64,000 nucleotides of DNA from Methyloprofundus sedimenti (GTDB lineage Bacteria > Pseudomonadota > Gammaproteobacteria > Methylococcales > Methylomonadaceae), in NCBI RefSeq assembly GCF_002072955.1, contig NZ_LPUF01000001.1, positions 828,896-892,895 of the forward strand, read 5' to 3'. Position numbers and translations under genes: made by a program. Below, piece after piece: positions 1 to 64,000 of this stretch. Under the pieces are notes generated by a model. The model searched no databases and was not told the origin of the DNA. It saw nothing but the letters and a program-made list of their open reading frames with translations. Each line of letters begins with the position of its first letter. Position 1 is the first letter of the stretch.

Positions 1-482
1 CATTTCAGTCAGTATGGCCTTCCAATGGTCCTGGTCATATTGGTGGTGAATTCGAGCCTATGGGTGCTTTTGGCTTACCTTTGCTTAATACTTTGATCCT
101 GCTAAGCAGTGGTGTGACCTGCACCTGGGCGCACCATGGATTACTTGCCAAAAATCGCCCGCAACTCATTAAAGGTTTAGCAGCGACTGTTATTTTAGGC
201 TTTTTATTTGTCGCCTTCCAGGCGATTGAGTATCAAGAAGCTTACCATGAAATGGGGCTTACATTGGGCTCTGGAATCTACGGTTCAACTTTCTTTATGC
301 TGACTGGTTTTCACGGTGCGCATGTATGCATTGGTGCTATTATTCTGACAGTGGTTTTATTTCGCAGTTCTAAAGGTCATTTTACTCCGGAAAATCACTT
401 TGCCTTTGAGGCGGCTGCCTGGTATTGGCATTTTGTTGACGTGGTATGGCTAGGTTTGTTTATTTTTGTTTATTTGTTATAA
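1..482 (+). CDS. coxC: cytochrome c oxidase subunit III (CoxC), 3' part
   Basis: This is the C-terminal part of an aa3-type cytochrome c oxidase subunit III, an inner-membrane subunit of the terminal oxidase. The frame is open from the window edge, so the real start lies upstream. Codons from base 3 read a W-P-S-N-G segment and then the family block PLLNT...LLSSGVT.TWAHH, followed by the transmembrane segments with G.HGAHV and the closing W.YWHFVD.VW. The HGAHV and WYWHFVDVVW motifs are diagnostic of the family. The gene is followed at once by a strong terminator, so the cox transcript probably ends here, although more cox-assembly genes follow after a divergently placed small gene. Confidence 0.95.
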   Translation, partial: FQSVWPSNGPGHIGGEFEPMGAFGLPLLNTLILLSSGVTCTWAHHGLLAKNRPQLIKGLAATVILGFLFVAFQAIEYQEAYHEMGLTLGSGIYGSTFFMLTGFHGAHVCIGAIILTVVLFRSSKGHFTPENHFAFEAAAWYWHFVDVVWLGLFIFVYLL

Positions 483-499
483 ACGAATTGCCGAGCAAA

Positions 500-537
500 A
501 AAGCACTGCCTTGTTATAAAGGCAGTGCTTTTTTTTT
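500..537 (+). terminator. rho-independent terminator after coxC
   Basis: An 11-bp perfect stem (AGCACTGCCTT / AAGGCAGTGCT, 502-512 and 519-529) with a 6-nt loop is followed by a run of T. It lies about 20 nt after the coxC stop codon. From here to the end of the next gene (538-686) I see no coding sequence, only a weak 7-bp inverted repeat at about 617-645. Confidence 0.93.
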
Positions 538-686
538 GCCAAAACCAAGTGTCGCTAATAGTTTCAGGCAGTAGCGTCGATTTTAGCCCGCAAACGATGT
601 GTGTCAGGAGGGGGCTGAGGAACGCAGGATAATCAGTTACGTTCCTGTGCTGGCTGCGTTGCTACCAGGCGCAAATTTTAAATTAA

Positions 687-935
687 CTATTTTTGTTGTT
701 CAGCCATTTTTTCTTTCTGCAATTGCATTTGCATGCCTATCCCTGATGGCTGGATAAGTCCACTCATTAAAGCAATAGCCAGCAAGATAAATAAAGCGAG
801 TGAAATACTAATTCGGTAGGTCAGAGCTTTGACTGTTTTCTCTGAAGACTCTTTATTTTTTATGAGATGAAATAATGCAATACCTAGGCTGGCGATAATC
901 GATAAAAAAACCAGAATAATAAAAATCTTTAGCAT
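687..935 (-). CDS. DUF2909 twin-transmembrane protein
   Basis: This 82-residue protein has two predicted membrane helices (about residues 3-24 and 44-62) separated by a basic loop carrying K-T-V-K-A-L-T-Y-R-I-S. The pattern matches the DUF2909 'twin transmembrane' family usually found beside coxC and SURF1 in gammaproteobacterial cox clusters. No catalytic residues are visible, and a role in oxidase assembly is guessed only from location. It runs opposite to coxC and surf1, so it has its own promoter, probably within the AT-rich 936-1013 gap that it shares divergently with the SURF1 gene. Confidence 0.75.
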   Translation of the reverse strand: MLKIFIILVFLSIIASLGIALFHLIKNKESSEKTVKALTYRISISLALFILLAIALMSGLIQPSGIGMQMQLQKEKMAEQQK

Positions 936-1013
936 AATGTTAAGATGTGCAGTAAGTAAAAAAATAATAGTTATATCTTAATACATAACAAACATAATAG
1001 TAACGATCTATCA

Positions 1014-1757
1014 ATGAAGCCGAGTTTTAGTATATGCCACTGTAGAATAAAGGTTCTACCACTGATTGTTTTTATTTGTGTGCTCGCATTACTTCTACGA
1101 CTGGGATTTTGGCAGTTAAGCCGAGCTGAAGAAAAAAGGGAATTATTGGCTAATCAATATTCAAAGATGCAAAAAGAGCTACAACCTATAGGTGAATTAT
1201 TAGCTGAAAGTAATGATCTAAGATATAGGCGAGTTATAGCAGAAGGACACTATGATACGCAGCATCAGATTTTATTAGATAATCAGATTCATGATGGAAA
1301 GGTGGGTTACTTTGTTTTAACCCCCTTTATTCTTGCGGATGAGAATAAAACTTTATTAGTCAACCGGGGGTGGGTGTTGATGGATAAGAACAGGCAGGAG
1401 ATGCCGGATATTGATTTTAGCCCTGCTGCAGAAAAGTTATCCATTATCGGAGTGCTTAATCATTTTCCAGACGTTGGCTTGGTATTGGAAGGAGCTGATG
1501 AGCCAGGGAAAGGATGGCCCTCCTTAGTGCAGATAATAAATAAACAAAAAATGACTAAAAAATTGAATCAGCCAATTATAGATTTACAGTTACAGTTGTC
1601 AGTCGAAGAGCCTTATGGCTATGTACGCGAATGGCAAATCCATACACGTATTCCCCCAGAGAAGCATACCGCTTATGCCTTTCAGTGGTTTGCACTTGCG
1701 GCTACTTTAACTCTTTTACTCCTTTGGACAAGTTGCAGAACACCAAAAAATGATTAA
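1014..1757 (+). CDS. SURF1-family cytochrome oxidase assembly protein
   Basis: SURF1 proteins are inner-membrane factors that help insert heme a into subunit I of cytochrome oxidase. The 247 residues show the family layout: an N-terminal helix (about 14-32) ending in LRLGFWQLSRAEEKRELL, the block L.RYRRV...GHYD....ILLDNQ..DGKVGYFVLTPF, the LLVNRGW signature, and a C-terminal helix (about 220-240). It overlaps the next gene by 8 bp, so the two are translationally linked. Heme A synthase lies two genes downstream, which fits a heme a maturation module. Confidence 0.9.
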   Translation: MKPSFSICHCRIKVLPLIVFICVLALLLRLGFWQLSRAEEKRELLANQYSKMQKELQPIGELLAESNDLRYRRVIAEGHYDTQHQILLDNQIHDGKVGYFVLTPFILADENKTLLVNRGWVLMDKNRQEMPDIDFSPAAEKLSIIGVLNHFPDVGLVLEGADEPGKGWPSLVQIINKQKMTKKLNQPIIDLQLQLSVEEPYGYVREWQIHTRIPPEKHTAYAFQWFALAATLTLLLLWTSCRTPKND

Positions 1758-2346
1758 GCAAATACAGAAAAACCATCGTACGATTATTATTTTAGCCTTA
1801 ATGACGATTATTCCTTTTTCGTTCGCATGGTATTTAACGACAGATCCCGATTTCAAGCCCTCTGCAACTAATAAAGGCGATTTAATTATTCCTGTGATTA
1901 CAACGGAGGACTCTGATTTACAGGGGATTGATGATTTTTCAATTAACAATATTGGGCAATTGAAAGGCCACTGGGTGATGTTGAATATTATTCCTGCAAA
2001 TAATTGTAATAAGCTTTGTGTAGAAGCCATTCATGCCACCAGGCAGTTACGTTTAATGCTCAATAAAGATTTAACGCGTACCCGACGTGCTGTTATTGTT
2101 ATGCAGGGTCAACAAGAGGCTGAATTTCAACCTTGGTGGGATGAAGATGATCGCTTAATAAAGGTGAAGCCGTCTCCTGCATTGGCTATAAAAATCAAGC
2201 AACAGTTGGGCGGTAAGATCGCGGAGGGCAGGTTATTATTAATGGATCCACTTGGAAATATTATGATGCAATACTCGTCTGAGTTTGATCCGTATGCTGT
2301 TAAAAGTGATTTGAAAAAATTACTTAGAATTTCTCAAATTGGGTAG
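1750..2346 (+). CDS. cox-cluster membrane-anchored thioredoxin-like assembly protein
   Basis: This 198-residue protein has one N-terminal helix (about 9-30) and a periplasmic domain. The segment L.GHWVMLNIIPANNCNKLCVEAIHATRQLRLML resembles the beginning of a SCO/thioredoxin-like fold, but the two cysteines are spaced C-x3-C (NCNKLC) and differ from a standard redox centre. Proteins of this type usually sit between SURF1 and CtaA in gammaproteobacterial cox operons and are annotated as hypothetical. A part in copper or thiol handling during oxidase assembly is inferred from position. It is separated by only 6 nt from the ctaA-ftsY fusion gene. Confidence 0.6.
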   Translation: MIKQIQKNHRTIIILALMTIIPFSFAWYLTTDPDFKPSATNKGDLIIPVITTEDSDLQGIDDFSINNIGQLKGHWVMLNIIPANNCNKLCVEAIHATRQLRLMLNKDLTRTRRAVIVMQGQQEAEFQPWWDEDDRLIKVKPSPALAIKIKQQLGGKIAEGRLLLMDPLGNIMMQYSSEFDPYAVKSDLKKLLRISQIG

Positions 2347-2352
2347 ACAGAT

Positions 2353-4290
2353 ATGTTCAGGTTATTTACATTTTTAGTTTGTTTTTTGGTTTTAGTACTG
2401 ACAGCAACAGGAATATACCAGCGTGTTACGCATGTTGATATGGTGTCATGTACCGAACTTTCTGGCTGTTATGCACAATTGACGGAAATGCTCAGTCAGA
2501 CAGCAATCAGTAGTCAAGCTGTAGTGCAATTAATCCATTATACAAGTGCTTTTGGCTTGCCGTTATTTCTTGGTGCAATGCTAATTACGAGTTTTGGGTT
2601 AAAAACAGCGCGCCTTAAAATAATAATTTACACAGTTTTATTAGCCGTTTTAGTCGCTTTACAGATTCAACTGGACATGCATCAAGAGTTTCTGCCAAGT
2701 CTGGCCGTTTCTCATTTTGTACATTATTTAATAAGTGCATTGGCCTTATTCCTTGGCTTCAGTGTTCTCTTAAGCAGCCAGTCTGGCTACATTAAAAAAA
2801 CCGATGCCAGCAGTCAATGGTTACTCTATTCAGGTGCCATTCTTTTGCTGCTGCAACTGTTATTAGGTGCATGGCTTGCTGCAAATAATGCGGCATTGGT
2901 ATGTGGTGACTTCCCGCGTTGTTTAAACAGCTGGTGGCCACAGGCAGATTACCAAAATGCATTTAATTTGTTTGCCCCTTTATCCTTTAGTGCAAAAGTT
3001 GCTTTGAACTGGATGCATCGCATCCTGGCAGTAGTGATTTTTGTATTTCTGACCTGGCTTATGCTGCAAGCGACTAAAAATCGTGTTAAACAAATACGCT
3101 GGGCCGGTGCAGCAATAAGTATATTATTGCTGCTTCAATTTGCTGCGGGTATAGGCATAGTCAAGATGGCTATGCCAGTATGGCTAGTGGTTATTCATAG
3201 TATTAATGCACTTGTTTTGATGTTGCCGCTAATCGCCATTCGCTTTTATAGCAGATATACAAATCTAGATCAGCAAAAAGAAGTAGCGACTCAATTAATT
3301 GATCATGAGCCGTTAATCCCTGTATCTGAATTGGCAGCAGTGCAGCCTGAGCCGGTCGAACCTGAATCTCTGTATTTACGTTTAAAATCACAATTAGGCA
3401 AGACACGCACAGGTTTAGGTGCTGCACTTTCAGTGATTACTTTTGCGAATAGAAAAATTGATCAGAATTTACTGGAAGAGATTGAAACCAGCCTGTTGAT
3501 GGCTGATGTTGGTATGGATGTTACAACGGAAATTATTGCCAGGCTGGAAGAAAGTGTAGAGAAGCATCAGGTACAAGATGTTAATGCCTTATCTGCATTG
3601 CTTAAGCAGCAGCTGCTGAAATTATTAGAGCCAGTCAGCCACCCTTTAGTGATTCCTGAAAAACAAGGTCCTTATGTCATTTTAGTTGTCGGTGTAAATG
3701 GCGTGGGAAAAACCACAACCATTGGCAAGCTGGCGCAAAGATTACAGCAGCAAGGGCATAGTGTCATGCTGGCAGCGGGGGATACCTTTAGAGCTGCGGC
3801 AGTAGAGCAGCTACAAGTGTGGGGTGAACGTAATAATATTCAAGTGGTCGCTCAGCATACAGGTGCTGACTCTGCATCGGTTATTTTTGATGGTGTACAA
3901 TCTGCACAGGCAAAAGGGATAGATGTGCTGATCGCTGATACAGCAGGCCGCCTGCACACCAAATCAAATTTGATGGAAGAGTTAAAGAAAATCAAACGCA
4001 TTACCTCTAAAGTAGATGCAACTGCACCGCATGAAGTACTGCTGGTATTGGATGCGGGAACAGGACAAAATGCGCTTTCTCAAGCTGAACACTTTAACAA
4101 ATCGGTTGAATTAACCGGAATTGCACTAACCAAGTTAGATGGTACAGCGAAAGGTGGTATGATATTTGCGTTGGCTAAACAAATTGGGGTGCCTATTCGT
4201 TTTCTTGGTGTAGGAGAGGGTATAGATGATTTACAAGACTTTAATGCAGAACAGTTTATTGATGCATTATTTGGCGAAGATGCGCATTAA
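2353..4290 (+). CDS. heme A synthase (CtaA/COX15)-FtsY fusion protein
   Basis: One uninterrupted 645-codon frame joins two proteins that are normally separate. Residues 1-303 are a heme A synthase: eight predicted helices, the four candidate heme-ligand histidines (H62, H121 or H124, H222, H282) and two periplasmic cysteine pairs (C33/C39 and C184/C190). The usual Glu three residues before the first His is Q59. Residues 304-340 are an acidic linker like the FtsY A region. Residues 341-645 are the SRP-receptor NG GTPase: Walker A GVNGVGKTTT (447-456), DTFRAAA (477-483), DTAGR (529-533) and TKLDG (593-597). No Met lies between 290 and 383, so a separate FtsY would need a GTG or TTG start. With eight helices the CtaA C-terminus should face the cytoplasm, where FtsY works. 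Upstream neighbours are cox assembly genes; downstream are ftsE and ftsX, the usual ftsY partners. ctaB is missing from its usual place. A sequencing or assembly join cannot be excluded. Confidence 0.88.
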   Translation: MFRLFTFLVCFLVLVLTATGIYQRVTHVDMVSCTELSGCYAQLTEMLSQTAISSQAVVQLIHYTSAFGLPLFLGAMLITSFGLKTARLKIIIYTVLLAVLVALQIQLDMHQEFLPSLAVSHFVHYLISALALFLGFSVLLSSQSGYIKKTDASSQWLLYSGAILLLLQLLLGAWLAANNAALVCGDFPRCLNSWWPQADYQNAFNLFAPLSFSAKVALNWMHRILAVVIFVFLTWLMLQATKNRVKQIRWAGAAISILLLLQFAAGIGIVKMAMPVWLVVIHSINALVLMLPLIAIRFYSRYTNLDQQKEVATQLIDHEPLIPVSELAAVQPEPVEPESLYLRLKSQLGKTRTGLGAALSVITFANRKIDQNLLEEIETSLLMADVGMDVTTEIIARLEESVEKHQVQDVNALSALLKQQLLKLLEPVSHPLVIPEKQGPYVILVVGVNGVGKTTTIGKLAQRLQQQGHSVMLAAGDTFRAAAVEQLQVWGERNNIQVVAQHTGADSASVIFDGVQSAQAKGIDVLIADTAGRLHTKSNLMEELKKIKRITSKVDATAPHEVLLVLDAGTGQNALSQAEHFNKSVELTGIALTKLDGTAKGGMIFALAKQIGVPIRFLGVGEGIDDLQDFNAEQFIDALFGEDAH

Positions 4291-4295
4291 AGCTT

Positions 4296-4958
4296 ATGTT
4301 GACTGTTGATCATGTATTTAAGCGCTATGCAGATGCAGGCGATGCCTTACTTGATGTGAGTTTTCATCTAGGAAAAGGTGAGATGGCATTTTTAACGGGT
4401 CACTCAGGTGCAGGAAAAAGCACCTTGTTAAAACTGATTGCCGCAATTGAGCGTTGCTCGCGTGGACAAATACTGTTTGACGGGCAAAATCTGAATCGAT
4501 TAACTGATAGGCAAGTTCCCTACTTACGACGTAAGTTAGGTCTCATTTTTCAGGACTATAAGTTACTGTTTGATAAAACGGTATTTGACAATGTTGCGTT
4601 GCCAATGGTTGTTGCTGGTGTAGGGCCGCATGAAGTTGCCAGACGTGTACGTGCATCATTAGATAAAGTTGGCTTGTTGGGTAAAGAGAATAAGTATCCC
4701 CTGGCTTTATCGGGAGGAGAGCAGCAGCGCATCGGGATAGCTCGTGCCGTTGTTAATAAACCGGCATTGATTTTGGCGGATGAGCCTACTGGAAATCTGG
4801 ATCCTGAATTATCCGCAGAAATTATGCACTTGTTTGAACAATTTAAGCAAGTTGGCGTCACTGTTTTAATTGCCACACATGATATAGATTTAGTAAGTAA
4901 ATTAAATCATAAGGTGTTGAAATTAGAACATGGCAGACTGTTGGGGCAGCACGCATGA
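4296..4958 (+). CDS. ftsE: cell division ATP-binding protein FtsE
   Basis: FtsE is the ATPase of the FtsEX complex, which regulates periplasmic septal peptidoglycan hydrolases at the divisome. In this 220-residue protein the Walker A is GHSGAGKST (35-43), the ABC signature LSGGEQQ (138-144), and Walker B ILADEP with the catalytic Glu at 163. Length and sequence fit FtsE closely. The gene starts 5 nt after the fused ftsY and overlaps ftsX by 4 nt (ATGA), so all three form one operon. Confidence 0.95.
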   Translation: MLTVDHVFKRYADAGDALLDVSFHLGKGEMAFLTGHSGAGKSTLLKLIAAIERCSRGQILFDGQNLNRLTDRQVPYLRRKLGLIFQDYKLLFDKTVFDNVALPMVVAGVGPHEVARRVRASLDKVGLLGKENKYPLALSGGEQQRIGIARAVVNKPALILADEPTGNLDPELSAEIMHLFEQFKQVGVTVLIATHDIDLVSKLNHKVLKLEHGRLLGQHA

Positions 4959-5944
4959 AACCCGTTAGAAAAGCACGAGGACAAAAAGTCAGAAATAGCA
5001 ATATTATCAAGCGTGGGCCAGAAAACCGCGTTTTAACCAGTCTGAAGCTACAAACTCAGTCGCTTAATTCTAGCTTGCTACGCCTGTTAAGAGCTCCTTT
5101 TACATCGGCAATGGCAATTATAGTCATGGCGATAGCAATCGCTTTGGCGGGTAGTTTTTATGTTTTAGTGAATAACGCTCAGCAACTGGTTGATTCCTTA
5201 CAGACTGGAAAACAAATATCTTTGTTTTTACATGAGAAAATTAGTGACGATGAGGCCAGGGTGCTAGCTCAGAAATTACTGACTAATGAGGCGATAGAAA
5301 ATGTAAATGTCATATCCAAACAGCAGGCATTAGCAGAATTTCAACAATATAGTGGTTTTGGTGCGGCCTTGAATGCGCTAGAGAGCAACCCGCTGCCTGC
5401 AGTAATTCAGGTCTTTCCTAAAGATTCTCTAACGAAAGCCAGTCAGCTAAAAGAACTATTGCAACAAATGCAGCATGAGCAAGCGGTTGATTTTGCGCAA
5501 ATGGATATGCAATGGCTTGCACGTTTACAAGCCATCATGAAAATGGCAAATCGCGTCGCGCTTATTTTAACGGGCTTACTGGCAATTGCCGTGTTGTTTA
5601 TAATTGGCAATACCATACGCTCTGAATTGCAATCACGTAGAGATGAAGTGATTGTGACAAAATTAGTAGGAGGAACCAATACTTTTATTTGTCTGCCTTT
5701 TTTATACACGGGTTTTTGGTATGGTTTTATATCAGGTGTATTGGCGTGGTGTGTTATTAGTTTGATATTATTAACGGTTAATACTCCGATAGAGCAATTA
5801 GCGTTACTCTACCAAAGTCAGTTTCAAATACAGTTTTTGAGTTTTAGTGAATCAATCTATTTGCTGATGGCATCATCTACTTTGGGAATGTTAGGTGCAT
5901 ATACAGTAGCTAGGCATCAATTAAGCATATTAAAGCCAGAATAG
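4955..5944 (+). CDS. ftsX: cell division permease-like protein FtsX
   Basis: FtsX is the membrane partner of FtsE and passes ATP-driven movement to periplasmic hydrolase activators. The 329 residues give a cytoplasmic N-terminus of about 48 residues rich in basic amino acids, helix 1 (about 49-72), a periplasmic domain (about 75-195), and three more helices near 199-220, 248-275 and 303-322. The QSRRDEVIVTKLVGGTNTFICLPFLYTG segment after helix 2 is typical of the family. rpoH, which often follows ftsX in gammaproteobacteria, is absent; hfq follows instead. Confidence 0.93.
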   Translation: MKPVRKARGQKVRNSNIIKRGPENRVLTSLKLQTQSLNSSLLRLLRAPFTSAMAIIVMAIAIALAGSFYVLVNNAQQLVDSLQTGKQISLFLHEKISDDEARVLAQKLLTNEAIENVNVISKQQALAEFQQYSGFGAALNALESNPLPAVIQVFPKDSLTKASQLKELLQQMQHEQAVDFAQMDMQWLARLQAIMKMANRVALILTGLLAIAVLFIIGNTIRSELQSRRDEVIVTKLVGGTNTFICLPFLYTGFWYGFISGVLAWCVISLILLTVNTPIEQLALLYQSQFQIQFLSFSESIYLLMASSTLGMLGAYTVARHQLSILKPE

Positions 5945-6071
5945 TATTGAATTTTAGCATTGCGTCCTTATATCTTGTAAAGCGGACTAATTATCGGTAA
6001 GGTATCGATTCAGGTAGTTTTGAATTACCCTGATCGGGCAAAACAAATAACAAAAAAAAAGGGAGAAAAAC

Positions 6072-6308
6072 ATGCCAAAAAATCAAAATTTACAGGATAC
6101 TTTTTTAAATTCACTTAGAAAAGAGCATACTCCTGTATCTATTTTTTTAGTGAATGGCATTAAATTGCAAGGCCGTGTTGATTCATTTGATCAGTATGTT
6201 GTTATGCTAAAAAATACTATGGTGCAAATGGTTTATAAGCATGCTATCTCAACTATAGTTCCAGGTAAACCCGTGACTATGATAAATAAAGAAGTTGGAG
6301 TTGAATAA
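6072..6308 (+). CDS. hfq: RNA chaperone Hfq
   Basis: Hfq is a hexameric Sm-like protein that pairs small RNAs with mRNAs. The 78-residue frame is nearly all Sm core: the N-terminal LQD.FLN.LRKE...[12 protein letters not shown], then the Sm1 motif [12 protein letters not shown], and the Sm2 motif YKHAIST. The C-terminal tail is only about 12 residues, much shorter than in E. coli. A clear ribosome-binding site (GGGAGAA) lies 6-7 nt before the ATG. The gene heads the conserved run hfq-hflX-hflK-hflC. Confidence 0.97.
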
Positions 6309-6340
6309 TTTGAGAGCCCGTATAAGCAAGGAACTTAACC

Positions 6341-7606
6341 TTGTTTGATCGCCCAGAATCCGGAGAAAGAGCTGTTCTGGTGCATATCAATCTTTACGAA
6401 GGTCAGGAAGATTTAAATGAATTAAAAGAATTGGCGAGGTCAGCAGGAGCAGAAGTTGTTCATGTCTTGACAGGATCACGCAAGTATCCTGATGCTAAGT
6501 ATTTTATCGGTTCCGGTAAGTTAGAAGAATTAAGGGCAGTCATTGAAGAAACAGAAGCAGATCTTGTGCTGTTTAATCATGTGTTAACGCCTAGTCAGGA
6601 GCGTAATTTAGAGGCTGCACTGGAGTTCCGTGTCGTTGATCGAAATGGTTTGATTCTGGATATATTCGCACTGCGTGCAAAATCATATGATGGAAAATTA
6701 CAAGTTGAACTGGCACAGTTAAATCACTTGTCTTCGCGTTTGACCCGTGGATGGACTCATCTGGATAGGCAAAAGGGTGGGATAGGCATGCGTGGAACGG
6801 GGGAAACTCAGTTGGAGGATGACCGACGACAGGTCGGTGCACGTATCAAATTAGTGCAAAGCCGTCTGGAAAAAGTTGTTAAGCAGCGTCATCAAGGGCG
6901 TGCGAGGCGAAAGCGATCTGAAACGCCAGGTTTATCCTTGGTAGGTTATACTAATGCGGGGAAATCTACATTATTTAATCGTCTGACCGGCGCAGATATA
7001 TATGCGGCAGATCAGTTGTTTGCGACGCTGGACCCAACGCTAAGACGCTTTAAATTACCTAATGCTGCAGAAGTTGTGCTGGCAGATACAGTTGGTTTTA
7101 TCCGCCATTTGCCGCATGAATTAGTGGCTGCATTCAAATCAACTTTGCAGGAAGCAACAGAAGCTGATTTATTGTTACATATCATTGATGCTAATGATGA
7201 GTATCGGGCTGAAACTATAGCTGAAGTCAATCGTGTACTTAAAGAAATTGGTGCTGATACTAATCAGCAACTGGAAGTATTTAATAAAATTGATCTTCTC
7301 GATGACTTTGAGCCACATATAGATCGTAATGATCAGGGGTTGCCTATACGTGTTTGGGTATCAGCAAAGACAGGAGCTGGCATGGGCCTGCTGTTACAGG
7401 CATTGGCGGAAATATTTTCCGCGACTAAAGTTACCCGCTTATGTCATTTATTACCTAGTCAGGGCAGCGTGCGAGCAAAATTGTTTTCAGTTGCTCATAT
7501 TATGCAGGAAGATTTTACCGAGCAGGGTGGGTGGGATTTGCTGGTAGAAATTGATCAACAGTACATGGGGGTCTTAGGAGATGTGGATGTTGAAGAAATT
7601 ATTTAA
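6341..7606 (+). CDS. hflX: ribosome-associated GTPase HflX
   Basis: HflX is a GTPase that binds and splits stalled 70S ribosomes. In this 421-residue protein the N-terminal domain ends in the family signature GGIGMRGTGETQLE (146-159), a coiled linker follows, and the G domain has G1 GYTNAGKST (202-210), G3 DTVGF (249-253) and G4 NKID (315-318). The start codon is TTG at 6341, supported by an AAGGAA ribosome-binding site 7 nt upstream; no in-frame ATG lies near the conserved N-terminus. The gene is 32 nt downstream of hfq and probably co-transcribed with it. Confidence 0.95.
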   Translation: MFDRPESGERAVLVHINLYEGQEDLNELKELARSAGAEVVHVLTGSRKYPDAKYFIGSGKLEELRAVIEETEADLVLFNHVLTPSQERNLEAALEFRVVDRNGLILDIFALRAKSYDGKLQVELAQLNHLSSRLTRGWTHLDRQKGGIGMRGTGETQLEDDRRQVGARIKLVQSRLEKVVKQRHQGRARRKRSETPGLSLVGYTNAGKSTLFNRLTGADIYAADQLFATLDPTLRRFKLPNAAEVVLADTVGFIRHLPHELVAAFKSTLQEATEADLLLHIIDANDEYRAETIAEVNRVLKEIGADTNQQLEVFNKIDLLDDFEPHIDRNDQGLPIRVWVSAKTGAGMGLLLQALAEIFSATKVTRLCHLLPSQGSVRAKLFSVAHIMQEDFTEQGGWDLLVEIDQQYMGVLGDVDVEEII

Positions 7607-7722
7607 CAATGATTGTGTAATAATGAGTTTTTTAGGATAATTGCTGAATATAATAATAGGAATTTGGCTAGGTGTTTGATTAAATATAATTAATTTTTGC
7701 AGTATAAATGTGGAGTTAGAGA

Positions 7723-8916
7723 ATGTCTTGGAATGAACCGGGCGGCGATAAAAACAAAGACCCTTGGAGTGGTCGCAACGAGGAAAATGGACCTCCCGAT
7801 TTAGATGAGGCGATTCGTACGCTACAAGATAAATTAGGCGGCTTGTTTGGTGGCAATAAAGGCGGAGATGGCAATGATGATAATTCTCCTCCTTCACTTA
7901 AAGGCCTGGGATTTTTGGCTATAGGTGCAATCGTTCTCTGGGGGGCGAGTGGTTTCTACGTTGTTGATGAAGGAAATCGCGGTGTTGAACTACGCTTTGG
8001 TAAATATGTTGCGACAACTCAACCTGGTTTGAACTGGAAGTTTCCAGCACCTATTGAGAGTGTCGAGATTGTTAATATTTCTCAGGTACGCTCTTTAGAA
8101 GTTGGATATCGTTCAGGTGCCGGCAGTAAAGGGTCTGTTGCACAAGAAGCACTGATGTTGACTAAAGATGAAAATATTGTTGATGTACGTCTAGCTGTTC
8201 AGTATCAAGTGAATGACGCAAAAAAATATTTATTTAATATCCTCAATCAGACTGCTACTTTGAAACAGGTGACTGAAAGTGTGGAGCGTGGGGTTGTCGG
8301 TGGTAATACAATGGATTTTGCGCTAACTGAAGGTCGTAGTCAGATTGTTGCCGATATTAAAACTGAAATTCAGCAGGTTATGGACTCTTATGACTCGGGT
8401 ATTATTATAACCAGTGTTAATTTACAGGATGCCCAGCCACCCGATCAGGTGCAAAGTGCTTTTGAAGATGCCATTAAAGCTCGGGAAGATAAACAGCGTC
8501 TGATTAATGAGGCAGAAGCTTATGCCAATGATATTGTGCCTAAAGCGCGAGGCGCGGCAGCAAGACTTATGCAGGAGTCAGAAGGTTATAAATCACGTAT
8601 CATTTCTGCAGCAGAAGGGGATGTGAGTCGTTTTACACAGATTTTAAAAGAATATAAAAAAGCACCTGAAGTGACTCGGCAACGTATTTATCTAGATACG
8701 CTGGAATCGGTTATGAGTGGTACTGATACAGTCATGGTTGATGTTAAAGGTGGCAATAATCTTTTGTACTTGCCATTAGATAAGCTGGGAGCTAAGTCAA
8801 AGGCAGTAAATAAGCTGGTTAATACCTATCCATCAGATCCAACAGTAAATCAGCCTTTCAACGCAATCAACACGCCTCGACCTTCAAGTCGTGGTCGTAC
8901 AGAGAGAGGACGCTAA
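7723..8916 (+). CDS. hflK: HflK subunit of the HflKC membrane complex
   Basis: HflK is an SPFH/band-7 protein that with HflC forms a large periplasmic cage around the FtsH protease. In 397 residues there is a glycine- and proline-rich N-terminus starting MSWNEPGG, one helix at about 60-80, an SPFH domain opening VDEGNRGVELRFGKYV, and a long helical region with R.EA.AYANDIVPKARG. All are standard for HflK. It lies 2 nt upstream of hflC, so the two subunits are translated together. Confidence 0.96.
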   Translation: MSWNEPGGDKNKDPWSGRNEENGPPDLDEAIRTLQDKLGGLFGGNKGGDGNDDNSPPSLKGLGFLAIGAIVLWGASGFYVVDEGNRGVELRFGKYVATTQPGLNWKFPAPIESVEIVNISQVRSLEVGYRSGAGSKGSVAQEALMLTKDENIVDVRLAVQYQVNDAKKYLFNILNQTATLKQVTESVERGVVGGNTMDFALTEGRSQIVADIKTEIQQVMDSYDSGIIITSVNLQDAQPPDQVQSAFEDAIKAREDKQRLINEAEAYANDIVPKARGAAARLMQESEGYKSRIISAAEGDVSRFTQILKEYKKAPEVTRQRIYLDTLESVMSGTDTVMVDVKGGNNLLYLPLDKLGAKSKAVNKLVNTYPSDPTVNQPFNAINTPRPSSRGRTERGR

Positions 8917-8918
8917 AA

Positions 8919-9776
8919 ATGTCACAAAATAAAATTTTAGTAGGCCTTGGTGTTGTATTTACTCTTGTCATGATGAGCATTTTTACTGTTTCTGAAACAG
9001 AAAAAGCAATTAAGTTTAAATTTGGAGAGATTGTTGCATCAGACTATAAGCCCGGTTTACATTTTAAAATTCCTTTCATTAATAACGTCAAGAAATTTGA
9101 TTCGCGAATTTTAACACTAGATTCTACGCCAGAACGTTTTTTAACGGCTGAAAAGAAGAATGTGATTGTAGATTCATTTGTCAAATGGCGAATTGGTGAT
9201 GTGACAACGTTTTATACTTCGGTTGCGGGTGATACCTATCAGGCGAATGTGCGTTTAGATCAAATTATAAAAGATGCGTTTCGTAGTGAATTTAGTAAAC
9301 GTGATATCAAACAGTTGGTATCCACTGATCGCAGTGTCGTACGTGAGGCGCTAATAGCCAACACGGCAAGCGCAGCTGCCAAGTTGGGTATCGATATTGT
9401 TGATGTTCAGGTAAAACGTATTGATTTACCTAAAGAGGTGAGTCAGTCTGTTTATAGTCGTATGGAAGCAGAACGTGCCCGGGTAGCGCGTGAGTTTAGA
9501 TCGCAGGGTTCAGAGGCGGCAGAACGTGTTCGTGCGGATGCAGATAAGCAAAAAGAAATTATTTTAGCGAATGCTTATCGCGATGCTGAGGTTACTAAAG
9601 GACAGGGTGATGCGACCGCATCTGAAATTTATGCTAAGGCTTATGGTCAGGATGTTGAGTTCTATGCTTTTTATCGAAGCATGGCAGCCTATAAAGAAAC
9701 TTTTGCTAACTCGGCAAACCTGATGGTCACAGAACCAGATTCTGATTTCTTTAAATATTTCAAACAAATGAAATAA
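8919..9776 (+). CDS. hflC: HflC subunit of the HflKC membrane complex
   Basis: HflC is the second SPFH subunit of the FtsH-regulating HflKC complex. In 285 residues there is one N-terminal helix (about 5-24), then VSETEKAIKFKFGEIV, the band-7 core, and the long helix with RMEAERARVAREFRSQGSEAAE.VRADADKQ typical of HflC. A terminator follows 27 nt after the stop codon, which closes the hfq-hflX-hflKC transcription group. Confidence 0.96.
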   Translation: MSQNKILVGLGVVFTLVMMSIFTVSETEKAIKFKFGEIVASDYKPGLHFKIPFINNVKKFDSRILTLDSTPERFLTAEKKNVIVDSFVKWRIGDVTTFYTSVAGDTYQANVRLDQIIKDAFRSEFSKRDIKQLVSTDRSVVREALIANTASAAAKLGIDIVDVQVKRIDLPKEVSQSVYSRMEAERARVAREFRSQGSEAAERVRADADKQKEIILANAYRDAEVTKGQGDATASEIYAKAYGQDVEFYAFYRSMAAYKETFANSANLMVTEPDSDFFKYFKQMK

Positions 9777-9802
9777 GTAAAATTATTTACGTGGATTGAA
9801 TG

Positions 9803-9833
9803 AAAAAACGCTTCGCTTATGCGGAGCGTTTTT
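9803..9833 (+). terminator. rho-independent terminator after hflC
   Basis: A 10-bp stem (AACGCTTCGC / GCGGAGCGTT, 9807-9816 and 9821-9830, with one G-T pair) and a 4-nt loop TTAT are followed by Ts. A reading frame extends upstream of hisZ through this hairpin, which is a good reason to reject that upstream start for hisZ. Confidence 0.88.
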
Positions 9834-9853
9834 GTGTGAATTGGATAATTATC

Positions 9854-11047
9854 ATGTTACATAGAGACCCTTGGCTGCTGCCAGATGGTGTTGAAGAAAT
9901 TTTACCTGAAGATGCGCAATACTTAGAAAGTTTAAGACGTCAGTTACTCGATGTTTTTGAGTGTTGGGGTTACCAAAAAGTGGTGCCGCCTTTTATCGAT
10001 TATTTAGATTCACTATTAACCGGGTCTGGACATGACCTGAATTTACAGACCTTTAAATTAACAGATCAGCTTAGCGGTGAAATGTTAGGCATACGTGCTG
10101 ATATGACACCTCAAGTCGCAAGAATTGATGCGCATAGTTTAAGTCATCAACAGGTATCACGCTTATGTTATGAGGGCACTACATTACATACTCGTGGTGA
10201 TGCTCTAGACAAAACCCGAATTCCTATGCAAATTGGAGCTGAATTGTTTGGTCATGCAGAGATTGATAGCGATATCGAAGTTATTCAGCTGATGCTTGAA
10301 GTCCTGGCGATGGCAGGGTTGAAAAATGTGCATCTGGATTTAGGACATGTAGGTATATATCGTGGGCTTGTTGCTCAAGCAAACTTGACGGAGCAGCAAG
10401 AGTTAGAGCTATTTGAGGTATTACAGCGTAAAGCTAACAGTGAACTCGTCGAACTATTAGAAAAATATGCGGTAGCGGCAGATTTACAAACTATTTTTTT
10501 AAGCTTGCCTAAGTTAAATGGTGATAAATCAGTATTGGCTAAAGCAAGAACAGTTTTTGCCACAGCAGATACATGCGTCAGTAATGCTTTAATGCAACTT
10601 GAGGAATTGGCGGATATTTTACACAGTTATTATCCTGCATTAACCATAAGTTTTGATCTGGCGGAATTACGTGGATACCACTACCACACAGGTATGGTAT
10701 TTGCTGCATTCGTTGCTGAAGTGGGTAAAGAAATTGCGCGTGGCGGACGCTACGATAATATCGGCCAGATATTCGGCAATGCAAGGCCGGCCACGGGCTT
10801 TAGTGCAGACTTAAAAGTTCTGGCAGCGCTGACTAAAAAAAGTCAAACAGCAGCAGACATTGTAAAAATCTTTGCACCTTTTGTGCTGGGTGATCGTGCT
10901 TTGGATGAAAAAGTGCGTGACCTTCGGGCTAGTGGCAACATAGTCATTAAACAACTATCTGGACAGCAAAGTAATGCTGAGCATTTAGCTTGTAATCAAA
11001 TATTGGAAAAAATTGATGAGAACTGGGTTCTTGTCCCGTTAAATTAA
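9854..11047 (+). CDS. hisZ: ATP phosphoribosyltransferase regulatory subunit HisZ
   Basis: HisZ is a HisRS-like protein without tRNA-charging activity that pairs with short-form HisG in the first step of histidine synthesis. The 397-residue product begins RDPWLLPDGVEEILPEDA, has the class II core motif IRADMTPQVARIDA, and a later ELRGYHYHTGMVFAAF...RGGRYD block. It lacks the anticodon-binding domain. I place the start at the ATG at 9854: the frame can be extended 18 codons upstream, but that part is terminator sequence and not conserved protein. It is 12 nt upstream of purA, a common pairing in gammaproteobacteria. Confidence 0.93.
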   Translation: MLHRDPWLLPDGVEEILPEDAQYLESLRRQLLDVFECWGYQKVVPPFIDYLDSLLTGSGHDLNLQTFKLTDQLSGEMLGIRADMTPQVARIDAHSLSHQQVSRLCYEGTTLHTRGDALDKTRIPMQIGAELFGHAEIDSDIEVIQLMLEVLAMAGLKNVHLDLGHVGIYRGLVAQANLTEQQELELFEVLQRKANSELVELLEKYAVAADLQTIFLSLPKLNGDKSVLAKARTVFATADTCVSNALMQLEELADILHSYYPALTISFDLAELRGYHYHTGMVFAAFVAEVGKEIARGGRYDNIGQIFGNARPATGFSADLKVLAALTKKSQTAADIVKIFAPFVLGDRALDEKVRDLRASGNIVIKQLSGQQSNAEHLACNQILEKIDENWVLVPLN

Positions 11048-12352
<1,305 letters not shown>

Positions 12353-12429
12353 TTCATTTGCAAGCCCCAATCTTTAGTGAGGGCAAGTGAGCAGTTCAAA
12401 AATTTGGCAGATTCAACTTTGAAGTTCTA

Positions 12430-12985
12430 TTCCAGAAATCATGCTACTTCACGCTCAGTATTAAAAAATACAGCGTGAAGGATGTCATATTTTAATGTTT
12501 TTTGAAGTCGATGGTTGAGCTTATTCATGACAGCTTCGACTTCCTAATTACTTATATTCACAAAGCTACAGCCTTTAGCAATGTATTGTCTTATCAGCTC
12601 ATAAGTGTCCACATTCAATCCTCGCTCCCAGGAAGCGTATGGATGGGCGAAAAAGAAATTAGTTTCTAGTTTTTCCGACAGCATTCCCTGACCCACAAAC
12701 TCTTTGCCATTATCTGCAGTAATAACCATTATCTGCAGTAATAATATGTGTCTTATCCAGATAAGGCGCAAGTAGTATGATAATGGCCTCTGAAACGACT
12801 TTGGCCTGTTTGCTATCGACCTTTATAATCAAGGTGAATTAGAGCCCTGATCCACTATCGTCACCAAGGCCTACCTTGTGGTTTTTACGAATGACAGCAT
12901 CATCTCACTGTCCGCGATTCGTGTCTTGTTTTTTTCCTTCAGAGGGGAGCCAGTTCAGGAATTTTTCATTCATTTGTATATTATC
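12430..12985 (-). pseudogene. decayed IS30-family transposase, C-terminal part
   Basis: On the reverse strand the pieces, in different frames, read like the second half of an IS30 transposase: a KNHK motif and a fragment like ALVT (about 12830-12900), TADNGKEFVGQG and FAHPYASWERGLN..T..LIRQY (12544-12715), and a final MNKLNHRLQKTLKYD (about 12480-12540). The last three blocks follow the family's DDE-domain order closely. The N-terminal half is absent and the frame is broken several times, once by a 19-bp tandem duplication (12707-12724 repeated at 12726-12743). It is an old, immobile remnant. Confidence 0.8.
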
Positions 12986-13062
12986 TTGCATCATAGTCTC
13001 CATATGATTTGAGCACTTGGTGTATATCGCTGATTGTTTTCAATTATTTCACTTTATCTCTT

Positions 13063-13311
13063 TCATGTTTTTTCTATCCAGGCAATGCATTTCCAATGAG
13101 CGGACAAACGTCTTAATGTGCAGCGTTGTTGAATATCAGATATAAATCCTGGAAAGGATAAAATTGCATTGATATGCTCAACGATTGCTTCTGCAACAAA
13201 TTGGTTTTTATCTTGTAGGTATAATCGAATGAGCATACCGGTTCTTATTGCTATTTGCTCAGGGCTATCATTTGCTGAAATAGCAAAAATTGGGTATGGG
13301 TTTGGGCTCAT
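13063..13311 (-). CDS. small conserved-type protein, possibly iron-regulated
   Basis: This 82-residue soluble protein has no signal peptide. The pattern is SPEQIAIRTGMLIRLYLQ, then VAEAIVEHINAILSFPGF, then QRCTLRRLSAHWKCIAWI: helical segments ending in an R-R-L-x3-W motif. I do not recognise a function. The layout is reminiscent of short FagA-like proteins encoded in iron-regulated operons of Pseudomonas, but that comparison is from memory. It lies 55 nt downstream of the next gene on the same strand and is probably co-transcribed with it from the Fur-like site at 13783-13813. Confidence 0.55.
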   Translation of the reverse strand: MSPNPYPIFAISANDSPEQIAIRTGMLIRLYLQDKNQFVAEAIVEHINAILSFPGFISDIQQRCTLRRLSAHWKCIAWIEKT

Positions 13312-13366
13312 GTTTTTTACTTATGACTAGAATTGAGTGGTTAGTGAAAAGGCGGCGTATCAAGGT

Positions 13367-13750
13367 TCATTTTCCAGCGAGGCAATTTTGTAGGCAAAGC
13401 TTCATTAGGCATTGCTTTGAGCCTGAATCTAAACATCGGATGTCTGCAGCGCAAATTTGCTTATTTTTTAAGAGCTCATTTAATTTCTCTTTGCTTATTT
13501 CTAGGCAGATGGGAAGTGAAGCTTTATTGTTCGCTGCTTTTTGTATCCTGCGGGAAACTACTTTAGGAATAAAAAATAAACCATATATGAAAAGTACGGG
13601 ATGTGTTGATGCACGAAGCGCATCAAAAAAAATAGTAAGAAGTTCATGTTGTTTATCTTTATCTTCAGATAATAGTATCTCGACTTTTATTTGAGGAAAA
13701 AAGTTTAATAGTAGTGTTCTATGCAATTTAAAGTCGTTTAAAAGGTACAT
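13367..13750 (-). CDS. hypothetical protein in a putative Fur-controlled pair
   Basis: About 127 residues, mostly helical, with DKQHELLTIFFDALRASTHPVLFIYGLFF in the middle and a cysteine-rich C-terminus (four Cys in the last 25 residues). No family is recognised. I prefer the ATG at 13750 because GGAG lies 6 nt upstream; a further ATG at 13762 has no ribosome-binding site. A frame on the other strand (13290-13694) overlaps it, but it lacks a ribosome-binding site and has a less protein-like composition. The palindrome upstream and the linked small gene support this strand. Confidence 0.5.
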   Translation of the reverse strand: MYLLNDFKLHRTLLLNFFPQIKVEILLSEDKDKQHELLTIFFDALRASTHPVLFIYGLFFIPKVVSRRIQKAANNKASLPICLEISKEKLNELLKNKQICAADIRCLDSGSKQCLMKLCLQNCLAGK

Positions 13751-13782
13751 AACATACTCCATGTTTAAAAAGTTATATTAAT

Positions 13783-13813
13783 ATTATTGCAAATGATTCT
13801 TGTTTGCAATAAT
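13783..13813 (-). promoter_or_regulatory. palindromic operator, Fur-box-like
   Basis: Two perfect 11-bp arms (ATTATTGCAAA / TTTGCAATAAT) are separated by 9 bp. The core at 13789-13807, GCAAATGATTCTTGTTTGC, resembles Fur boxes of the GCAAATGA...TTTGC type. It lies 33 nt upstream of the chosen start of the reverse-strand gene, over its likely promoter. A run of seven Ts on the plus strand would also let it act as a terminator, but nothing is transcribed into it from that side. Confidence 0.45.
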
Positions 13814-14303
13814 TTTTTTATTGATCTGCTTTATGAAACTCAAGTCATTGTTTTTGACTTTTCACAAATGAGCGGGGGTTGTTTATTTTTGCGAATGTTC
13901 ATTTTGGGCGTCTTTGTCCACAACGCGGCAAAAGCTTACCGGGATTAATTAAAAACTGCGCTGCCTTGATTCGCCCTGTATCCACTTATAAAAACCCTAA
14001 ATGGGATTTTATTTTATTGCCTCAAATAGCTTGACGCGATGTCGGAAAGCCTTGTATTTTCTCGACATCAAAAAAACGCTCCGAGAATACATCCGGCTAT
14101 ATCACTATCATGGGCTAAAAAACCTTCACTTTGCTTAGGCCCCGCTTCCAGGATTTTCAGCGAATGTTTAATAACCAAGAAAAATGGATAAATTCTTAGT
14201 ATAATGATCTTTAGTCTATACATATCGTATAGTGCACTTCCCGATTTTTTTGGCAACATAAGCATATAGTGCCTAGATCTCTCTCCCTCTTTTTTAGTGA
14301 TTT
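13814..14303. other. 490-bp stretch with no supported gene
   Basis: This region between the Fur-like site and the next gene has one reverse-strand frame of 65 codons (14068-14265). It looks moderately protein-like near its end (SEGFLAHDSDIAGCILG), but has no ribosome-binding site and no recognised relative. Short AT-rich and degenerate segments surround it. It may be the remnant of a lost gene. Confidence 0.4.
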
Positions 14304-15107
14304 ATGTACAAATACAACGGTCTACTCATCCACCAAGAGCAAGATGAGCAAGGCCTAATTGAAATTGTCGAAACTGACGGCGTACGTGCTTTACATTTTG
14401 GTACGTATCCCAGGCAAAGTAGTATGCTTACTGATACACCCAATGAGTTACATTCAAAATATATCAGAGCGATGATGGTATGGCTTTTATTTAAAGAGCA
14501 GCCTGAGAATGTTTTGATGATTGGAGTGGGCGGGGGGTTATTAAGTAAATATTTACTCTTTCAATTTCCTCAATGCCGGATAAAAGCGATAGAGTTTCGT
14601 CAGGCAATCATCAAAATTGCCCGGCGTTTTTTTGCTTTACCCCTTGATCCTCGCTTAAAAGTTAAAATAGGCGATGGGGCTCATTATATCAAGCAACAAA
14701 GTCAAAAAATGCCGGAACAACATGATTTAATTATCATTGATGCCTTTGATGATGAAGGTATGGCTGATACCATGCAAGGGATCAGTCTATTTTCGGCTTG
14801 TAAGGAATTGCTCACCGATCACGGATTATTAGTGATAAATTTATGGGGAACCGATAAGGATTTATTTAGGCAAATAAGTTGGGAGATGAGCTCAACTTTT
14901 GACGGGAAGGTGTTGTTTTTACCAGTGCGCGGACGAGGTAATATCATCGCTATTGCCTTTGCGGATGGGGTGGGTACTTTCTCAATGAAAACATTAAAGG
15001 CACGAGCAAAGCTGCTTGATGAACAGTATCAAATTGAATTTTTAGATTTTATTAAAGATTTAAAAAGAAACAATAGTAAAGAATTAAAACGAGTAATAAA
15101 AGCATGA
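14304..15107 (+). CDS. spermidine synthase-like (PABS fold) protein
   Basis: This 267-residue protein has the polyamine-synthase/methyltransferase-like Rossmann core: a nucleotide-binding loop [13 protein letters not shown] (about 73-85), an acidic strand end IKAIEF (E97), [13 protein letters not shown] (about 119-131) and the catalytic-region [12 protein letters not shown] (about 141-152). It may make a polyamine or be one of the many SpeE-like proteins of unknown substrate; no SpeD (SAM decarboxylase) gene is adjacent. It lies 10 nt upstream of the ygiQ gene and probably shares its transcript. Confidence 0.75.
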
Positions 15108-15117
15108 ATATCCAAAT

Positions 15118-17262
15118 ATGAACATATTTGACGCCAAACATATCTTTTCCTACCGGAAATATTGGGCGCAACGTTTTGGAACGGCACAAGAATTGCCAAT
15201 GAGCAAAGCAGAAATGGATATTCTGGGCTGGGATAGTTGCGATGTCATTTTAGTGACCGGGGATGCTTATATAGATCACCCGAGTTTTGGCATGGCTCTG
15301 ATTGGTCGAGTACTGGAAGCTCAGGGCTTTCGTGTAGGTATTCTTTCCCAGCCCGATTGGCAAAGCGCGGAGGATTTTACTCGCTTAGGCCGGCCTAATT
15401 TGTTTTTTGGTGTAACTGGGGGCAATATGGACTCCATGGTCAACCGCTACACAGCCGATAAGAAAATTCGTTCTAATGATGCCTATACTGCAAACGGTGA
15501 GGGTGGCAAACGACCCGATAGAGCGGTCAATGTATATTCCCACCGATGCCGTGAAGCCTATAAAGATGTGCCGATTATTATTGGTGGTATCGAAGCGAGT
15601 TTAAGGCGTATTGCACACTATGATTACTGGTCAGATAAAGTCAGAAAATCAGTTTTACTGGATTCCAAAGCTGACTTATTGGTGTATGGAAATGCGGAAC
15701 GTCAAATTACCGAAATTGCACATCGTTTGGCAGCAGGAGAATTGATTACTGATTTAAAAGGTATACGCGGCACAGTACATTTTGTAAAACAAGTGCCGGC
15801 TGGCTGGACTGTTAAAGACTCTTCCGATATTGATACACCGGGAAAAGTCATTAAACCGAAAAATCCCTATTTAATGGAAGAAGAGTCGGTTTGTGCAGAG
15901 AAACAATCAGAAGCACAGGCAAAAGAGCCTAAAAGCTCAAAAATTAGTAACGAGCAACGTGCAAAGACTGTGATTCGTCTACCTGATTTTGATACCGTCA
16001 AAGATGATCCGATACAATATGCCCATGCCTCACGCGTGATGCATGGTGAGACGAATCCAGGCAATGCACGGCCTTTATTGCAAAAACACATGCAACGCTA
16101 TATTTGGGTAAATCCGCCGCCTATACCGCTCACCATGAGTGAAATGGATGGCGTATTTGATTTATCCTATTCACGTTTGCCGCATACAGGATATGGGAAA
16201 GCCAACATACCTGCGTTTGAAATGATTCAGCATTCAGTGAACATCATGCGCGGATGTTTTGGTGGCTGTTCGTTTTGTTCGATAACCGAGCATGAAGGAC
16301 GTATTATTCAAAGCCGTTCAGAAGACTCGATTATCAAAGAAATTGAAGCGATTAGAGATACTTCGCCTAACTTTACTGGGCATATATCCGACTTGGGTGG
16401 GCCTACGGCGAATATGTATCGCCTGGCTTGTAAAGATGAAAAGATAGAGCAAGCCTGTCGCAGGCCTTCCTGTGTATTCCCGGGTATTTGTGAAAACCTG
16501 AATACTGATCATACCCCGTTAATTAAACTATACCGGCGTGCACGAGCCTTACCGGGAATTAAGAAAATATTAATCGCATCAGGGTTACGCTACGATCTGG
16601 CTGTTGAATCACCTGAATATGTTAAAGAGCTGGTTACCCATCATGTTGGTGGTTATTTAAAAATTGCACCGGAACATACTGAGCAAGGTCCTTTATCTAA
16701 AATGATGAAACCAGGTATGGGCAGCTATGACTCATTCAAACAAATGTTTGAGAAATATTCGAAGGAAGCCGGCAAAGAACAATATCTTATCCCTTATTTT
16801 ATTGCAGCACACCCCGGTACAGAAGATCTGGATATGCTTAACCTTGCATTATGGTTAAAGCGGCATGATTTCCGAGCTGATCAGGTACAGGCCTTTTTGC
16901 CTTCACCGATGTCAATTGCTACCGCGATGTACCATTCAGGTAAAGATACCTTGAATAAAGTAAGTCGTAGGGAAGTATCCAATATGACTATTCCCAAAGG
17001 TATAAAACAACGCCGTTTGCATAAAGCTTTTTTACGTTACCACGACCCCAAAAACTGGCCGTTACTGAGAGAAGCTCTGAAAAATATGGGGCGCGCAGAT
17101 TTAATTGGCAATGGTAAGCAACAGCTTATTCCCAATTGGCAACCTAAAGAAGGAGGGAAAGATGACAGAATTAAGGGTAAAGGGAATACTTTTAGAACTC
17201 AGAGGGTAGATAATAACCCACGCCGCGCACCTGCGAAAAAAAGCTATAATAAAACCAGATAA
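15118..17262 (+). CDS. YgiQ-family radical SAM protein
   Basis: YgiQ proteins are radical S-adenosylmethionine enzymes of unknown reaction. The 714-residue product has the N-terminal [17 protein letters not shown], the [21 protein letters not shown] block, and the radical SAM cluster C-x3-C-x2-C at C380, C384 and C387 within [10 protein letters not shown]. Length is typical. The C-terminal tail (about residues 680-714) is basic and low-complexity, as in several relatives. No operon partner explains its function. Confidence 0.88.
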
Positions 17263-17267
17263 AAGGC

Positions 17268-17296
17268 TTTTCAAAAGACAAATAAGCGCATATAAT
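17268..17296 (+). promoter_or_regulatory. sigma-70-type promoter of the tRNA-Thr pair
   Basis: A perfect -10 hexamer TATAAT lies at 17291-17296, with a weak -35 (TTTTCA, 17268-17273) 17 bp upstream. Transcription would start at about 17303, just before the first tRNA. The promoter lies immediately after the ygiQ stop codon. Confidence 0.6.
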
Positions 17297-17308
17297 ACTC
17301 GCTCTTTA

Positions 17309-17384
17309 GCTGGTGTAGCTCAATCGGTAGAGCAACTGATTTGTAATCAGTAGGTCGCGGGTTCGATTCCCATCACCAGCTCCA
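17309..17384 (+). tRNA. tRNA-Thr (anticodon TGT), copy 1
   Basis: A 76-nt cloverleaf with CCA encoded. The acceptor arms are GCTGGTG and CACCAGC, the anticodon loop is CTGATTTGTAATCAG with TGT, and the T arm contains GGTTCGATTCC. It decodes ACA. The sequence is identical to the second copy 124 bp downstream. Confidence 0.97.
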
Positions 17385-17432
17385 TATTTCAACTTACTCA
17401 TGGATAAGAGTGGGCGTATAAACAGTTTATAC

Positions 17433-17508
17433 GCTGGTGTAGCTCAATCGGTAGAGCAACTGATTTGTAATCAGTAGGTCGCGGGTTCGATTCCCATCAC
17501 CAGCTCCA
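17433..17508 (+). tRNA. tRNA-Thr (anticodon TGT), copy 2
   Basis: This is identical base for base to copy 1, including the encoded CCA; the 48-nt spacer is unrelated to the upstream leader. Both tRNAs are probably processed from one transcript ending at the terminator just downstream. Confidence 0.97.
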
Positions 17509-17513
17509 TATAT

Positions 17514-17553
17514 AAAGCCCTGTTGCATATTAATGTAACAGGGCTTTTTTTTT
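17514..17553 (+). terminator. rho-independent terminator after the tRNA pair
   Basis: An AAAGCCCTGTT / AACAGGGCTTT stem of 11 bp has a 12-nt loop and is followed by at least nine Ts. The 200 bp beyond, up to the convergent esterase gene, contain nothing recognisable. Confidence 0.92.
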
Positions 17554-17759
17554 GCCTGCCATTGTAGCCAATTTCAGATATTTATCTTGAGTGCCCCTGC
17601 CTTATAGACCTCTGAACCTTTGCCTGGTTTTTTACCGGAGAAAGGAGGCTTGTCTTACCGTATGACACAGAAGTGATATATCTCGATATTAAGGGTGACT
17701 GAAAGGGTATAGCTAAATGCTATGAAGCAAATATTTACAGAGCAACACGGATGCATACC

Positions 17760-18494
17760 TTAAACAAATAAAGGCGCCATTTGTCGCCAATAACGGCCAC
17801 TATGTGCTCTTTCATGCCAGTGCTGTAGTTTATGGCTAACGCCTTTGCTGGCTAAAATTGAGCTCAAATGGTGGTTGTTATCCAGAAAAGGGTCTTGCTC
17901 ACCAATCACCAAAGTAATATCCATTGCCCTTAAATGGTCTATATGCCAGGCGCAATCAAGATTCGGCAAAAAATGGGTAGGGGTATTAAAGTAAATATCC
18001 TCGTTGTAATATCCATCGAACAGATTCTTAAAGCAATCGACATCAAGTGTTAAATCGTAACGCCCTGAAAAGGCGACCAGTTTTTTAAATAGCTGAGGGT
18101 GACGAAAGGCAATATTTGCAGCCTGGAAAGCACCTAAACTTAGGCCATGCGAAATTACACAATCAAACTGATTTTTATGCTGCATAAAAGGAAACACTTC
18201 CTGCAAAACATAAGCTTCATAGTTTTTTTGGCGTTCTATACGCCCATGGGGATGTGCCCACCAGCAATAAAAACTTTCTGTATCCACACTATCAATGCAA
18301 TATAATTGCAAGCACCCTTGGTCGATTTTATTTTGTAAGGCGTTGACCATACCCAGTTGTTCATATTCATAAAAGCGCCCGCCCCGGGTAGGAAATACCA
18401 GCACTTTTGCACCTGCATGACCAAAAATCAGTAATTCCATATCACGTTGTAAATGCTCACTCCACCATTTGTGATATTCACGATTCATTATCAA
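17760..18494 (-). CDS. putative esterase, alpha/beta-hydrolase fold
   Basis: This 244-residue protein resembles the putative-esterase (esterase D-like) family. The N-terminus has VLVFPTRGGRFYEYE, the probable nucleophile is in SHGLSLGAFQAAN (a GLSLG elbow), and acid and base candidates are in LVIGEQDPFLD and the closing HERAHSG. No signal peptide is visible, so it is probably cytoplasmic. It overlaps nothing and sits 18 nt downstream of the acetyl-xylan-esterase-like gene, with which it forms a two-gene hydrolase operon. The substrate is unknown. Confidence 0.7.
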   Translation of the reverse strand: MIMNREYHKWWSEHLQRDMELLIFGHAGAKVLVFPTRGGRFYEYEQLGMVNALQNKIDQGCLQLYCIDSVDTESFYCWWAHPHGRIERQKNYEAYVLQEVFPFMQHKNQFDCVISHGLSLGAFQAANIAFRHPQLFKKLVAFSGRYDLTLDVDCFKNLFDGYYNEDIYFNTPTHFLPNLDCAWHIDHLRAMDITLVIGEQDPFLDNNHHLSSILASKGVSHKLQHWHERAHSGRYWRQMAPLFV

Positions 18495-18512
18495 CTCCGC
18501 AATAAGTAGTCA

Positions 18513-19475
18513 TCAGTTTGGTTTATCAAGTGGTTTAAAAAAATCATCTATTTCCTGCAGTAATTGTTGTTCCTGTTGTTCACGCTCAGGATAGTCAAAA
18601 TGACCAGCATTCAAAACAAATAAACGTTTGTATTTATGAGTGGCATTATAAATAGTAAATTGGCCAGGCGGTGCCACGCAAGGATCATAAAGTGCACAAG
18701 CATAATGCACCGGCATTCTAATGCGTTTTGCTGCAGTTGCGGCATCGTAATAACCTAACACTTTTAGCGTCTGTTTTTTATGCATACAGTAAAACTGTTG
18801 CTGACTTAACGCACTACCAATAGTGGGCAGACGCAAGCGCAACGGATGATGTCCAAAAGTCGGTACATTAAAATGACCCCTGGCAATACGTTGCTCATAA
18901 GCTAAAGCCAGAGCGCCAATACCACCACTAAAGCTAATACCTAAATAACCCAGGTGTCCTGATAATTGGGGAAATAAGCGCAATATTGCGCTGACGCCTA
19001 ACCATATATCCTCAACACACCCACCGATAATATATTGGTTTAATGTGTCAATATTATGTAAAACATGCCATTTAGGATCAGTAGAAATAGATTTATGACT
19101 GCTTAAAGATAAACCGCGAGAGCAAGGAAACAGTAACGCGGCATCTTTAAAGGGAAGATGAAAATCCGGTGTATCGCGGCCACCATAGCCATGCCCAATA
19201 ATAAACCCCCGCTTAAACACGCCAGACTCGGGGAGCAACAACCAGCCACGGATATTAAATTGTCCGGTAGATAAATAACTAACATCAAAGATACGCCACC
19301 CAGAATGATTCTTGCCGGTATCCTTAATTTGTGGCATTGCCTGCAGGCTTAAAGCATCCTGATAACGCTTTTGCCAAAATGTATCAAATCCAGCTGGTTC
19401 TCTGGGTGGTTTTATTTGTAGTAATTGTTTTAATTTATAACCATAAGTGGGGTCAAACTCGTAGGTATCAGACAT
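18513..19475 (-). CDS. acetyl xylan esterase-like (AXE1 family) hydrolase
   Basis: This 320-residue protein has the AXE1/cephalosporin-deacetylase layout: an N-terminal PREPAGFDTFWQKRY, then IIGHGYGGRD in the oxyanion-hole region, the nucleophile elbow GISFSGGIGALALA, and a late H-F-D-Y segment with the probable catalytic His (NAGHFDY). No signal peptide is seen, so an intracellular acetyl-ester substrate is likely. The 267-bp gap upstream separates it from the divergent marC gene and should hold both promoters. Confidence 0.75.
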   Translation of the reverse strand: MSDTYEFDPTYGYKLKQLLQIKPPREPAGFDTFWQKRYQDALSLQAMPQIKDTGKNHSGWRIFDVSYLSTGQFNIRGWLLLPESGVFKRGFIIGHGYGGRDTPDFHLPFKDAALLFPCSRGLSLSSHKSISTDPKWHVLHNIDTLNQYIIGGCVEDIWLGVSAILRLFPQLSGHLGYLGISFSGGIGALALAYEQRIARGHFNVPTFGHHPLRLRLPTIGSALSQQQFYCMHKKQTLKVLGYYDAATAAKRIRMPVHYACALYDPCVAPPGQFTIYNATHKYKRLFVLNAGHFDYPEREQQEQQLLQEIDDFFKPLDKPN

Positions 19476-19742
19476 ATCATTTAATAGAGCATGAGAAAAT
19501 TAAAAAGCATTCCAATACTTTCAAATTTAGCATATCATTATTACATCTCTTAGTGGATTATATTCGTGAGTTGAATTATTCTAAATGGTTTTTCAGACTG
19601 ATGCAGGGAGGCTTTGGAAAATCTTTCTTGACCTCTTTAGGCTCCTCGGCTACTCTGCAAAGCAAGAAATAGTTAGCTCCATTCGTGTACATTGCTGAGA
19701 AGTGATGCTTAAAACTTACCTACCTGATATTAATCATAATTT

Positions 19743-20360
19743 ATGTGGCAACTTCTTCTTCCAAACGTAGTCGGTCTTTGGGTGGTAATAGATCCTATCG
19801 GCACCATTCCAGTTTTTATTTCGGTAACAAAAAATTTATCCCCGAAACATCGTAGAAAAACCGCCATAAAAGCCGTTGCATTTGCAGCCTTGATTTTGTT
19901 ATTTTTTTTATGTGTAGGACAGATATTACTGGAAGCTTTAGATATTCCGCTGGTTTCTTTCCAAATTACTGGTGGAATCATCTTGTTTTTGTTTGCCCTG
20001 ACCATGATCTTCGGAGATTCCAAGCCGCAACAAGAAGAGCAATTGGAAATTGAAGCAGGGAAGGATTGTGCTGTATTTCCTTTGGCCATGCCTTCCATTG
20101 CTTCGCCAGGAGCCATGCTTGCCGTTGTGGTATTGACGGATAATAACCGATATGACCTGTACAGTCAGATGGTTACCGCTTCGGCGATGATGATAGTGTT
20201 ATTGGCTACCTTGATATTGTTGCTGAGTGCGGGCTGGATTTTACGCATTATTGGTAAGTCAGGAGCTGGTATCATAAGTCGAGTGATGGGGCTGATACTG
20301 GCTACTGTGGCGACAGAATACATTTTATCAGGATTGAAACTCTATTTTCAGTCAGTATAA
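19743..20360 (+). CDS. MarC-family integral membrane protein
   Basis: The MarC family (UPF0056) are six-helix inner-membrane proteins of unknown transport function. The 205 residues show the family signatures FVVIDPIGTIPVF-like (VVIDPIGTIPVFISVT, about 14-29), GGIILFLFALTMI, and FPLAMPSIASPGAM. The name reflects the mar locus; there is no good evidence for drug resistance. It is followed 24 nt downstream by a lipoprotein gene. Confidence 0.88.
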   Translation: MWQLLLPNVVGLWVVIDPIGTIPVFISVTKNLSPKHRRKTAIKAVAFAALILLFFLCVGQILLEALDIPLVSFQITGGIILFLFALTMIFGDSKPQQEEQLEIEAGKDCAVFPLAMPSIASPGAMLAVVVLTDNNRYDLYSQMVTASAMMIVLLATLILLLSAGWILRIIGKSGAGIISRVMGLILATVATEYILSGLKLYFQSV

Positions 20361-20384
20361 TCAGTATAAAAGGAGTGATAAATA

Positions 20385-20969
20385 ATGAGAGCAAGTGCTA
20401 GTCCTAGTCCTGTGCATACAATATTTGTATCTTTGCTATGCAGTTTTATTTTAACGGCTTGTGATGATTGGACGCTGGAAAATGAGGTTTTACAGCCCAA
20501 CAATACGGATGATAGCTCTTTTTTTTATTTGTTAAAAGAAAATAATCTTTCATTAACTCAAGAAAAGACTGTTTATGTTCCTGTTTATTCAGATATTTTT
20601 GTATCGGGAGGGGGTAAGCTGAATCTGGCGATTACCTTGAGTATCCGTAATACGGATTTTAAATACCCGCTGATTGTTAATAATGTAAATTATTACAATA
20701 CCGCTGGAAAATTAATCGAAAATTACCTGAAAGTACCGTATCTTTTAGAACCCATGGCATCGACACATTTTTTTGTTAGTCAGGCTGATGCACGCGGCGG
20801 GATAGGCGCTAACTTTATTGTAAAATGGTCGGCAAACAAACTCGCCAATAAACCGGTTGTTGAAGCTGTTATGGCTGGCTCTACGGGAACACAGGGAATG
20901 TCTTTTATGAGCACTGGGCGAGAAATAGAAGATAACGAGCAAGCCTCATTTGCCCCTAAAAGCGAATGA
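20385..20969 (+). CDS. DUF3124 lipoprotein
   Basis: The 194-residue protein has a lipoprotein signal with lipobox LTAC (Cys26). The rest matches DUF3124: YVPVYSDIFVSGG, LAITLSIRNTD, VNYYNTAGKLIE and GGIGANFIVKW. No function is known. It should be anchored in the outer or inner membrane facing the periplasm. Its start is preceded by AGGAG, and it probably shares a transcript with marC. Confidence 0.8.
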   Translation: MRASASPSPVHTIFVSLLCSFILTACDDWTLENEVLQPNNTDDSSFFYLLKENNLSLTQEKTVYVPVYSDIFVSGGGKLNLAITLSIRNTDFKYPLIVNNVNYYNTAGKLIENYLKVPYLLEPMASTHFFVSQADARGGIGANFIVKWSANKLANKPVVEAVMAGSTGTQGMSFMSTGREIEDNEQASFAPKSE

Positions 20970-21007
20970 CCGCGCGAAATATCTGTTCGCTTAAAATGCG
21001 TTAGCCG

Positions 21008-21679
21008 CTAAAAAATCAATGGTTCTGATGATTCTGTCCATGGGGAATATTTCTCCATAACACTCATAAATAGCTGACACTGGATAAAATGATCCAGCCA
21101 GGCTTGTAAATTATGATAAGGCGACAGGTAGAACCAGTCTCTATCAACCAAAGCAAACTGGCGAATAAAAGGGAAAATGCCTATGTCAGCCATGGAAACG
21201 TTATCACCCATCAAAAAATGATGCTGACCAAGCCGATGTTCTAATAAAGTGAGAAACTGCTCTCCCTGACTCCGGTAATATTCAGCAGATTGTTCCGGGT
21301 GCTGATCTGCGTATTTGTAACGGTCTAGCCAGTTTTTAAAGATGAAGTCATTGTCATCTAACAGGCTATAAATTAGACCTGAGGCATCAGCATTTTCTTT
21401 AGGCAGCCATGCGTAGGGATCATTTTGTTCTAATGCCCAATGCATAATATCGCGACTTTCATCAATGATAGTTCCATTGCCTAGCAGCAACACTGGAACA
21501 GTCCCTTTTGCGGAGCTTTGTAACATTTCCGCAGGCTTGTTTTTTAATTCGATTTCACGTAGGTATACTTTAATTCCGCTATATTTTAGTGCCATACGAG
21601 CACGAATCGCATAGGGGCAGCGACGAAAGGAATACAGTATTGCTCGATCTGGAGCTAGGTGTTGACGTTTTTTAGTCAT
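21008..21679 (-). CDS. glutathione S-transferase-like protein
   Basis: The 223-residue protein has a thioredoxin-like N-terminal domain beginning ILYSFRRCPYAIRARMAL, with Cys in a CPYA motif as in omega/beta-type and glutaredoxin-2-like enzymes. The cis-proline block GTVPVLLL (about 69-76) and ESRDIM (about 83-88) bind glutathione. The C-terminal helical domain has NVSMADIGIFPFIRQFA. Substrate unknown; it is monocistronic, convergent with the DUF3124 gene. Confidence 0.85.
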   Translation of the reverse strand: MTKKRQHLAPDRAILYSFRRCPYAIRARMALKYSGIKVYLREIELKNKPAEMLQSSAKGTVPVLLLGNGTIIDESRDIMHWALEQNDPYAWLPKENADASGLIYSLLDDNDFIFKNWLDRYKYADQHPEQSAEYYRSQGEQFLTLLEHRLGQHHFLMGDNVSMADIGIFPFIRQFALVDRDWFYLSPYHNLQAWLDHFIQCQLFMSVMEKYSPWTESSEPLIF

Positions 21680-21792
21680 ATATCAATTTGATATTTCTTA
21701 GCTGGCCTAATGAAGACTGTTTTTCAATCCAGACTGGCTTTTGATTGCATCAAAAGCCAGTCACTGCGTGGCGTGAATTAAGCATTATTTAT

Positions 21793-23226
21793 TTAACGTT
21801 TCAGCTTTGCCTGGAGAATCTTATTAACTTCACCAGGGTTTGCTTTACCCTTTGAAGCTTGCATGGTTTGTCCGACAAAAAAGCCAAACACTTTATCTTT
21901 GCCGCTTAAATATTGCTCAACCTGCCCAGGATTATCGGCGATTATTTTATCAATAATCGCTTCAATCGCTCCGCTATCAGTGATTTGTTTTAGACCTTGT
22001 GCTTCAATAATGGTATCGGCATTATCGTCACTGGTCCACATAGCTTCAAATACCCGCTTGGCAATTTTACCAGAGATGGTATTGTCGGCAATACGCTTCA
22101 ATAGGCCTGCCATACGTTTATATGCAACAGGTGACTGGCTAATCTCCAGTCCTTGCTTATTGAGTGCGCCTAATAGGTCACTCGTCACCCAGTTGCTGCA
22201 TATTTTTGCATCGCAGCCGGACTCCTTGACTAAATCCTCAAAGTAATTCGCCAGGTCTTTGGAGCTGGATAAGTTTGTTGCAGTTTCAGCGTCTAACTTA
22301 TAGTCTGCTATAAAACGTTCTCTTTTACGCTGAGGTAATTCAGGTAATTCTGCTTTGACCTCCGCACGCAACTCTTTACTGATAAATACTGGTAATAAGT
22401 CAGGATCAGGGAAGTAACGGTAATCGTTTGCTTCTTCCTTGCTGCGCATGGAGCGTGTTTCATTTTTATCCGCATCATACAGGCGCGTTTCCTGTGTAAT
22501 TTTTCCTCCGGCTTCAATAATATCAATCTGACGTTCAACTTCGATATTAATGGCTTTTTCCACAAATTTGAAGGAGTTAATATTTTTCAGCTCGGTACGT
22601 GTACCATATTCTTCCTGGCCTACTCGGCGCACTGAGACATTGGCATCACAGCGGAATGAGCCTTCCTGCATATTACCATCACAAATATCCAGATATTGCA
22701 CCAGTTCGTGAATTTTGCGCATATAAGCAACTGCATCTTTGGCAGAGCGCATATCAGGTTCTGATACAATTTCTAGTAAAGGGGTGCCCGCACGGTTCAA
22801 GTCGATGCCTGTTAAGCCATGAAAGTCTTCATGTAATGACTTTCCCGCATCCTCTTCTAAATGCGCACGCGTGACACCCACGCGTTTAGTTTTGCCATCG
22901 ACCTGAATGTCCATGTGACCGATACCGACGATAGGGTGATCCATCTGGCTGATTTGGTAGCCTTTGGGTAAATCCGGGTAGAAGTAATTTTTTCTGGCAA
23001 ACACTGAGTAGTCGGCAATTTCAGCTTCAATTGCCATGCCAAATTTGACCGCCATACGCACGGCTTCCTTATTCAATACAGGTAATACGCCTGGAAAGCC
23101 TAAATCAACGGCACAGGCTTGCGTATTTGGTTCAGCACCGTAGGCAGTCGATGCACCCGAAAATATTTTTGATTTTGTTGCCAGTTGGGCATGTATTTCC
23201 AGCCCGATAACAGTTTCCCATTGCAT
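21793..23226 (-). CDS. gatB: Asp/Glu-tRNA amidotransferase subunit B
   Basis: GatB binds the misacylated tRNA and activates its side chain with ATP; with GatA and GatC it makes Gln-tRNA(Gln) and/or Asn-tRNA(Asn). The 477 residues begin [12 protein letters not shown], carry [20 protein letters not shown] and the [11 protein letters not shown] motif, and end in the YqeY-like tail ([19 protein letters not shown]). The gene is last in the gatC-gatA-gatB operon, 11 nt after gatA. Confidence 0.97.
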
Positions 23227-23237
23227 AGTATGACTCC

Positions 23238-24689
23238 TTACGCAAATCCTTGCGGTGTGTGTTGATGCCAGTCGGTGACTTGCTGATATTGGTGTGCCAC
23301 ATTGAGCAGTTTTGCTTCGGCAAAGTAATTGCCAATAATCTGTAAGCCTACTGGTTTATTCTCTATAAAGCCTGCAGGAATAGACATGGCAGGCAAGCCA
23401 GCCAGATTAATGGCAATGGTATAGATATCCGCCAGATACATTTCGATAGGATCACTGGTTTTTTCACCGATACCAAATGCCGGAGTAGGGGAGACAGGGC
23501 CCATAATGACATCGACTTGTTCCAGTGCTTTATTAAAATCATCACTGATTAAGCGACGAATTTTTTGTGCCTTGATGTAATAGGCATCGTAATAACCTTC
23601 AGATAAAGCATAGGTGCCTACTAGAATACGGCGTTTTACTTCTGTGCCAAAGCCTTCGCCCCTTGAGCGAATATACAGGTCGCTCAGGTCTACTGGATTA
23701 GCGCAACGATAGCCAAAACGCACGCCATCCATACGCGAAAGGTTTGCTGAACATTCCGCGGGGGCAATGACATAATAAGCTGGAATAGCGAGCTTTAAAT
23801 TAGGCATGGAAACTTCGATGACTTCCGCGCCCATTTTTTTATATTCATTAATCGCTGTTTCAATAACGGTGCCCATATCGCTGTTTAATGCGGCATCGAA
23901 GAATTCTTTAGGTAGACCAATTTTTAAACCTGCAAGGCTATTGTTTAGGCCTGCACTATAATCGGGAACTTCGAGTTCAACGCTAGTTGAATCTTTGGGA
24001 TCAAATCCTGCCATCGCCTGGAGCATTAAAGCTGCATCTTCGGCAGTTTGGGTCATTGGGCCGCCTTGATCCAGGCTGGATGCATAAGCAATCATGCCAT
24101 AGCGTGAAACACGCCCATAAGTAGGCTTTAAACCGGTAATACCGCAGAGAGCAGCAGGCTGGCGAATAGAACCGCCGGTATCTGTTCCAGTTGCTCCGGG
24201 AATTAAACGTGCGGCAATAGCAGCGGCAGAACCGCCGGATGAACCGCCGGGTACCGTATTAGTTGCCCAGGGGTTGTGTACTGCACCATAAAAACTGGTT
24301 TCATTGGACGAGCCCATGGCGAATTCGTCCATATTTAATTTACCCAGAGTCACAGTGCCAGCCGCATTAAGTTTTTCTACAACGGTAGCATTATAGGGCG
24401 CAATAAAATTATCCAGCATTTTTGAACCACAACTGGTTTTTATGCCCTGGGTGCAAAATATATCTTTATGAGCGATGGGTACCCCTGTTAGCAACGGTGC
24501 GTTACCTTTTGAAAGCGCTATATCAGCTTGCTGCGCAGTCGAAAGAGCCTGTGCTTCTGTAATGCTTATAAAGCTATTCAGGTTTTGGTGCTGCTTGATA
24601 CGGTCAAGATAGGTCCGGGTTAGTTCTGTACTGGAATAGTCCCCGGCTTGTAATCCCTTAACCAGTTGTGCAATAGTGTTAGTGTGCAT
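23238..24689 (-). CDS. gatA: Asp/Glu-tRNA amidotransferase subunit A
   Basis: GatA is the amidase subunit that releases ammonia from glutamine. The 483-residue protein carries the Ser-cisSer-Lys triad: K75 in [11 protein letters not shown]150 in [11 protein letters not shown] and S174 in [13 protein letters not shown]. Length and sequence are standard. It lies between gatC and gatB with short gaps. Confidence 0.97.
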
Positions 24690-24700
24690 GTATAATTTCC

Positions 24701-24988
24701 TTATTCGATAACTTTGGGAACAAGATACAGGTTTGCTTCAACTTGCGGGGCAATAGCCTGAAAAGCTTCTCGTTGATTGATTTCGCTGACTTGATCAGTA
24801 CGTAAACGTTGTGCCTGATCAAGAGGGTGCGCCATAGGTGCGACGTTATCGGTGTTGATAGTGCCCATCTGGGCAACTAAATCTAACATACCTGATAAAT
24901 CTTTGGCATAGGACTCGGTGTCCTGGGTATCAATTCCCAGGCGTGCTAAATAGGCAATTTTATTAACATCATCAGCTGTTAACGACAT
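24701..24988 (-). CDS. gatC: Asp/Glu-tRNA amidotransferase subunit C
   Basis: GatC is the small subunit that clamps GatA and GatB together. The 95 residues show the family pattern: V.KIAYLARL at the N-terminus, then [12 protein letters not shown], and [21 protein letters not shown]. It is the first gene of the operon; its promoter lies in the gap shared with the divergent mreB. Confidence 0.93.
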
Positions 24989-25113
24989 TTTAACTCCACT
25001 AAACTATAGGGTTCTCAACTAATTTTTTCACCTTTTTCTGACCTGTGTTTTGGTCTGAAAAATAACGAATAATGCAATATGATACTTTATATCTTGCCCA
25101 AATGCCTCATTGA

Positions 25114-26202
<1,089 letters not shown>

Positions 26203-26429
26203 TATGATTTAAGTGAAAAAAGGGTGTAACTCTTAAAATAGGAACCTGCATATATCAGCTTTAAGATAGGTGGCATTGATTTTTTAGTCTGCGAATTCAT
26301 TCAGCAGACTAAAGAGCTGCCTCAAGATTACTAATAACGTTTATTGCTTAGTAACAATAAATGCAACGCCAAGCTAATAACTAGCTGGCTGCAGAACTTT
26401 ATTTTTCCCTTTTTATCAGGTAAACGACT

Positions 26430-27302
26430 ATAAAACTTTTATTTGCTACGGGCCCGTCCATTAATACACGTTTTCTTATCGTGCTTCTGTTGTCTATTGC
26501 CCTGATTGTGGCTGAACAAAACAGCAACACGTTAAAGCCTCTGCGCGACTTGTTATCGGTATTTGTTTATCCTGTCCAGTACGTAGTCGACCTTCCTAAA
26601 AGTCTATTTAAAAATACTATCGAATCATTTAAGGGCTATGAAGAACTACTCAGTGAGAATAAAAATCTAAAAAGACAGCAACTTATTTATAGTGCAAAAT
26701 TATTAAAGTTTGCTGACTTAGAGAAAGAAAATATTCGTTTGCGTTCATTATTAGACAGTTCATTTAAACTGGGTGAGCAAGTACTGGTAGCTGAGTTATT
26801 ATCTGTAAATCTTGCACCTTATGAGCATGTGGTAGTGGTTAACAAGGGCAGTCGCTTTGGAGTTTCTAAAGGACAGGCCGTGTTAGATGAAAATGGCATA
26901 GTTGGCCAGGTTGCCAGAGCACTGCCATTAAGTTCTGAAATTATTTTAATTACCGATCCAAATCATGCCATTCCAGTGCAGGTAAACCGGAATGGATTGC
27001 ATACTATTGCTATTGGTAGTGGGCAGTTAAATAAATTGAATTTACCTTTTTTACCTAATAATGCAGATATAGTACCCGGTGATTTATTAGTCACTTCAGG
27101 GTTGGGCGGGGTGTTTCCTCAAGGCTACCCTGTCGCAGTAGTGAGTTCCTTTGTTGAACAGCCGGATAAACCCTTTGCTATTATTCAGGCTGAGCCTACC
27201 GCGGCTTTAAACACCAGTAGAGAACTGTTAATTGTGTGGAATAATGATCAGGTCATTCCTCTCAGCAATCCAGTAGTGGTTGAAAAAAATGGTACAGATT
27301 AG
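26430..27302 (+). CDS. mreC: rod-shape protein MreC with apparent AUA start
   Basis: MreC is a periplasmic scaffold that activates the PBP2-RodA elongasome. The protein has one N-terminal helix, a coiled coil (about residues 75-110) and a beta-barrel domain. The conserved MreC opening (K-L-L-F-A-T-G-P-S-x-N-T-R) is encoded upstream of the first ATG, GTG or TTG, which is a GTG at 26481 inside the membrane helix. The frame is closed by TAA at 26421, so the only sensible initiator matching the family is ATA at 26430, with a weak AGG about 9 nt before it. Starting at the GTG would remove 17 conserved residues and part of the membrane anchor. A base error in an ATG is possible. Confidence 0.75.
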   Translation: MKLLFATGPSINTRFLIVLLLSIALIVAEQNSNTLKPLRDLLSVFVYPVQYVVDLPKSLFKNTIESFKGYEELLSENKNLKRQQLIYSAKLLKFADLEKENIRLRSLLDSSFKLGEQVLVAELLSVNLAPYEHVVVVNKGSRFGVSKGQAVLDENGIVGQVARALPLSSEIILITDPNHAIPVQVNRNGLHTIAIGSGQLNKLNLPFLPNNADIVPGDLLVTSGLGGVFPQGYPVAVVSSFVEQPDKPFAIIQAEPTAALNTSRELLIVWNNDQVIPLSNPVVVEKNGTD

Positions 27303-27768
27303 GGAGGTATCATTGTTAGGATATTGGTTAACAATAGTCCTTGCCATGGCCTTAACAATTATCCCCTGGTCTACACCCATATTAGACTTGACTCCTGACT
27401 GGGTTTTACTGGTTTTAATCTATTGGGCCTTGGCCTCACCTGAAACAGCAAGTGTCGGTAAAGCCTGGTTTGCCGGTTTACTTGTTGATGTTTTGACCGG
27501 ACAATTGTTAGGACAGTATGCACTTGCTTATGCTTTCAGTATCTATCTGAGTGTCAAGCAGCAAAAACGCATCAGGCATACACCTATTATTCAACAAAGT
27601 TTATTTGTTAGTCTTATCCTGCTGGTTGCCCAGATAATTATTTTTTGGGTGGAACGCATTAATGGACAGACTCTACCAATGCAATTCTGGCTATCCGTTC
27701 TGACAGGTGGATTAGTCTGGCCAATTATATTAATGTTAATGCGCAAAATACGTTTCTTTTCATACTAA
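27289..27768 (+). CDS. mreD: rod-shape protein MreD
   Basis: MreD is an inner-membrane partner of MreC in the elongasome. About 159 residues give five or more predicted helices and the family pattern PDWVLLVLIYWAL, AWFAGLLVDVLTGQLLGQYALAYAF. The start is taken at ATG 27289; a TTG three codons upstream is also possible. It overlaps the end of mreC by 14 nt and its stop overlaps the mrdA start (TAATG), so translation is coupled. Confidence 0.9.
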   Translation: MVQIREVSLLGYWLTIVLAMALTIIPWSTPILDLTPDWVLLVLIYWALASPETASVGKAWFAGLLVDVLTGQLLGQYALAYAFSIYLSVKQQKRIRHTPIIQQSLFVSLILLVAQIIIFWVERINGQTLPMQFWLSVLTGGLVWPIILMLMRKIRFFSY

Positions 27769-29603
27769 TGCATCGATACCAGGGAATAAAAGACAGTTTT
27801 GTAGAGAACCATATTTTTTTAAGTAGAACGGTTATCCTGTTTATATTGATGCTGCTATTAATAGCTGTGCTAATAGCACGGCTTATTTATTTACAGGTAG
27901 TTGGGCACAGCCAGTATCACGGTATGGCAACTAATAACCGCATTAAGGTGACGTCAGTACCACCCACCCGCGGAATTATTTATGATAAGCACGGGCGGAT
28001 TCTTGCTGAAAATTTACCGTCTTATAGTCTGGAGATTATTCCAGATCAGGTTGTTGATATGGACGATACCTTGCAGCGTTTGCAATCGGCATTAGCCATT
28101 CCTGAAGAAAAAATAGAGGCCTTTAAAAAACATAGGAATCGTTATAAGCATTTCGATAGTATCCCTTTGTTAATGCAACTGAGTCAACTTGAGGTTGCCA
28201 AGTTCGCGGTGCTAAGGCATACCTTTCCAGGTGTCGATATACAGGCACGTCTAATCCGCCATTATCCTTATGCAGAGTTGACTGCGCATGTCGTTGGCTA
28301 TGTTGGACGGATTAATGAACAAGAATTAAAAGTACTTCCCGAATCTGAGTATCGTTCTATACATACCATTGGCAAAGTTGGGGTAGAGCTTGCTTATGAA
28401 GATATTTTACGGGGGCATGCGGGATATTCTGAAATAGAAACCAACGCGCTGGGCAAACCAATTAATGAGTTAGGTAAAATTAAGCCGACCCCCGGTGCAG
28501 ATATCTATCTGACATTAGATGTTGATTTGCAAAAGGTTGCTTATGATGCTTTGGCAGAATATAACGGTGCTGTAGTCGCAATTGATTTGCAAACCGGTGG
28601 CGTGCTGGTGCAGGTAAGTAAAGCAAGTTTTGACCCGAACTCATTTGTTTCAGGCATCAGTTATGCTGACTATAAGGCACTCAATACGTCTAAAAATAAA
28701 CCTTTATTTGATCGTGTGTTGCGCGGACAGTATCCGCCAGGTTCAACTTTAAAGCCGTTTATTGGTTTGGCAGGCCTGGAATATAACGTGACCAATATGC
28801 ATCAGACATTGTTTTGCCCTGGCTATTATAAGTTGCCAAATCAATCGCATAAATATAGAGACTGGAAAAAATGGGGCCATGGTAGGGTTAATCTGGATAT
28901 TGCCATTACCCAATCTTGTGATGTCTATTTTTATGATATGTCTCTTGCTTTAGGGATCGATAAATTATCCACTTTTTTACATAAATTTGGTTTTGGTCAA
29001 CAAACAGGGATTGACTTAAAAGGGGAGAAGGCAGGTTTATTGCCTTCCAGAGAATGGAAACGTATCCACCGTGAGCAAGCCTGGTTTCCTGGTGAGACAC
29101 TCATTACTGGAATCGGACAAGGATTCACTCAGGTGACGCCCATACAATTAGCTCAGGCAACCGCAACACTGGCGAATCAAGGGAAAATCCTTACCCCTTA
29201 TTTAGCCGAACGAATTATTGATAATGAGAGAGAAATAGTAGCCAAACACACTGTACAGCAAGATATCGGGCTAAAGCCAGCTAATGTTAAGGATATAATT
29301 AATGCTATGGTGCATGTGGTCCATTCTCCTAGAGGAACAGCAAAACGAATAGCAAATGACATAGACTATCAGATCGCTGGTAAAACCGGAACGGCTCAGG
29401 TGTATACCATTAAGCAAGATGAGGAGTATGACGAGGAGGAGATAGCCTTCAATATGCGTGATCATGCCCTGTTTATTGCCTTTGCCCCCGCTGATAACCC
29501 GAAAATTGCAGTTGCTGTGATAGCTGAACATGGTAGCCATGGGAGTTCAATTGCTGCTCCTATTGCTGCCACAGTGATTAAGCAATATCTGGCAGATAAA
29601 TAG
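27768..29603 (+). CDS. mrdA: penicillin-binding protein 2, elongation transpeptidase
   Basis: PBP2 cross-links peptidoglycan during elongation in complex with RodA and MreCD. The 611 residues have one N-terminal helix (about 20-42), a pedestal domain starting PPTRGIIYDKHGRILAEN, and the transpeptidase with S326-x-x-K329 in PPGSTLKP, an SCD triad motif in TQSCDVYFYD, and KTG at 539-541. All catalytic motifs are present. Position in the mre operon supports the elongation-specific class. Confidence 0.96.
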   Translation: MHRYQGIKDSFVENHIFLSRTVILFILMLLLIAVLIARLIYLQVVGHSQYHGMATNNRIKVTSVPPTRGIIYDKHGRILAENLPSYSLEIIPDQVVDMDDTLQRLQSALAIPEEKIEAFKKHRNRYKHFDSIPLLMQLSQLEVAKFAVLRHTFPGVDIQARLIRHYPYAELTAHVVGYVGRINEQELKVLPESEYRSIHTIGKVGVELAYEDILRGHAGYSEIETNALGKPINELGKIKPTPGADIYLTLDVDLQKVAYDALAEYNGAVVAIDLQTGGVLVQVSKASFDPNSFVSGISYADYKALNTSKNKPLFDRVLRGQYPPGSTLKPFIGLAGLEYNVTNMHQTLFCPGYYKLPNQSHKYRDWKKWGHGRVNLDIAITQSCDVYFYDMSLALGIDKLSTFLHKFGFGQQTGIDLKGEKAGLLPSREWKRIHREQAWFPGETLITGIGQGFTQVTPIQLAQATATLANQGKILTPYLAERIIDNEREIVAKHTVQQDIGLKPANVKDIINAMVHVVHSPRGTAKRIANDIDYQIAGKTGTAQVYTIKQDEEYDEEEIAFNMRDHALFIAFAPADNPKIAVAVIAEHGSHGSSIAAPIAATVIKQYLADK

Positions 29604-29688
29604 GCCAATATTAATAAAACTATATGTAGGGCTATTACGGCACTACTAAAGATACATTTATGTAGCGAAACAATCGAGAAAACGATTC

Positions 29689-30822
29689 ATGAAGATAGAA
29701 CACAGAGCCGAACAATTTAAAGAGTATTCTTTAATTGGCCGCTTATTACGTAAGTTACATATAGATATTCCACTCCTGATCGGTTTGCTACTGCTATTGA
29801 TATTAAGTTCTATGATGCTTTATAGCACCGGTAATAAAGAAATGGCTTTGTTGATTCGCCAGTCTGCTCGTATGGGGGTGGCGGGTGTGTTAATGATCAT
29901 TTTAGCGCATGTAGATCCCAAGCAATTTCAACGTTCTTCAATCTTACTTTATAGTATTGGAGTGATTTTATTAGCCGCAGTTTTATTGGTTGGCGATGTT
30001 GGGAAAGGAGCGCAGCGCTGGCTAGATTTAGGCATATTTCGTTTTCAACCCTCAGAAATGATTAAAATCACTACGCCTATGATGGTCGCCTGGTATTTGT
30101 CGAGGCATGAGATTCCTCCGAAATGGCGGCATATTTTTATAGCGACGGCCTTAATTTTAATACCTACCATATTAATAGTACGCCAGCCAGATTTAGGGAC
30201 ATCATTATTAGTTGCAAGTTCCGGTGCCTCAGTATTGTATTTTGCTGGATTGTCCTGGCGTTTTTTATTAATCAGTATGATCAGCTTAGCAGCACTTGCT
30301 CCAGTATATTGGCAGTTTTTTATGCGCGAATATCAAAAGGATAGGGTACTTACCTTTTTAGATCCAGAAGCAGACCCTATGGGTAAAGGCTATCATATTA
30401 TACAATCGAAAATTGCTATTGGTTCAGGGGGCGTCTACGGTAAAGGCTGGCAAGGAAATACCCAGTCACAATTAGATTTTTTACCGGAAAGTTCAACCGA
30501 TTTTATTTTTGCTGTGTTTGCCGAGGAATTTGGTTTGATAGGCTGCCTGGGTTTATTAGCCGTGTATATATTTATTATTGCACGAGGCTTATATATTGCA
30601 GTACAAGCGCAAGATACCTATGGGCGCTTATTAGCCGGTAGTCTGGTGTGTACATTTTTCGTCTATGCCTTCGTCAATATCGGCATGGTTATCGGTATTT
30701 TACCGGTAGTCGGGGTTCCGCTACCTTTAATAAGTTACGGAGGAACCTCCATGGTCACTCTATTTGCCGGATTTGGTATCTTGATGTCTATCCACACACA
30801 TAAGAAAATGCTGCCTAGTTGA
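29689..30822 (+). CDS. rodA: peptidoglycan glycosyltransferase RodA
   Basis: RodA is a SEDS-family membrane glycosyltransferase that polymerises lipid II for lateral wall growth, partnered with PBP2. The 377-residue polytopic protein has the family motifs GKGAQRWLDLG near helix 3, the DLGTSLL block, RVLTFLDPEADPMGKGYHIIQSKIAIGSGG, LPESSTDFIFAVFAEEFG, and the C-terminal GVPLPLISYGGTSM. It closes the shape operon. Confidence 0.96.
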   Translation: MKIEHRAEQFKEYSLIGRLLRKLHIDIPLLIGLLLLLILSSMMLYSTGNKEMALLIRQSARMGVAGVLMIILAHVDPKQFQRSSILLYSIGVILLAAVLLVGDVGKGAQRWLDLGIFRFQPSEMIKITTPMMVAWYLSRHEIPPKWRHIFIATALILIPTILIVRQPDLGTSLLVASSGASVLYFAGLSWRFLLISMISLAALAPVYWQFFMREYQKDRVLTFLDPEADPMGKGYHIIQSKIAIGSGGVYGKGWQGNTQSQLDFLPESSTDFIFAVFAEEFGLIGCLGLLAVYIFIIARGLYIAVQAQDTYGRLLAGSLVCTFFVYAFVNIGMVIGILPVVGVPLPLISYGGTSMVTLFAGFGILMSIHTHKKMLPS

Positions 30823-31152
30823 GTAATGTACATCAAATCAGTTTTTTGGGAGCGGAGACGGCCAGCCTGCATTATGCAGGAAAGCAGCCAGTTTTCCCGG
30901 AATAAAGCAATTATTCTATGCATATCCTAATGCCATCAAAAAGATGCCTATCGTGCTTTTATAGCCTTAACCGAAAGAGGAGCATAGTGGCTTAAAAAGA
31001 ATTAAAGGTTAGAGCACCCTTTGAAGCCCTTTAATGCTGGTATAGAATAAAACCAGAAATATTCAAAAAATCACCTGATATGTTTCAAGCTGACCTATTT
31101 GAAATCATGGTGCTACGTGGTGAAACCTGACAGTCAAGGAAAAGGAATACTA
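30823..31152. other. intergenic region before the exopolysaccharide locus
   Basis: About 330 bp with no supported gene. It includes a small hairpin CCTGCA-TTA-TGCAGG (30866-30880) and AT-rich sequence that must hold the promoter of the polysaccharide operon. No long T run is seen, so I cannot name a terminator for rodA. Confidence 0.5.
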
Positions 31153-32559
31153 GTGAGAAAGAGTAGTGGGGGAGTAATACGGCAGCATAATTCAAAACTA
31201 ATTATCATTGGGCGCCTAGTAGATACTTTCGTTATTGGGTTGACTTTTTGGTCAGTATTGGAAATGAATTATATGAACTGGCAGCCCGAATATACGTGGT
31301 GGTTACTGATTTCAATTTTTAGTTTTCAAATATTTTCGGAATTCAATGACCTATATAAGGAGAGCAGAGGTGTAGCGCTTAGTGATTTGACCTATAACGT
31401 TGCTATCTCCTGGGTTTGTGCAATATTTATTTTAGTTGTCGTTAACCAAGTGAATCAAGTCATTAGCGACATAGACAAGAGAATATTTTTTTATTGGATT
31501 GTAGCAGTGCCGATTGAGTTAATGTCCTGGCACATTATACTTTCTGAGATAGCGGGTAAGTTTAGAAGCATGGGGAGAAATACTCGCAAAGTGGCTATTG
31601 TTGGTAACACACGCATAGGACGCGAGTTAAGCGATGTTTTTATTAATGAAAGCTGGATGGGGCTTAATTTTGTAGGTTTTTTTGATGACAGAATAAAGCA
31701 ACGAGAAGAACAAGAACAAGAACAAGAGTGCGTAGGAAATTTCAGTCAGGTCATTAGTCAAGCAAAGTCAGGGGAGGTAGACTTAGTGTATATTGCCTTG
31801 CCTTTAAAAGCAGAAAACAGAATTAAAGTAATATTGGCCGAATTGTCGGATACTACGGCCTCTGTTTACTATGTGCCGGACTTATTTGTTTTTGATTTAT
31901 TGCGGTCTAAGTTTAGTTTCATGAAAGGAATTCCCATTGTTAGTGTGCATGATACGCCATTCTATGGGGTGGGCGGCGTGCTTAAACGGATATTTGATGT
32001 TGTTGTTGGCTTTTTGATTTTATGTGTCATTTTGGTGCCTATGATAATAATAGCTTTAGCTATTAAAGTAACGTCGCCAGGGAATGTGCTTTTTAAGCAA
32101 CGCAGATATGGGTTTCGAGGTGAAGAGATTGTGGTGTGGAAATTTCGGTCTATGACAGTGACTGAAGATGGCCATAATGTTCGGCAAGCTCAAAAACACG
32201 ATCCGAGAATTACTAAATTAGGCGCTTTTTTAAGACGAACTTCTCTGGATGAGCTGCCGCAGTTCATTAATGTTCTTCAGGGACGAATGTCAATTGTGGG
32301 GCCCAGGCCGCACGCTGTGACCCATAATGAATTTTATCGAGGCCAAATAAAAGGCTATATGCTTAGGCATAAAGTCAAACCAGGAATAACTGGGTTGGCA
32401 CAAATAAGCGGTTTTCGTGGAGAAACCAATACCTTGGATAAAATGGAAGGTAGAGTGCGGTATGATCTGGAATATATACGTAAATGGTCTTTATGGCTGG
32501 ATGTAAAAATTGTGTTTTTGACTGTATTTAAAGGTTTTGTAGGTGCAAAAGCTTACTGA
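31153..32559 (+). CDS. polyprenyl-phosphate sugar-1-phosphate transferase (initiating enzyme)
   Basis: This enzyme type starts polysaccharide synthesis by moving a sugar phosphate from a nucleotide sugar to undecaprenyl phosphate at the inner membrane. The 468-residue product has four N-terminal helices, a CoA-binding-like Rossmann domain starting KVAIVGNTRIGREL, a fifth helix, and the C-terminal bacterial sugar transferase domain with KRIFDVVVGF, WKFRSM, TSLDELPQFINVLQGRMSIVGPRPHA and KPGITGLAQISG. It is of the WcaJ/EpsB class; glucose-1-phosphate is the usual substrate. I prefer the GTG at 31153 (AAGGAAAAGGA about 7 nt upstream) over a TTG 18 codons before. Confidence 0.9.
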   Translation: MRKSSGGVIRQHNSKLIIIGRLVDTFVIGLTFWSVLEMNYMNWQPEYTWWLLISIFSFQIFSEFNDLYKESRGVALSDLTYNVAISWVCAIFILVVVNQVNQVISDIDKRIFFYWIVAVPIELMSWHIILSEIAGKFRSMGRNTRKVAIVGNTRIGRELSDVFINESWMGLNFVGFFDDRIKQREEQEQEQECVGNFSQVISQAKSGEVDLVYIALPLKAENRIKVILAELSDTTASVYYVPDLFVFDLLRSKFSFMKGIPIVSVHDTPFYGVGGVLKRIFDVVVGFLILCVILVPMIIIALAIKVTSPGNVLFKQRRYGFRGEEIVVWKFRSMTVTEDGHNVRQAQKHDPRITKLGAFLRRTSLDELPQFINVLQGRMSIVGPRPHAVTHNEFYRGQIKGYMLRHKVKPGITGLAQISGFRGETNTLDKMEGRVRYDLEYIRKWSLWLDVKIVFLTVFKGFVGAKAY

Positions 32560-32814
32560 GTTGTTAAATAAAAAATGCGTTTATTGCTTTGTCTTTATTG
32601 ATAATCTGTTCCTTATCTCGGTTTCTTTTGATTATTTATTATGGCGTTTGTTTTAAATCAAGGGGTTATATTTTTTTAGGTGAGAAATAGGATGTAAAAG
32701 CATTAACCTGTCCCTTAGTACAGTAGAAGTAGTTGTATTTTCTTGATAAACTTAGTTCCAAAGTTAGGTCTTAGGGTATTTGATCGATACTTTATTGAAG
32801 GCGTATGATTTTTA

Positions 32815-32890
32815 TTTTTTGCCAAACATTTTGTGAGGTGGGGACGGAAAGCTTCAGGTCTCATTAATGATGATGAGATAGCTGAGTTGC
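32815..32890 (+). promoter_or_regulatory. c-di-GMP-I (GEMM) riboswitch candidate
   Basis: The sequence follows the GEMM-I consensus in order. GCCAAA (32821-32826) is followed by a small hairpin (CATTT-TGTG-AGGTG), then GGGACGGAAAGC (32841-32852, consensus GGGACGCAAAGCC), TTCAGGTCTCAT, and ATGAGATAGCTGAGTTGC (32873-32890), where TAGC and the GTCTCAT/ATGAGAT stem match the second helix. The variations are a C-to-G in GACGC and a weak first helix. It is about 60 nt upstream of the VPLPA-CTERM protein gene, and a short CTTACC-GTA-GGTAAG hairpin between them may be the expression platform. GEMM aptamers bind cyclic di-GMP. Confidence 0.7.
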
Positions 32891-32949
32891 ATATATATCA
32901 TGAAAACTTAAACTTACCGTAGGTAAGAACATTATTTTGGAGATTTAAA

Positions 32950-33555
32950 ATGTTAAAAAAATTTAGTATGAAAGCTATATTCTTGTTAGCAAGTTTGCTA
33001 CTTATGACAGGTACTGCGCAAGCATCTACTATGGCAGGTGCTATTAATATTATTGGAGCAATGAACGTTTGGACAGCATCAAGCACAAGTGTTTCTGCAG
33101 CGCCTAATCAATATGGTGATATGGGAGTGGTTCAAAGCTCAAACGGTGATTTTGCTAATTTGAGTAGTGCTCGACTAAATGTATTCAGTATTTTTTCTGA
33201 TGTACTTACCACTGCTGGTCCAGTAACGCCTCCAACTATTATAAATATTGGTGGCTTTAATAATGGCTCTTCGAGTATTTCTGATTTGCTATTTACAGTA
33301 ACAAACATTAAAGACCTTACGTTTTCAGCGACTAGTTTGAGAATGATTTTGGTTGCTACGGCAACAGCTACAGGTTTTGATGATACTGCGATTGAATTTC
33401 TTTTTGAAGCATCGAATAATGGTATTTCAGGAAGTTACTCTCTTACTACTCCTGTTTCTTCAGTTCCCTTGCCTGCTGCTGTATGGTTATTTAGTTCTGC
33501 TTTAGCTGGTTTGGTTGGCGTATCACGTCGTAAATCAACATCTGTTGCTGCTTAA
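32950..33555 (+). CDS. secreted VPLPA-CTERM (PEP-CTERM-like) sorting-signal protein
   Basis: The 201-residue protein has an N-terminal signal peptide (about 1-25, ending AQA-S) and a C-terminal tripartite sorting signal: VPLPAAVW, a hydrophobic helix, and a basic tail with SRRKS. Such tails are recognised by exosortases; the one encoded at 61663 is the likely processing enzyme. The middle is low-complexity, rich in Ser, Thr, Ala and Asn, with no recognised domain. A GGAG lies 8 nt before the ATG, and a GEMM riboswitch candidate precedes it, so c-di-GMP probably controls its expression. Confidence 0.85.
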   Translation: MLKKFSMKAIFLLASLLLMTGTAQASTMAGAINIIGAMNVWTASSTSVSAAPNQYGDMGVVQSSNGDFANLSSARLNVFSIFSDVLTTAGPVTPPTIINIGGFNNGSSSISDLLFTVTNIKDLTFSATSLRMILVATATATGFDDTAIEFLFEASNNGISGSYSLTTPVSSVPLPAAVWLFSSALAGLVGVSRRKSTSVAA

Positions 33556-33580
33556 TTACAATAAGGCTACGATTTAAAAG

Positions 33581-33610
33581 AAGGGGGGGCTATAAGCTCT
33601 CCTTTTTTTT
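33581..33610 (+). terminator. rho-independent terminator after the sorting-signal protein gene
   Basis: A G-rich stem AAGGGGGGGCT pairs with AGCTCTCCTT (some G-T pairs) across a 2-nt loop and runs into eight Ts. The riboswitch-led gene is therefore probably a separate transcription unit from the export operon that follows. Confidence 0.8.
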
Positions 33611-33783
33611 GCCTGAAAAATAGTAGTTTACATTACGTTTTGGTCTGATTTTAGCTAAAGAACTATTCTAAGCTATTGATAGTTCGTTTCAGCGATGAAA
33701 AATTGGTAAAATTTCTAGGGGGTGTCTGAATATTTACGATTTCAGCTGTAATGTTAATAACTAAGAAAAGAACGGAATTCAAT

Positions 33784-34341
33784 ATGTTTAAGCAAATAAT
33801 AAAAATACTTTTTTGCTGGGTGTTGCTTGCTTTATGCACTGTATCGGCAAGTGAAGAATATACCTATAAAGTTAATCCAGGTGATATTCTGGAAATTTCG
33901 GTATGGAATGAAGAGAATCTGACGCGGGAAGTGCGCGTTTTACCTGATGGTACGATCAGCTTTCCGTTAGCGGGTAATTTTAGTGTACTAGGTAAGTCTG
34001 TGTTCATGATTCGTACGGAATTAGCCAGGCATTTGGCTGCGTTCGTTGCTGACCCTGAAGTCAATGTTGCGATTAAGTCGGTAGATGGCAATGTAGTTTA
34101 TGTGATTGGCAAAGTCAGTAATCCAGGCCAATTTGTTATGTATCAACCGATGAGTATTATGCAATTGCTCAGTTTGGCTGGTGGACTAACAACCTATGCC
34201 AAAGCCAATGATATTATTATTTTAAGGCGTACTGAAAAAGGCCAGGAAGCCATTGAATTTGAATATGGTGAGCTAGAAGACGGCAACGATCTAGATAAAA
34301 ATCACGTTTTAAAGAGTGGCGATGTTGTTGTTGTGCCTTAG
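33784..34341 (+). CDS. polysaccharide export protein (Wza-like)
   Basis: A periplasmic/outer-membrane polysaccharide export protein with a signal peptide (about residues 1-23) and a poly-export domain beginning YKVNPGDILEISVWNEENLTREVRVLPDGTISFPLAG, then an SLBB-type part (VYVIGKVSNPGQF). There is no lipobox. About 185 residues, a short form as found in exosortase-linked polysaccharide loci. I place the start at ATG 33784, which gives a normal signal peptide and a GGA motif upstream; an earlier ATG at 33751 would add 11 charged residues. It forms an operon with the barrel protein 21 nt downstream. Confidence 0.88.
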   Translation: MFKQIIKILFCWVLLALCTVSASEEYTYKVNPGDILEISVWNEENLTREVRVLPDGTISFPLAGNFSVLGKSVFMIRTELARHLAAFVADPEVNVAIKSVDGNVVYVIGKVSNPGQFVMYQPMSIMQLLSLAGGLTTYAKANDIIILRRTEKGQEAIEFEYGELEDGNDLDKNHVLKSGDVVVVP

Positions 34342-34362
34342 TATTTGTTGAAAGATCGTACC

Positions 34363-35535
34363 ATGAGGTTTTATTTATTACTGCTGGGGATATTTATTGT
34401 CAACACCAGCCATGCAGCCGAGTGGTCAACTGATGCCAGTATTAATCAAGAGTTTTCTTATGATGATAATGTCAGAATGCTTGAAGATAAACAGGGTTCG
34501 TTTGTCTATCGGTTAATACCCGTGCTTAATGCGGCTTATGAAACTCAAAATTCTTCCCTGGCGACTTCAGTCTCATATGGTACACAACAATATGAAGCAA
34601 TGCCTGAACAGAGTAGCGATATTCAGAATTATAGTCTACTTGGAAATTATCAAACTGAGACGACAATATACTCTCTATCAACCAGCTATAGCAAAGCACC
34701 TGCACGTAATTCAGCAGAGACCGATACAGGAAACTTTGCGACTAATGCTGATAAAACAAACTGGTCAGTAGTTCCAGCTATTTCTTATCGTATAACGCCT
34801 AACGACAGCTTGAGCCTGCAAGGTAGTTATGGAAAAACCATGTATTCAACGAATACACTTGCCGGCAATCAAAACTCAGTACTTAGTCTAGGTTGGTCCC
34901 GGCAATGGAGCGAACGTTATTCGGGGGGGATTAATATTACGTATAATTATTATGCGTCAGAGCCTGCATTATTTGCAATAACAAACAATATAGTCAGCAA
35001 TAGTTATGGCGTTAACTTCTCAAATAATTATTTGTTGAGTGAAAAGTGGCAAATAGGTATTAACGTAGGCTATCGATACACAGATACGCAAAATAATTTT
35101 AGCTCAGACGTAGGAAATATTGAAATTTCGGAAGGTTCGCATGGTTTTTTAACGGATTCTAGTCTTAAGTATTTAGGGGAGCAGTTGATGGCAGAGGTTT
35201 CAGTGGGCCAGTCACTTGTGCCAGATGGGCAAGGACAGCTAAACCAGCAAACTAGAGTCAATTTTAGTTTGGGTTATACGTTAACGGAGCGATTATCTAC
35301 GACATTTCAAACGAGCTACCAAAATAGTGTGCCCATTAGTGGCGTTCAAAATCTAATAGGGTATGATCGACAGAATTTTGACGCGAGCTATTCTCTTAAC
35401 TATAAAATAGCACCTGACTGGAATCTAGGCTGTAGTTATAGGTATCGGCAGCAAATGAGTAATTATATTGCCAGCTCTAATACAGCGATGTTAACTCTCG
35501 GTTATAATTGGCAAGGCTTAAGTTTATCTAGGTAA
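34363..35535 (+). CDS. exosortase-system outer-membrane barrel protein (TIGR03016-like)
   Basis: The product has a signal peptide ending SHA-AEW, then about 370 residues of alternating hydrophobic/polar strands with many Tyr, Ser and Asn and a final aromatic segment (GYNWQGLSLSR). The pattern is that of an outer-membrane beta-barrel and resembles the PEP-CTERM-associated outer-membrane protein of these loci, proposed as the export pore. The start is uncertain: ATG 34363, or a TTG at 34345. It lies between the export protein and the chain-length gene, as in other exosortase loci. Confidence 0.75.
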   Translation: MRFYLLLLGIFIVNTSHAAEWSTDASINQEFSYDDNVRMLEDKQGSFVYRLIPVLNAAYETQNSSLATSVSYGTQQYEAMPEQSSDIQNYSLLGNYQTETTIYSLSTSYSKAPARNSAETDTGNFATNADKTNWSVVPAISYRITPNDSLSLQGSYGKTMYSTNTLAGNQNSVLSLGWSRQWSERYSGGINITYNYYASEPALFAITNNIVSNSYGVNFSNNYLLSEKWQIGINVGYRYTDTQNNFSSDVGNIEISEGSHGFLTDSSLKYLGEQLMAEVSVGQSLVPDGQGQLNQQTRVNFSLGYTLTERLSTTFQTSYQNSVPISGVQNLIGYDRQNFDASYSLNYKIAPDWNLGCSYRYRQQMSNYIASSNTAMLTLGYNWQGLSLSR

Positions 35536-35539
35536 CGAA

Positions 35540-37111
35540 ATGGAAGAAGACGTAAAATCACTGGTTGATTATTGGAATATTATACGTAGACGAAAGAAAT
35601 TAGTCATAGTACCTACACTGATATTATTGTTGATAACGGTTGTAGTGGCTTTAGTCTTGCCACCTGTATACCAATCTCAAGCAACTATACTAATTGAACA
35701 GCAACATATTCCTACTGACTTAGTAAAGTCAACAGTGGTAAGTTTTGCTGATGAACGGATTAAACAGATAGAACAAAAGGTAATGACAGTTGACAATGTG
35801 ACTAAAATTATCGAAAAATATAGTCTTTATCCAGAGCAGAAAGATAAAGTAGCAAACTTTGAATTGGCTGAGGAATTTAGAAAAAACACGGTTTTGACTT
35901 TAATTAATGCAAATGTTGTAAGTCAAGGTAGAGATAAGAAAGCAACATTAGCATTTTCACTCTCTTTCAGTCATAAAAACGCTATAGTCGCACAGAAAAT
36001 TACCAATGAAATTGTTACTTTATATTTGGCTGCGAATATTAAAAACCGAACTGAAAGAGCCATTGAGGCCACAAAATTTCTAGAAGAAGAGGCAGATAAA
36101 TTTAAGTTAGAGATTCAAAAGATTGAAAATCAGATAGCAGATTACAAAGAGAAATACAGTGATAGTTTGCCGGAATTATTGGCGGCTAATACTTCTGCAA
36201 TTAGTCGTACCGAAAGTGAGTTACAGCAATTAGATTTGCGCGAAAGCATGTTGAATGAGCGCAGGATAAACTTACGTAATCAGTTAAGTCTGACAAGTCC
36301 CAATATTATAATGTCGGACAATTCAAATAATATAGTTGAATCCTTGTCTTCATTAGAAACACAGTATAGCTATTTATTAGGCAAGTACTCTGCTATGCAT
36401 CCTGATGTTAAAGCGATAAAGCGCAAAATTGATAATGTTGCTCGTTCGAGCAGCGCTACAAAAGAGAATATAGCACAAAATATTAATAACCCCGTTTATC
36501 TGCAGTTACAAAGTGAAATAGAGATTTCGGGCCTTGAATTACAGAATATTTCTCAGCATAAACAAAAGTTACGTAATAGCTTAAAAGAGATTGAAGTTAG
36601 AGTATCTCAGACACATCAGGTGGAAAGGGGGTATTATGATTTAATGCGGGATTTGGATAATCAAAGACTAAAATATAAAGAATTAAAGTCCAAAGCGCTA
36701 GAGGCTAAATTATCTCAGACATTAGAAGAAGAACAAAAAGCAGAGAAATTTTCCTTAATTGAGCCTGCTAGAGTGCCGTCAAAACCAGAAAAACCTAATC
36801 GTTTTAAAATTTTAGTCTTGGGCTTTGTTTTATCTATAGGGATAGGTCTTGGGTTGGCACTTTTAGCGGAGATGCTGGATAGTAGCATTAGAGGGCATAA
36901 GCAGCTAGAAAGGGTGACAGGTATTGTCCCCATAGCGGTTATCCCTTATATAAAAAACCAAAACGATAAAGATCAGCACAAAAAGAATAAAAAGCAGATT
37001 GCCATGCTGGCTATTATTTTAGTGGTGGGCGCTATAGTTGCAACCCACTTTTTATATCAGCCATTAGATATTTTATGGTTTAAAGTATGGCATAGGATTA
37101 GTATGATATAG
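35540..37111 (+). CDS. exosortase-locus polysaccharide chain-length determinant (Wzz/GumC-like)
   Basis: The 523-residue protein has a Wzz-type N-terminus with a helix at about 22-41 (P-T-L-I-L-L-L) followed by PPVYQSQATILIEQQ, a long coiled-coil periplasmic part (about 165-400), and a helix at about 425-445 after the PxxP motif (ARVPSKPEKPNR). It has an additional helix near 485-505. There is no kinase domain; the tyrosine kinase is encoded separately next door, as usual for the TIGR03007 type. It probably fixes polymer length. Confidence 0.88.
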   Translation: MEEDVKSLVDYWNIIRRRKKLVIVPTLILLLITVVVALVLPPVYQSQATILIEQQHIPTDLVKSTVVSFADERIKQIEQKVMTVDNVTKIIEKYSLYPEQKDKVANFELAEEFRKNTVLTLINANVVSQGRDKKATLAFSLSFSHKNAIVAQKITNEIVTLYLAANIKNRTERAIEATKFLEEEADKFKLEIQKIENQIADYKEKYSDSLPELLAANTSAISRTESELQQLDLRESMLNERRINLRNQLSLTSPNIIMSDNSNNIVESLSSLETQYSYLLGKYSAMHPDVKAIKRKIDNVARSSSATKENIAQNINNPVYLQLQSEIEISGLELQNISQHKQKLRNSLKEIEVRVSQTHQVERGYYDLMRDLDNQRLKYKELKSKALEAKLSQTLEEEQKAEKFSLIEPARVPSKPEKPNRFKILVLGFVLSIGIGLGLALLAEMLDSSIRGHKQLERVTGIVPIAVIPYIKNQNDKDQHKKNKKQIAMLAIILVVGAIVATHFLYQPLDILWFKVWHRISMI

Positions 37112-37267
37112 TTTGACTTAGAATGTAGGGTAATAGACTGATGTAGTAATAATGCCTAATTGAAACAAAATAACCTACGAAGGAACGGTTTCTTAAAACT
37201 GTTAGAAGGTTTTAGCGCAAGACTCTATATTATTTTAGCGGTAATTTTTTATAAGGTGAAAGCCGAG

Positions 37268-38062
37268 ATGGAACGAGTAGAAAAAGCACTTAAAAAAATA
37301 CAGGATGCTAAAAATAAAGTAGTACAACCAACGATTAAGGCATCGGAAGAGTCGTTAGTTATTAACTACACGCAAACTAAAACGCACGAAATCAACCATG
37401 AGCTATTAAGGGAACGTAGAGTAGTTTCGCTAGAAAAATATGGCGCGGAAGCAGAAACTTTTAAACTTTTACGGACTAAAGTACTTAAACAACTCAGAGT
37501 TAATAACTGGAACAGTGTTGGCATTACTGGCCCAACACAAGGTGTAGGGAAAACTATGGTATCGGTTAATTTAGCGATTGCGATGGCAAGAGAAGTTAAC
37601 CAAACAGTATTATTAGTTGATTTGGACTTAAGGGTGCCTAGAATACAGTGGTACTTTGATGTCGAAGTTGAAAAAGGACTTAGTGATTGTTTAATGCAGA
37701 ATATACCTATCAGCGAGGTATTAATTAACCCAAGTATAGAAAGGTTAGTTATTCTTCCTGGACGAGGGCGAAGTGAAAGCTCATCAGAATTATTGAGTGG
37801 TCCACTGATGCGTCAAATAGTTGAAGAGATTAAACAGCGTTATCAATCAAGAATCATCATTTTTGATTTACCGCCAATTTTAGCGAGTGATGATGTTTTG
37901 GCCTGTATGGATTTTTTTGATGCCGCATTGCTAGTCGTTGCAGAAGGTGAAAGCAAGCCCGAAGATGTAACTAAGTCATTGCACATGTTATCTGGATCTA
38001 ACCTGCTGGGTATGGTTCTTAATAAGGCAGAAAACATTCCAGATCATATAGGATACTATTAA
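37268..38062 (+). CDS. CpsD/CapB-type tyrosine autokinase of the polysaccharide locus
   Basis: Soluble BY-type kinase that acts with the chain-length protein encoded just upstream. The 264-residue product starts MERVEKALKKIQDAK, has the sequence EAETFKLLRTKVL, Walker A GPTQGVGKT, Walker A' LLVDLDLRVPR and Walker B IIIFDLPPIL. It ends in -YY, a minimal tyrosine tail. The frame is open further upstream (TTG 37160), but that stretch looks like the membrane end of a fused form and no Met precedes 37268, where AAGG and GAAAG elements precede the ATG. Confidence 0.85.
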   Translation: MERVEKALKKIQDAKNKVVQPTIKASEESLVINYTQTKTHEINHELLRERRVVSLEKYGAEAETFKLLRTKVLKQLRVNNWNSVGITGPTQGVGKTMVSVNLAIAMAREVNQTVLLVDLDLRVPRIQWYFDVEVEKGLSDCLMQNIPISEVLINPSIERLVILPGRGRSESSSELLSGPLMRQIVEEIKQRYQSRIIIFDLPPILASDDVLACMDFFDAALLVVAEGESKPEDVTKSLHMLSGSNLLGMVLNKAENIPDHIGYY

Positions 38063-38107
38063 AAGCTTCTTCTAATTTAGTCCCATAGATCGATAAATAA
38101 GGCAGTT

Positions 38108-39001
38108 ATGTATACCAGCTATTTTGGCTTAAGCAAAAAACCATTTTCACTGACTTCAGATGCAGATTTTTTATATTTAAGTCCTCCGCATAAAAAAGCC
38201 TTATCTATTTTAGAATATGGGCTAATGAGTCAGGCAGAATTTACCGTGATTACCGGCCAAATAGGTTTGGGTAAAACCACGTTGTTACAACGAGTATTAA
38301 AAACAGAAAGTGATGAATATATTGTTGGCTTAATAACCAATACGCATGCCGCATTTGGCGACTTGTTATCCTGGGTTCTTGCTGCCTTTAATATTAAAGA
38401 CAAAGGTGGAAGTGAGGCGCAGCGCTATCAATTATTAGTAGACTTTCTGCGTCACTCTTATGCTAATCAGCGCCGAGCGGTGTTGATTATTGATGAAGCG
38501 CAAAATATGGACATAGCAACGCTAGAAGAATTACGATTACTGACAAATATTAATAGTGGTAGCCATATTCTGTTGCAATTAGTCTTAGTGGGTCACCCTG
38601 AATTAAAAGATAAGCTAAGAGATCCAAGACTCATTCAATTTGCACAGAGGATTTCTATAGAGTTTCATTTAAAACCATTAAATTTCGTAGAAACAGAAAA
38701 ATATATTAATCATCGTCTTGAGGTCGTGGGTGGAATGGGTTTATTTACTAGTGCTGCTTGCACTGTAATATATTATTTTACCGGTGGTGTGCCACGGCTG
38801 ATTAATAATATTTGTGAACTATGTTTAGTGTTTACCTTTGCAGATGATGAAAAGCAAGCCACATTAGAAACAGTGATACAGGTCGTTCAGGAAAACAAGA
38901 CAGATGGAATTTTGCCATTAGTCGCGCAGAAAAATGAAGAAAATGAAAAGATAAGGCAGTTAGTACTTAAAAGTAATGGGATTGATTTAGAGCAGTTGTA
39001 A
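38108..39001 (+). CDS. exosortase-system ATPase (ExeA-like, TIGR03015 type)
   Basis: An AAA ATPase of the ExeA-like class that recurs in PEP-CTERM loci. In 297 residues: MYTSYFGLSKKPFSLTSDADFLYLSP, Walker A TGQIGLGKTTL (about 48-58), Walker B VLIIDEAQN, and sensor-like LRLLTNINS and FAQRISIEF. The exact job is unknown. It probably drives export or assembly with the kinase and Wzz-like protein encoded upstream. Confidence 0.88.
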   Translation: MYTSYFGLSKKPFSLTSDADFLYLSPPHKKALSILEYGLMSQAEFTVITGQIGLGKTTLLQRVLKTESDEYIVGLITNTHAAFGDLLSWVLAAFNIKDKGGSEAQRYQLLVDFLRHSYANQRRAVLIIDEAQNMDIATLEELRLLTNINSGSHILLQLVLVGHPELKDKLRDPRLIQFAQRISIEFHLKPLNFVETEKYINHRLEVVGGMGLFTSAACTVIYYFTGGVPRLINNICELCLVFTFADDEKQATLETVIQVVQENKTDGILPLVAQKNEENEKIRQLVLKSNGIDLEQL

Positions 39002-39214
39002 TATTAATTACAGCCCCTTGACATTACGTACAGTTTAAAAAAGTGTCGAGGGTAGTGCTGGATCAGCTTAATAGTCGTCGTTTCTTAAGTTAAGGTGTTA
39101 GTTCATAGGGCGCAGCAGCACTACTACTTCACATTTGCAAAGTCGAAGTTACAGTAATTTGTGGCTAGGATGTAACTTTTTTATAACGTATTAATTTGAT
39201 TTAAGGAATTATAT

Positions 39215-42127
39215 ATGAAATTTATTTTAATTATAGTAGGTAGTCTTTGTGCTCTGCTTCTTGGTTGTAATGATTCCAGTAACGGTCCTGAAGTTATTAG
39301 GGAGATTAATACAGCAATTAGTTCATTTCCTGCTGCAGCAGGAGGATCAGAAGAGCAAACAATGGATGTCGGTGTGAATACGAATTGGCTATCTTCCTGG
39401 GATACACCTCTATATTTAGCCAATCTTGCCGCAAATCTTGGTAAATGGGTGAAAGTCGATCCATCATCTGGACAACGAATAGGGGATGTAAAGGCCTCGG
39501 ATCAGCATAGAGGGGCTGTGTTTCCTTATGATCCAGGGGATATACATAGGGCATACATAACTAATTTGGGCACGGGGATCCCTGCTGGCATATATACTGT
39601 GCGATGGAGTGGTAATGGTGAATTTGCTATTGGAGGCTACTCACTCACATCAGCAGTAGTATGGGATACTTCAGGTGCTTTTACATTTGAATATAGCGGT
39701 AGTGGGCTCATGGGGGCATGGTTTAAAGGGGAAAGCCTCACTTCTCTTGAAATTATTCATGAAGATAATGTTGCGGCATATGATGCTGGGAATAAGTGGA
39801 ATCCTGCGTATATTGAGTTTGTTCAAAATGCAGGTATAAAAGTTTTACGTGCAATGAACTGGGGCGATACAAGCACTACAGTTGAATCACAATGGTCGGA
39901 CAGAACTTTACCAACTGATATAGCTTATGGAGAAGGCTTTCCGATAGAACTTATGGCTGACTTTGTTACGCGCACTGGTATTGATATTTGGTGGTGTATT
40001 CCCGCTAGAGCAGATGATAATTACATAGAACAGGCTGGTGCGTTATGGAAAGCACTACTACCACCTACAGCTAAATTATATGTTGAGTTTGGTAATGAAG
40101 TATGGAACTATAGTGTCCCTTGGGGTGAAGGCACCCAGTGGTTACGCTACCCTAATGCTACTCGATATACAGCAGTTGCAGACCCTGTGACGGATACTTT
40201 TTATATGCCTAGTCATGGATTAGTTACGGGTGATAAGATTAGAAGTTTCAGTACTTTTGAAGACTATATAAATAAAGTTAACCACTATTGGATAATGGCA
40301 AATGGGGCTAATCCATTTGTAACAGTTGTTGATAGTGATAATTTCTATGTTAGTTATCCAGAGGGAGCGGCTAAAGCATTAATCTCATACGATCAAACAG
40401 AAATGATCTACATTAAAGACACAGGTCTTGTAGATACTCTGAATGAAAACTTCGTCTCTAGAAATGAAGCTGCTTGGGATGCCTTAGAGTTGAATATGGA
40501 TCGTGCAAATATGCATTATATATTAAGTTCATGGGCTAATAGTGTATCTACTACGGAGGAACGGGTTAATGCCCTTGTAGACAAAACTAGACCGGACTCT
40601 GTAGCAGTTGCATTTTACTATACCCCCCATGTTGTAGCAGCTAAGCTAGACCAAGACACCACTGTGATGACTCCTAATATAATAGGCTTTCCTGCACATT
40701 TTGGTTTATACCTTGCTACAGATAATCCAACTAATGCAGAGGTAATATCTGGTGCTGGTGCAATAGCTAGTCAAGATTTTGCAAGTGTATCAGTTAATTC
40801 CTATACAGTAGGTAGTCAGGTTACAGGCTTAACAGATGGGGTTGCTTATAAGGCTATATTTATAGTTCATACTGATTTTGATATGCGTTTTGAAGTACCT
40901 TACACGCAGTCTGAAACTCCAATATCAGAAACATTCTTTGAGTCCCATGAGCAGCACCTAAAACGTGAAAGGTACGATATCGCTGATAAGGGTGATTCAG
41001 CTTTGGCGCATGCAGCAGTATCGCAAAGTATTCCAATCGTTGGCTATGAAGGTGGTTTAGCTTTTGATTATACAAAACCTGTAGATGTTGAGCCTTTCTG
41101 GGATGCCTACGCGCTGTCCCCAGAGGCAGAGCAGTCAACGTTGGAACACTTTCTACGACTCGCTGGTGCAGGTGTGGCTGAATATAATGTATATAAGGAC
41201 GTTTCAACATCAGCATTTCACTTATCTAAGAACATAGAAACGCCATTAGATTATGGGCCTTATCGTGCGTATGTAGAAATGGGAGGCGAAATAACATCTA
41301 ATGGTAATACTGTTTTTTCAGATAACCATAATATTGAGGTTTTATCGAAGCCCGACTCGCTAGAAACTATCTATGATTTAAGAGCAGATACTTCTGGAGC
41401 TGTCCCCTGGTCATTTGAAATACTATCCGGAAACGAGGAGGGTGTTTTTACGCTTAATTCCAATGGTCAATTATCTGTAACTGATGTTAATGCTCTGGAT
41501 TGGAATGTCCCTAATATTTTCAATTTGAAGACAGCTGTTTATAACGGTGAGACTTATGATATGGCCAGCCAAACAATTAAGCTATGGGATATTGGAAAAG
41601 TAGTGTCATTCAATAAGGTCAACAATGCCGGGGCAACATTTGGAGATAGAGTCTTTAATCCAGGCGATACAATATCATTCACATTTTGGTATACCGATAA
41701 ACCATATGAAATACCTGCAAAAGACAGTCATTTTATTGAATATCTAGGGTGGGATTTTTTATTGCATCCTTCGGGGAAAGTTTTGCTAGGGCCAAGTTTT
41801 TCTGTGACTATAGATGGAAATAGTATCTCTGATAATTATAATTTTAGTGAAAATGTATCGAAAGATTATCCGCATAGGATGGTGATCACAGTTAACGAAA
41901 CGTACACTATATCAGGCATAAGTAAAACAAGCATAGCGCAGCTTGGCTGGGATGGCGTTATGCGTGATTTAACCTTGAATCAGGGCGGGGTTGAAACGGC
42001 TTGGGCAATGGACTCCGGTGCATTTGGTGCTGTATCACCACAGAACCAAGAGACAGCAACTATCGGTTCAGGAGTGCTGACTTATGTGAATGTGCTTGAA
42101 ACCGACTGGTCAAATATCGAAAAGTGA
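39215..42127 (+). CDS. large lipoprotein with glycoside-hydrolase clan-A-like domain
   Basis: A 970-residue exported protein with a lipobox LLGC (Cys18). From about 50 to 620 it looks like a TIM-barrel glycosidase: a characteristic EFGNEVWN block puts N294-E295 at the usual acid/base Asn-Glu pair, and GYEGG places E612 as a candidate nucleophile. Between these, residues about 320-385 (HGLVTGDKIR...FYVS) look like an inserted beta domain seen in phage-tail-like proteins. Near 730-790 there is a cadherin-like part (WSFEILSGNEEGVFTLNSNG), then a C-terminal beta-rich region. It may trim or remodel the exopolysaccharide, as lyases or hydrolases in such loci do. The family is not recognised with confidence. 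Confidence 0.65.
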   Translation: MKFILIIVGSLCALLLGCNDSSNGPEVIREINTAISSFPAAAGGSEEQTMDVGVNTNWLSSWDTPLYLANLAANLGKWVKVDPSSGQRIGDVKASDQHRGAVFPYDPGDIHRAYITNLGTGIPAGIYTVRWSGNGEFAIGGYSLTSAVVWDTSGAFTFEYSGSGLMGAWFKGESLTSLEIIHEDNVAAYDAGNKWNPAYIEFVQNAGIKVLRAMNWGDTSTTVESQWSDRTLPTDIAYGEGFPIELMADFVTRTGIDIWWCIPARADDNYIEQAGALWKALLPPTAKLYVEFGNEVWNYSVPWGEGTQWLRYPNATRYTAVADPVTDTFYMPSHGLVTGDKIRSFSTFEDYINKVNHYWIMANGANPFVTVVDSDNFYVSYPEGAAKALISYDQTEMIYIKDTGLVDTLNENFVSRNEAAWDALELNMDRANMHYILSSWANSVSTTEERVNALVDKTRPDSVAVAFYYTPHVVAAKLDQDTTVMTPNIIGFPAHFGLYLATDNPTNAEVISGAGAIASQDFASVSVNSYTVGSQVTGLTDGVAYKAIFIVHTDFDMRFEVPYTQSETPISETFFESHEQHLKRERYDIADKGDSALAHAAVSQSIPIVGYEGGLAFDYTKPVDVEPFWDAYALSPEAEQSTLEHFLRLAGAGVAEYNVYKDVSTSAFHLSKNIETPLDYGPYRAYVEMGGEITSNGNTVFSDNHNIEVLSKPDSLETIYDLRADTSGAVPWSFEILSGNEEGVFTLNSNGQLSVTDVNALDWNVPNIFNLKTAVYNGETYDMASQTIKLWDIGKVVSFNKVNNAGATFGDRVFNPGDTISFTFWYTDKPYEIPAKDSHFIEYLGWDFLLHPSGKVLLGPSFSVTIDGNSISDNYNFSENVSKDYPHRMVITVNETYTISGISKTSIAQLGWDGVMRDLTLNQGGVETAWAMDSGAFGAVSPQNQETATIGSGVLTYVNVLETDWSNIEK

Positions 42128-42779
42128 CAGATAGAAAGCATTCAAATTCAATTGCCTAAGATTCTGAAATTAAGTGTTGGTGCGATACGGTTTCATGCTG
42201 TGACATGGAGTGGGAAATTACTTCAGCATTATATATAATTTAGGGTTAAAATGCTTCGGATAAGAGAATTTTCTTAAACTACGTTAGATTTTATACTGCC
42301 TCGTCACCATGATTTTAGGTGGTATTTTTGAGTTGACTGTATATCAATTTCTTATGTGATATGGCTATTGAAATGGATTCATTGGTGTGAATTCGATGAG
42401 TTATTTAATACTTAGGAACGCACATGAAGTAACTTTGACACAATGGGACGCCGGATCTTTAGTCCGCCTTTTACAATGCAGGCTAAAGACCTACGTTCCA
42501 TTTTAAGGTGCATACCTTATTTCGTGCACGCTCATTAGGATTCAATTTTTAATAAGACCCGAAACTATAGCGAAATACTGGCAAGTAAATAGGCTGCTTT
42601 TCCTGTATTCCGCAAGCTTCATACAGACTTGTATTTCAGGAAATTATGAAATCCCCATTCATTAGTTTGAATAATTCTCTATTTAGGATTGAAAAATGTA
42701 TTATTTAATGGATGTCATGAATTCTAATGCCTGAACACATAAGGGCTTATTTTTTTCATACTAACGCTTTCATTAATGA
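42128..42779. other. 650-bp gap with no supported gene
   Basis: AT-rich sequence with short frames only and one palindromic repeat (42445-42499). Nothing else is recognisable; it may include the decayed upstream end of the polymerase pseudogene that follows. Confidence 0.5.
42445..42499. repeat. palindromic repeat, copy 1 (related to 50097-50150)
   Basis: An imperfect inverted repeat: the left arm contains GGATCTTTAGTCCGC and the right arm GCAGGCTAAAGACC, separated by about 12 bp. The same arms recur at 50097-50150, so it is a dispersed repeat and could form a cruciform or an RNA hairpin. Confidence 0.75.
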
Positions 42780-44168
42780 TTTTTGAGTATAGTAAAAAGA
42801 CTATTTGTAGATTATCTTCATACCATAACTTTGACAGCAGACGGAATGCTTGGTTATTTTTGACTTCAGTAGCATTTTTACAGCTAACTTTTGGTTTTAT
42901 AGTCTGATAGCAGCAGTTGTATTCTTTATATACTGCGTCTCGTGATGAAAATAAATTAGGATTATATTATTTTCTATTGTTTATTCTGCCTCCAGTTTCA
43001 ATGTCAATTTCTGGTGGGGGAGGCATTAATCAGCTCATAGCTATTAGTCATCCACGCATGTTGCCTATGTGTATTTTAGTGCCTCTAATTTTCAAAACAT
43101 CTGGGTTAACATTCAAAATTAATAACAGAGTAAATCTCTTTGTTATCGCGTATTTTGCGTTGTCCGCTTTTCTGAATTTTAGAGACTCATTATCATTTGC
43201 GGATGCAATTCGTTATGTACTGTATGATTTTACGGATTTTTTTGTTCCATACATGATTTTTTAGTAGATATTTGGGATCAATAAAGCAATTGTACGATGT
43301 GTTTCTGCCCTATATTGCTGCAACAGGTTTACTATCAGCGATTGCAAGTTTTGAATTCGTGAGAGGTTGGCTAGTTTATGATGTGTTTGCACACTCAATG
43401 AGGCTTGACTTGGGAGTGAACGAATATATTGCTCGTGCCGGTAATGTTAGGGCGATGGCTTCTACTACGCAACCTATTGCATCAGCTTATGTGTTAATGG
43501 TAGCGGTTGGTTTTTAAAGAGTCAATAAAGCTGAAGAGTACTTGGGTTTTAAGGGCTGCTTTACTTCGTGCATGACTCCTTGTAACTCTTTCAAGAGGGC
43601 CGTGGTTTGGTTTAGCCATTCTATTATTTATGTTTGTCATTACAGGGCGACATCAGGTATTGAATCTTTTGAAATTGACTGCTGGAGCGTTTGCAGGACT
43701 CATGATTTCATTACTGACTTCGATGGGAAGGAATATCGTTGCCACACTGCCATTTATTGGTGATAGTGAACAAGACAATGTCGAGTTTCGAAATGTTCTT
43801 ATTGATGTTGCATATACAATAATAATGCGTAATCCTTTGTTCGGATCTGGTGACTATAGGAGTGTCCCAGAATTTCTGGAAATCACTTCGGGGCAATTAG
43901 ACATTGTTAACTCATACTTAAATATAGCTTTGAGCTCTGGTTTAGTCGGGCTGTTTGTATTTTGTATGGCTTTTGTTGTGGCCATTATTTCTATTCGGAG
44001 CTACGGTTATGTTCTCAATACTTGCGTTTAAGGAGATGCGCTTCGTGCCGCACAGCACATCCTAGGTATTTTGAGCTAACAATAGGGCTACTGTATTCAG
44101 ATGCGATAAATAAAGCATCTTTTTCATTCACGCTAACAGTATCTAAAGCAAAGCAAAGAGTACTTTGA
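42780..44168 (+). pseudogene. broken O-antigen polymerase/ligase (Wzy-like) gene
   Basis: Several fragments read as parts of one polytopic Wzy-type protein: about 42830-42912 (NAWLFLTSVAFLQLTFGFIV, ended by TGA TAG in the same frame), 42917-43264, 43272-43517 and 43630-44031, with a last piece (GLLYSDAINKASFSF) to 44168 in another frame. Typical ligase features remain, such as GDYRSVPEFLEI near the loop region and the late hydrophobic helices. At least two stops and three frame changes are present, so the gene is dead. An intact Wzy-like gene follows 230 bp downstream, apparently its replacement. Confidence 0.75.
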
Positions 44169-44395
44169 ATACTTAAGTACAAAACAAGATAAGATTTAGA
44201 AAAAATGTGCACGTGTAACCCCATAATAAATTCTATAACTCTAGTGTATACACTTACACTTAGGGTATACTTTTTTAAATTTTCTTGGAAAGGTCAATTT
44301 GATTGCTTAGCAAACGACGATAGACTCTTTTTATGATACCCACTACAGTTAAAGGCTTAACTTTGAAGCAGTATTTTTTCTTAAGGCGTTTATAG

Positions 44396-45784
44396 ATGGA
44401 AGGTAATATATTTGCTTTCGCGATGTTGATAATATGGCCATTAATATCTATTAGATTATATCAAACCCAAACCATACAAAACGCTAGCTTCTGGACGATA
44501 GTGGGTGGTTTTATGACTTTGCCCGTAAGGACTGAAGTGGATTTACCACTGATCCCTGCCTTAGGTAAACATTCAATTCCTGTTGTCGCTGCAATAGTCG
44601 GTTGTTGGCTGGTAAAAGGACGTCGTATTAAGTATTTTGCTAATAAAGGTTGGCTTAAATTTTTAGTCTTATTAATGATTATTGCGCCATTTATCACAGT
44701 TATGCTGAATGGAGATAGAGTGATTGTTGGAGGGGATTTTATACAAGGATTAACGCTCCACGATGGATTATCAGCGGTTATAAATCAGCTATTGTTGATA
44801 ACGCCATTTTTCATGGGCAAGCAGTTTTTTCGGACTTATGAAGATCACTTATTAATATTTAAAAGTCTAGTTGTCGCTGGATTGATTTATTCCATACCAA
44901 TGTTATTTGAAATACGTATGAGCCCGCAGCTACATAGCTGGTTATATGGTTATTTTCCACATGAATTTGTGCAACAAATGCGGGCAGGTGGATTTCGCCC
45001 TGTAGTGTTTATGGGGCATGGTTTATTAGTAGCTTTTTTTACCGTCGTTGTCTTACTTTCTTCCACAGTATTATGGAAAAACAATGAAAAAATACGGCAA
45101 TTTTCAGCAACAAAGTTAAGTTATTTTTTTATAATTCTCTTGTTCTTATGTAAAAGCATGGCTTCGCTTATGTATGGTTTGTTTGCTGTGCTTATGATTA
45201 AAAAAACATCATATAAAGTGCAATTACGGATGGCTTTAATTTTAGCGATATTAGCAGTAAGTTATCCTATGTTGTCAATTTTGAATATTTTTCCTCATCA
45301 GCAGTTATCAGATTTAGCCGTTGAATACATGGGTGAAGAGCGGGCTCAATCTTTAACGTATCGTTTTGATAATGAAAAAGTTTTGTTGGATCATGGACGA
45401 AAAAGATTTTTCTTCGGTTGGGGGGGGTGGGGGCGTAATCGTGTGTATAATGAAGAAACAGGAAAAGATGAAACAGTAACAGATGGCCGTTGGATTATTA
45501 CTTTTGGAACAGCAGGTTGGTTAGGGTTTATAGCGGAGTTCGGTTTTTTGTTAGTGAGTGTTTTACAAGCTAATAAAGCTGCGAAGATAATTAAATTATC
45601 TACTAAGGAATTAACCTTATTAGCGGCTCATGCCCTCTTGGTCAGTTTTATTATGATTGATCAACTTCCTAATGCCTCTTTCGCGCCTTGGCTTTGGTTG
45701 TTAGTTGGTATTTTATTAGGGCGTTCAGAAGATATAATGAATAAGAATCAATTACAACGTAATAAACCGATAATAACTCAATGA
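44396..45784 (+). CDS. O-antigen polymerase/ligase-like membrane protein (Wzy type)
   Basis: A 462-residue protein with at least 10 predicted helices and a large periplasmic loop (about residues 305-365, containing RFDNEKVLLDHG and GWGGWGRNRVYNEETGKDETVTDG). That arrangement, with the loop before the last helices, is typical of Wzy polymerases and WaaL ligases. It probably joins exopolysaccharide repeat units in the periplasm. Its start ATG 44396 has no strong ribosome-binding site. It overlaps the next gene (flippase) by 4 nt. Confidence 0.75.
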   Translation: MEGNIFAFAMLIIWPLISIRLYQTQTIQNASFWTIVGGFMTLPVRTEVDLPLIPALGKHSIPVVAAIVGCWLVKGRRIKYFANKGWLKFLVLLMIIAPFITVMLNGDRVIVGGDFIQGLTLHDGLSAVINQLLLITPFFMGKQFFRTYEDHLLIFKSLVVAGLIYSIPMLFEIRMSPQLHSWLYGYFPHEFVQQMRAGGFRPVVFMGHGLLVAFFTVVVLLSSTVLWKNNEKIRQFSATKLSYFFIILLFLCKSMASLMYGLFAVLMIKKTSYKVQLRMALILAILAVSYPMLSILNIFPHQQLSDLAVEYMGEERAQSLTYRFDNEKVLLDHGRKRFFFGWGGWGRNRVYNEETGKDETVTDGRWIITFGTAGWLGFIAEFGFLLVSVLQANKAAKIIKLSTKELTLLAAHALLVSFIMIDQLPNASFAPWLWLLVGILLGRSEDIMNKNQLQRNKPIITQ

Positions 45785-47112
45785 GTAAAACATTAAAGCA
45801 GCGTGCGGTACGTTCAGGAAGTTGGGTTATATTCGGTCATTTATTTTCTCAGGGCTTGCGTTTAGGCAGTAACCTCATTTTAACGCGACTACTTGTGCCT
45901 GAAATATTTGGCGTGATGACAATCGTAACTGTCATTATGGTGGGCTTAGCCATGTTTTCGGATGTGGGATTATTGCAAAATATCGTACAAAGTAAACGAG
46001 GTGAAGAGCGAAAGTATCTAAACACGGCGTGGACTATTCAGATTATCAGAGGTTTGGCAATTTTTTTAATTGCATTGGTATTAAGCTTTGGCCTATATGT
46101 CTTAGGGCAGCTAGGTTGGTTAAACTCAGACACTGTTTATGGTAATGCTCAATTGCCAGTCATTCTTGCTGTTGTATCACTGACCGCAATTGTTGCGGCA
46201 TTTAATTCTATTAATATATTAGTGTTAAATAGAAAATTGATGATGAGTAAGTTGATAATGATTGATTTGGTCAGTCAAGTGGCAGGCCTTATGTTTATGT
46301 TGATGTGGGCATGGTATCAGCGAGACGTTTGGGCCTTAGTTTTTGGTGGCATCCTAAGTGCTGTTGTGAAAATGCTGTTGTCACATAATGTCAGTATCGG
46401 TGAGAGATGTCATTTTAATTGGGATAAAAAGGCTGTTCATGAGATTATCCATTTTGGTAAATGGATATTTTTGTCCTCAATCTTTGGCTTCCTGCTCAAT
46501 CAAGGAGACAGGATATTATTGGGTGGCATGATTAGTGCTGAATTGCTTGGTGTTTATAGTATCGCATTTTTTCTAGCCAATGCACTGAAAGATGCATTAT
46601 TAAAACTGATTTCCTCAGTTTTTTTCCCAGTGCTTAGTGAAACAGTGAGGAATTCACCCGAGAGATTAGAAAGTACTTATTACAAAATACGTAATAAGAT
46701 TGATACGATAACATTTTTTATAGCTGGATTTATATTCGCATCAGGCGAAACTATTGTCAGATTTTTTTATGATTCACGATATCAAGATGCTGGATGGATG
46801 TTGCAAATATTGTCACTATCGCTTGTTGCGACAGGTTTTTTTCTTTCAGGACAGTGTTTTTTGGCTCAAGGTAATTCAAAAATTCTAACATTAATGACAC
46901 TTATACAAACAGCTTCACTGTATATCCTGCTACCATTTTTATACTATGAATATGGCATGCTAGGTGCCGTGTGGTCAATAGTTGCAATTTCGCTTATTCG
47001 AATTATCGTTTCGAGTATGTATATGAAAATATATTTCTTTTATAACATAAAGAAAGAGTTTTTGATGTTACCGGTTATTTTTATCGGATACGGCATAGGA
47101 GTGTTCTTGTGA
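45781..47112 (+). CDS. oligosaccharide flippase (Wzx/MOP superfamily)
   Basis: A 443-residue polytopic protein of the MOP export superfamily. It starts LKQRAVRSGSWVIFGHLFSQGLRLGSNLILTRLLVPEIFGVM, a classic RfbX/Wzx opening, and has about 12 helices with a central cytoplasmic KRGEERKYLNTAW loop. It would flip undecaprenyl-linked repeat units for the polymerase encoded just upstream. A 150-bp gap separates it from the sulfotransferase genes. Confidence 0.85.
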   Translation: MSKTLKQRAVRSGSWVIFGHLFSQGLRLGSNLILTRLLVPEIFGVMTIVTVIMVGLAMFSDVGLLQNIVQSKRGEERKYLNTAWTIQIIRGLAIFLIALVLSFGLYVLGQLGWLNSDTVYGNAQLPVILAVVSLTAIVAAFNSINILVLNRKLMMSKLIMIDLVSQVAGLMFMLMWAWYQRDVWALVFGGILSAVVKMLLSHNVSIGERCHFNWDKKAVHEIIHFGKWIFLSSIFGFLLNQGDRILLGGMISAELLGVYSIAFFLANALKDALLKLISSVFFPVLSETVRNSPERLESTYYKIRNKIDTITFFIAGFIFASGETIVRFFYDSRYQDAGWMLQILSLSLVATGFFLSGQCFLAQGNSKILTLMTLIQTASLYILLPFLYYEYGMLGAVWSIVAISLIRIIVSSMYMKIYFFYNIKKEFLMLPVIFIGYGIGVFL

Positions 47113-47263
47113 GTTTTAAACCACAGTATATGATGATGACAAAGGTAGGTGTTATGCAGTTTTCCTTTTCGAAGGAAACTACAATGTTTATGATGAGAAT
47201 CTTTTTATATTTTTATTTCGTATTACCGGTTTAATAAACACTAGTAAAGTAGGTTGTTAATAA

Positions 47264-48154
47264 ATGAATTTACCATCAGTATTTATAATCGGAGCAGCAA
47301 AGTCGGCAACTACAACGCTAGCCGAATTATTGAGCATGCATCCTAGAATTTGTCTTGGTGAGCAAAAAGAACCTGAGTTCTTTTCTCATGATGATCATTT
47401 TAGTCTAGGTTTTAAACATTATAGTGAAAATTATAAATATGCCTCAAAAGAAGACATCATAATTGATGCATCAACCTCATATTCACGATCGCCTCAATTT
47501 CCATTGTCGGCTCAACGCATCTATCACTTTAACCCTCAAGCAAAAATTATTTACGTTTTACGAAATCCAATAGATAGATCATATTCACATTATGTTCACC
47601 GATACAGTAAAGAATTGTATCCCAATCAGCCGTTTAATATTTCATTCTCCGAATTTGTTAAACAAGAACCCGTCTGTTTGGACTCTAGTCTTTATCAATA
47701 TCAGTTGGCATGCTATTTAAAATATTTTGATTCTGATTCGATACACATTGTATTTACAGAAGATATTAAGGAAAATCAATTTAAGTGTTTAGAGAATGTA
47801 TGTAGCTTTATAGGCGTTGAATATCAACCTGAATGGTTTAAAGTTACTTCAAGTAATGTTGGGCAGAGTTTTCTTGATAGCAGAAAAAAAGTGGCAATAT
47901 CAAATATATTTAGGAGCTTACCTTTTTATCATAAATTACGAGGTAATATATCTAAGCCTTTGAAGGAAAAAATATATAAATTATTGCTCATGTCATTCGC
48001 TAAATCTATTGATCAAGATTTTACACCAAACCCATTAATCAGAGAAGACGTCTTAATGATGAAGGTTCTGTTTAAAGACTCTAATGATTGGCTAGAAAAA
48101 TATACAGGAAGAACACTTGAGCATTGGGACTGTTACGGTAAAGAAAGTGAATGA
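47264..48154 (+). CDS. sulfotransferase, PAPS-dependent (1 of 3)
   Basis: A 296-residue cytoplasmic enzyme moving a sulfonate group from PAPS to a sugar or other hydroxyl. It has the 5'-phosphosulfate loop AAKSATTTL (11-19) and the 3'-phosphate block VLRNPIDRSYSHY (98-110). A histidine- and acid-rich KEPEFFSHDD follows the first motif, as in heparan-type sulfotransferases. It overlaps the next sulfotransferase by 8 nt; together with a third at 50857 this suggests a sulfated polysaccharide. Confidence 0.85.
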   Translation: MNLPSVFIIGAAKSATTTLAELLSMHPRICLGEQKEPEFFSHDDHFSLGFKHYSENYKYASKEDIIIDASTSYSRSPQFPLSAQRIYHFNPQAKIIYVLRNPIDRSYSHYVHRYSKELYPNQPFNISFSEFVKQEPVCLDSSLYQYQLACYLKYFDSDSIHIVFTEDIKENQFKCLENVCSFIGVEYQPEWFKVTSSNVGQSFLDSRKKVAISNIFRSLPFYHKLRGNISKPLKEKIYKLLLMSFAKSIDQDFTPNPLIREDVLMMKVLFKDSNDWLEKYTGRTLEHWDCYGKESE

Positions 48155-49082
48155 AAAAAACTTAGTATTCATTTGTGGGGCATTACGATCTGGATCTTCG
48201 CTTACCCATTTAATCCTTGACCATCATCCAGAGATAAATAACCCAGGTGAATTTGATTTTCTATTTGATCAAATATCAGCAGGTGTTACGTTTCCAGTTA
48301 TGGCAGCATATGAGGAATGGTTATCTGTTCATCGTATCTTTCAATCTAAACTATTGAGCATAGACTCCTCATTAGATTACCCTGAACTTTTTGATTCGTT
48401 TATAGCTCAGCTGGCACAAGCTAATTGTGCATTGACATTGAATGTTCATAGACATTTTGATTTGATTCCCTATTTGTTTCCTAATGTTAAATTTATACAT
48501 TTAATACGTGATCCTAGAGATGTTGCTAGGTCTAGTATAGGAATGGGCTGGGCGGGTAATGTTTATTATGGTGTTGATCATTGGATTGAAACTGAAAAAT
48601 CATGGGAGCGTCTTCAGGAAAAGGTTGCGCCAGAACAATATATGGAATTAAGCTTTGAAGAATTGATTTTATCACCTCAGCCCGTTTTACAAAAAGCCTG
48701 TGATTTTATAGGGGTACCCTATTCTGAATCAATGCTAAATTTTTCTGATAGTTCAACTTATAGTGAACTTGATCCATCATTGGTTTATCAGTGGCAAAAG
48801 AAATTATCAAAAAGAGAAATTCAGTACGTTGAATCAAAAGCGCATATATTTATGGAATCACTTGGTTATACTTTAAGTGGGCATCCTCTGATAACTTTTG
48901 GAATACTTGAAAAAATAAAGTTAAAAATTGCAAATAAACTCTTTAAATTACAATTTAGCATTAGGCGACATGGCTTAGTGCTTGTATTTAAACATCGGTT
49001 ATCTCGTTTATTGAATTTAAAGTCTATGAATAAGCAGGTAACACTCAAAATGAATGATATTAACAAATTGTATTTAAAATAG
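48147..49082 (+). CDS. sulfotransferase, PAPS-dependent (2 of 3)
   Basis: About 311 residues. The N-terminal phosphosulfate loop is GALRSGSSL and the 3'-phosphate motif is LIRDPRDVARSSIG. The protein is more divergent from the first and third sulfotransferases than they are from each other, so it probably has another acceptor. I take the start as GTG 48147; an upstream TTG at 48117 would overlap the previous gene by 38 nt. The stop overlaps the next gene start by one base. Confidence 0.8.
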   Translation: MNEKNLVFICGALRSGSSLTHLILDHHPEINNPGEFDFLFDQISAGVTFPVMAAYEEWLSVHRIFQSKLLSIDSSLDYPELFDSFIAQLAQANCALTLNVHRHFDLIPYLFPNVKFIHLIRDPRDVARSSIGMGWAGNVYYGVDHWIETEKSWERLQEKVAPEQYMELSFEELILSPQPVLQKACDFIGVPYSESMLNFSDSSTYSELDPSLVYQWQKKLSKREIQYVESKAHIFMESLGYTLSGHPLITFGILEKIKLKIANKLFKLQFSIRRHGLVLVFKHRLSRLLNLKSMNKQVTLKMNDINKLYLK

Positions 49083-50068
49083 TGAAAGATAAAAATCAAC
49101 GTATTGTTGTCGTTATTATTAATTATAAAACAGCTGATTTAATCATTGATTGTCTGGAGTCGCTACTTCCAGAATTAAGTAGTTTGAAAGCTAACGTCAT
49201 CATCGTTGATAATAATTCTAATGATAATTCTTGTAATGAAATTTCTGATTGGATCATTAAAAACGATATTTTGAAAAAAGTTGAATTAATTGCTTCATAT
49301 GAGAATACTGGTTTTTCAGGGGGAAATAATCGCGGCATTAGTCATATTGAAGCTGACTATTATCTATTATTAAATAGCGATACCTTGCTGCGCAAAGGTG
49401 CGATTAGCTTATTACTTGAAGCAGCTAAAAAGGATAAAAGCGTTGGTTTAGTCAGTCCGCGCTTAGAATGGACAGATACAACACCACAAGAAAGTTGTTT
49501 TCGTTTTCATTCGCCAATTAGTGAATTAATCTCATCAGCGAATACAGGCTTAATTACGCGCTTATTTAAATCATATAATGTGCCTTTTTTAGTTTCTGAT
49601 ACAGCTGATTGTTACGATTGGACGAGCTTTGCTTGTGTATTAGTTAAGTCTGAGGTCTTTAAAGATATAGGGCTGATGGATGATGGCTATTTTATGTATT
49701 ACGAAGATGTGGCTTTTGCCTATCATGCTCAAAAGGCAGGTTGGAAAGTATTAAATGTGCCAGATGCTCATGTGGTGCATTTACGTGGTGGTAGTTCCCC
49801 CGTGAAATCACAAACAAAATTACGTAAGCGTTTACCGCGTTATTATTATGAATCGAGAACCCGTTGTTTTTATCAGTTATACGGCCGATTAGGTTTGTTG
49901 GCGGCTAATCTATTGTGGACAATAGGCTGGGGAATATCAACATTACGTCAGTTATTAACATCTAGCTTTGAGCCTTCGGTTTCTGAGGCTCAATGGAAGG
50001 ATATTTGGATTAATTTTAGTAATCCTTTAAAATCTTATATTCATCCTGATCATTATGATAAATCTTGA
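49082..50068 (+). CDS. glycosyltransferase family 2 (rhamnosyltransferase-like)
   Basis: A 328-residue GT-A enzyme: VVVIINYKTADLIIDCLESL at the N-terminus, VIIVDNNSNDNS, the DxD-type LLLNSDTL, and MDDGYFMYYEDVAFAYHAQKAGWKV, which is typical of WbbL-like rhamnosyltransferases. It probably adds a sugar to the growing repeat unit at the cytoplasmic face. The start codon is GTG, overlapping the stop of the sulfotransferase gene. Confidence 0.85.
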   Translation: MKDKNQRIVVVIINYKTADLIIDCLESLLPELSSLKANVIIVDNNSNDNSCNEISDWIIKNDILKKVELIASYENTGFSGGNNRGISHIEADYYLLLNSDTLLRKGAISLLLEAAKKDKSVGLVSPRLEWTDTTPQESCFRFHSPISELISSANTGLITRLFKSYNVPFLVSDTADCYDWTSFACVLVKSEVFKDIGLMDDGYFMYYEDVAFAYHAQKAGWKVLNVPDAHVVHLRGGSSPVKSQTKLRKRLPRYYYESRTRCFYQLYGRLGLLAANLLWTIGWGISTLRQLLTSSFEPSVSEAQWKDIWINFSNPLKSYIHPDHYDKS

Positions 50069-50096
50069 TGTTGTGCTGAAAAATGAGCACAAATTT

Positions 50097-50150
50097 GGGG
50101 CGCGGATCTTTAGTCCGCTTTTTAAAATGCAGGCTAAAGACCTGCGCCCC
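50097..50150. repeat. palindromic repeat, copy 2 (related to 42445-42499)
   Basis: Nearly perfect inverted repeat: the left arm begins GGGGCGCGGATCTTTAGTCC and the right arm is GCAGGCTAAAGACCTGCGC plus CCC. It is about 85% identical to the copy at 42445. Its right end supplies the first bases of the target-site duplication of the adjacent MITE. Between it and the glycosyltransferase stop is a short hairpin GTGCT...AGCAC (50073-50090). Confidence 0.8.
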
Positions 50151-50157
50151 TTTAAGT

Positions 50158-50325
50158 CATTTCCTTACACACATCTTTTTGAACAATAATAATCAATGAC
50201 TTACAGAAAGATAGTGAAAATTGAGAATCCAGAAAAATCAGGAGCTACAAGAAATCGTGTGAAAATAATACAATGTTGTAACTCATTGATTTACATTATG
50301 TCTAATACTTGTGTGTAAGGAGATG
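50158..50325. mobile_element. 168-bp MITE with 9-bp target duplication
   Basis: The ends are inverted repeats: CATTTCCTTACACACA at the left and TGTGTGTAAGGAGATG at the right (one mismatch in 16), with a second inner pair (AATCAATGACTTAC / GTAACTCATTGATT). Immediately outside lies the same 9 bp on both sides, CCTTTAAGT (50149-50157 and 50326-50334). It has no coding capacity, so it must have been moved by a related transposase elsewhere. It lies just upstream of the mntA gene and on the palindromic repeat. Confidence 0.85.
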
Positions 50326-50368
50326 CCTTTAAGTATGTACAGGTAATTTTATGTCCACTCCTTAGTTT

Positions 50369-50776
50369 ATGGACTTAATAGAATTGGAGTCTGTATTAAA
50401 ACATTGGCTCAGTGAGCATACTGAAATTGAATTAGCTATTTTGTTTGGCTCTTATGCGAAAGGAACAGCAACAGACCATAGTGATATTGATTTTGCAATT
50501 AAATTATCATCTAGGCAAGGTATAAAGGCTGGTGATAAGCTCGCTTATATTCAGCAACTGTCAATATTGCTTAGTCGAGATATTGATTTGATTGACTTAA
50601 GATCGGTAGGGCAACCTTTATTAGCCCAGATTATAAAGTACGGTAAGCGGCTATTAGGATCTGATGCAGACTATGCACAACTGGCTATCAATAATATTAA
50701 TAGCATACAAGATTTTACGCCTTATATTGAACGAATGTTAACGGAAAGAAGAAAGCGGTGGTTGGTTAATGGATAA
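50369..50776 (+). CDS. MntA-like nucleotidyltransferase (orphan type VII antitoxin)
   Basis: A 135-residue minimal nucleotidyltransferase with the fold signature LFGSYAKGTATDHSDIDFAI: a GSx10DxD motif with the catalytic aspartates. In type VII toxin-antitoxin pairs, MntA adds AMP to the HepT toxin to neutralise it. Here the toxin gene is only a scar (see the next entry), so MntA is an orphan. The start codon is TTG or the ATG at 50369; the frame is compact. Confidence 0.8.
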   Translation: MDLIELESVLKHWLSEHTEIELAILFGSYAKGTATDHSDIDFAIKLSSRQGIKAGDKLAYIQQLSILLSRDIDLIDLRSVGQPLLAQIIKYGKRLLGSDADYAQLAINNINSIQDFTPYIERMLTERRKRWLVNG

Positions 50777-50847
50777 TATTAGATAAAAAAGTCGATTTTC
50801 ATCATTTAAATGATTTTAAACGTTATATTGAAGAAATTACGCGATAA
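50769..50847 (+). pseudogene. hepT toxin remnant, internally deleted
   Basis: An ATG overlapping the mntA stop, in the position where hepT starts, opens only five codons (MDNIR) before a stop. The +1 frame (50779-50847) then reads LDKKVDFHHLNDFKRYIEEITR, matching in character the C-terminal end of HepT proteins (...D....L.DF..YI..I). The central part with the R-x4-6-H RNase motif is lost. This is inferred from composition and position. Confidence 0.5.
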
Positions 50848-50856
50848 CGAGGATTT

Positions 50857-51738
50857 ATGACGAAACCTGATTTTATTATTATCGGTGCTATGAAAAGTGC
50901 AACGAGCACTTTACATGAGCAGTTAGCTTTGCAGGATGGTATTTTTATGACCACTCCTAAAGAGCCTAATTATTTTAGTGATGATGAGCAGTATGCGCGT
51001 GGTGAGGCTTGGTATGAGGGTTTATTTGCTAATGCGGAGGCTAATGATTTATGTGGTGAGTCGAGTACGCATTATACAAAATTACCTGATTACCCATTAA
51101 CGATTGAGCGCATGGCTAAGCGGCTTAAAAAGGTTAAATTGATTTATGTGCTGCGTCATCCCGTGGATCGTTTAATTTCTCATTATATACATCAATGGTC
51201 ACAGAATGTTATCAAGTGTGATATTAATGAGGCCATTGATCAATATGAAGAGTTAACGGCTTATAGTTGTTATGCAAGGCAGTTGCAGCCTTATATTGAG
51301 CAGTTTGGACGTGAAAATATTTTACTTTTATTTAATGAATCAATAAGAAAAAATCAGCAAAAAGAACTTGAAAAAGCAGCTGAATTTATTGGTTATAAAG
51401 AGAAGGTTGTTTGGCAAGAAGATCTTGCAGCACAAAATGTATCAAATGAACGGATACGAGCCTTTCCAGGTTATAGTTGGATTGTTGAATCTGAAATTAT
51501 GACTTTTTTACGTCGTGTGTTGATACCTAAATGGCTTAGAAATAAAATTAAAAGTGAAATGACATTAAAAGAACGTCCTGTGATTGATCCGGTGCACCTT
51601 GCTCAAAATACGACTATATTTGATCAGGATTTAGCTCGTTTGGGACATGCGTTGAATGTTGAATTATCTTGTGAAACGTATAAAACTATTGTGATTAACC
51701 AAGAATTGAGTTTGCAACACGATATAGAGGAAAAATAA
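50857..51738 (+). CDS. sulfotransferase, PAPS-dependent (3 of 3)
   Basis: A 293-residue heparan-type sulfotransferase: phosphosulfate loop AMKSATSTLH (11-20), KEPNYFSDD, the 3'-phosphate motif LRHPVDRLISHY (about 95-107), and the family ending with the E/D-rich lid. It is most similar in pattern to the first copy at 47264. It overlaps the acyltransferase gene by one base, so the sulfate and acyl modifications are encoded together. Confidence 0.85.
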   Translation: MTKPDFIIIGAMKSATSTLHEQLALQDGIFMTTPKEPNYFSDDEQYARGEAWYEGLFANAEANDLCGESSTHYTKLPDYPLTIERMAKRLKKVKLIYVLRHPVDRLISHYIHQWSQNVIKCDINEAIDQYEELTAYSCYARQLQPYIEQFGRENILLLFNESIRKNQQKELEKAAEFIGYKEKVVWQEDLAAQNVSNERIRAFPGYSWIVESEIMTFLRRVLIPKWLRNKIKSEMTLKERPVIDPVHLAQNTTIFDQDLARLGHALNVELSCETYKTIVINQELSLQHDIEEK

Positions 51739-52259
51739 TGGTATCTATTACTGATGCAGATTGGAGTCGAGAAGTTCCTCGTAAGTTTTGGGATCCGAGT
51801 AGAAAATTGTTGCTGTCTATTAGGTGCTATCAAAAATGTAAACAAAAGAAAGGTTTTATTGCATTAGTCATATCAAAAATTTGTGTGATTCAACATGCTT
51901 TTTGGTCGGCAATTTCTGGAGCTGATATTCCTATTTCTTGTAATATTGGAGGAGGGCTGTTAATTCCTCATCCAAATGGGATTGTTATTCATCCACAGTC
52001 TGAAATAGGCATTAACTGTTTAATACATCAGCAGGTTACGGTCGGAGTAAAAAGAGGAAATGCTATTCCACCAAAGATTAGCGCTCATGTTGATATAGGT
52101 GCTGGCGCTAAAATTATAGGTAATATTAATATTGGTGACCATAGTTTAATTGGTGCAAATGCTGTTGTAGTTAAAGATGTTGAAGCAGGTGTCATCGTGG
52201 CAGGTATTCCGGCTAGAGCGATAGGTTTTACGCAAGATAAATACAATAACCATGACTGA
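51738..52259 (+). CDS. serine acetyltransferase-like hexapeptide-repeat acyltransferase
   Basis: The 173-residue protein has the left-handed beta-helix of the CysE/LbH family: I.CNIGGGLLIPHPNGIVIHPQSEIGINCLIHQQVTVGV, then IGAGAKIIGNINIGDHSLIGANAVVVKDVEAG. The catalytic His is likely in the LPHP / HPNG region. Short length and cluster position suggest it acetylates a sugar of the polymer rather than making cysteine. It overlaps the next GT2 gene by 8 nt. Confidence 0.8.
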   Translation: MVSITDADWSREVPRKFWDPSRKLLLSIRCYQKCKQKKGFIALVISKICVIQHAFWSAISGADIPISCNIGGGLLIPHPNGIVIHPQSEIGINCLIHQQVTVGVKRGNAIPPKISAHVDIGAGAKIIGNINIGDHSLIGANAVVVKDVEAGVIVAGIPARAIGFTQDKYNNHD

Positions 52260-53232
52260 TAGAGCACGAATCGGTGCTGTGGTAATTGGCCGTAATGAAG
52301 GTCAACGTCTTGTTACTTGTCTTCAATCGTTGGTAAATAGTCTTGATTATATTGTGTATGTTGATTCTGGTTCTAACGATAGTAGTTTGCACGAAGCGGA
52401 GTCTTTAGGTGTTGCAACGATTTCACTTAATATGTCTATTCCCTTTACTGCTGCACGGGCACGAAATGAAGGTGCGCAGTATCTTTTAAGTAATTTTGTT
52501 GAGTTAGATTATATTCAGTTTATTGACAGCGACTGTGAGATTCAGCCTGAGTGGATTGTTACTGCGGCCCATTTTTTAGATGAGCATGCTGATTATGCCG
52601 TTGCTTGTGGTCGTAGGCGTGAACGATTTCCTGAACAATCAATATACAACCAGTTATGTGATATTGAGTGGAATACGCCTGTTGGTGATGCGTTTGCTTG
52701 TGGTGGCGATGCTTTAATTCGTGTCGAGGCTTATAAGCAGGTTAATGGTTATCGCGATGATTTAATTGCCGGTGAAGAGCCTGAAATGTGCTTTCGACTT
52801 AGGGCAAAGGATTGGAAAATAAAGCGATTAGATGCTGAGATGACTTTACATGATGCAGCGATGATAAAGTTTTCTCAATGGTGGAAAAGAACCACTCGTA
52901 CAGGGTACGCTTTTACACTAGGCAGTTCGATTCATGGTAAATCAGAAGAACGTTATTGGGTGAAGGAAACTCAAAGAATAATGTTATGGGGTTTATTTTT
53001 ACCTGTGTTTATTGTTGTTTTAGCCTTTGTTAATCCTCTTTTTCTATTTTTATATTTAATTTATTTTGTTCAGATTGTAAGGGTGGGTTTGAAACGACGA
53101 GATTTAGGAACAATAAAATTTAAATGGGCGGCTAGTGTTGTGCTAGGGAAAATACCAGAGGCTATAGGATTAATTAATTGTTTATTGGATAGGTTAAGAA
53201 ATATTACGCCTAATATTATTGAATATAAGTAA
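52252..53232 (+). CDS. glycosyltransferase family 2 (membrane-associated)
   Basis: A 326-residue GT-A enzyme with AVVIGRNEGQRLVTCLQSL, VYVDSGSNDSS, the DxD-like IQFIDSDCEIQPEW, a GGDALIRVEAYKQVNGYRDDLIAGEEPEMCFRLR acceptor region, and two C-terminal helices (about 242-280). Such enzymes transfer sugars in exosortase-linked loci. The gene is the last intact one before the IS110 insertion. Confidence 0.85.
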   Translation: MTDRARIGAVVIGRNEGQRLVTCLQSLVNSLDYIVYVDSGSNDSSLHEAESLGVATISLNMSIPFTAARARNEGAQYLLSNFVELDYIQFIDSDCEIQPEWIVTAAHFLDEHADYAVACGRRRERFPEQSIYNQLCDIEWNTPVGDAFACGGDALIRVEAYKQVNGYRDDLIAGEEPEMCFRLRAKDWKIKRLDAEMTLHDAAMIKFSQWWKRTTRTGYAFTLGSSIHGKSEERYWVKETQRIMLWGLFLPVFIVVLAFVNPLFLFLYLIYFVQIVRVGLKRRDLGTIKFKWAASVVLGKIPEAIGLINCLLDRLRNITPNIIEYK

Positions 53233-53391
53233 TGGAGTGTAGATGTAATGATTAATGAAATAACTCGTACTTTTTATGAGATAAGGACAGATTCTTATCG
53301 GTACAGTAGATGGCTTTTGGTTTTCTTGTTCATATCGAATACGTAGATACTCTATTAAAACGCAAGCGTGAATGCATAAAAATTTATATTT

Positions 53392-54393
53392 TTATGCATT
53401 TATAGTGATAGGTAACGTATAAAAACGAGCCCCATCGAATTTTTTGTTAGTACGTAACATGCCATGGATGGCGTGTAATAATTTACGCATCACAGCACAG
53501 ACCGCTTGTACTTTCTTTAAGCCATTATCCTCAATCAAGTGATGATAATAGCCTTGAATATTCGGCTCGAATCGGCTGGCAACCAAAGCTGGCATATACA
53601 AGGCCTGACGAATATATTTATTACCCACTTTGCTAATGCGTGGCTTTTTAGATACGCTACTACCTGAATCAAATATCCTTGGATCCAACCCTGCATGAGC
53701 AACCCACTGCCGCGCAGTCATATCCTTAGGCAAGATCATCAGTTCACTCAGTATTTGTACCGCTGAGGCTTGTGCAATCCCTTTGATGCCGGTGATTAAT
53801 GTATAAGCTTGCTTCAGATCTTCATTTTGATGAATAAGGTTAAGTGCACTGTCGCGCAAGGTTTTAATTTGTGCGTCTAAAATATCAATCAACTGCTCTG
53901 TCTGTTCAATCACCAGCACAGGTGTTTCCACTGTTGATTCCAAAGCATGAAGCTGGTTTTTAGTTTGTGTTTTTTGCTTACTTAAGGCGGCAATACGACG
54001 CGCAGTCGCTCTTAAGCTAATACATTCATCGGCTGGACGCTCCCAGGCTTCAAAAGGCATTCTTTCAGCATAAATCGCTAAATTCTCTGCATCAATCGCA
54101 TCGGTTTTGCTGCGCGTCATTAAGGCTTTAGCAAAGTTGTGTGCGGCTTTGGGGTTAATCACCATCACTTCAATACCGTCTGCTCGACTAAGAGCGACAG
54201 CTAAATCAAAATGATAGATGCCTGTTGCCTCGATGCAAACCTTTGTTTCTCCTTTAAGTTTTGTTAAAGACTGAATAATTGATTGATGACCTAAAGGGGT
54301 ATTATCAAAGGATTTCGCTTTACGTGCCTTACCATTAACCATGACGACAACAACTAATTCCTTGCAACTCACATCAATTCCGACAGTATTCAT
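53392..54393 (-). CDS. IS110-family transposase
   Basis: The 333-residue recombinase has the RuvC-like DEDD N-terminal domain (VGIDVSCKELVV with the first Asp, CIEATGIYHFDLA with Glu, and KTDAIDAENLA with the last two Asp) and the C-terminal transposase-20 domain with ITGIKGIAQASAVQIL and the serine region HAGLDPRIFDSGSSVSKKPRISKVGNKYIRQALY. It is intact and probably active. IS110 enzymes recombine DNA guided by a bridge RNA made from the leader. Confidence 0.93.
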   Translation of the reverse strand: MNTVGIDVSCKELVVVVMVNGKARKAKSFDNTPLGHQSIIQSLTKLKGETKVCIEATGIYHFDLAVALSRADGIEVMVINPKAAHNFAKALMTRSKTDAIDAENLAIYAERMPFEAWERPADECISLRATARRIAALSKQKTQTKNQLHALESTVETPVLVIEQTEQLIDILDAQIKTLRDSALNLIHQNEDLKQAYTLITGIKGIAQASAVQILSELMILPKDMTARQWVAHAGLDPRIFDSGSSVSKKPRISKVGNKYIRQALYMPALVASRFEPNIQGYYHHLIEDNGLKKVQAVCAVMRKLLHAIHGMLRTNKKFDGARFYTLPITINA

Positions 54394-54424
54394 TTTTTAT
54401 CCCATATTAAGTATTATAATGATC

Positions 54425-54580
54425 ACTGGTTTCCCAACCCTGACACTTCACCTACCGTCCTTGTGAATGCAGACTCAGAAGCATAGCTTACAGGTCTCAG
54501 ATACTCCACGGCATGGATGACGAGGGTGGGGAGCCAATCTACGAGCAAGCTCAAAGCTTAAGGTTGGGCCGGCTTCCCCA
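54425..54580 (-). ncRNA. candidate IS110 bridge RNA (leader region)
   Basis: The leader upstream of the transposase is unusually GC-rich, non-coding and structured: CCCAACC (54433-54439) pairs with GGTTGGG (54562-54568), and further internal stem loops lie between. In IS110 elements this region is transcribed into a bridge RNA with two loops that bind target and donor DNA. The coordinates are approximate, based on the outer stem only. Confidence 0.55.
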
Positions 54581-55144
54581 GAAAATCAGTTATTACTATA
54601 ATTGTTTTGTGTTAAATAATCTTGTGTTTAAGAGATATGTTTAATATACAAGGTTAAGGAAATCAAAGCCTAGTTTTTTGGTACTGCTTCCTTTAGATCT
54701 TTTTTGGGGGATTGTTCGTGCCTTAGTATCTAGTACGAAAATTTCTTCTGAGATAAAAAATGGAACTGCATTTTATCTTCCTCATCCTGATGGAGTTATT
54801 CTCAATGGTATGTGTGTCATAGGTGATAATGTATCCATATACCAGCAAGTTACAATCGGTGAGTGGTGGGGAGCAGCCCCATGTATAAAAAATGGTACTT
54901 CTATTTTTGCTGGAGCTAAGGTCTTTGGAGGTATTACTATTGGAGGAAACTGTAAAATAGGTGCAAATACAGTTATTAATGTTGATATACCAGATAATTC
55001 ATCAGTATCGGTGCAAAGTGTAGTTATTCGTTCTCGATCTATAGAAAATAGTATACCCAATCCAGATTGAAACACGTAGTTCAGTAATTTCAATAAATTA
55101 TGTCAATGTAGTTTTAGTTTATTAAGCATGGAGATTTTTTTACA

Positions 55145-55705
55145 TTGATTAATTGGCAACCTCAAATAGGTGATCCTACAGCTATGGGCTGGATCACCGT
55201 TGCTTTATACTTTTTTATGGCACTTGTAGCCTTTAAGGTTATTGTGTCTGTTCCTGTTCTTTTTTCTGCTGAAACAGCCGTCAAACAAAAATGGTTTTGG
55301 TCGCTTGTTACATTGATATTACTAATTCTTGGTATTAATAAGCAGTTAGATTTACAGTCTTTATTTACGGCGATAGGGAAGTATTACGCCCATCGAGATG
55401 GTTGGTATGAGCATTGGTGATTCATTCAGGTATCAGGTATTATCGGTTTGCTGGTGGCTATGGGGCTGGTGATGAGTGTTTTTGTTTATTTTATGAAAGC
55501 TATTGCTAAGGTTAATCGCTTGGTTTTTGTAGGCTAAGGTTTTTTATTGTTGTATGTTGCCTTTAGAGCAACCTCTTTTCATCACATGGATATTCTAATT
55601 AATATGACTTTTTTGGACGTGCGCATGAATTGGGTTTTTGAGTTATCCGGCATTCTATTGATTGCGCTGTGTACAATGAATTTGTTAAGACTTAAGGTAG
55701 AGTAA
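55145..55705 (+). pseudogene. membrane protein gene with two in-frame stops
   Basis: One 186-codon frame starting TTG 55145 encodes MINWQPQIGDPTAMGWITVALYF and continues through TGA (55418) and TAA (55535) to a normal stop at 55703. After both stops the same frame still reads protein-like sequence: GIIGLLVAMGLVMSVFVYF, then VAFRATSFHHMDILI and VRMNWVFELSGILLIALC. The whole resembles a family of about 190-residue multi-helix proteins found in exopolysaccharide clusters, with unknown function. Two nonsense mutations without frameshift suggest recent decay. Confidence 0.75.
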
Positions 55706-55707
55706 TA

Positions 55708-56919
55708 ATGAAAGTAGCTTATTTTACCAATCAGTACCCTAAGGTTAGTCATAGTTTTATTCGGCGTGAGATTCTTGCTTTAGAGCAGTTGGGTTATGAA
55801 ATTGAACGTTTTGCTTTGCGTTCTGATGCAGCTGAGTTAGTTGATAGGCTTGATCAGGATGAATTTACCAAGACGGCTTATATTCTTTCTGAACCTAAAG
55901 TTGCGCTTATTTTTTCTGGTTTGACTGTTTTTTTACGTCAGCCTGTAAAATTTATAAAGACGCTATTACTTGTGGTTAAGATGGGGTTTCGCTCGGATCG
56001 CGGCGTATTAAAGCATATTGCTTATTTGTTAGAGGCTTGTGTTTTATTGAAGTGGCAGAAACAAAAACAGATTCAACATATTCATGCTCATTTTGGGACT
56101 AACTCTACTGCTGTAGTGATGTTTGCCTATTTACTTGGTGGAGCTGGTTATAGTTTTACTGTGCATGGGCCAGAAGAGTTTGATAAGCCTGAATTTATTG
56201 CATTGTCAGAAAAAATTAAACATAGCCGTTTCGTCGTCGCTATTAGTTCTTTTGGGCGTAGTCAATTATTTCGTTGGATTCCTGCGGAACAATGGCCGAA
56301 AGTAAAAATTGTGCGTTGTGGATTGGGAGCTGATTTTTTAGGTGTTAATGAAGAACGTGTACCGAATACGAGTCATCAATTAATTTGTGTGGGCCGATTA
56401 TGCGAGCAAAAAGGCCAGTTATTGTTGTTGGAATCAATGCGAACCCTTAAGCAAGAAGGCATTGAATGTCAGCTTGTTTTGGCTGGTGATGGCCCAATGC
56501 GACCCGAAGTTGAACGACGTATTACTGAGTATGAGTTGCAGGATAGGGTAAAAATTACAGGATGGATTAGTAGTGAACAAGTAAAAAGTTTGTTAATTGA
56601 ATCGCGGGGTCTTGTGTTGCCCAGCTTTGCAGAGGGTTTGCCTGTTGTGATTATGGAGGCATTGGCTTTGTCTCGGCCTGTTATTTCAACGTACATTGCA
56701 GGTATTCCTGAGTTAGTGATTAATGGTAAAAATGGTTGGTTGGTGTCTGCGGGTGATAGCGATGCATTGACGAAGGCTATGCGCGATTTATTGAGTACAG
56801 AAGAAGCTATGTTATTGAGTATGGGGAGAGGTGGTTATGAGGCTGTTAATACTCAGCATAATATTGATACTGAAGCGGCTATATTGGCTCGTCATTTTGC
56901 AGAGGCATTAAGTGAATGA
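55708..56919 (+). CDS. glycosyltransferase family 4 (WcaL/colanic-acid type)
   Basis: A 403-residue GT-B enzyme. The N-terminus has TNQYPKVSHSFIRREI and an HIHAHFGTNSTAVVMFAYLL block; the C-terminal nucleotide-sugar half has ICVGRLCEQKGQLLLLESM, GDGPMRPEVE, and the E-x7-E signature FAEGLPVVIMEALALSRPVIST. It probably adds a sugar to the lipid-linked repeat unit. Start ATG 55708 lies 2 nt after the pseudogene stop; the next gene overlaps by 4 nt. Confidence 0.88.
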   Translation: MKVAYFTNQYPKVSHSFIRREILALEQLGYEIERFALRSDAAELVDRLDQDEFTKTAYILSEPKVALIFSGLTVFLRQPVKFIKTLLLVVKMGFRSDRGVLKHIAYLLEACVLLKWQKQKQIQHIHAHFGTNSTAVVMFAYLLGGAGYSFTVHGPEEFDKPEFIALSEKIKHSRFVVAISSFGRSQLFRWIPAEQWPKVKIVRCGLGADFLGVNEERVPNTSHQLICVGRLCEQKGQLLLLESMRTLKQEGIECQLVLAGDGPMRPEVERRITEYELQDRVKITGWISSEQVKSLLIESRGLVLPSFAEGLPVVIMEALALSRPVISTYIAGIPELVINGKNGWLVSAGDSDALTKAMRDLLSTEEAMLLSMGRGGYEAVNTQHNIDTEAAILARHFAEALSE

Positions 56920-58124
56920 TCGCTAATGAGTTTGGTGTTATTTCTTTGGCAGCTTTATTTTCAGTACCTTTAGTGGTGATTGGCTTTGAGCTTTTGCTTG
57001 CGTTGTTACATAAAGAATCAATAGATGAACTGGATGATAATATTGGTATAAATTCCGCCTATACGATATTGATGCCAGCACATAATGAAGCTAGTATTAT
57101 TGCTATAACCTTGGGTAAATTGCTTAAACAAAAAGCGTTAGCTAAATCTATTGTGGTTGTGGCTGATAATTGCACCGATAAGACGGCTGAGATAGCACAA
57201 AGATTAGGTGTTACGGTACTTGAACGTTTTAATAATAAGCAAAAGGGCAAAGGTTTCGCGCTGGATTATGGATTAAATTATTTAAAAACGACGCAACCAC
57301 CAGAGGTATTAATCATATTGGATGCTGATTGCGAAATAGATAGTCACAGTTTGAAGTATTTGTTTAAGAAATGTATTCAGCAATCTACTCCATTTCAATC
57401 TTTATATTTAATGCGTCAGGGTCGTAATGCTTCGCTTAAACAGCGTGTAGCTGGGTTTGCTTGGTTGGTAAAAAACAAATTACGACCCATTGCTGTTAAT
57501 AAATTAGGCTTAGCGGTGACTTTAACAGGAACGGGAATGGCGTTTCCTTGGTCTGTTATTGCAGATATTAATATCGCGCATGGGAATATTGTCGAAGATA
57601 TGCAATTAGGTATTGATTGTACTTTGAAAGGTTTCGCCCCTGTATTTTGTGAGCAGGCAATTGTTTATAGTGATTTTCCTGAGCAGAGTGAGGCAGAAAC
57701 TACGCAGAGAACTCGTTGGGAGCATGGGCATTTAATGACGATTACTCAGCAAGTGCCTAAATTAATGAAGCAAGCGCTTATTCGTAGGGATTGGCGTTTA
57801 TTAGGCCTGGCTTTGGATATTGGTGTACCACCATTGGCTTTATTGGTGATGTTATCTTTATTTGGTTTAGTATTTTTTGCTGGAATGGCCCATTTTATGG
57901 GGCATTATGCAGCGTTTTTCATGTTTTCAAGTAGTTTTATCTTTTTTTCTAGCATGATAATGCTAACCTGGTGGCGATATGGGCGTGATTATTTAACTCT
58001 ACAAGAATTGTGTAGTATTCCCGTGTATATCGTTTCGAAACTGTCTATTTATGTTAGTTTTATTTTTAAACGCCAAAAAACATGGGTTAGAACTTCACGA
58101 GGTGCAAATGATAAAAGGAAATAG
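56916..58124 (+). CDS. membrane glycosyltransferase family 2
   Basis: A 402-residue processive-type GT2. It has an N-terminal helix (about 11-30), the catalytic region YTILMPAHNEASII, VVADNCTDKTAEIA, ILDADCEIDSHS (DxD), and TQRTRWEHGHLM (QxxRW-like), plus three C-terminal helices (about 299-385). It resembles the cellulose-synthase-like transferases of exosortase loci. The gene overlaps both neighbours. Confidence 0.85.
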   Translation: MIANEFGVISLAALFSVPLVVIGFELLLALLHKESIDELDDNIGINSAYTILMPAHNEASIIAITLGKLLKQKALAKSIVVVADNCTDKTAEIAQRLGVTVLERFNNKQKGKGFALDYGLNYLKTTQPPEVLIILDADCEIDSHSLKYLFKKCIQQSTPFQSLYLMRQGRNASLKQRVAGFAWLVKNKLRPIAVNKLGLAVTLTGTGMAFPWSVIADINIAHGNIVEDMQLGIDCTLKGFAPVFCEQAIVYSDFPEQSEAETTQRTRWEHGHLMTITQQVPKLMKQALIRRDWRLLGLALDIGVPPLALLVMLSLFGLVFFAGMAHFMGHYAAFFMFSSSFIFFSSMIMLTWWRYGRDYLTLQELCSIPVYIVSKLSIYVSFIFKRQKTWVRTSRGANDKRK

Positions 58125-58286
58125 TGCGATTGATTATTATGACTGGGTTGATTATGCAAAAGGAATTGGCATTATTATTGTGGTTTATGGCCATGTTGCT
58201 CGGGGCGTATTTAATGCTAGGATGATAATTAATAAGGTCGATACGATTGTATCCCTATTTGATCTAGTCTTTGATTCAGCTCGTAG
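58108..58286 (+). pseudogene. truncated acyltransferase-3 gene
   Basis: A frame starting ATG 58108 (GAGGTG upstream, overlapping the GT2 stop) reads DYYDWVDYAKGIGIIIVVYGHVARG, the signature opening of an acyltransferase-3 membrane protein, with the catalytic His in the GHV motif. It stops after about 60 residues exactly where the left REP repeat begins; no remainder is found on the other side of the RAYT element. The protein is therefore not functional. Confidence 0.75.
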
Positions 58287-58312
58287 GTCCGATTAGCGCA
58301 GCATAATCGGAC
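58287..58312. repeat. left REP palindrome of the RAYT element
   Basis: A hairpin of GTCCGATTA and TAATCGGAC with an 8-nt GC-rich loop. It is the reverse complement, with one mismatch, of the copy at 58863-58888, flanking the RAYT gene in inverted orientation. Confidence 0.85.
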
Positions 58313-58359
58313 GCTTGTTACCCTGTCAGCAAGCCATATATTTTAAAAAGTGATAAGTC

Positions 58360-58857
58360 ATGCCCAATTATCGACGTGTATTTATAGCTGGAGGGGCGTA
58401 TTTTTTACGGTTAATCTTTTGCAGAGATATGATAATAACTTATTAATTCAAGAAATAAATCTCCTGCGTGATACGGTAAGGCAAGTACGTGCACGTTACC
58501 CTTTTCACATAGACGCCTGGGTTGTTTTGCCAGAGCATTTGCATTGTGTTTGGATATTTCCTCTGGAGACAGCAATTTCAGCATGCGTTGGCGATTAATA
58601 AACAGTGGATTCTCACGAGATTTACCTGTTCAAAGGTAAGGTGAGCGGCAGGAGAACGAGGGATATGGCAGCGACATTATTGGTGGCATGCCATTTGTGA
58701 TGATGTGGATTATGTTCATGTAAATCCTGTATAACATGGTCATGTAGAGCGTGTTGCGGATTGGCCTTATTCTACTTTTCATCATTATGTCGTTCAGGGT
58801 ATTTATTCATTGAGTCGGTGTGGAGGTGTTGATGTTTCGGTTAGTGGTGACGAATAG
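58360..58857 (+). pseudogene. REP-associated tyrosine transposase (RAYT), decayed
   Basis: The reading starts MPNYRRVFIAGGAYF and, after a 1-base frame change at about 58405, continues FTVNLLQRYDNNLLIQEI...FHIDAWVVLPEHLHCVW, with the HLHxxW metal-binding motif of Y1/HUH transposases. Further frames give RWRLI, RGIWQRHYW, then [26 protein letters not shown], where the usual Lys codon is a stop (TAA). Frame breaks and stops show it is dead. Together with the flanking inverted REPs it forms a REPtron. Confidence 0.85.
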
Positions 58858-58862
58858 TGGGT

Positions 58863-58888
58863 GTCCGATTACGCTGCGCTAATCGGAC
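58863..58888. repeat. right REP palindrome of the RAYT element
   Basis: GTCCGATTA / TAATCGGAC arms with a CGCTGCGC loop, inverted relative to the left copy at 58287-58312 and one base different. Confidence 0.85.
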
Positions 58889-58956
58889 CAACGAGTACGA
58901 GTTAATCTGACTTACGAATTGAGCGATGGAAACGAGGGTTTATCTTTGGAGATTTT

Positions 58957-60078
58957 ATGAGCAAGCGTAATGCATTATCACGTAATGTCTGGTCGATTTT
59001 AGGCTTGCCGTTTGATCTTGTTAATCTTGCAGAAGCAGTTGTTGTGACGCAGTCGGCTGTTGATAATGCGCAACGTTGCTTTCTGACTACGCCAAATCTT
59101 AATTTCCTTATTGCTGCGCAATCTGATCAGGCTTTCTTTCAGTCTGTTGTGGATAGTGATTTAAGTATTGCCGATGGTATGCCAATTGTTTGGGTGGCTA
59201 AGTTGTTGGGCATACCTATTGCAGAGCGGGTGGCTGGCTCGGATTTATTTGCTCATTTGTCTAAATTACAAGGCCGTGAAAAAAAAATATCGGTATTCTT
59301 TTTCGGCGGTCAAGCTGGGATTGCAGAGCGAGCCAGTCAGGCAATAAATGCGAATAGTGTGGCTATGTCGTGTTGTGGCTTTTATGATCCTGGCTTTGTT
59401 TCTGTGGATAAGATGAGTTCACCGGAGATTATTGAATTGATTAATCAGGCTAATCCTGATTTTTTGGTCGTAGCATTAGGGGCTGGAAAAGGGCAGTCTT
59501 GGATTCAAAAAAAACGATTAGCGTTAAATGCACCTGTCATTAGTCATTTAGGCGCGGTGATTAATTTTGTCGCAGGGCATGTTGAGCGTGCGCCCGTATT
59601 TTGGCAGCGGTTGGGTGTGGAATGGCTATGGCGAATTAAACAAGAACCTGATTTATGGCAGCGTTATTTTTTTGATGGTTTGGCTTTTTTGAAATTACTG
59701 TTATGTAAGGTCTTGCCTTTAGCTGTGTATGATGGGTATTTGAAACGAACATCAGATTTTAACGAGCCAGCTAGCATTGCTTATGATGCGGGGGCGCAAG
59801 TCATTCATCTGATGGGGAGTGTGAAGTTTGCTGAATTGCAGGCCATAAAAGCTTTTTTAAAAGCAGTTTTAGAGGGTGAAAACGGTGATGTGGTTTTGGC
59901 GTGTGGGCAGTTAACTTATATTGATGGGGCATTTATAGGTTCACTTTTGTTATTTCAACGTCACTTAAATGAGCAAGACCGGCAACTTTATTTGTTAGGG
60001 CTTACGAAACGAGTGAGTTATTTGATGAACCTTAATAATGTTTTGAATAGATTTCAGCTTAAGGCAGATTGCATTTAA
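58957..60078 (+). CDS. WecG/TagA glycosyltransferase fused to a STAS domain
   Basis: Residues about 15-245 are a WecG/TagA/CpsF (GT26) transferase: TTPNLNFLIAAQSD, SDLSIADGMPIVW, ERVAGSDLF, ALGAGKGQSWIQ, GAVINFVAGHVERAP and EWLWRIKQEPDLWQRY. Residues about 275-370 are a STAS-like anti-sigma-antagonist domain: VIHLMGSVKFAELQAIKAFLKAV, then VVLACGQLTYIDGAFIGSLLLFQRHL, with SLLLF in the usual Ser-region place. The STAS part may let a partner protein regulate the enzyme; that is speculation. Start ATG 58957 has GGAG 7 nt upstream. Confidence 0.88.
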   Translation: MSKRNALSRNVWSILGLPFDLVNLAEAVVVTQSAVDNAQRCFLTTPNLNFLIAAQSDQAFFQSVVDSDLSIADGMPIVWVAKLLGIPIAERVAGSDLFAHLSKLQGREKKISVFFFGGQAGIAERASQAINANSVAMSCCGFYDPGFVSVDKMSSPEIIELINQANPDFLVVALGAGKGQSWIQKKRLALNAPVISHLGAVINFVAGHVERAPVFWQRLGVEWLWRIKQEPDLWQRYFFDGLAFLKLLLCKVLPLAVYDGYLKRTSDFNEPASIAYDAGAQVIHLMGSVKFAELQAIKAFLKAVLEGENGDVVLACGQLTYIDGAFIGSLLLFQRHLNEQDRQLYLLGLTKRVSYLMNLNNVLNRFQLKADCI

Positions 60079-60145
60079 TATAGCTTGGATATTTATTGAG
60101 ACTTCATAAATATTGCGATGTATATTTCAATGTGGAATGAACTAA

Positions 60146-60177
60146 TTACATTCCCACATCATGGCATGGGAATGTAA
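60146..60177. repeat. 11-bp perfect palindrome downstream of the wecG-STAS gene
   Basis: TTACATTCCCA (60146-60156) and TGGGAATGTAA (60167-60177) with a 10-nt spacer. There is no T run after it, so it may be a protein-binding site or a small repeat rather than a terminator. The rest of 60079-60862 holds one doubtful 67-codon frame (60360-60563), with no ribosome-binding site, and the repeat at 60570. Confidence 0.5.
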
Positions 60178-60569
60178 CTGGCTTAAACTGCTATTATCTT
60201 TTTCCTTTAACTGTAGTCTACTTTCAGCTCTGTTACTACTTGTATTAGACGTAATAGCAGTGTTATTACTCTTAGGTGCATTATGACACCGTAGGAGGGA
60301 GAGGAGTCCATATCATTATTTGAGATAACTAAATAAAAACCTCTTTAGGTTGTTTATAAATGGACGCAGGGCGAATCAGGGCATCGCAGATTTTAATCAG
60401 TCCCGTTAGGCTTTTGTCGCGTTGTGTGCCTGGATACCCAGAATGCGCTTTCGTAAAAGTAGGGACTCCTCGCATCTATATGGAAGTATTGGATAAAATA
60501 TACAAGATCATAAATTTACCTGATTACCCACAAGTTTCAGCTATCTGTAAAAAATGCTTATAAATCTAA

Positions 60570-60652
60570 TGTAGCCCGTTATGAAGTTTACGGAATGCGG
60601 AGAATAGGTATCATGAATATCCCGTATTCCTCTAGCGCCATAACGGGCTACA
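60570..60652. repeat. 83-bp palindromic repeat element
   Basis: Perfect 14-bp arms TGTAGCCCGTTATG / CATAACGGGCTACA with further inner complementarity (GGAATGCGG / CCCGTATTCC). The form resembles the 'GTAGCCCG...' palindromic dispersed repeats known from many gammaproteobacteria. Only one copy is in this window. Confidence 0.7.
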
Positions 60653-60862
60653 AAGAATTTTAGTGATAGGCTGAAAGTTATACGTAATCAGGTCAATTTA
60701 TGGTGAAGCTGTACTCAAGTACAATATTGTTATTGTTATTGATATGCTAATATAGATTGATATTTTTATTCAGCTAATCCTGTTGTGAGATTAGTACTGA
60801 AAATTACAGATCTTTAATTTATGTTGAAGATGGCTGGGTTGCATTATTTGAGGTTATTGACA

Positions 60863-61483
60863 ATGAAAATTTATTTTAATGATGTTTTTTTGGGGCTGAT
60901 GAGTTTGTTTATGCTGATTAGTTCTTCAATAGTTACGGCTGCAACTGCAACAACCTGTGGTAGCGTTTCAATGACTCCAAGTGATTCCTCAACAGGATCG
61001 ATTGCTTGTCAAGCTTATGGACCTGGTAATATTGAGCATACTAATGGTTTAGTTGATATTAAATCGGGGGCGCTTTCCTTATTCAGCACTCTTCCGACTA
61101 GTTATGGCGCTCCTTTGGCTTATTTTCCTTTGGCTTATTTGGGGGGTGAGGGAACTAATAATGGGTTCACCTTGGACAACGGGAATTTTAGTATTGGCGC
61201 AAGTATATGGGATACTTGGGACTCTATTTACGTTACAATCAAGCAAGGGGACGGACATTCTGGCGGTGGGTGGGCTATGTTTCTAGTCAGCGCAGAGGTA
61301 AACACTGGGACATATGCAACAAAACTACAAGGGAAAAAAAGCGGCTATGGTATATCACACTTTTTTGTTGTAGGTGGTGAAGCAGTTGGCGAAGTGCCTA
61401 TCCCTGCAGCAGCATGGTTGTTTGGTTCTGCTTTAGTTGGGTTGTTTGTCGTAGGTAGAAAGCGTTCAAATAATATCGTTTAA
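60863..61483 (+). CDS. secreted VPLPA/VPIPA-CTERM sorting-signal protein
   Basis: About 206 residues with a signal peptide (about 1-27, before ATATTCGS) and a C-terminal sorting signal VPIPAAAWLFGSALVG followed by a basic RKRS tail. The central region is rich in Gly, Ser and Thr, with two Cys near the mature N-terminus; no domain is recognised. Start ATG 60863 is preferred because it is preceded by GAGG and gives a normal signal peptide; the ORF extends 14 codons upstream. It is encoded directly before the exosortase, its likely processing enzyme. Confidence 0.8.
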   Translation: MKIYFNDVFLGLMSLFMLISSSIVTAATATTCGSVSMTPSDSSTGSIACQAYGPGNIEHTNGLVDIKSGALSLFSTLPTSYGAPLAYFPLAYLGGEGTNNGFTLDNGNFSIGASIWDTWDSIYVTIKQGDGHSGGGWAMFLVSAEVNTGTYATKLQGKKSGYGISHFFVVGGEAVGEVPIPAAAWLFGSALVGLFVVGRKRSNNIV

Positions 61484-61507
61484 AATTAAAGTGTTATTTA
61501 GATAAAA

Positions 61508-61534
61508 AAGGGGGAGCTTGGAGCTCCCTTTTTA
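61508..61534 (+). terminator. rho-independent terminator before the exosortase gene
   Basis: AAGGGGGAGCT pairs with AGCTCCCTT (one bulge) across a 3-nt loop, then TTTTT. It separates the sorting-signal protein gene from xrt. Confidence 0.88.
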
Positions 61535-61662
61535 TTGTGTGTTCCAGAAAATATTAGATTCAATAAAATAAGCATTCTTACAGTTGCTGGTTTTTTTATA
61601 GAGTGGGTTATGAATTTATTGTGTCTTTGTATCGAAGTTATCAATAAGAGCGCATATAAAAT

Positions 61663-63210
61663 ATGAGCAATATAAAAATATGGCAAATGGGTCTGAAAAA
61701 CTGGGCATGGATGCTAGTGGCTTTGTCATTATTAACCATTGTATATTGGGGAGGTATCGAGCAACTCATAGTGCGTTGGGATAAGCAGGAAGAATATAGT
61801 CATGGCTATATGTTGCCATTTCTCAGTTTGTATTTTATTTGGTTAAAGAAATATGAATTGCAGCAAAGTGAGTTTTCTCCTTCTTGGTTGTCGCTGTTTA
61901 TAGTAATACCTGCGCTAGCTATTTTTTTAGTTGGCGAGATAAGCGCTCTTTTTATTCTGATTCATTATTCGTTAATCGCTGTTTTAATCGGTATGGCTTT
62001 TTCAATTATGGGCTGGCCAGCAGTTAAGCCGGTTTTACTGCCGTTGCTGTTATTGATTTTTGCTATTCCTATCCCTTACTTTTTAGAAGCCAGTTTATCC
62101 GCTAATTTACAGTTGTTATCTTCTCAATTGGGCGTCGCTTTTATTCGCTGGTGCCAAATTCCGGTTTTTTTAGAAGGTAATGTTATAGATTTAGGGGTTT
62201 ATAAGTTGCAAGTGGTCGAGGCTTGTAGCGGTTTGCGTTACTTATTTCCTTTAATGAGTTTAGGCTTTATTTGCGCTTATTTATTCGACACTGCGGTATG
62301 GAAAAGAGTGGTGGTTTTTTTATCAACTATTCCTATTACTTTGATGATGAATAGTTTTCGTATTGGGATGATTGGTGTCCTTGTCGATAACTGGGGTATT
62401 TCTATGGCTGAAGGCTTTCTGCATGATTTTGAAGGCTGGATAATTTTTATGGCCTGCATGGTGATCTTGTTTATAGAAATGTTCATCTTAAATAAAATGA
62501 CGCGTGGCGTTTCCGTCTCATTTTTTGAGGTGTTTGGTTTAATGCCCGTTGGTGTTTTTCCTGAAGGTGAGGTGGTGACAAGAAAATCATCGCGACCTTT
62601 GTACGCTATTATTGTTTTGTTGGCTGTTTGTGTCGTGGTGGTTAATTCGCTTGATACTCGAGAAGAAATTACTCCAGAGCGAAAGTCATTTCCTGAATTC
62701 CCCGACCATATAGCTGATTGGACGGGGGGGCAAAATTCTCTAGAAACAAATGTAATTAATGCATTGCAGTTGTCGGACTATATTATGTCTGATTATTCAA
62801 AGCCAGACTCTTTGCCGATAAATTTTTATGTGGCTTACTATCAATCACAACGTAAAGGTGTTTCACCGCATTCGCCGAGAGTTTGTATTCCGGGGGGCGG
62901 ATGGCAAATTTCAGGTATTAGTCGTACCGTAGTTAATAGCGTTCCTGTCAATAGAATTGTGATCAAAAAAGGACCAAATAAGGAATTAGTTTATTATTGG
63001 TTTCAGCAGCGAGGGCGGTTGATTGCAAATGAGTATGTTATGAAATGGTATTTATTTGAAGATGCGCTCTTATTAAATCGAACCGATGGCGCTTTAGTGC
63101 GAATTACTACGCCGGTGGGTAAAATGGAAAATATTGCAGATGCAGATAAGCGTTTGACTGGTTTTTTACAAGAATTGATGCCTGTTTTGCCGGAATACCT
63201 GCCGGAATAA
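61663..63210 (+). CDS. xrtD: exosortase with fused EpsI domain (XrtD type)
   Basis: Exosortases are membrane transpeptidase-like enzymes that cut PEP-CTERM-type signals. The 515-residue protein has about eight N-terminal helices, the catalytic Cys188 in VVEACSGLRY, Arg233 in MNSFRIG, and His254 in FLHDFEGW. Residues about 330-510 form an EpsI-like periplasmic domain with FYVAYYQSQRKGVSPHSPRVCIPGGGW. The fusion and the VPLPA-type cargo encoded nearby fit the XrtD subgroup; the subgroup assignment is inferred. TPR lipoprotein gene follows 24 nt downstream. Confidence 0.9.
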   Translation: MSNIKIWQMGLKNWAWMLVALSLLTIVYWGGIEQLIVRWDKQEEYSHGYMLPFLSLYFIWLKKYELQQSEFSPSWLSLFIVIPALAIFLVGEISALFILIHYSLIAVLIGMAFSIMGWPAVKPVLLPLLLLIFAIPIPYFLEASLSANLQLLSSQLGVAFIRWCQIPVFLEGNVIDLGVYKLQVVEACSGLRYLFPLMSLGFICAYLFDTAVWKRVVVFLSTIPITLMMNSFRIGMIGVLVDNWGISMAEGFLHDFEGWIIFMACMVILFIEMFILNKMTRGVSVSFFEVFGLMPVGVFPEGEVVTRKSSRPLYAIIVLLAVCVVVVNSLDTREEITPERKSFPEFPDHIADWTGGQNSLETNVINALQLSDYIMSDYSKPDSLPINFYVAYYQSQRKGVSPHSPRVCIPGGGWQISGISRTVVNSVPVNRIVIKKGPNKELVYYWFQQRGRLIANEYVMKWYLFEDALLLNRTDGALVRITTPVGKMENIADADKRLTGFLQELMPVLPEYLPE

Positions 63211-63234
63211 GTGTTTTATTTAATGGATTCATAT

Positions 63235-64000
63235 ATGAAAAAGATAGTTTTGTGTGTTTTTGTATTTTCTATGCTCTTGCAGGGGTGTGGTGATTCTGCG
63301 AAAAAAGGTGAAGAGTATTTGCAGAGTGGTAAGTCATATTATGACCAAGGCAACCTCATTAAAGCTCGAGTAGAATTAAAGAATGCATTGCAGATTGATG
63401 GTAAGCTTGCAGATGCGTATTATTATTTGGCATTAATTAATGAAAAAAATCAAGAGTGGAAACAAATGTTTGCTAACCTGGTAAAGGTTATTGAGCTTTC
63501 TCCATCTAATTATGATGCCCGATTGAAACTTGCTCGATTGTATTTGTTATCTGGTGAGTTACAAAAAGCTAATAATGAAGTCGCTTATGTCCTTATGCGG
63601 GTTCCTGACAGTCTAGATGCGATGGCACTAAAGGGTGCTATTCTTCTTAAGCAAGGTGATCATACCGCTGCTTTAGCAGAGGCTAATAGGGCTTTGGTAA
63701 TTAATCCTGCGCATATTGATTCGGTGAGCTTGAAGGCTGTAATTTATATGAATCAACAAGATTATACGATTGCTGAAGCTGTGCTAGATAAGGCTTTAGG
63801 TGAAGTGCCTAATGAATTGTCGCTACATTTGCTTAAATTACAGGTGCATTCGTTAAGTAAAAATGATGTGGCGATCGAACAGGATTATAAGACATTAATT
63901 AAAAATTTTCCTGCCGAGAATGAGTTTACATATCACTTGGCTGCTTTTTATAAAGAGCATGGACGTGAAGCACATGCTTTATCTGTGTTGAACGCTTTGA
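63235..64000 (+). CDS. exosortase-system TPR-repeat lipoprotein (PrsT-like), 5' part
   Basis: The frame is open to the window end; 255 codons are visible. A lipobox LLQGC places the lipidated Cys at 18. From about residue 25 onward, TPR repeats appear about every 34 residues, e.g. GKSYYDQGNLIKARVELKNALQID, YYLALINEKNQEWKQMFANLVKVIELSP and ARLYLLSGELQKANNEV. Such long TPR lipoproteins (PrsT) accompany exosortases. Probably in an operon with xrtD. Confidence 0.85.
   Translation, partial: MKKIVLCVFVFSMLLQGCGDSAKKGEEYLQSGKSYYDQGNLIKARVELKNALQIDGKLADAYYYLALINEKNQEWKQMFANLVKVIELSPSNYDARLKLARLYLLSGELQKANNEVAYVLMRVPDSLDAMALKGAILLKQGDHTAALAEANRALVINPAHIDSVSLKAVIYMNQQDYTIAEAVLDKALGEVPNELSLHLLKLQVHSLSKNDVAIEQDYKTLIKNFPAENEFTYHLAAFYKEHGREAHALSVLNAL

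Follow-up and report, generated by a model that had tools for sequence, protein, structure and literature searches.

An FtsY fused to a heme A synthase domain suggests reuse of an enzyme as a membrane anchor in Methyloprofundus sedimenti and its relatives

We analyzed a stretch of 64,000 nucleotides from Methyloprofundus sedimenti (contig NZ_LPUF01000001.1, positions 828,896 to 892,895 of the forward strand), referred to here as the window. Near its start, a single frame (2353-4290) encodes, in order, an eight-helix CtaA/COX15 domain, an acidic linker, and FtsY, with its membrane-binding helix and a complete NG GTPase. Genes for cytochrome oxidase and its assembly precede this frame, and ftsE and ftsX follow it. 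A COX1 gene (C1:826299-827627) ends ~1.3 kb upstream of the window. The features of the locus, in window positions, are:

60..482, + strand: cytochrome oxidase subunit III (cox3), C-terminal part as read in the window (PF00510, profile positions 123-255 of 258)
687-935, - strand: DUF2909 gene between cox3 and surf1
1014..1757, + strand: SURF1 oxidase assembly gene (surf1), upstream neighbor kept with the fusion
1750..2346, + strand: gene for a 198-aa protein (orf198), upstream neighbor kept with the fusion (NF058629, 48.3 bits, below the cut-off of 230)
2353..4290, + strand: ctaA::ftsY fusion gene, 645 aa plus stop in a single frame
2353..2802, + strand: N-terminal four-helix half of the CtaA domain, aa 1-150, decaying
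2527..2529, + strand: Gln59 codon, aligned to the catalytic Glu (B. subtilis E57)
2803..3261, + strand: C-terminal four-helix half of the CtaA domain (heme-b half), aa 151-303
2902..2922, + strand: ECL3 cysteine pair C184...C190 (B. subtilis C191/C197), both kept in 69/70 fused domains
3016..3018, + strand: His222, presumed heme-b ligand (B. subtilis H216), 70/70 as aligned, with G024 unsure
3196..3198, + strand: His282, presumed heme-b ligand (B. subtilis H278), 70/70
3286..3366, + strand: disordered core of the acidic linker, aa 312-338 (pLDDT < 50)
3370..3408, + strand: FtsY membrane-targeting amphipathic helix, aa 340-352 (invariant residues; alignment to E. coli FtsY)
3427..4281, + strand: FtsY NG GTPase, aa 359-643 (profile and structural alignment)
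4296..4958, + strand: downstream neighbor with an ABC_tran match, which we take to be ftsE from its place before ftsX
4955..5944, + strand: ftsX, downstream neighbor (PF18075 and PF02687)

The 198-aa gene between surf1 and the fusion has a weak likeness to the PA0111/PP_0108 family of redox-active disulfide proteins, and its position is held in fused loci. A scan of positions 1-6400 for promoters and terminators gave no excess over expectation (18 promoter-like sites against 17.8 expected, and 7 terminator-like sites against 5.8). The fused gene itself contains, at 3109-3133, a terminator-like stem of 10 pairs; such sites overall were no commoner than chance.

The CtaA part of the window protein is predicted to adopt an eight-helix fold of twin four-helix bundles. 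This part was folded separately because the matches in full-length structure searches were all relatives of FtsY and Ffh. The charges of the loops agree with a cytoplasmic N-terminus and, provided that the N-terminus is cytoplasmic, the even number of helices places the NG domain in the cytoplasm, as the sequence-only reading had argued. A crude hydropathy count over 70 fused domains gave eight helices in 62, seven in 4, nine in 2, five in 1, and six in 1. One fused protein (G030; L174 390-2081, - strand) has lost the TM2-TM3 region and has six predicted helices, again an even number, so its GTPase would still be cytoplasmic.

The FtsY part is complete. Its NG domain scored above the cut-off of the curated FtsY model (TIGR00064, 367.9 bits; cut-off 260.7), and the structural alignment with E. 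coli FtsY begins at residue 194 of the latter. Six residues of the membrane helix (R343, L344, Q347, L348, T351, and R352) are invariant in 25 sequences. The linker between the helix bundle and the NG domain is of low predicted confidence and is 24-65 aa long in the 58 of 61 fused proteins in which it was measurable.

We found the same fusion in 50 of the 61 genomes searched (that of M. sedimenti and 60 relatives), which confirms the initial reading of the frame as a single 645-codon CtaA-FtsY gene. This number includes one gene that is partial at a contig end (G012) and one whose CtaA part was recognized by alignment and not by Pfam (G024). Separate ctaA and ftsY genes are present in seven genomes, all in families f7 and f8. 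The other four genomes were not judged: three had no FtsY that we could find, and in one (G002) the locus was interrupted by a contig end. The fusion occurs in six of eight sampled families of the order. In a scan of named genomes, 25 of the best 80 loci were fused and 55 were unfused. The fused carriers included Methylomonas methanica, M. koyamae, Candidatus Methylobacter oryzae, Methylovulum, and Crenothrix polyspora, along with one record labelled Gammaproteobacteria and one labelled uncultured proteobacterium. The carriers' names point to Methylococcales as the order. A sample of 276 genomes of the class (3 of them in the order) included at least 174 with CtaA. Among the matches listed, four of the longest frames from outside the order (G189, G219, G313, and G104) gave no FtsY match. 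A link between the fusion and the methane/ammonia monooxygenase family was considered and rejected: PF02461 is found in 47 of the 61 genomes, and these belong to fused as well as unfused families.

In M. sedimenti we found no FtsY apart from the fusion. A search of its genome with PF00448 gave two places, the fusion and a 456-aa frame that we took as Ffh because of its length and its 34% identity to the fusion; no second FtsY was found by this search. PF02628 likewise matched twice, in the fusion and in a standalone CtaA at C1:2336574 (194 bits). There is also a heme O synthase at C1:1995701. The sequence-only reading had listed intact separate copies elsewhere in the genome as findings that would speak against it. 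For ftsY none was found; for ctaA there is one such copy, of another type.

The flanking genes indicate how the join might have arisen. In unfused relatives (G048, G053, and G043 of families f7 and f8, and Cycloclasticus, L116), a cox3-surf1-orf198-ctaA-ctaB cluster faces a rpoH-ftsX-ftsE-ftsY cluster on the opposite strand. The distance from ctaA to ftsX is 2.5-4.8 kb in G048, G053, and G043, with extra intervening genes in G043. The cox-side and fts-side clusters of G042 lie on different contigs. The complete convergent set is also present in unfused L130 (Betaproteobacteria) and L159 (Gammaproteobacteria), and in the remaining unfused named loci it is partial or absent within the stretch covered. 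All 25 fused named loci have the order cox3-surf1-orf198-ctaA::ftsY-ftsE-ftsX as far as the contigs extend, followed by rpoH in 12; ctaB adjoins the fusion in none of the 25. The initial impression of two operons spliced together is borne out by relatives that carry the two clusters separately. Because the clusters face each other, a single inversion running from the 3' end of ctaA to the 5' end of ftsY could account for the join in one step. Five unfused FtsY proteins start with MFGFGKKK or MFGFGNKK, followed by a short stretch and then the membrane helix; in the fusion the CtaA domain takes the place of this short start. As a result of the join, ftsY is now downstream of the oxidase genes and on the same strand.

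In the FtsY tree all 61 fused rows are on one side of one branch (support 88), with one change of label, and the outgroup rows L126, L130, and L159 are on very long branches. The tree built from the CtaA part requires the fused label to change twice (forced minimum one), because the fused CtaA of G040 groups with unfused proteins (fork support 94, not starred).

We asked which residues of the CtaA domain are kept in the fusion, using the numbering of B. subtilis CtaA. In true heme A synthases the N-terminal half is the substrate and catalytic half. It binds the substrate heme o through H60 and H123, with E57 proposed to be catalytic, and the C-terminal half binds heme b through H216 and H278 (PMC12808453, PMC8239418, PMC7327177, PMC13213658). 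The catalytic Glu, part of an E-x-x-H-R motif, is described as strictly conserved (PMC12808453), and the matching Glu of yeast Cox15 is reported to be essential, as E166A abolishes activity (PMC13213658). In B. subtilis, the cysteines of ECL1 are described as important for activity and those of ECL3 as unimportant for heme A synthesis (PMC8239418).

In the window protein, Gln59 stands where B. subtilis CtaA has E57, and the catalytic Glu is absent. The protein keeps H62 (at the place of H60), C33 and C39 in ECL1 (the cysteine pair of type 1 proteins), C184 and C190, H222, and H282; the equivalent of H123 is either H124 or H127, where the alignment is unsure. Sites were placed by motif and helix on the alignment rather than residue by residue on structures, and the structure alignment (A3) comprised 24 of the 25 named fused loci (L089, with a cut N-terminus, was excluded). 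Among 70 fused domains, E57 is kept in 18 and absent in 52, H60 is kept in 52, and H123 in 49. All three are present together in 15. The ECL1 places retain cysteine in 54/70 (C35) and 53/70 (C42). C191 and C197 of ECL3 are kept in 69/70, and H216 and H278 in 70/70, with one placement (H216 of G024) unsure. All nine residues are invariant in 13/13 unfused controls, which were picked by hand from unfused loci. The counts exclude L019 (G012), cut by a contig end, and L090, L095, L098, and L109, which appear to repeat genes already counted. In G024 (L171 1230-3053, - strand), the fused membrane domain is below Pfam detection and has lost ECL3 with its cysteines; there is a His at both heme-b places, the one at H216 being unsure.

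On the FtsY tree (60 fused rows), the fewest changes needed are 11 for E57, 10 for H60, 10 for H123, and 3 for C35, and zero for C191, H216, and H278. In 60 fused sequences, full invariance is seen at eight columns of the CtaA domain, every one in the C-terminal half; the heme-b ligands and the ECL3 cysteines make up four of the eight. By site rate, E57 moves from rank 34 of 318 (slow) in unfused proteins to rank 283 in fused proteins, where C191, C197, H216, and H278 are among the six slowest sites. Mean pairwise identity of the N- and C-terminal halves is 0.316 and 0.449 in fused proteins versus 0.546 and 0.474 in unfused proteins. In 14 hand-picked pairs, dN/dS was 0.07-0.22 in the N-terminal half, 0.07-0.15 in the C-terminal half, 0.13-0.58 in the linker, and 0.02-0.08 in NG; one N-half and two linker values were not computable, and synonymous sites approached saturation in many of the pairs. 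Where dS was < 1 in each of the four regions (three pairs), the N-half values were 0.075, 0.175, and 0.224. Both CtaA halves are thus under purifying selection.

Based on the residues, rates, and identities, we conclude that the catalytic half is decaying and that the heme-b half is kept. This pattern would be the reverse of what activity needs. Given the loss of the Glu, the window protein probably does not convert heme O to heme A, and the earlier assumption that the fused copy is a working heme A synthase is unsupported. Natural types of CtaA with substitutions of E57 have been described (E57N often in one, E57K with H123N in another; PMC8239418), so the fusion is not alone in having lost this Glu. 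These types count slightly against reading the domain as a retired enzyme.

Most genomes with the fusion also have another CtaA. We found a second CtaA in 47 of 49 genomes with a scored fused domain (in two pieces in G013, partial in G017). None was found in G040 (94% complete) or G050 (85% complete); the E57/H60/H123 set of the fused copy is intact in G040 and lost in G050. Of 42 genomes in which this set is lost, 41 have a second CtaA, the exception being G050. In six genomes a second CtaA coexists with an intact set. The standalone copies all have Asn at the place of H60 (16/16, including L001 1471-2454); they keep the Glu and the ECL1 cysteines, and the ECL3 pair is absent. They resemble the H60N type described in PMC8239418, and the nine of them on the tree form a separate clade on a long branch. 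These distributions fit the notion that the fused copy was freed from catalysis once another CtaA was present.

We think that the fused protein is quite probably an SRP receptor integral to the membrane, whose anchor is a retired heme A synthase with the heme-b half preserved. The support at the level of sequence is a single selected frame kept through six families, the only FtsY found, eight predicted helices, and an intact NG domain. We suggest that an ancestor of six of the eight sampled families gained an in-frame junction between ftsY and ctaA, which precedes ctaB in the cox operon. The join would have swapped the short N-terminal start of FtsY for the CtaA domain and retained FtsY's own membrane-targeting helix. 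The eight-helix domain would then hold the GTPase permanently at the membrane, where SRP-ribosome complexes could dock on a fixed receptor. An FtsY tethered by a transmembrane domain is reported to function in vivo in E. coli (PMC2780400, citing Zelazny 1997), and an anchored arrangement is therefore workable. In the lineage of M. sedimenti, the catalytic half, with Glu57 replaced, would no longer make heme A and the separate CtaA would. The C-terminal bundle would still bind one heme b through His222 and His282, with a C184-C190 disulfide as a brace. The conserved ligands point to heme binding by the fused domain, and the heme-b site is likely to be structural: heme b would most likely hold the core of the anchor together, so that the receptor matures only once heme b is loaded. 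The N-terminal half of the window protein may also still bind a heme, because H62, a His near the place of H123, and both ECL1 cysteines are kept. This retention, the purifying selection on that half, the losses in G024 (the ECL3 cysteines and Pfam detection), and the two changes on the CtaA tree count against reading the protein as a receptor anchored by a retired enzyme.

The strict conservation of FtsY's own helix is not what a purely redundant anchor predicts. The amphipathic helix before the N domain serves in the membrane targeting of FtsY, and specifically in the second, stable and activating step of membrane engagement. Engagement by E. coli FtsY is described as a dynamic contact followed by a stable mode that is induced by SRP and activates FtsY (PMC5533587). 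By analogy with these two steps, and because the helix is invariant, the anchor may stand in for the first of them, tethering, but not for activation.

The conservation of the heme-b half might instead indicate a sensor, a cytochrome-b-type SRP receptor in which the disulfide-bearing heme-b bundle taken from heme A synthase signals to the NG GTPase and gates co-translational targeting of membrane proteins according to heme supply or the redox state of the respiratory membrane. We consider this unlikely, but the strongest of the alternatives. The heme-b ligands and the ECL3 cysteines are among the slowest sites even though the latter are described as unimportant for heme A synthesis (PMC8239418), and autoinhibition is reported to bar free E. 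coli FtsY from stable engagement with the membrane until SRP acts (PMC5533587). However, structural retention accounts for the same pattern of conservation, and a linker of low confidence and variable length offers no obvious path for a signal from the bundle to NG.

A bifunctional enzyme is less probable still. Here the fused CtaA would make heme A, and the tether would couple co-translational targeting of the oxidase with the supply of heme a, as first proposed from the sequence. The 15/70 domains with E57, H60, and H123 intact, the maintained order of cox3, surf1, orf198, and the fusion, and the natural E57-substituted types (PMC8239418) are consistent with this. In G040, where no other CtaA was found, the fusion (L074 7861-9951) lies behind cox3 and surf1 and has every catalytic residue; heme A synthesis may depend on it there, and it may be a bifunctional enzyme. 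On the other hand, E57 is among the faster sites of the fused proteins, and the ECL1 cysteines, which are relevant to activity, are lost in about one fifth of the fused domains while the dispensable ECL3 pair is retained almost throughout. Coupling of heme a insertion to targeting is unsupported for the window protein, because it has Gln59 at E57 and a separate CtaA exists; it could apply to the minority with the intact set.

It is improbable that the working FtsY is a separate soluble product, made from an internal start or by proteolysis, with the CtaA part free to drift. E. coli FtsY can be cleaved near its N-terminus, according to the titles of cited references, and 23 of 61 fused genes have some in-frame start with a four-base match to a ribosome site between TM8 and the GTPase. 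However, five-base matches occur in only 4/61, all four inside the NG domain, and no start recurs in the linker among the 61 genes, although this is a weak test as the fusion's own start reaches four bases in only 5/61. Purifying selection on both CtaA halves also argues against free drift. An artefact of assembly or a frameshift is refuted for practical purposes, since the fused frame is conserved in many independent genomes, including strain-titled records.

Our results suggest that a former heme-making enzyme has been recycled as a permanent membrane anchor in many methane-oxidising bacteria and their kin. How FtsY attaches to the membrane is a long-studied question, and in six of eight sampled families the usual N-terminal attachment appears to have been exchanged for a permanent eight-helix anchor with FtsY's own helix still invariant. 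In the fusion, the catalytic and heme-b halves of heme A synthase have also come apart naturally; the role of heme b in the synthase is described as not fully elucidated (PMC7327177, PMC12808453). Two questions can now be tested: what FtsY's membrane helix contributes apart from tethering, and why an enzyme that repeatedly loses its catalytic residues must keep its heme-b ligands. In keeping with the initial reading, we found no description of a CtaA-FtsY protein in our searches of the open literature. Synthase proteins fused to another gene are stated to have been excluded from the alignments in PMC12808453.

The NG domain of the fusion is like that of E. coli FtsY, and the N-terminal region is replaced by the eight-helix domain. 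Compared to the CtaA/COX15 proteins of B. subtilis (6a2j) and Aquifex (8aw5), the fused domain of the window protein lacks the catalytic Glu and has a GTPase attached. CtaA-CtaB fusions are known (PMC9145763, PMC8239418) and also involve CtaA, but they join two steps of one pathway, whereas the CtaA-FtsY fusion joins two processes that are separate elsewhere. In arrangement the fusion resembles the integral-membrane FtsY of Actinobacteria (PMC6022935, citing the 2001 note 'Putative integral membrane SRP receptors') and engineered, tethered FtsY (PMC2780400), which are likewise permanently in the membrane. In Actinobacteria the anchor is a hydrophobic N-terminal segment and in the engineered proteins it is foreign; in the fusion it is a natural eight-helix relative of a heme enzyme, with conserved heme ligands.
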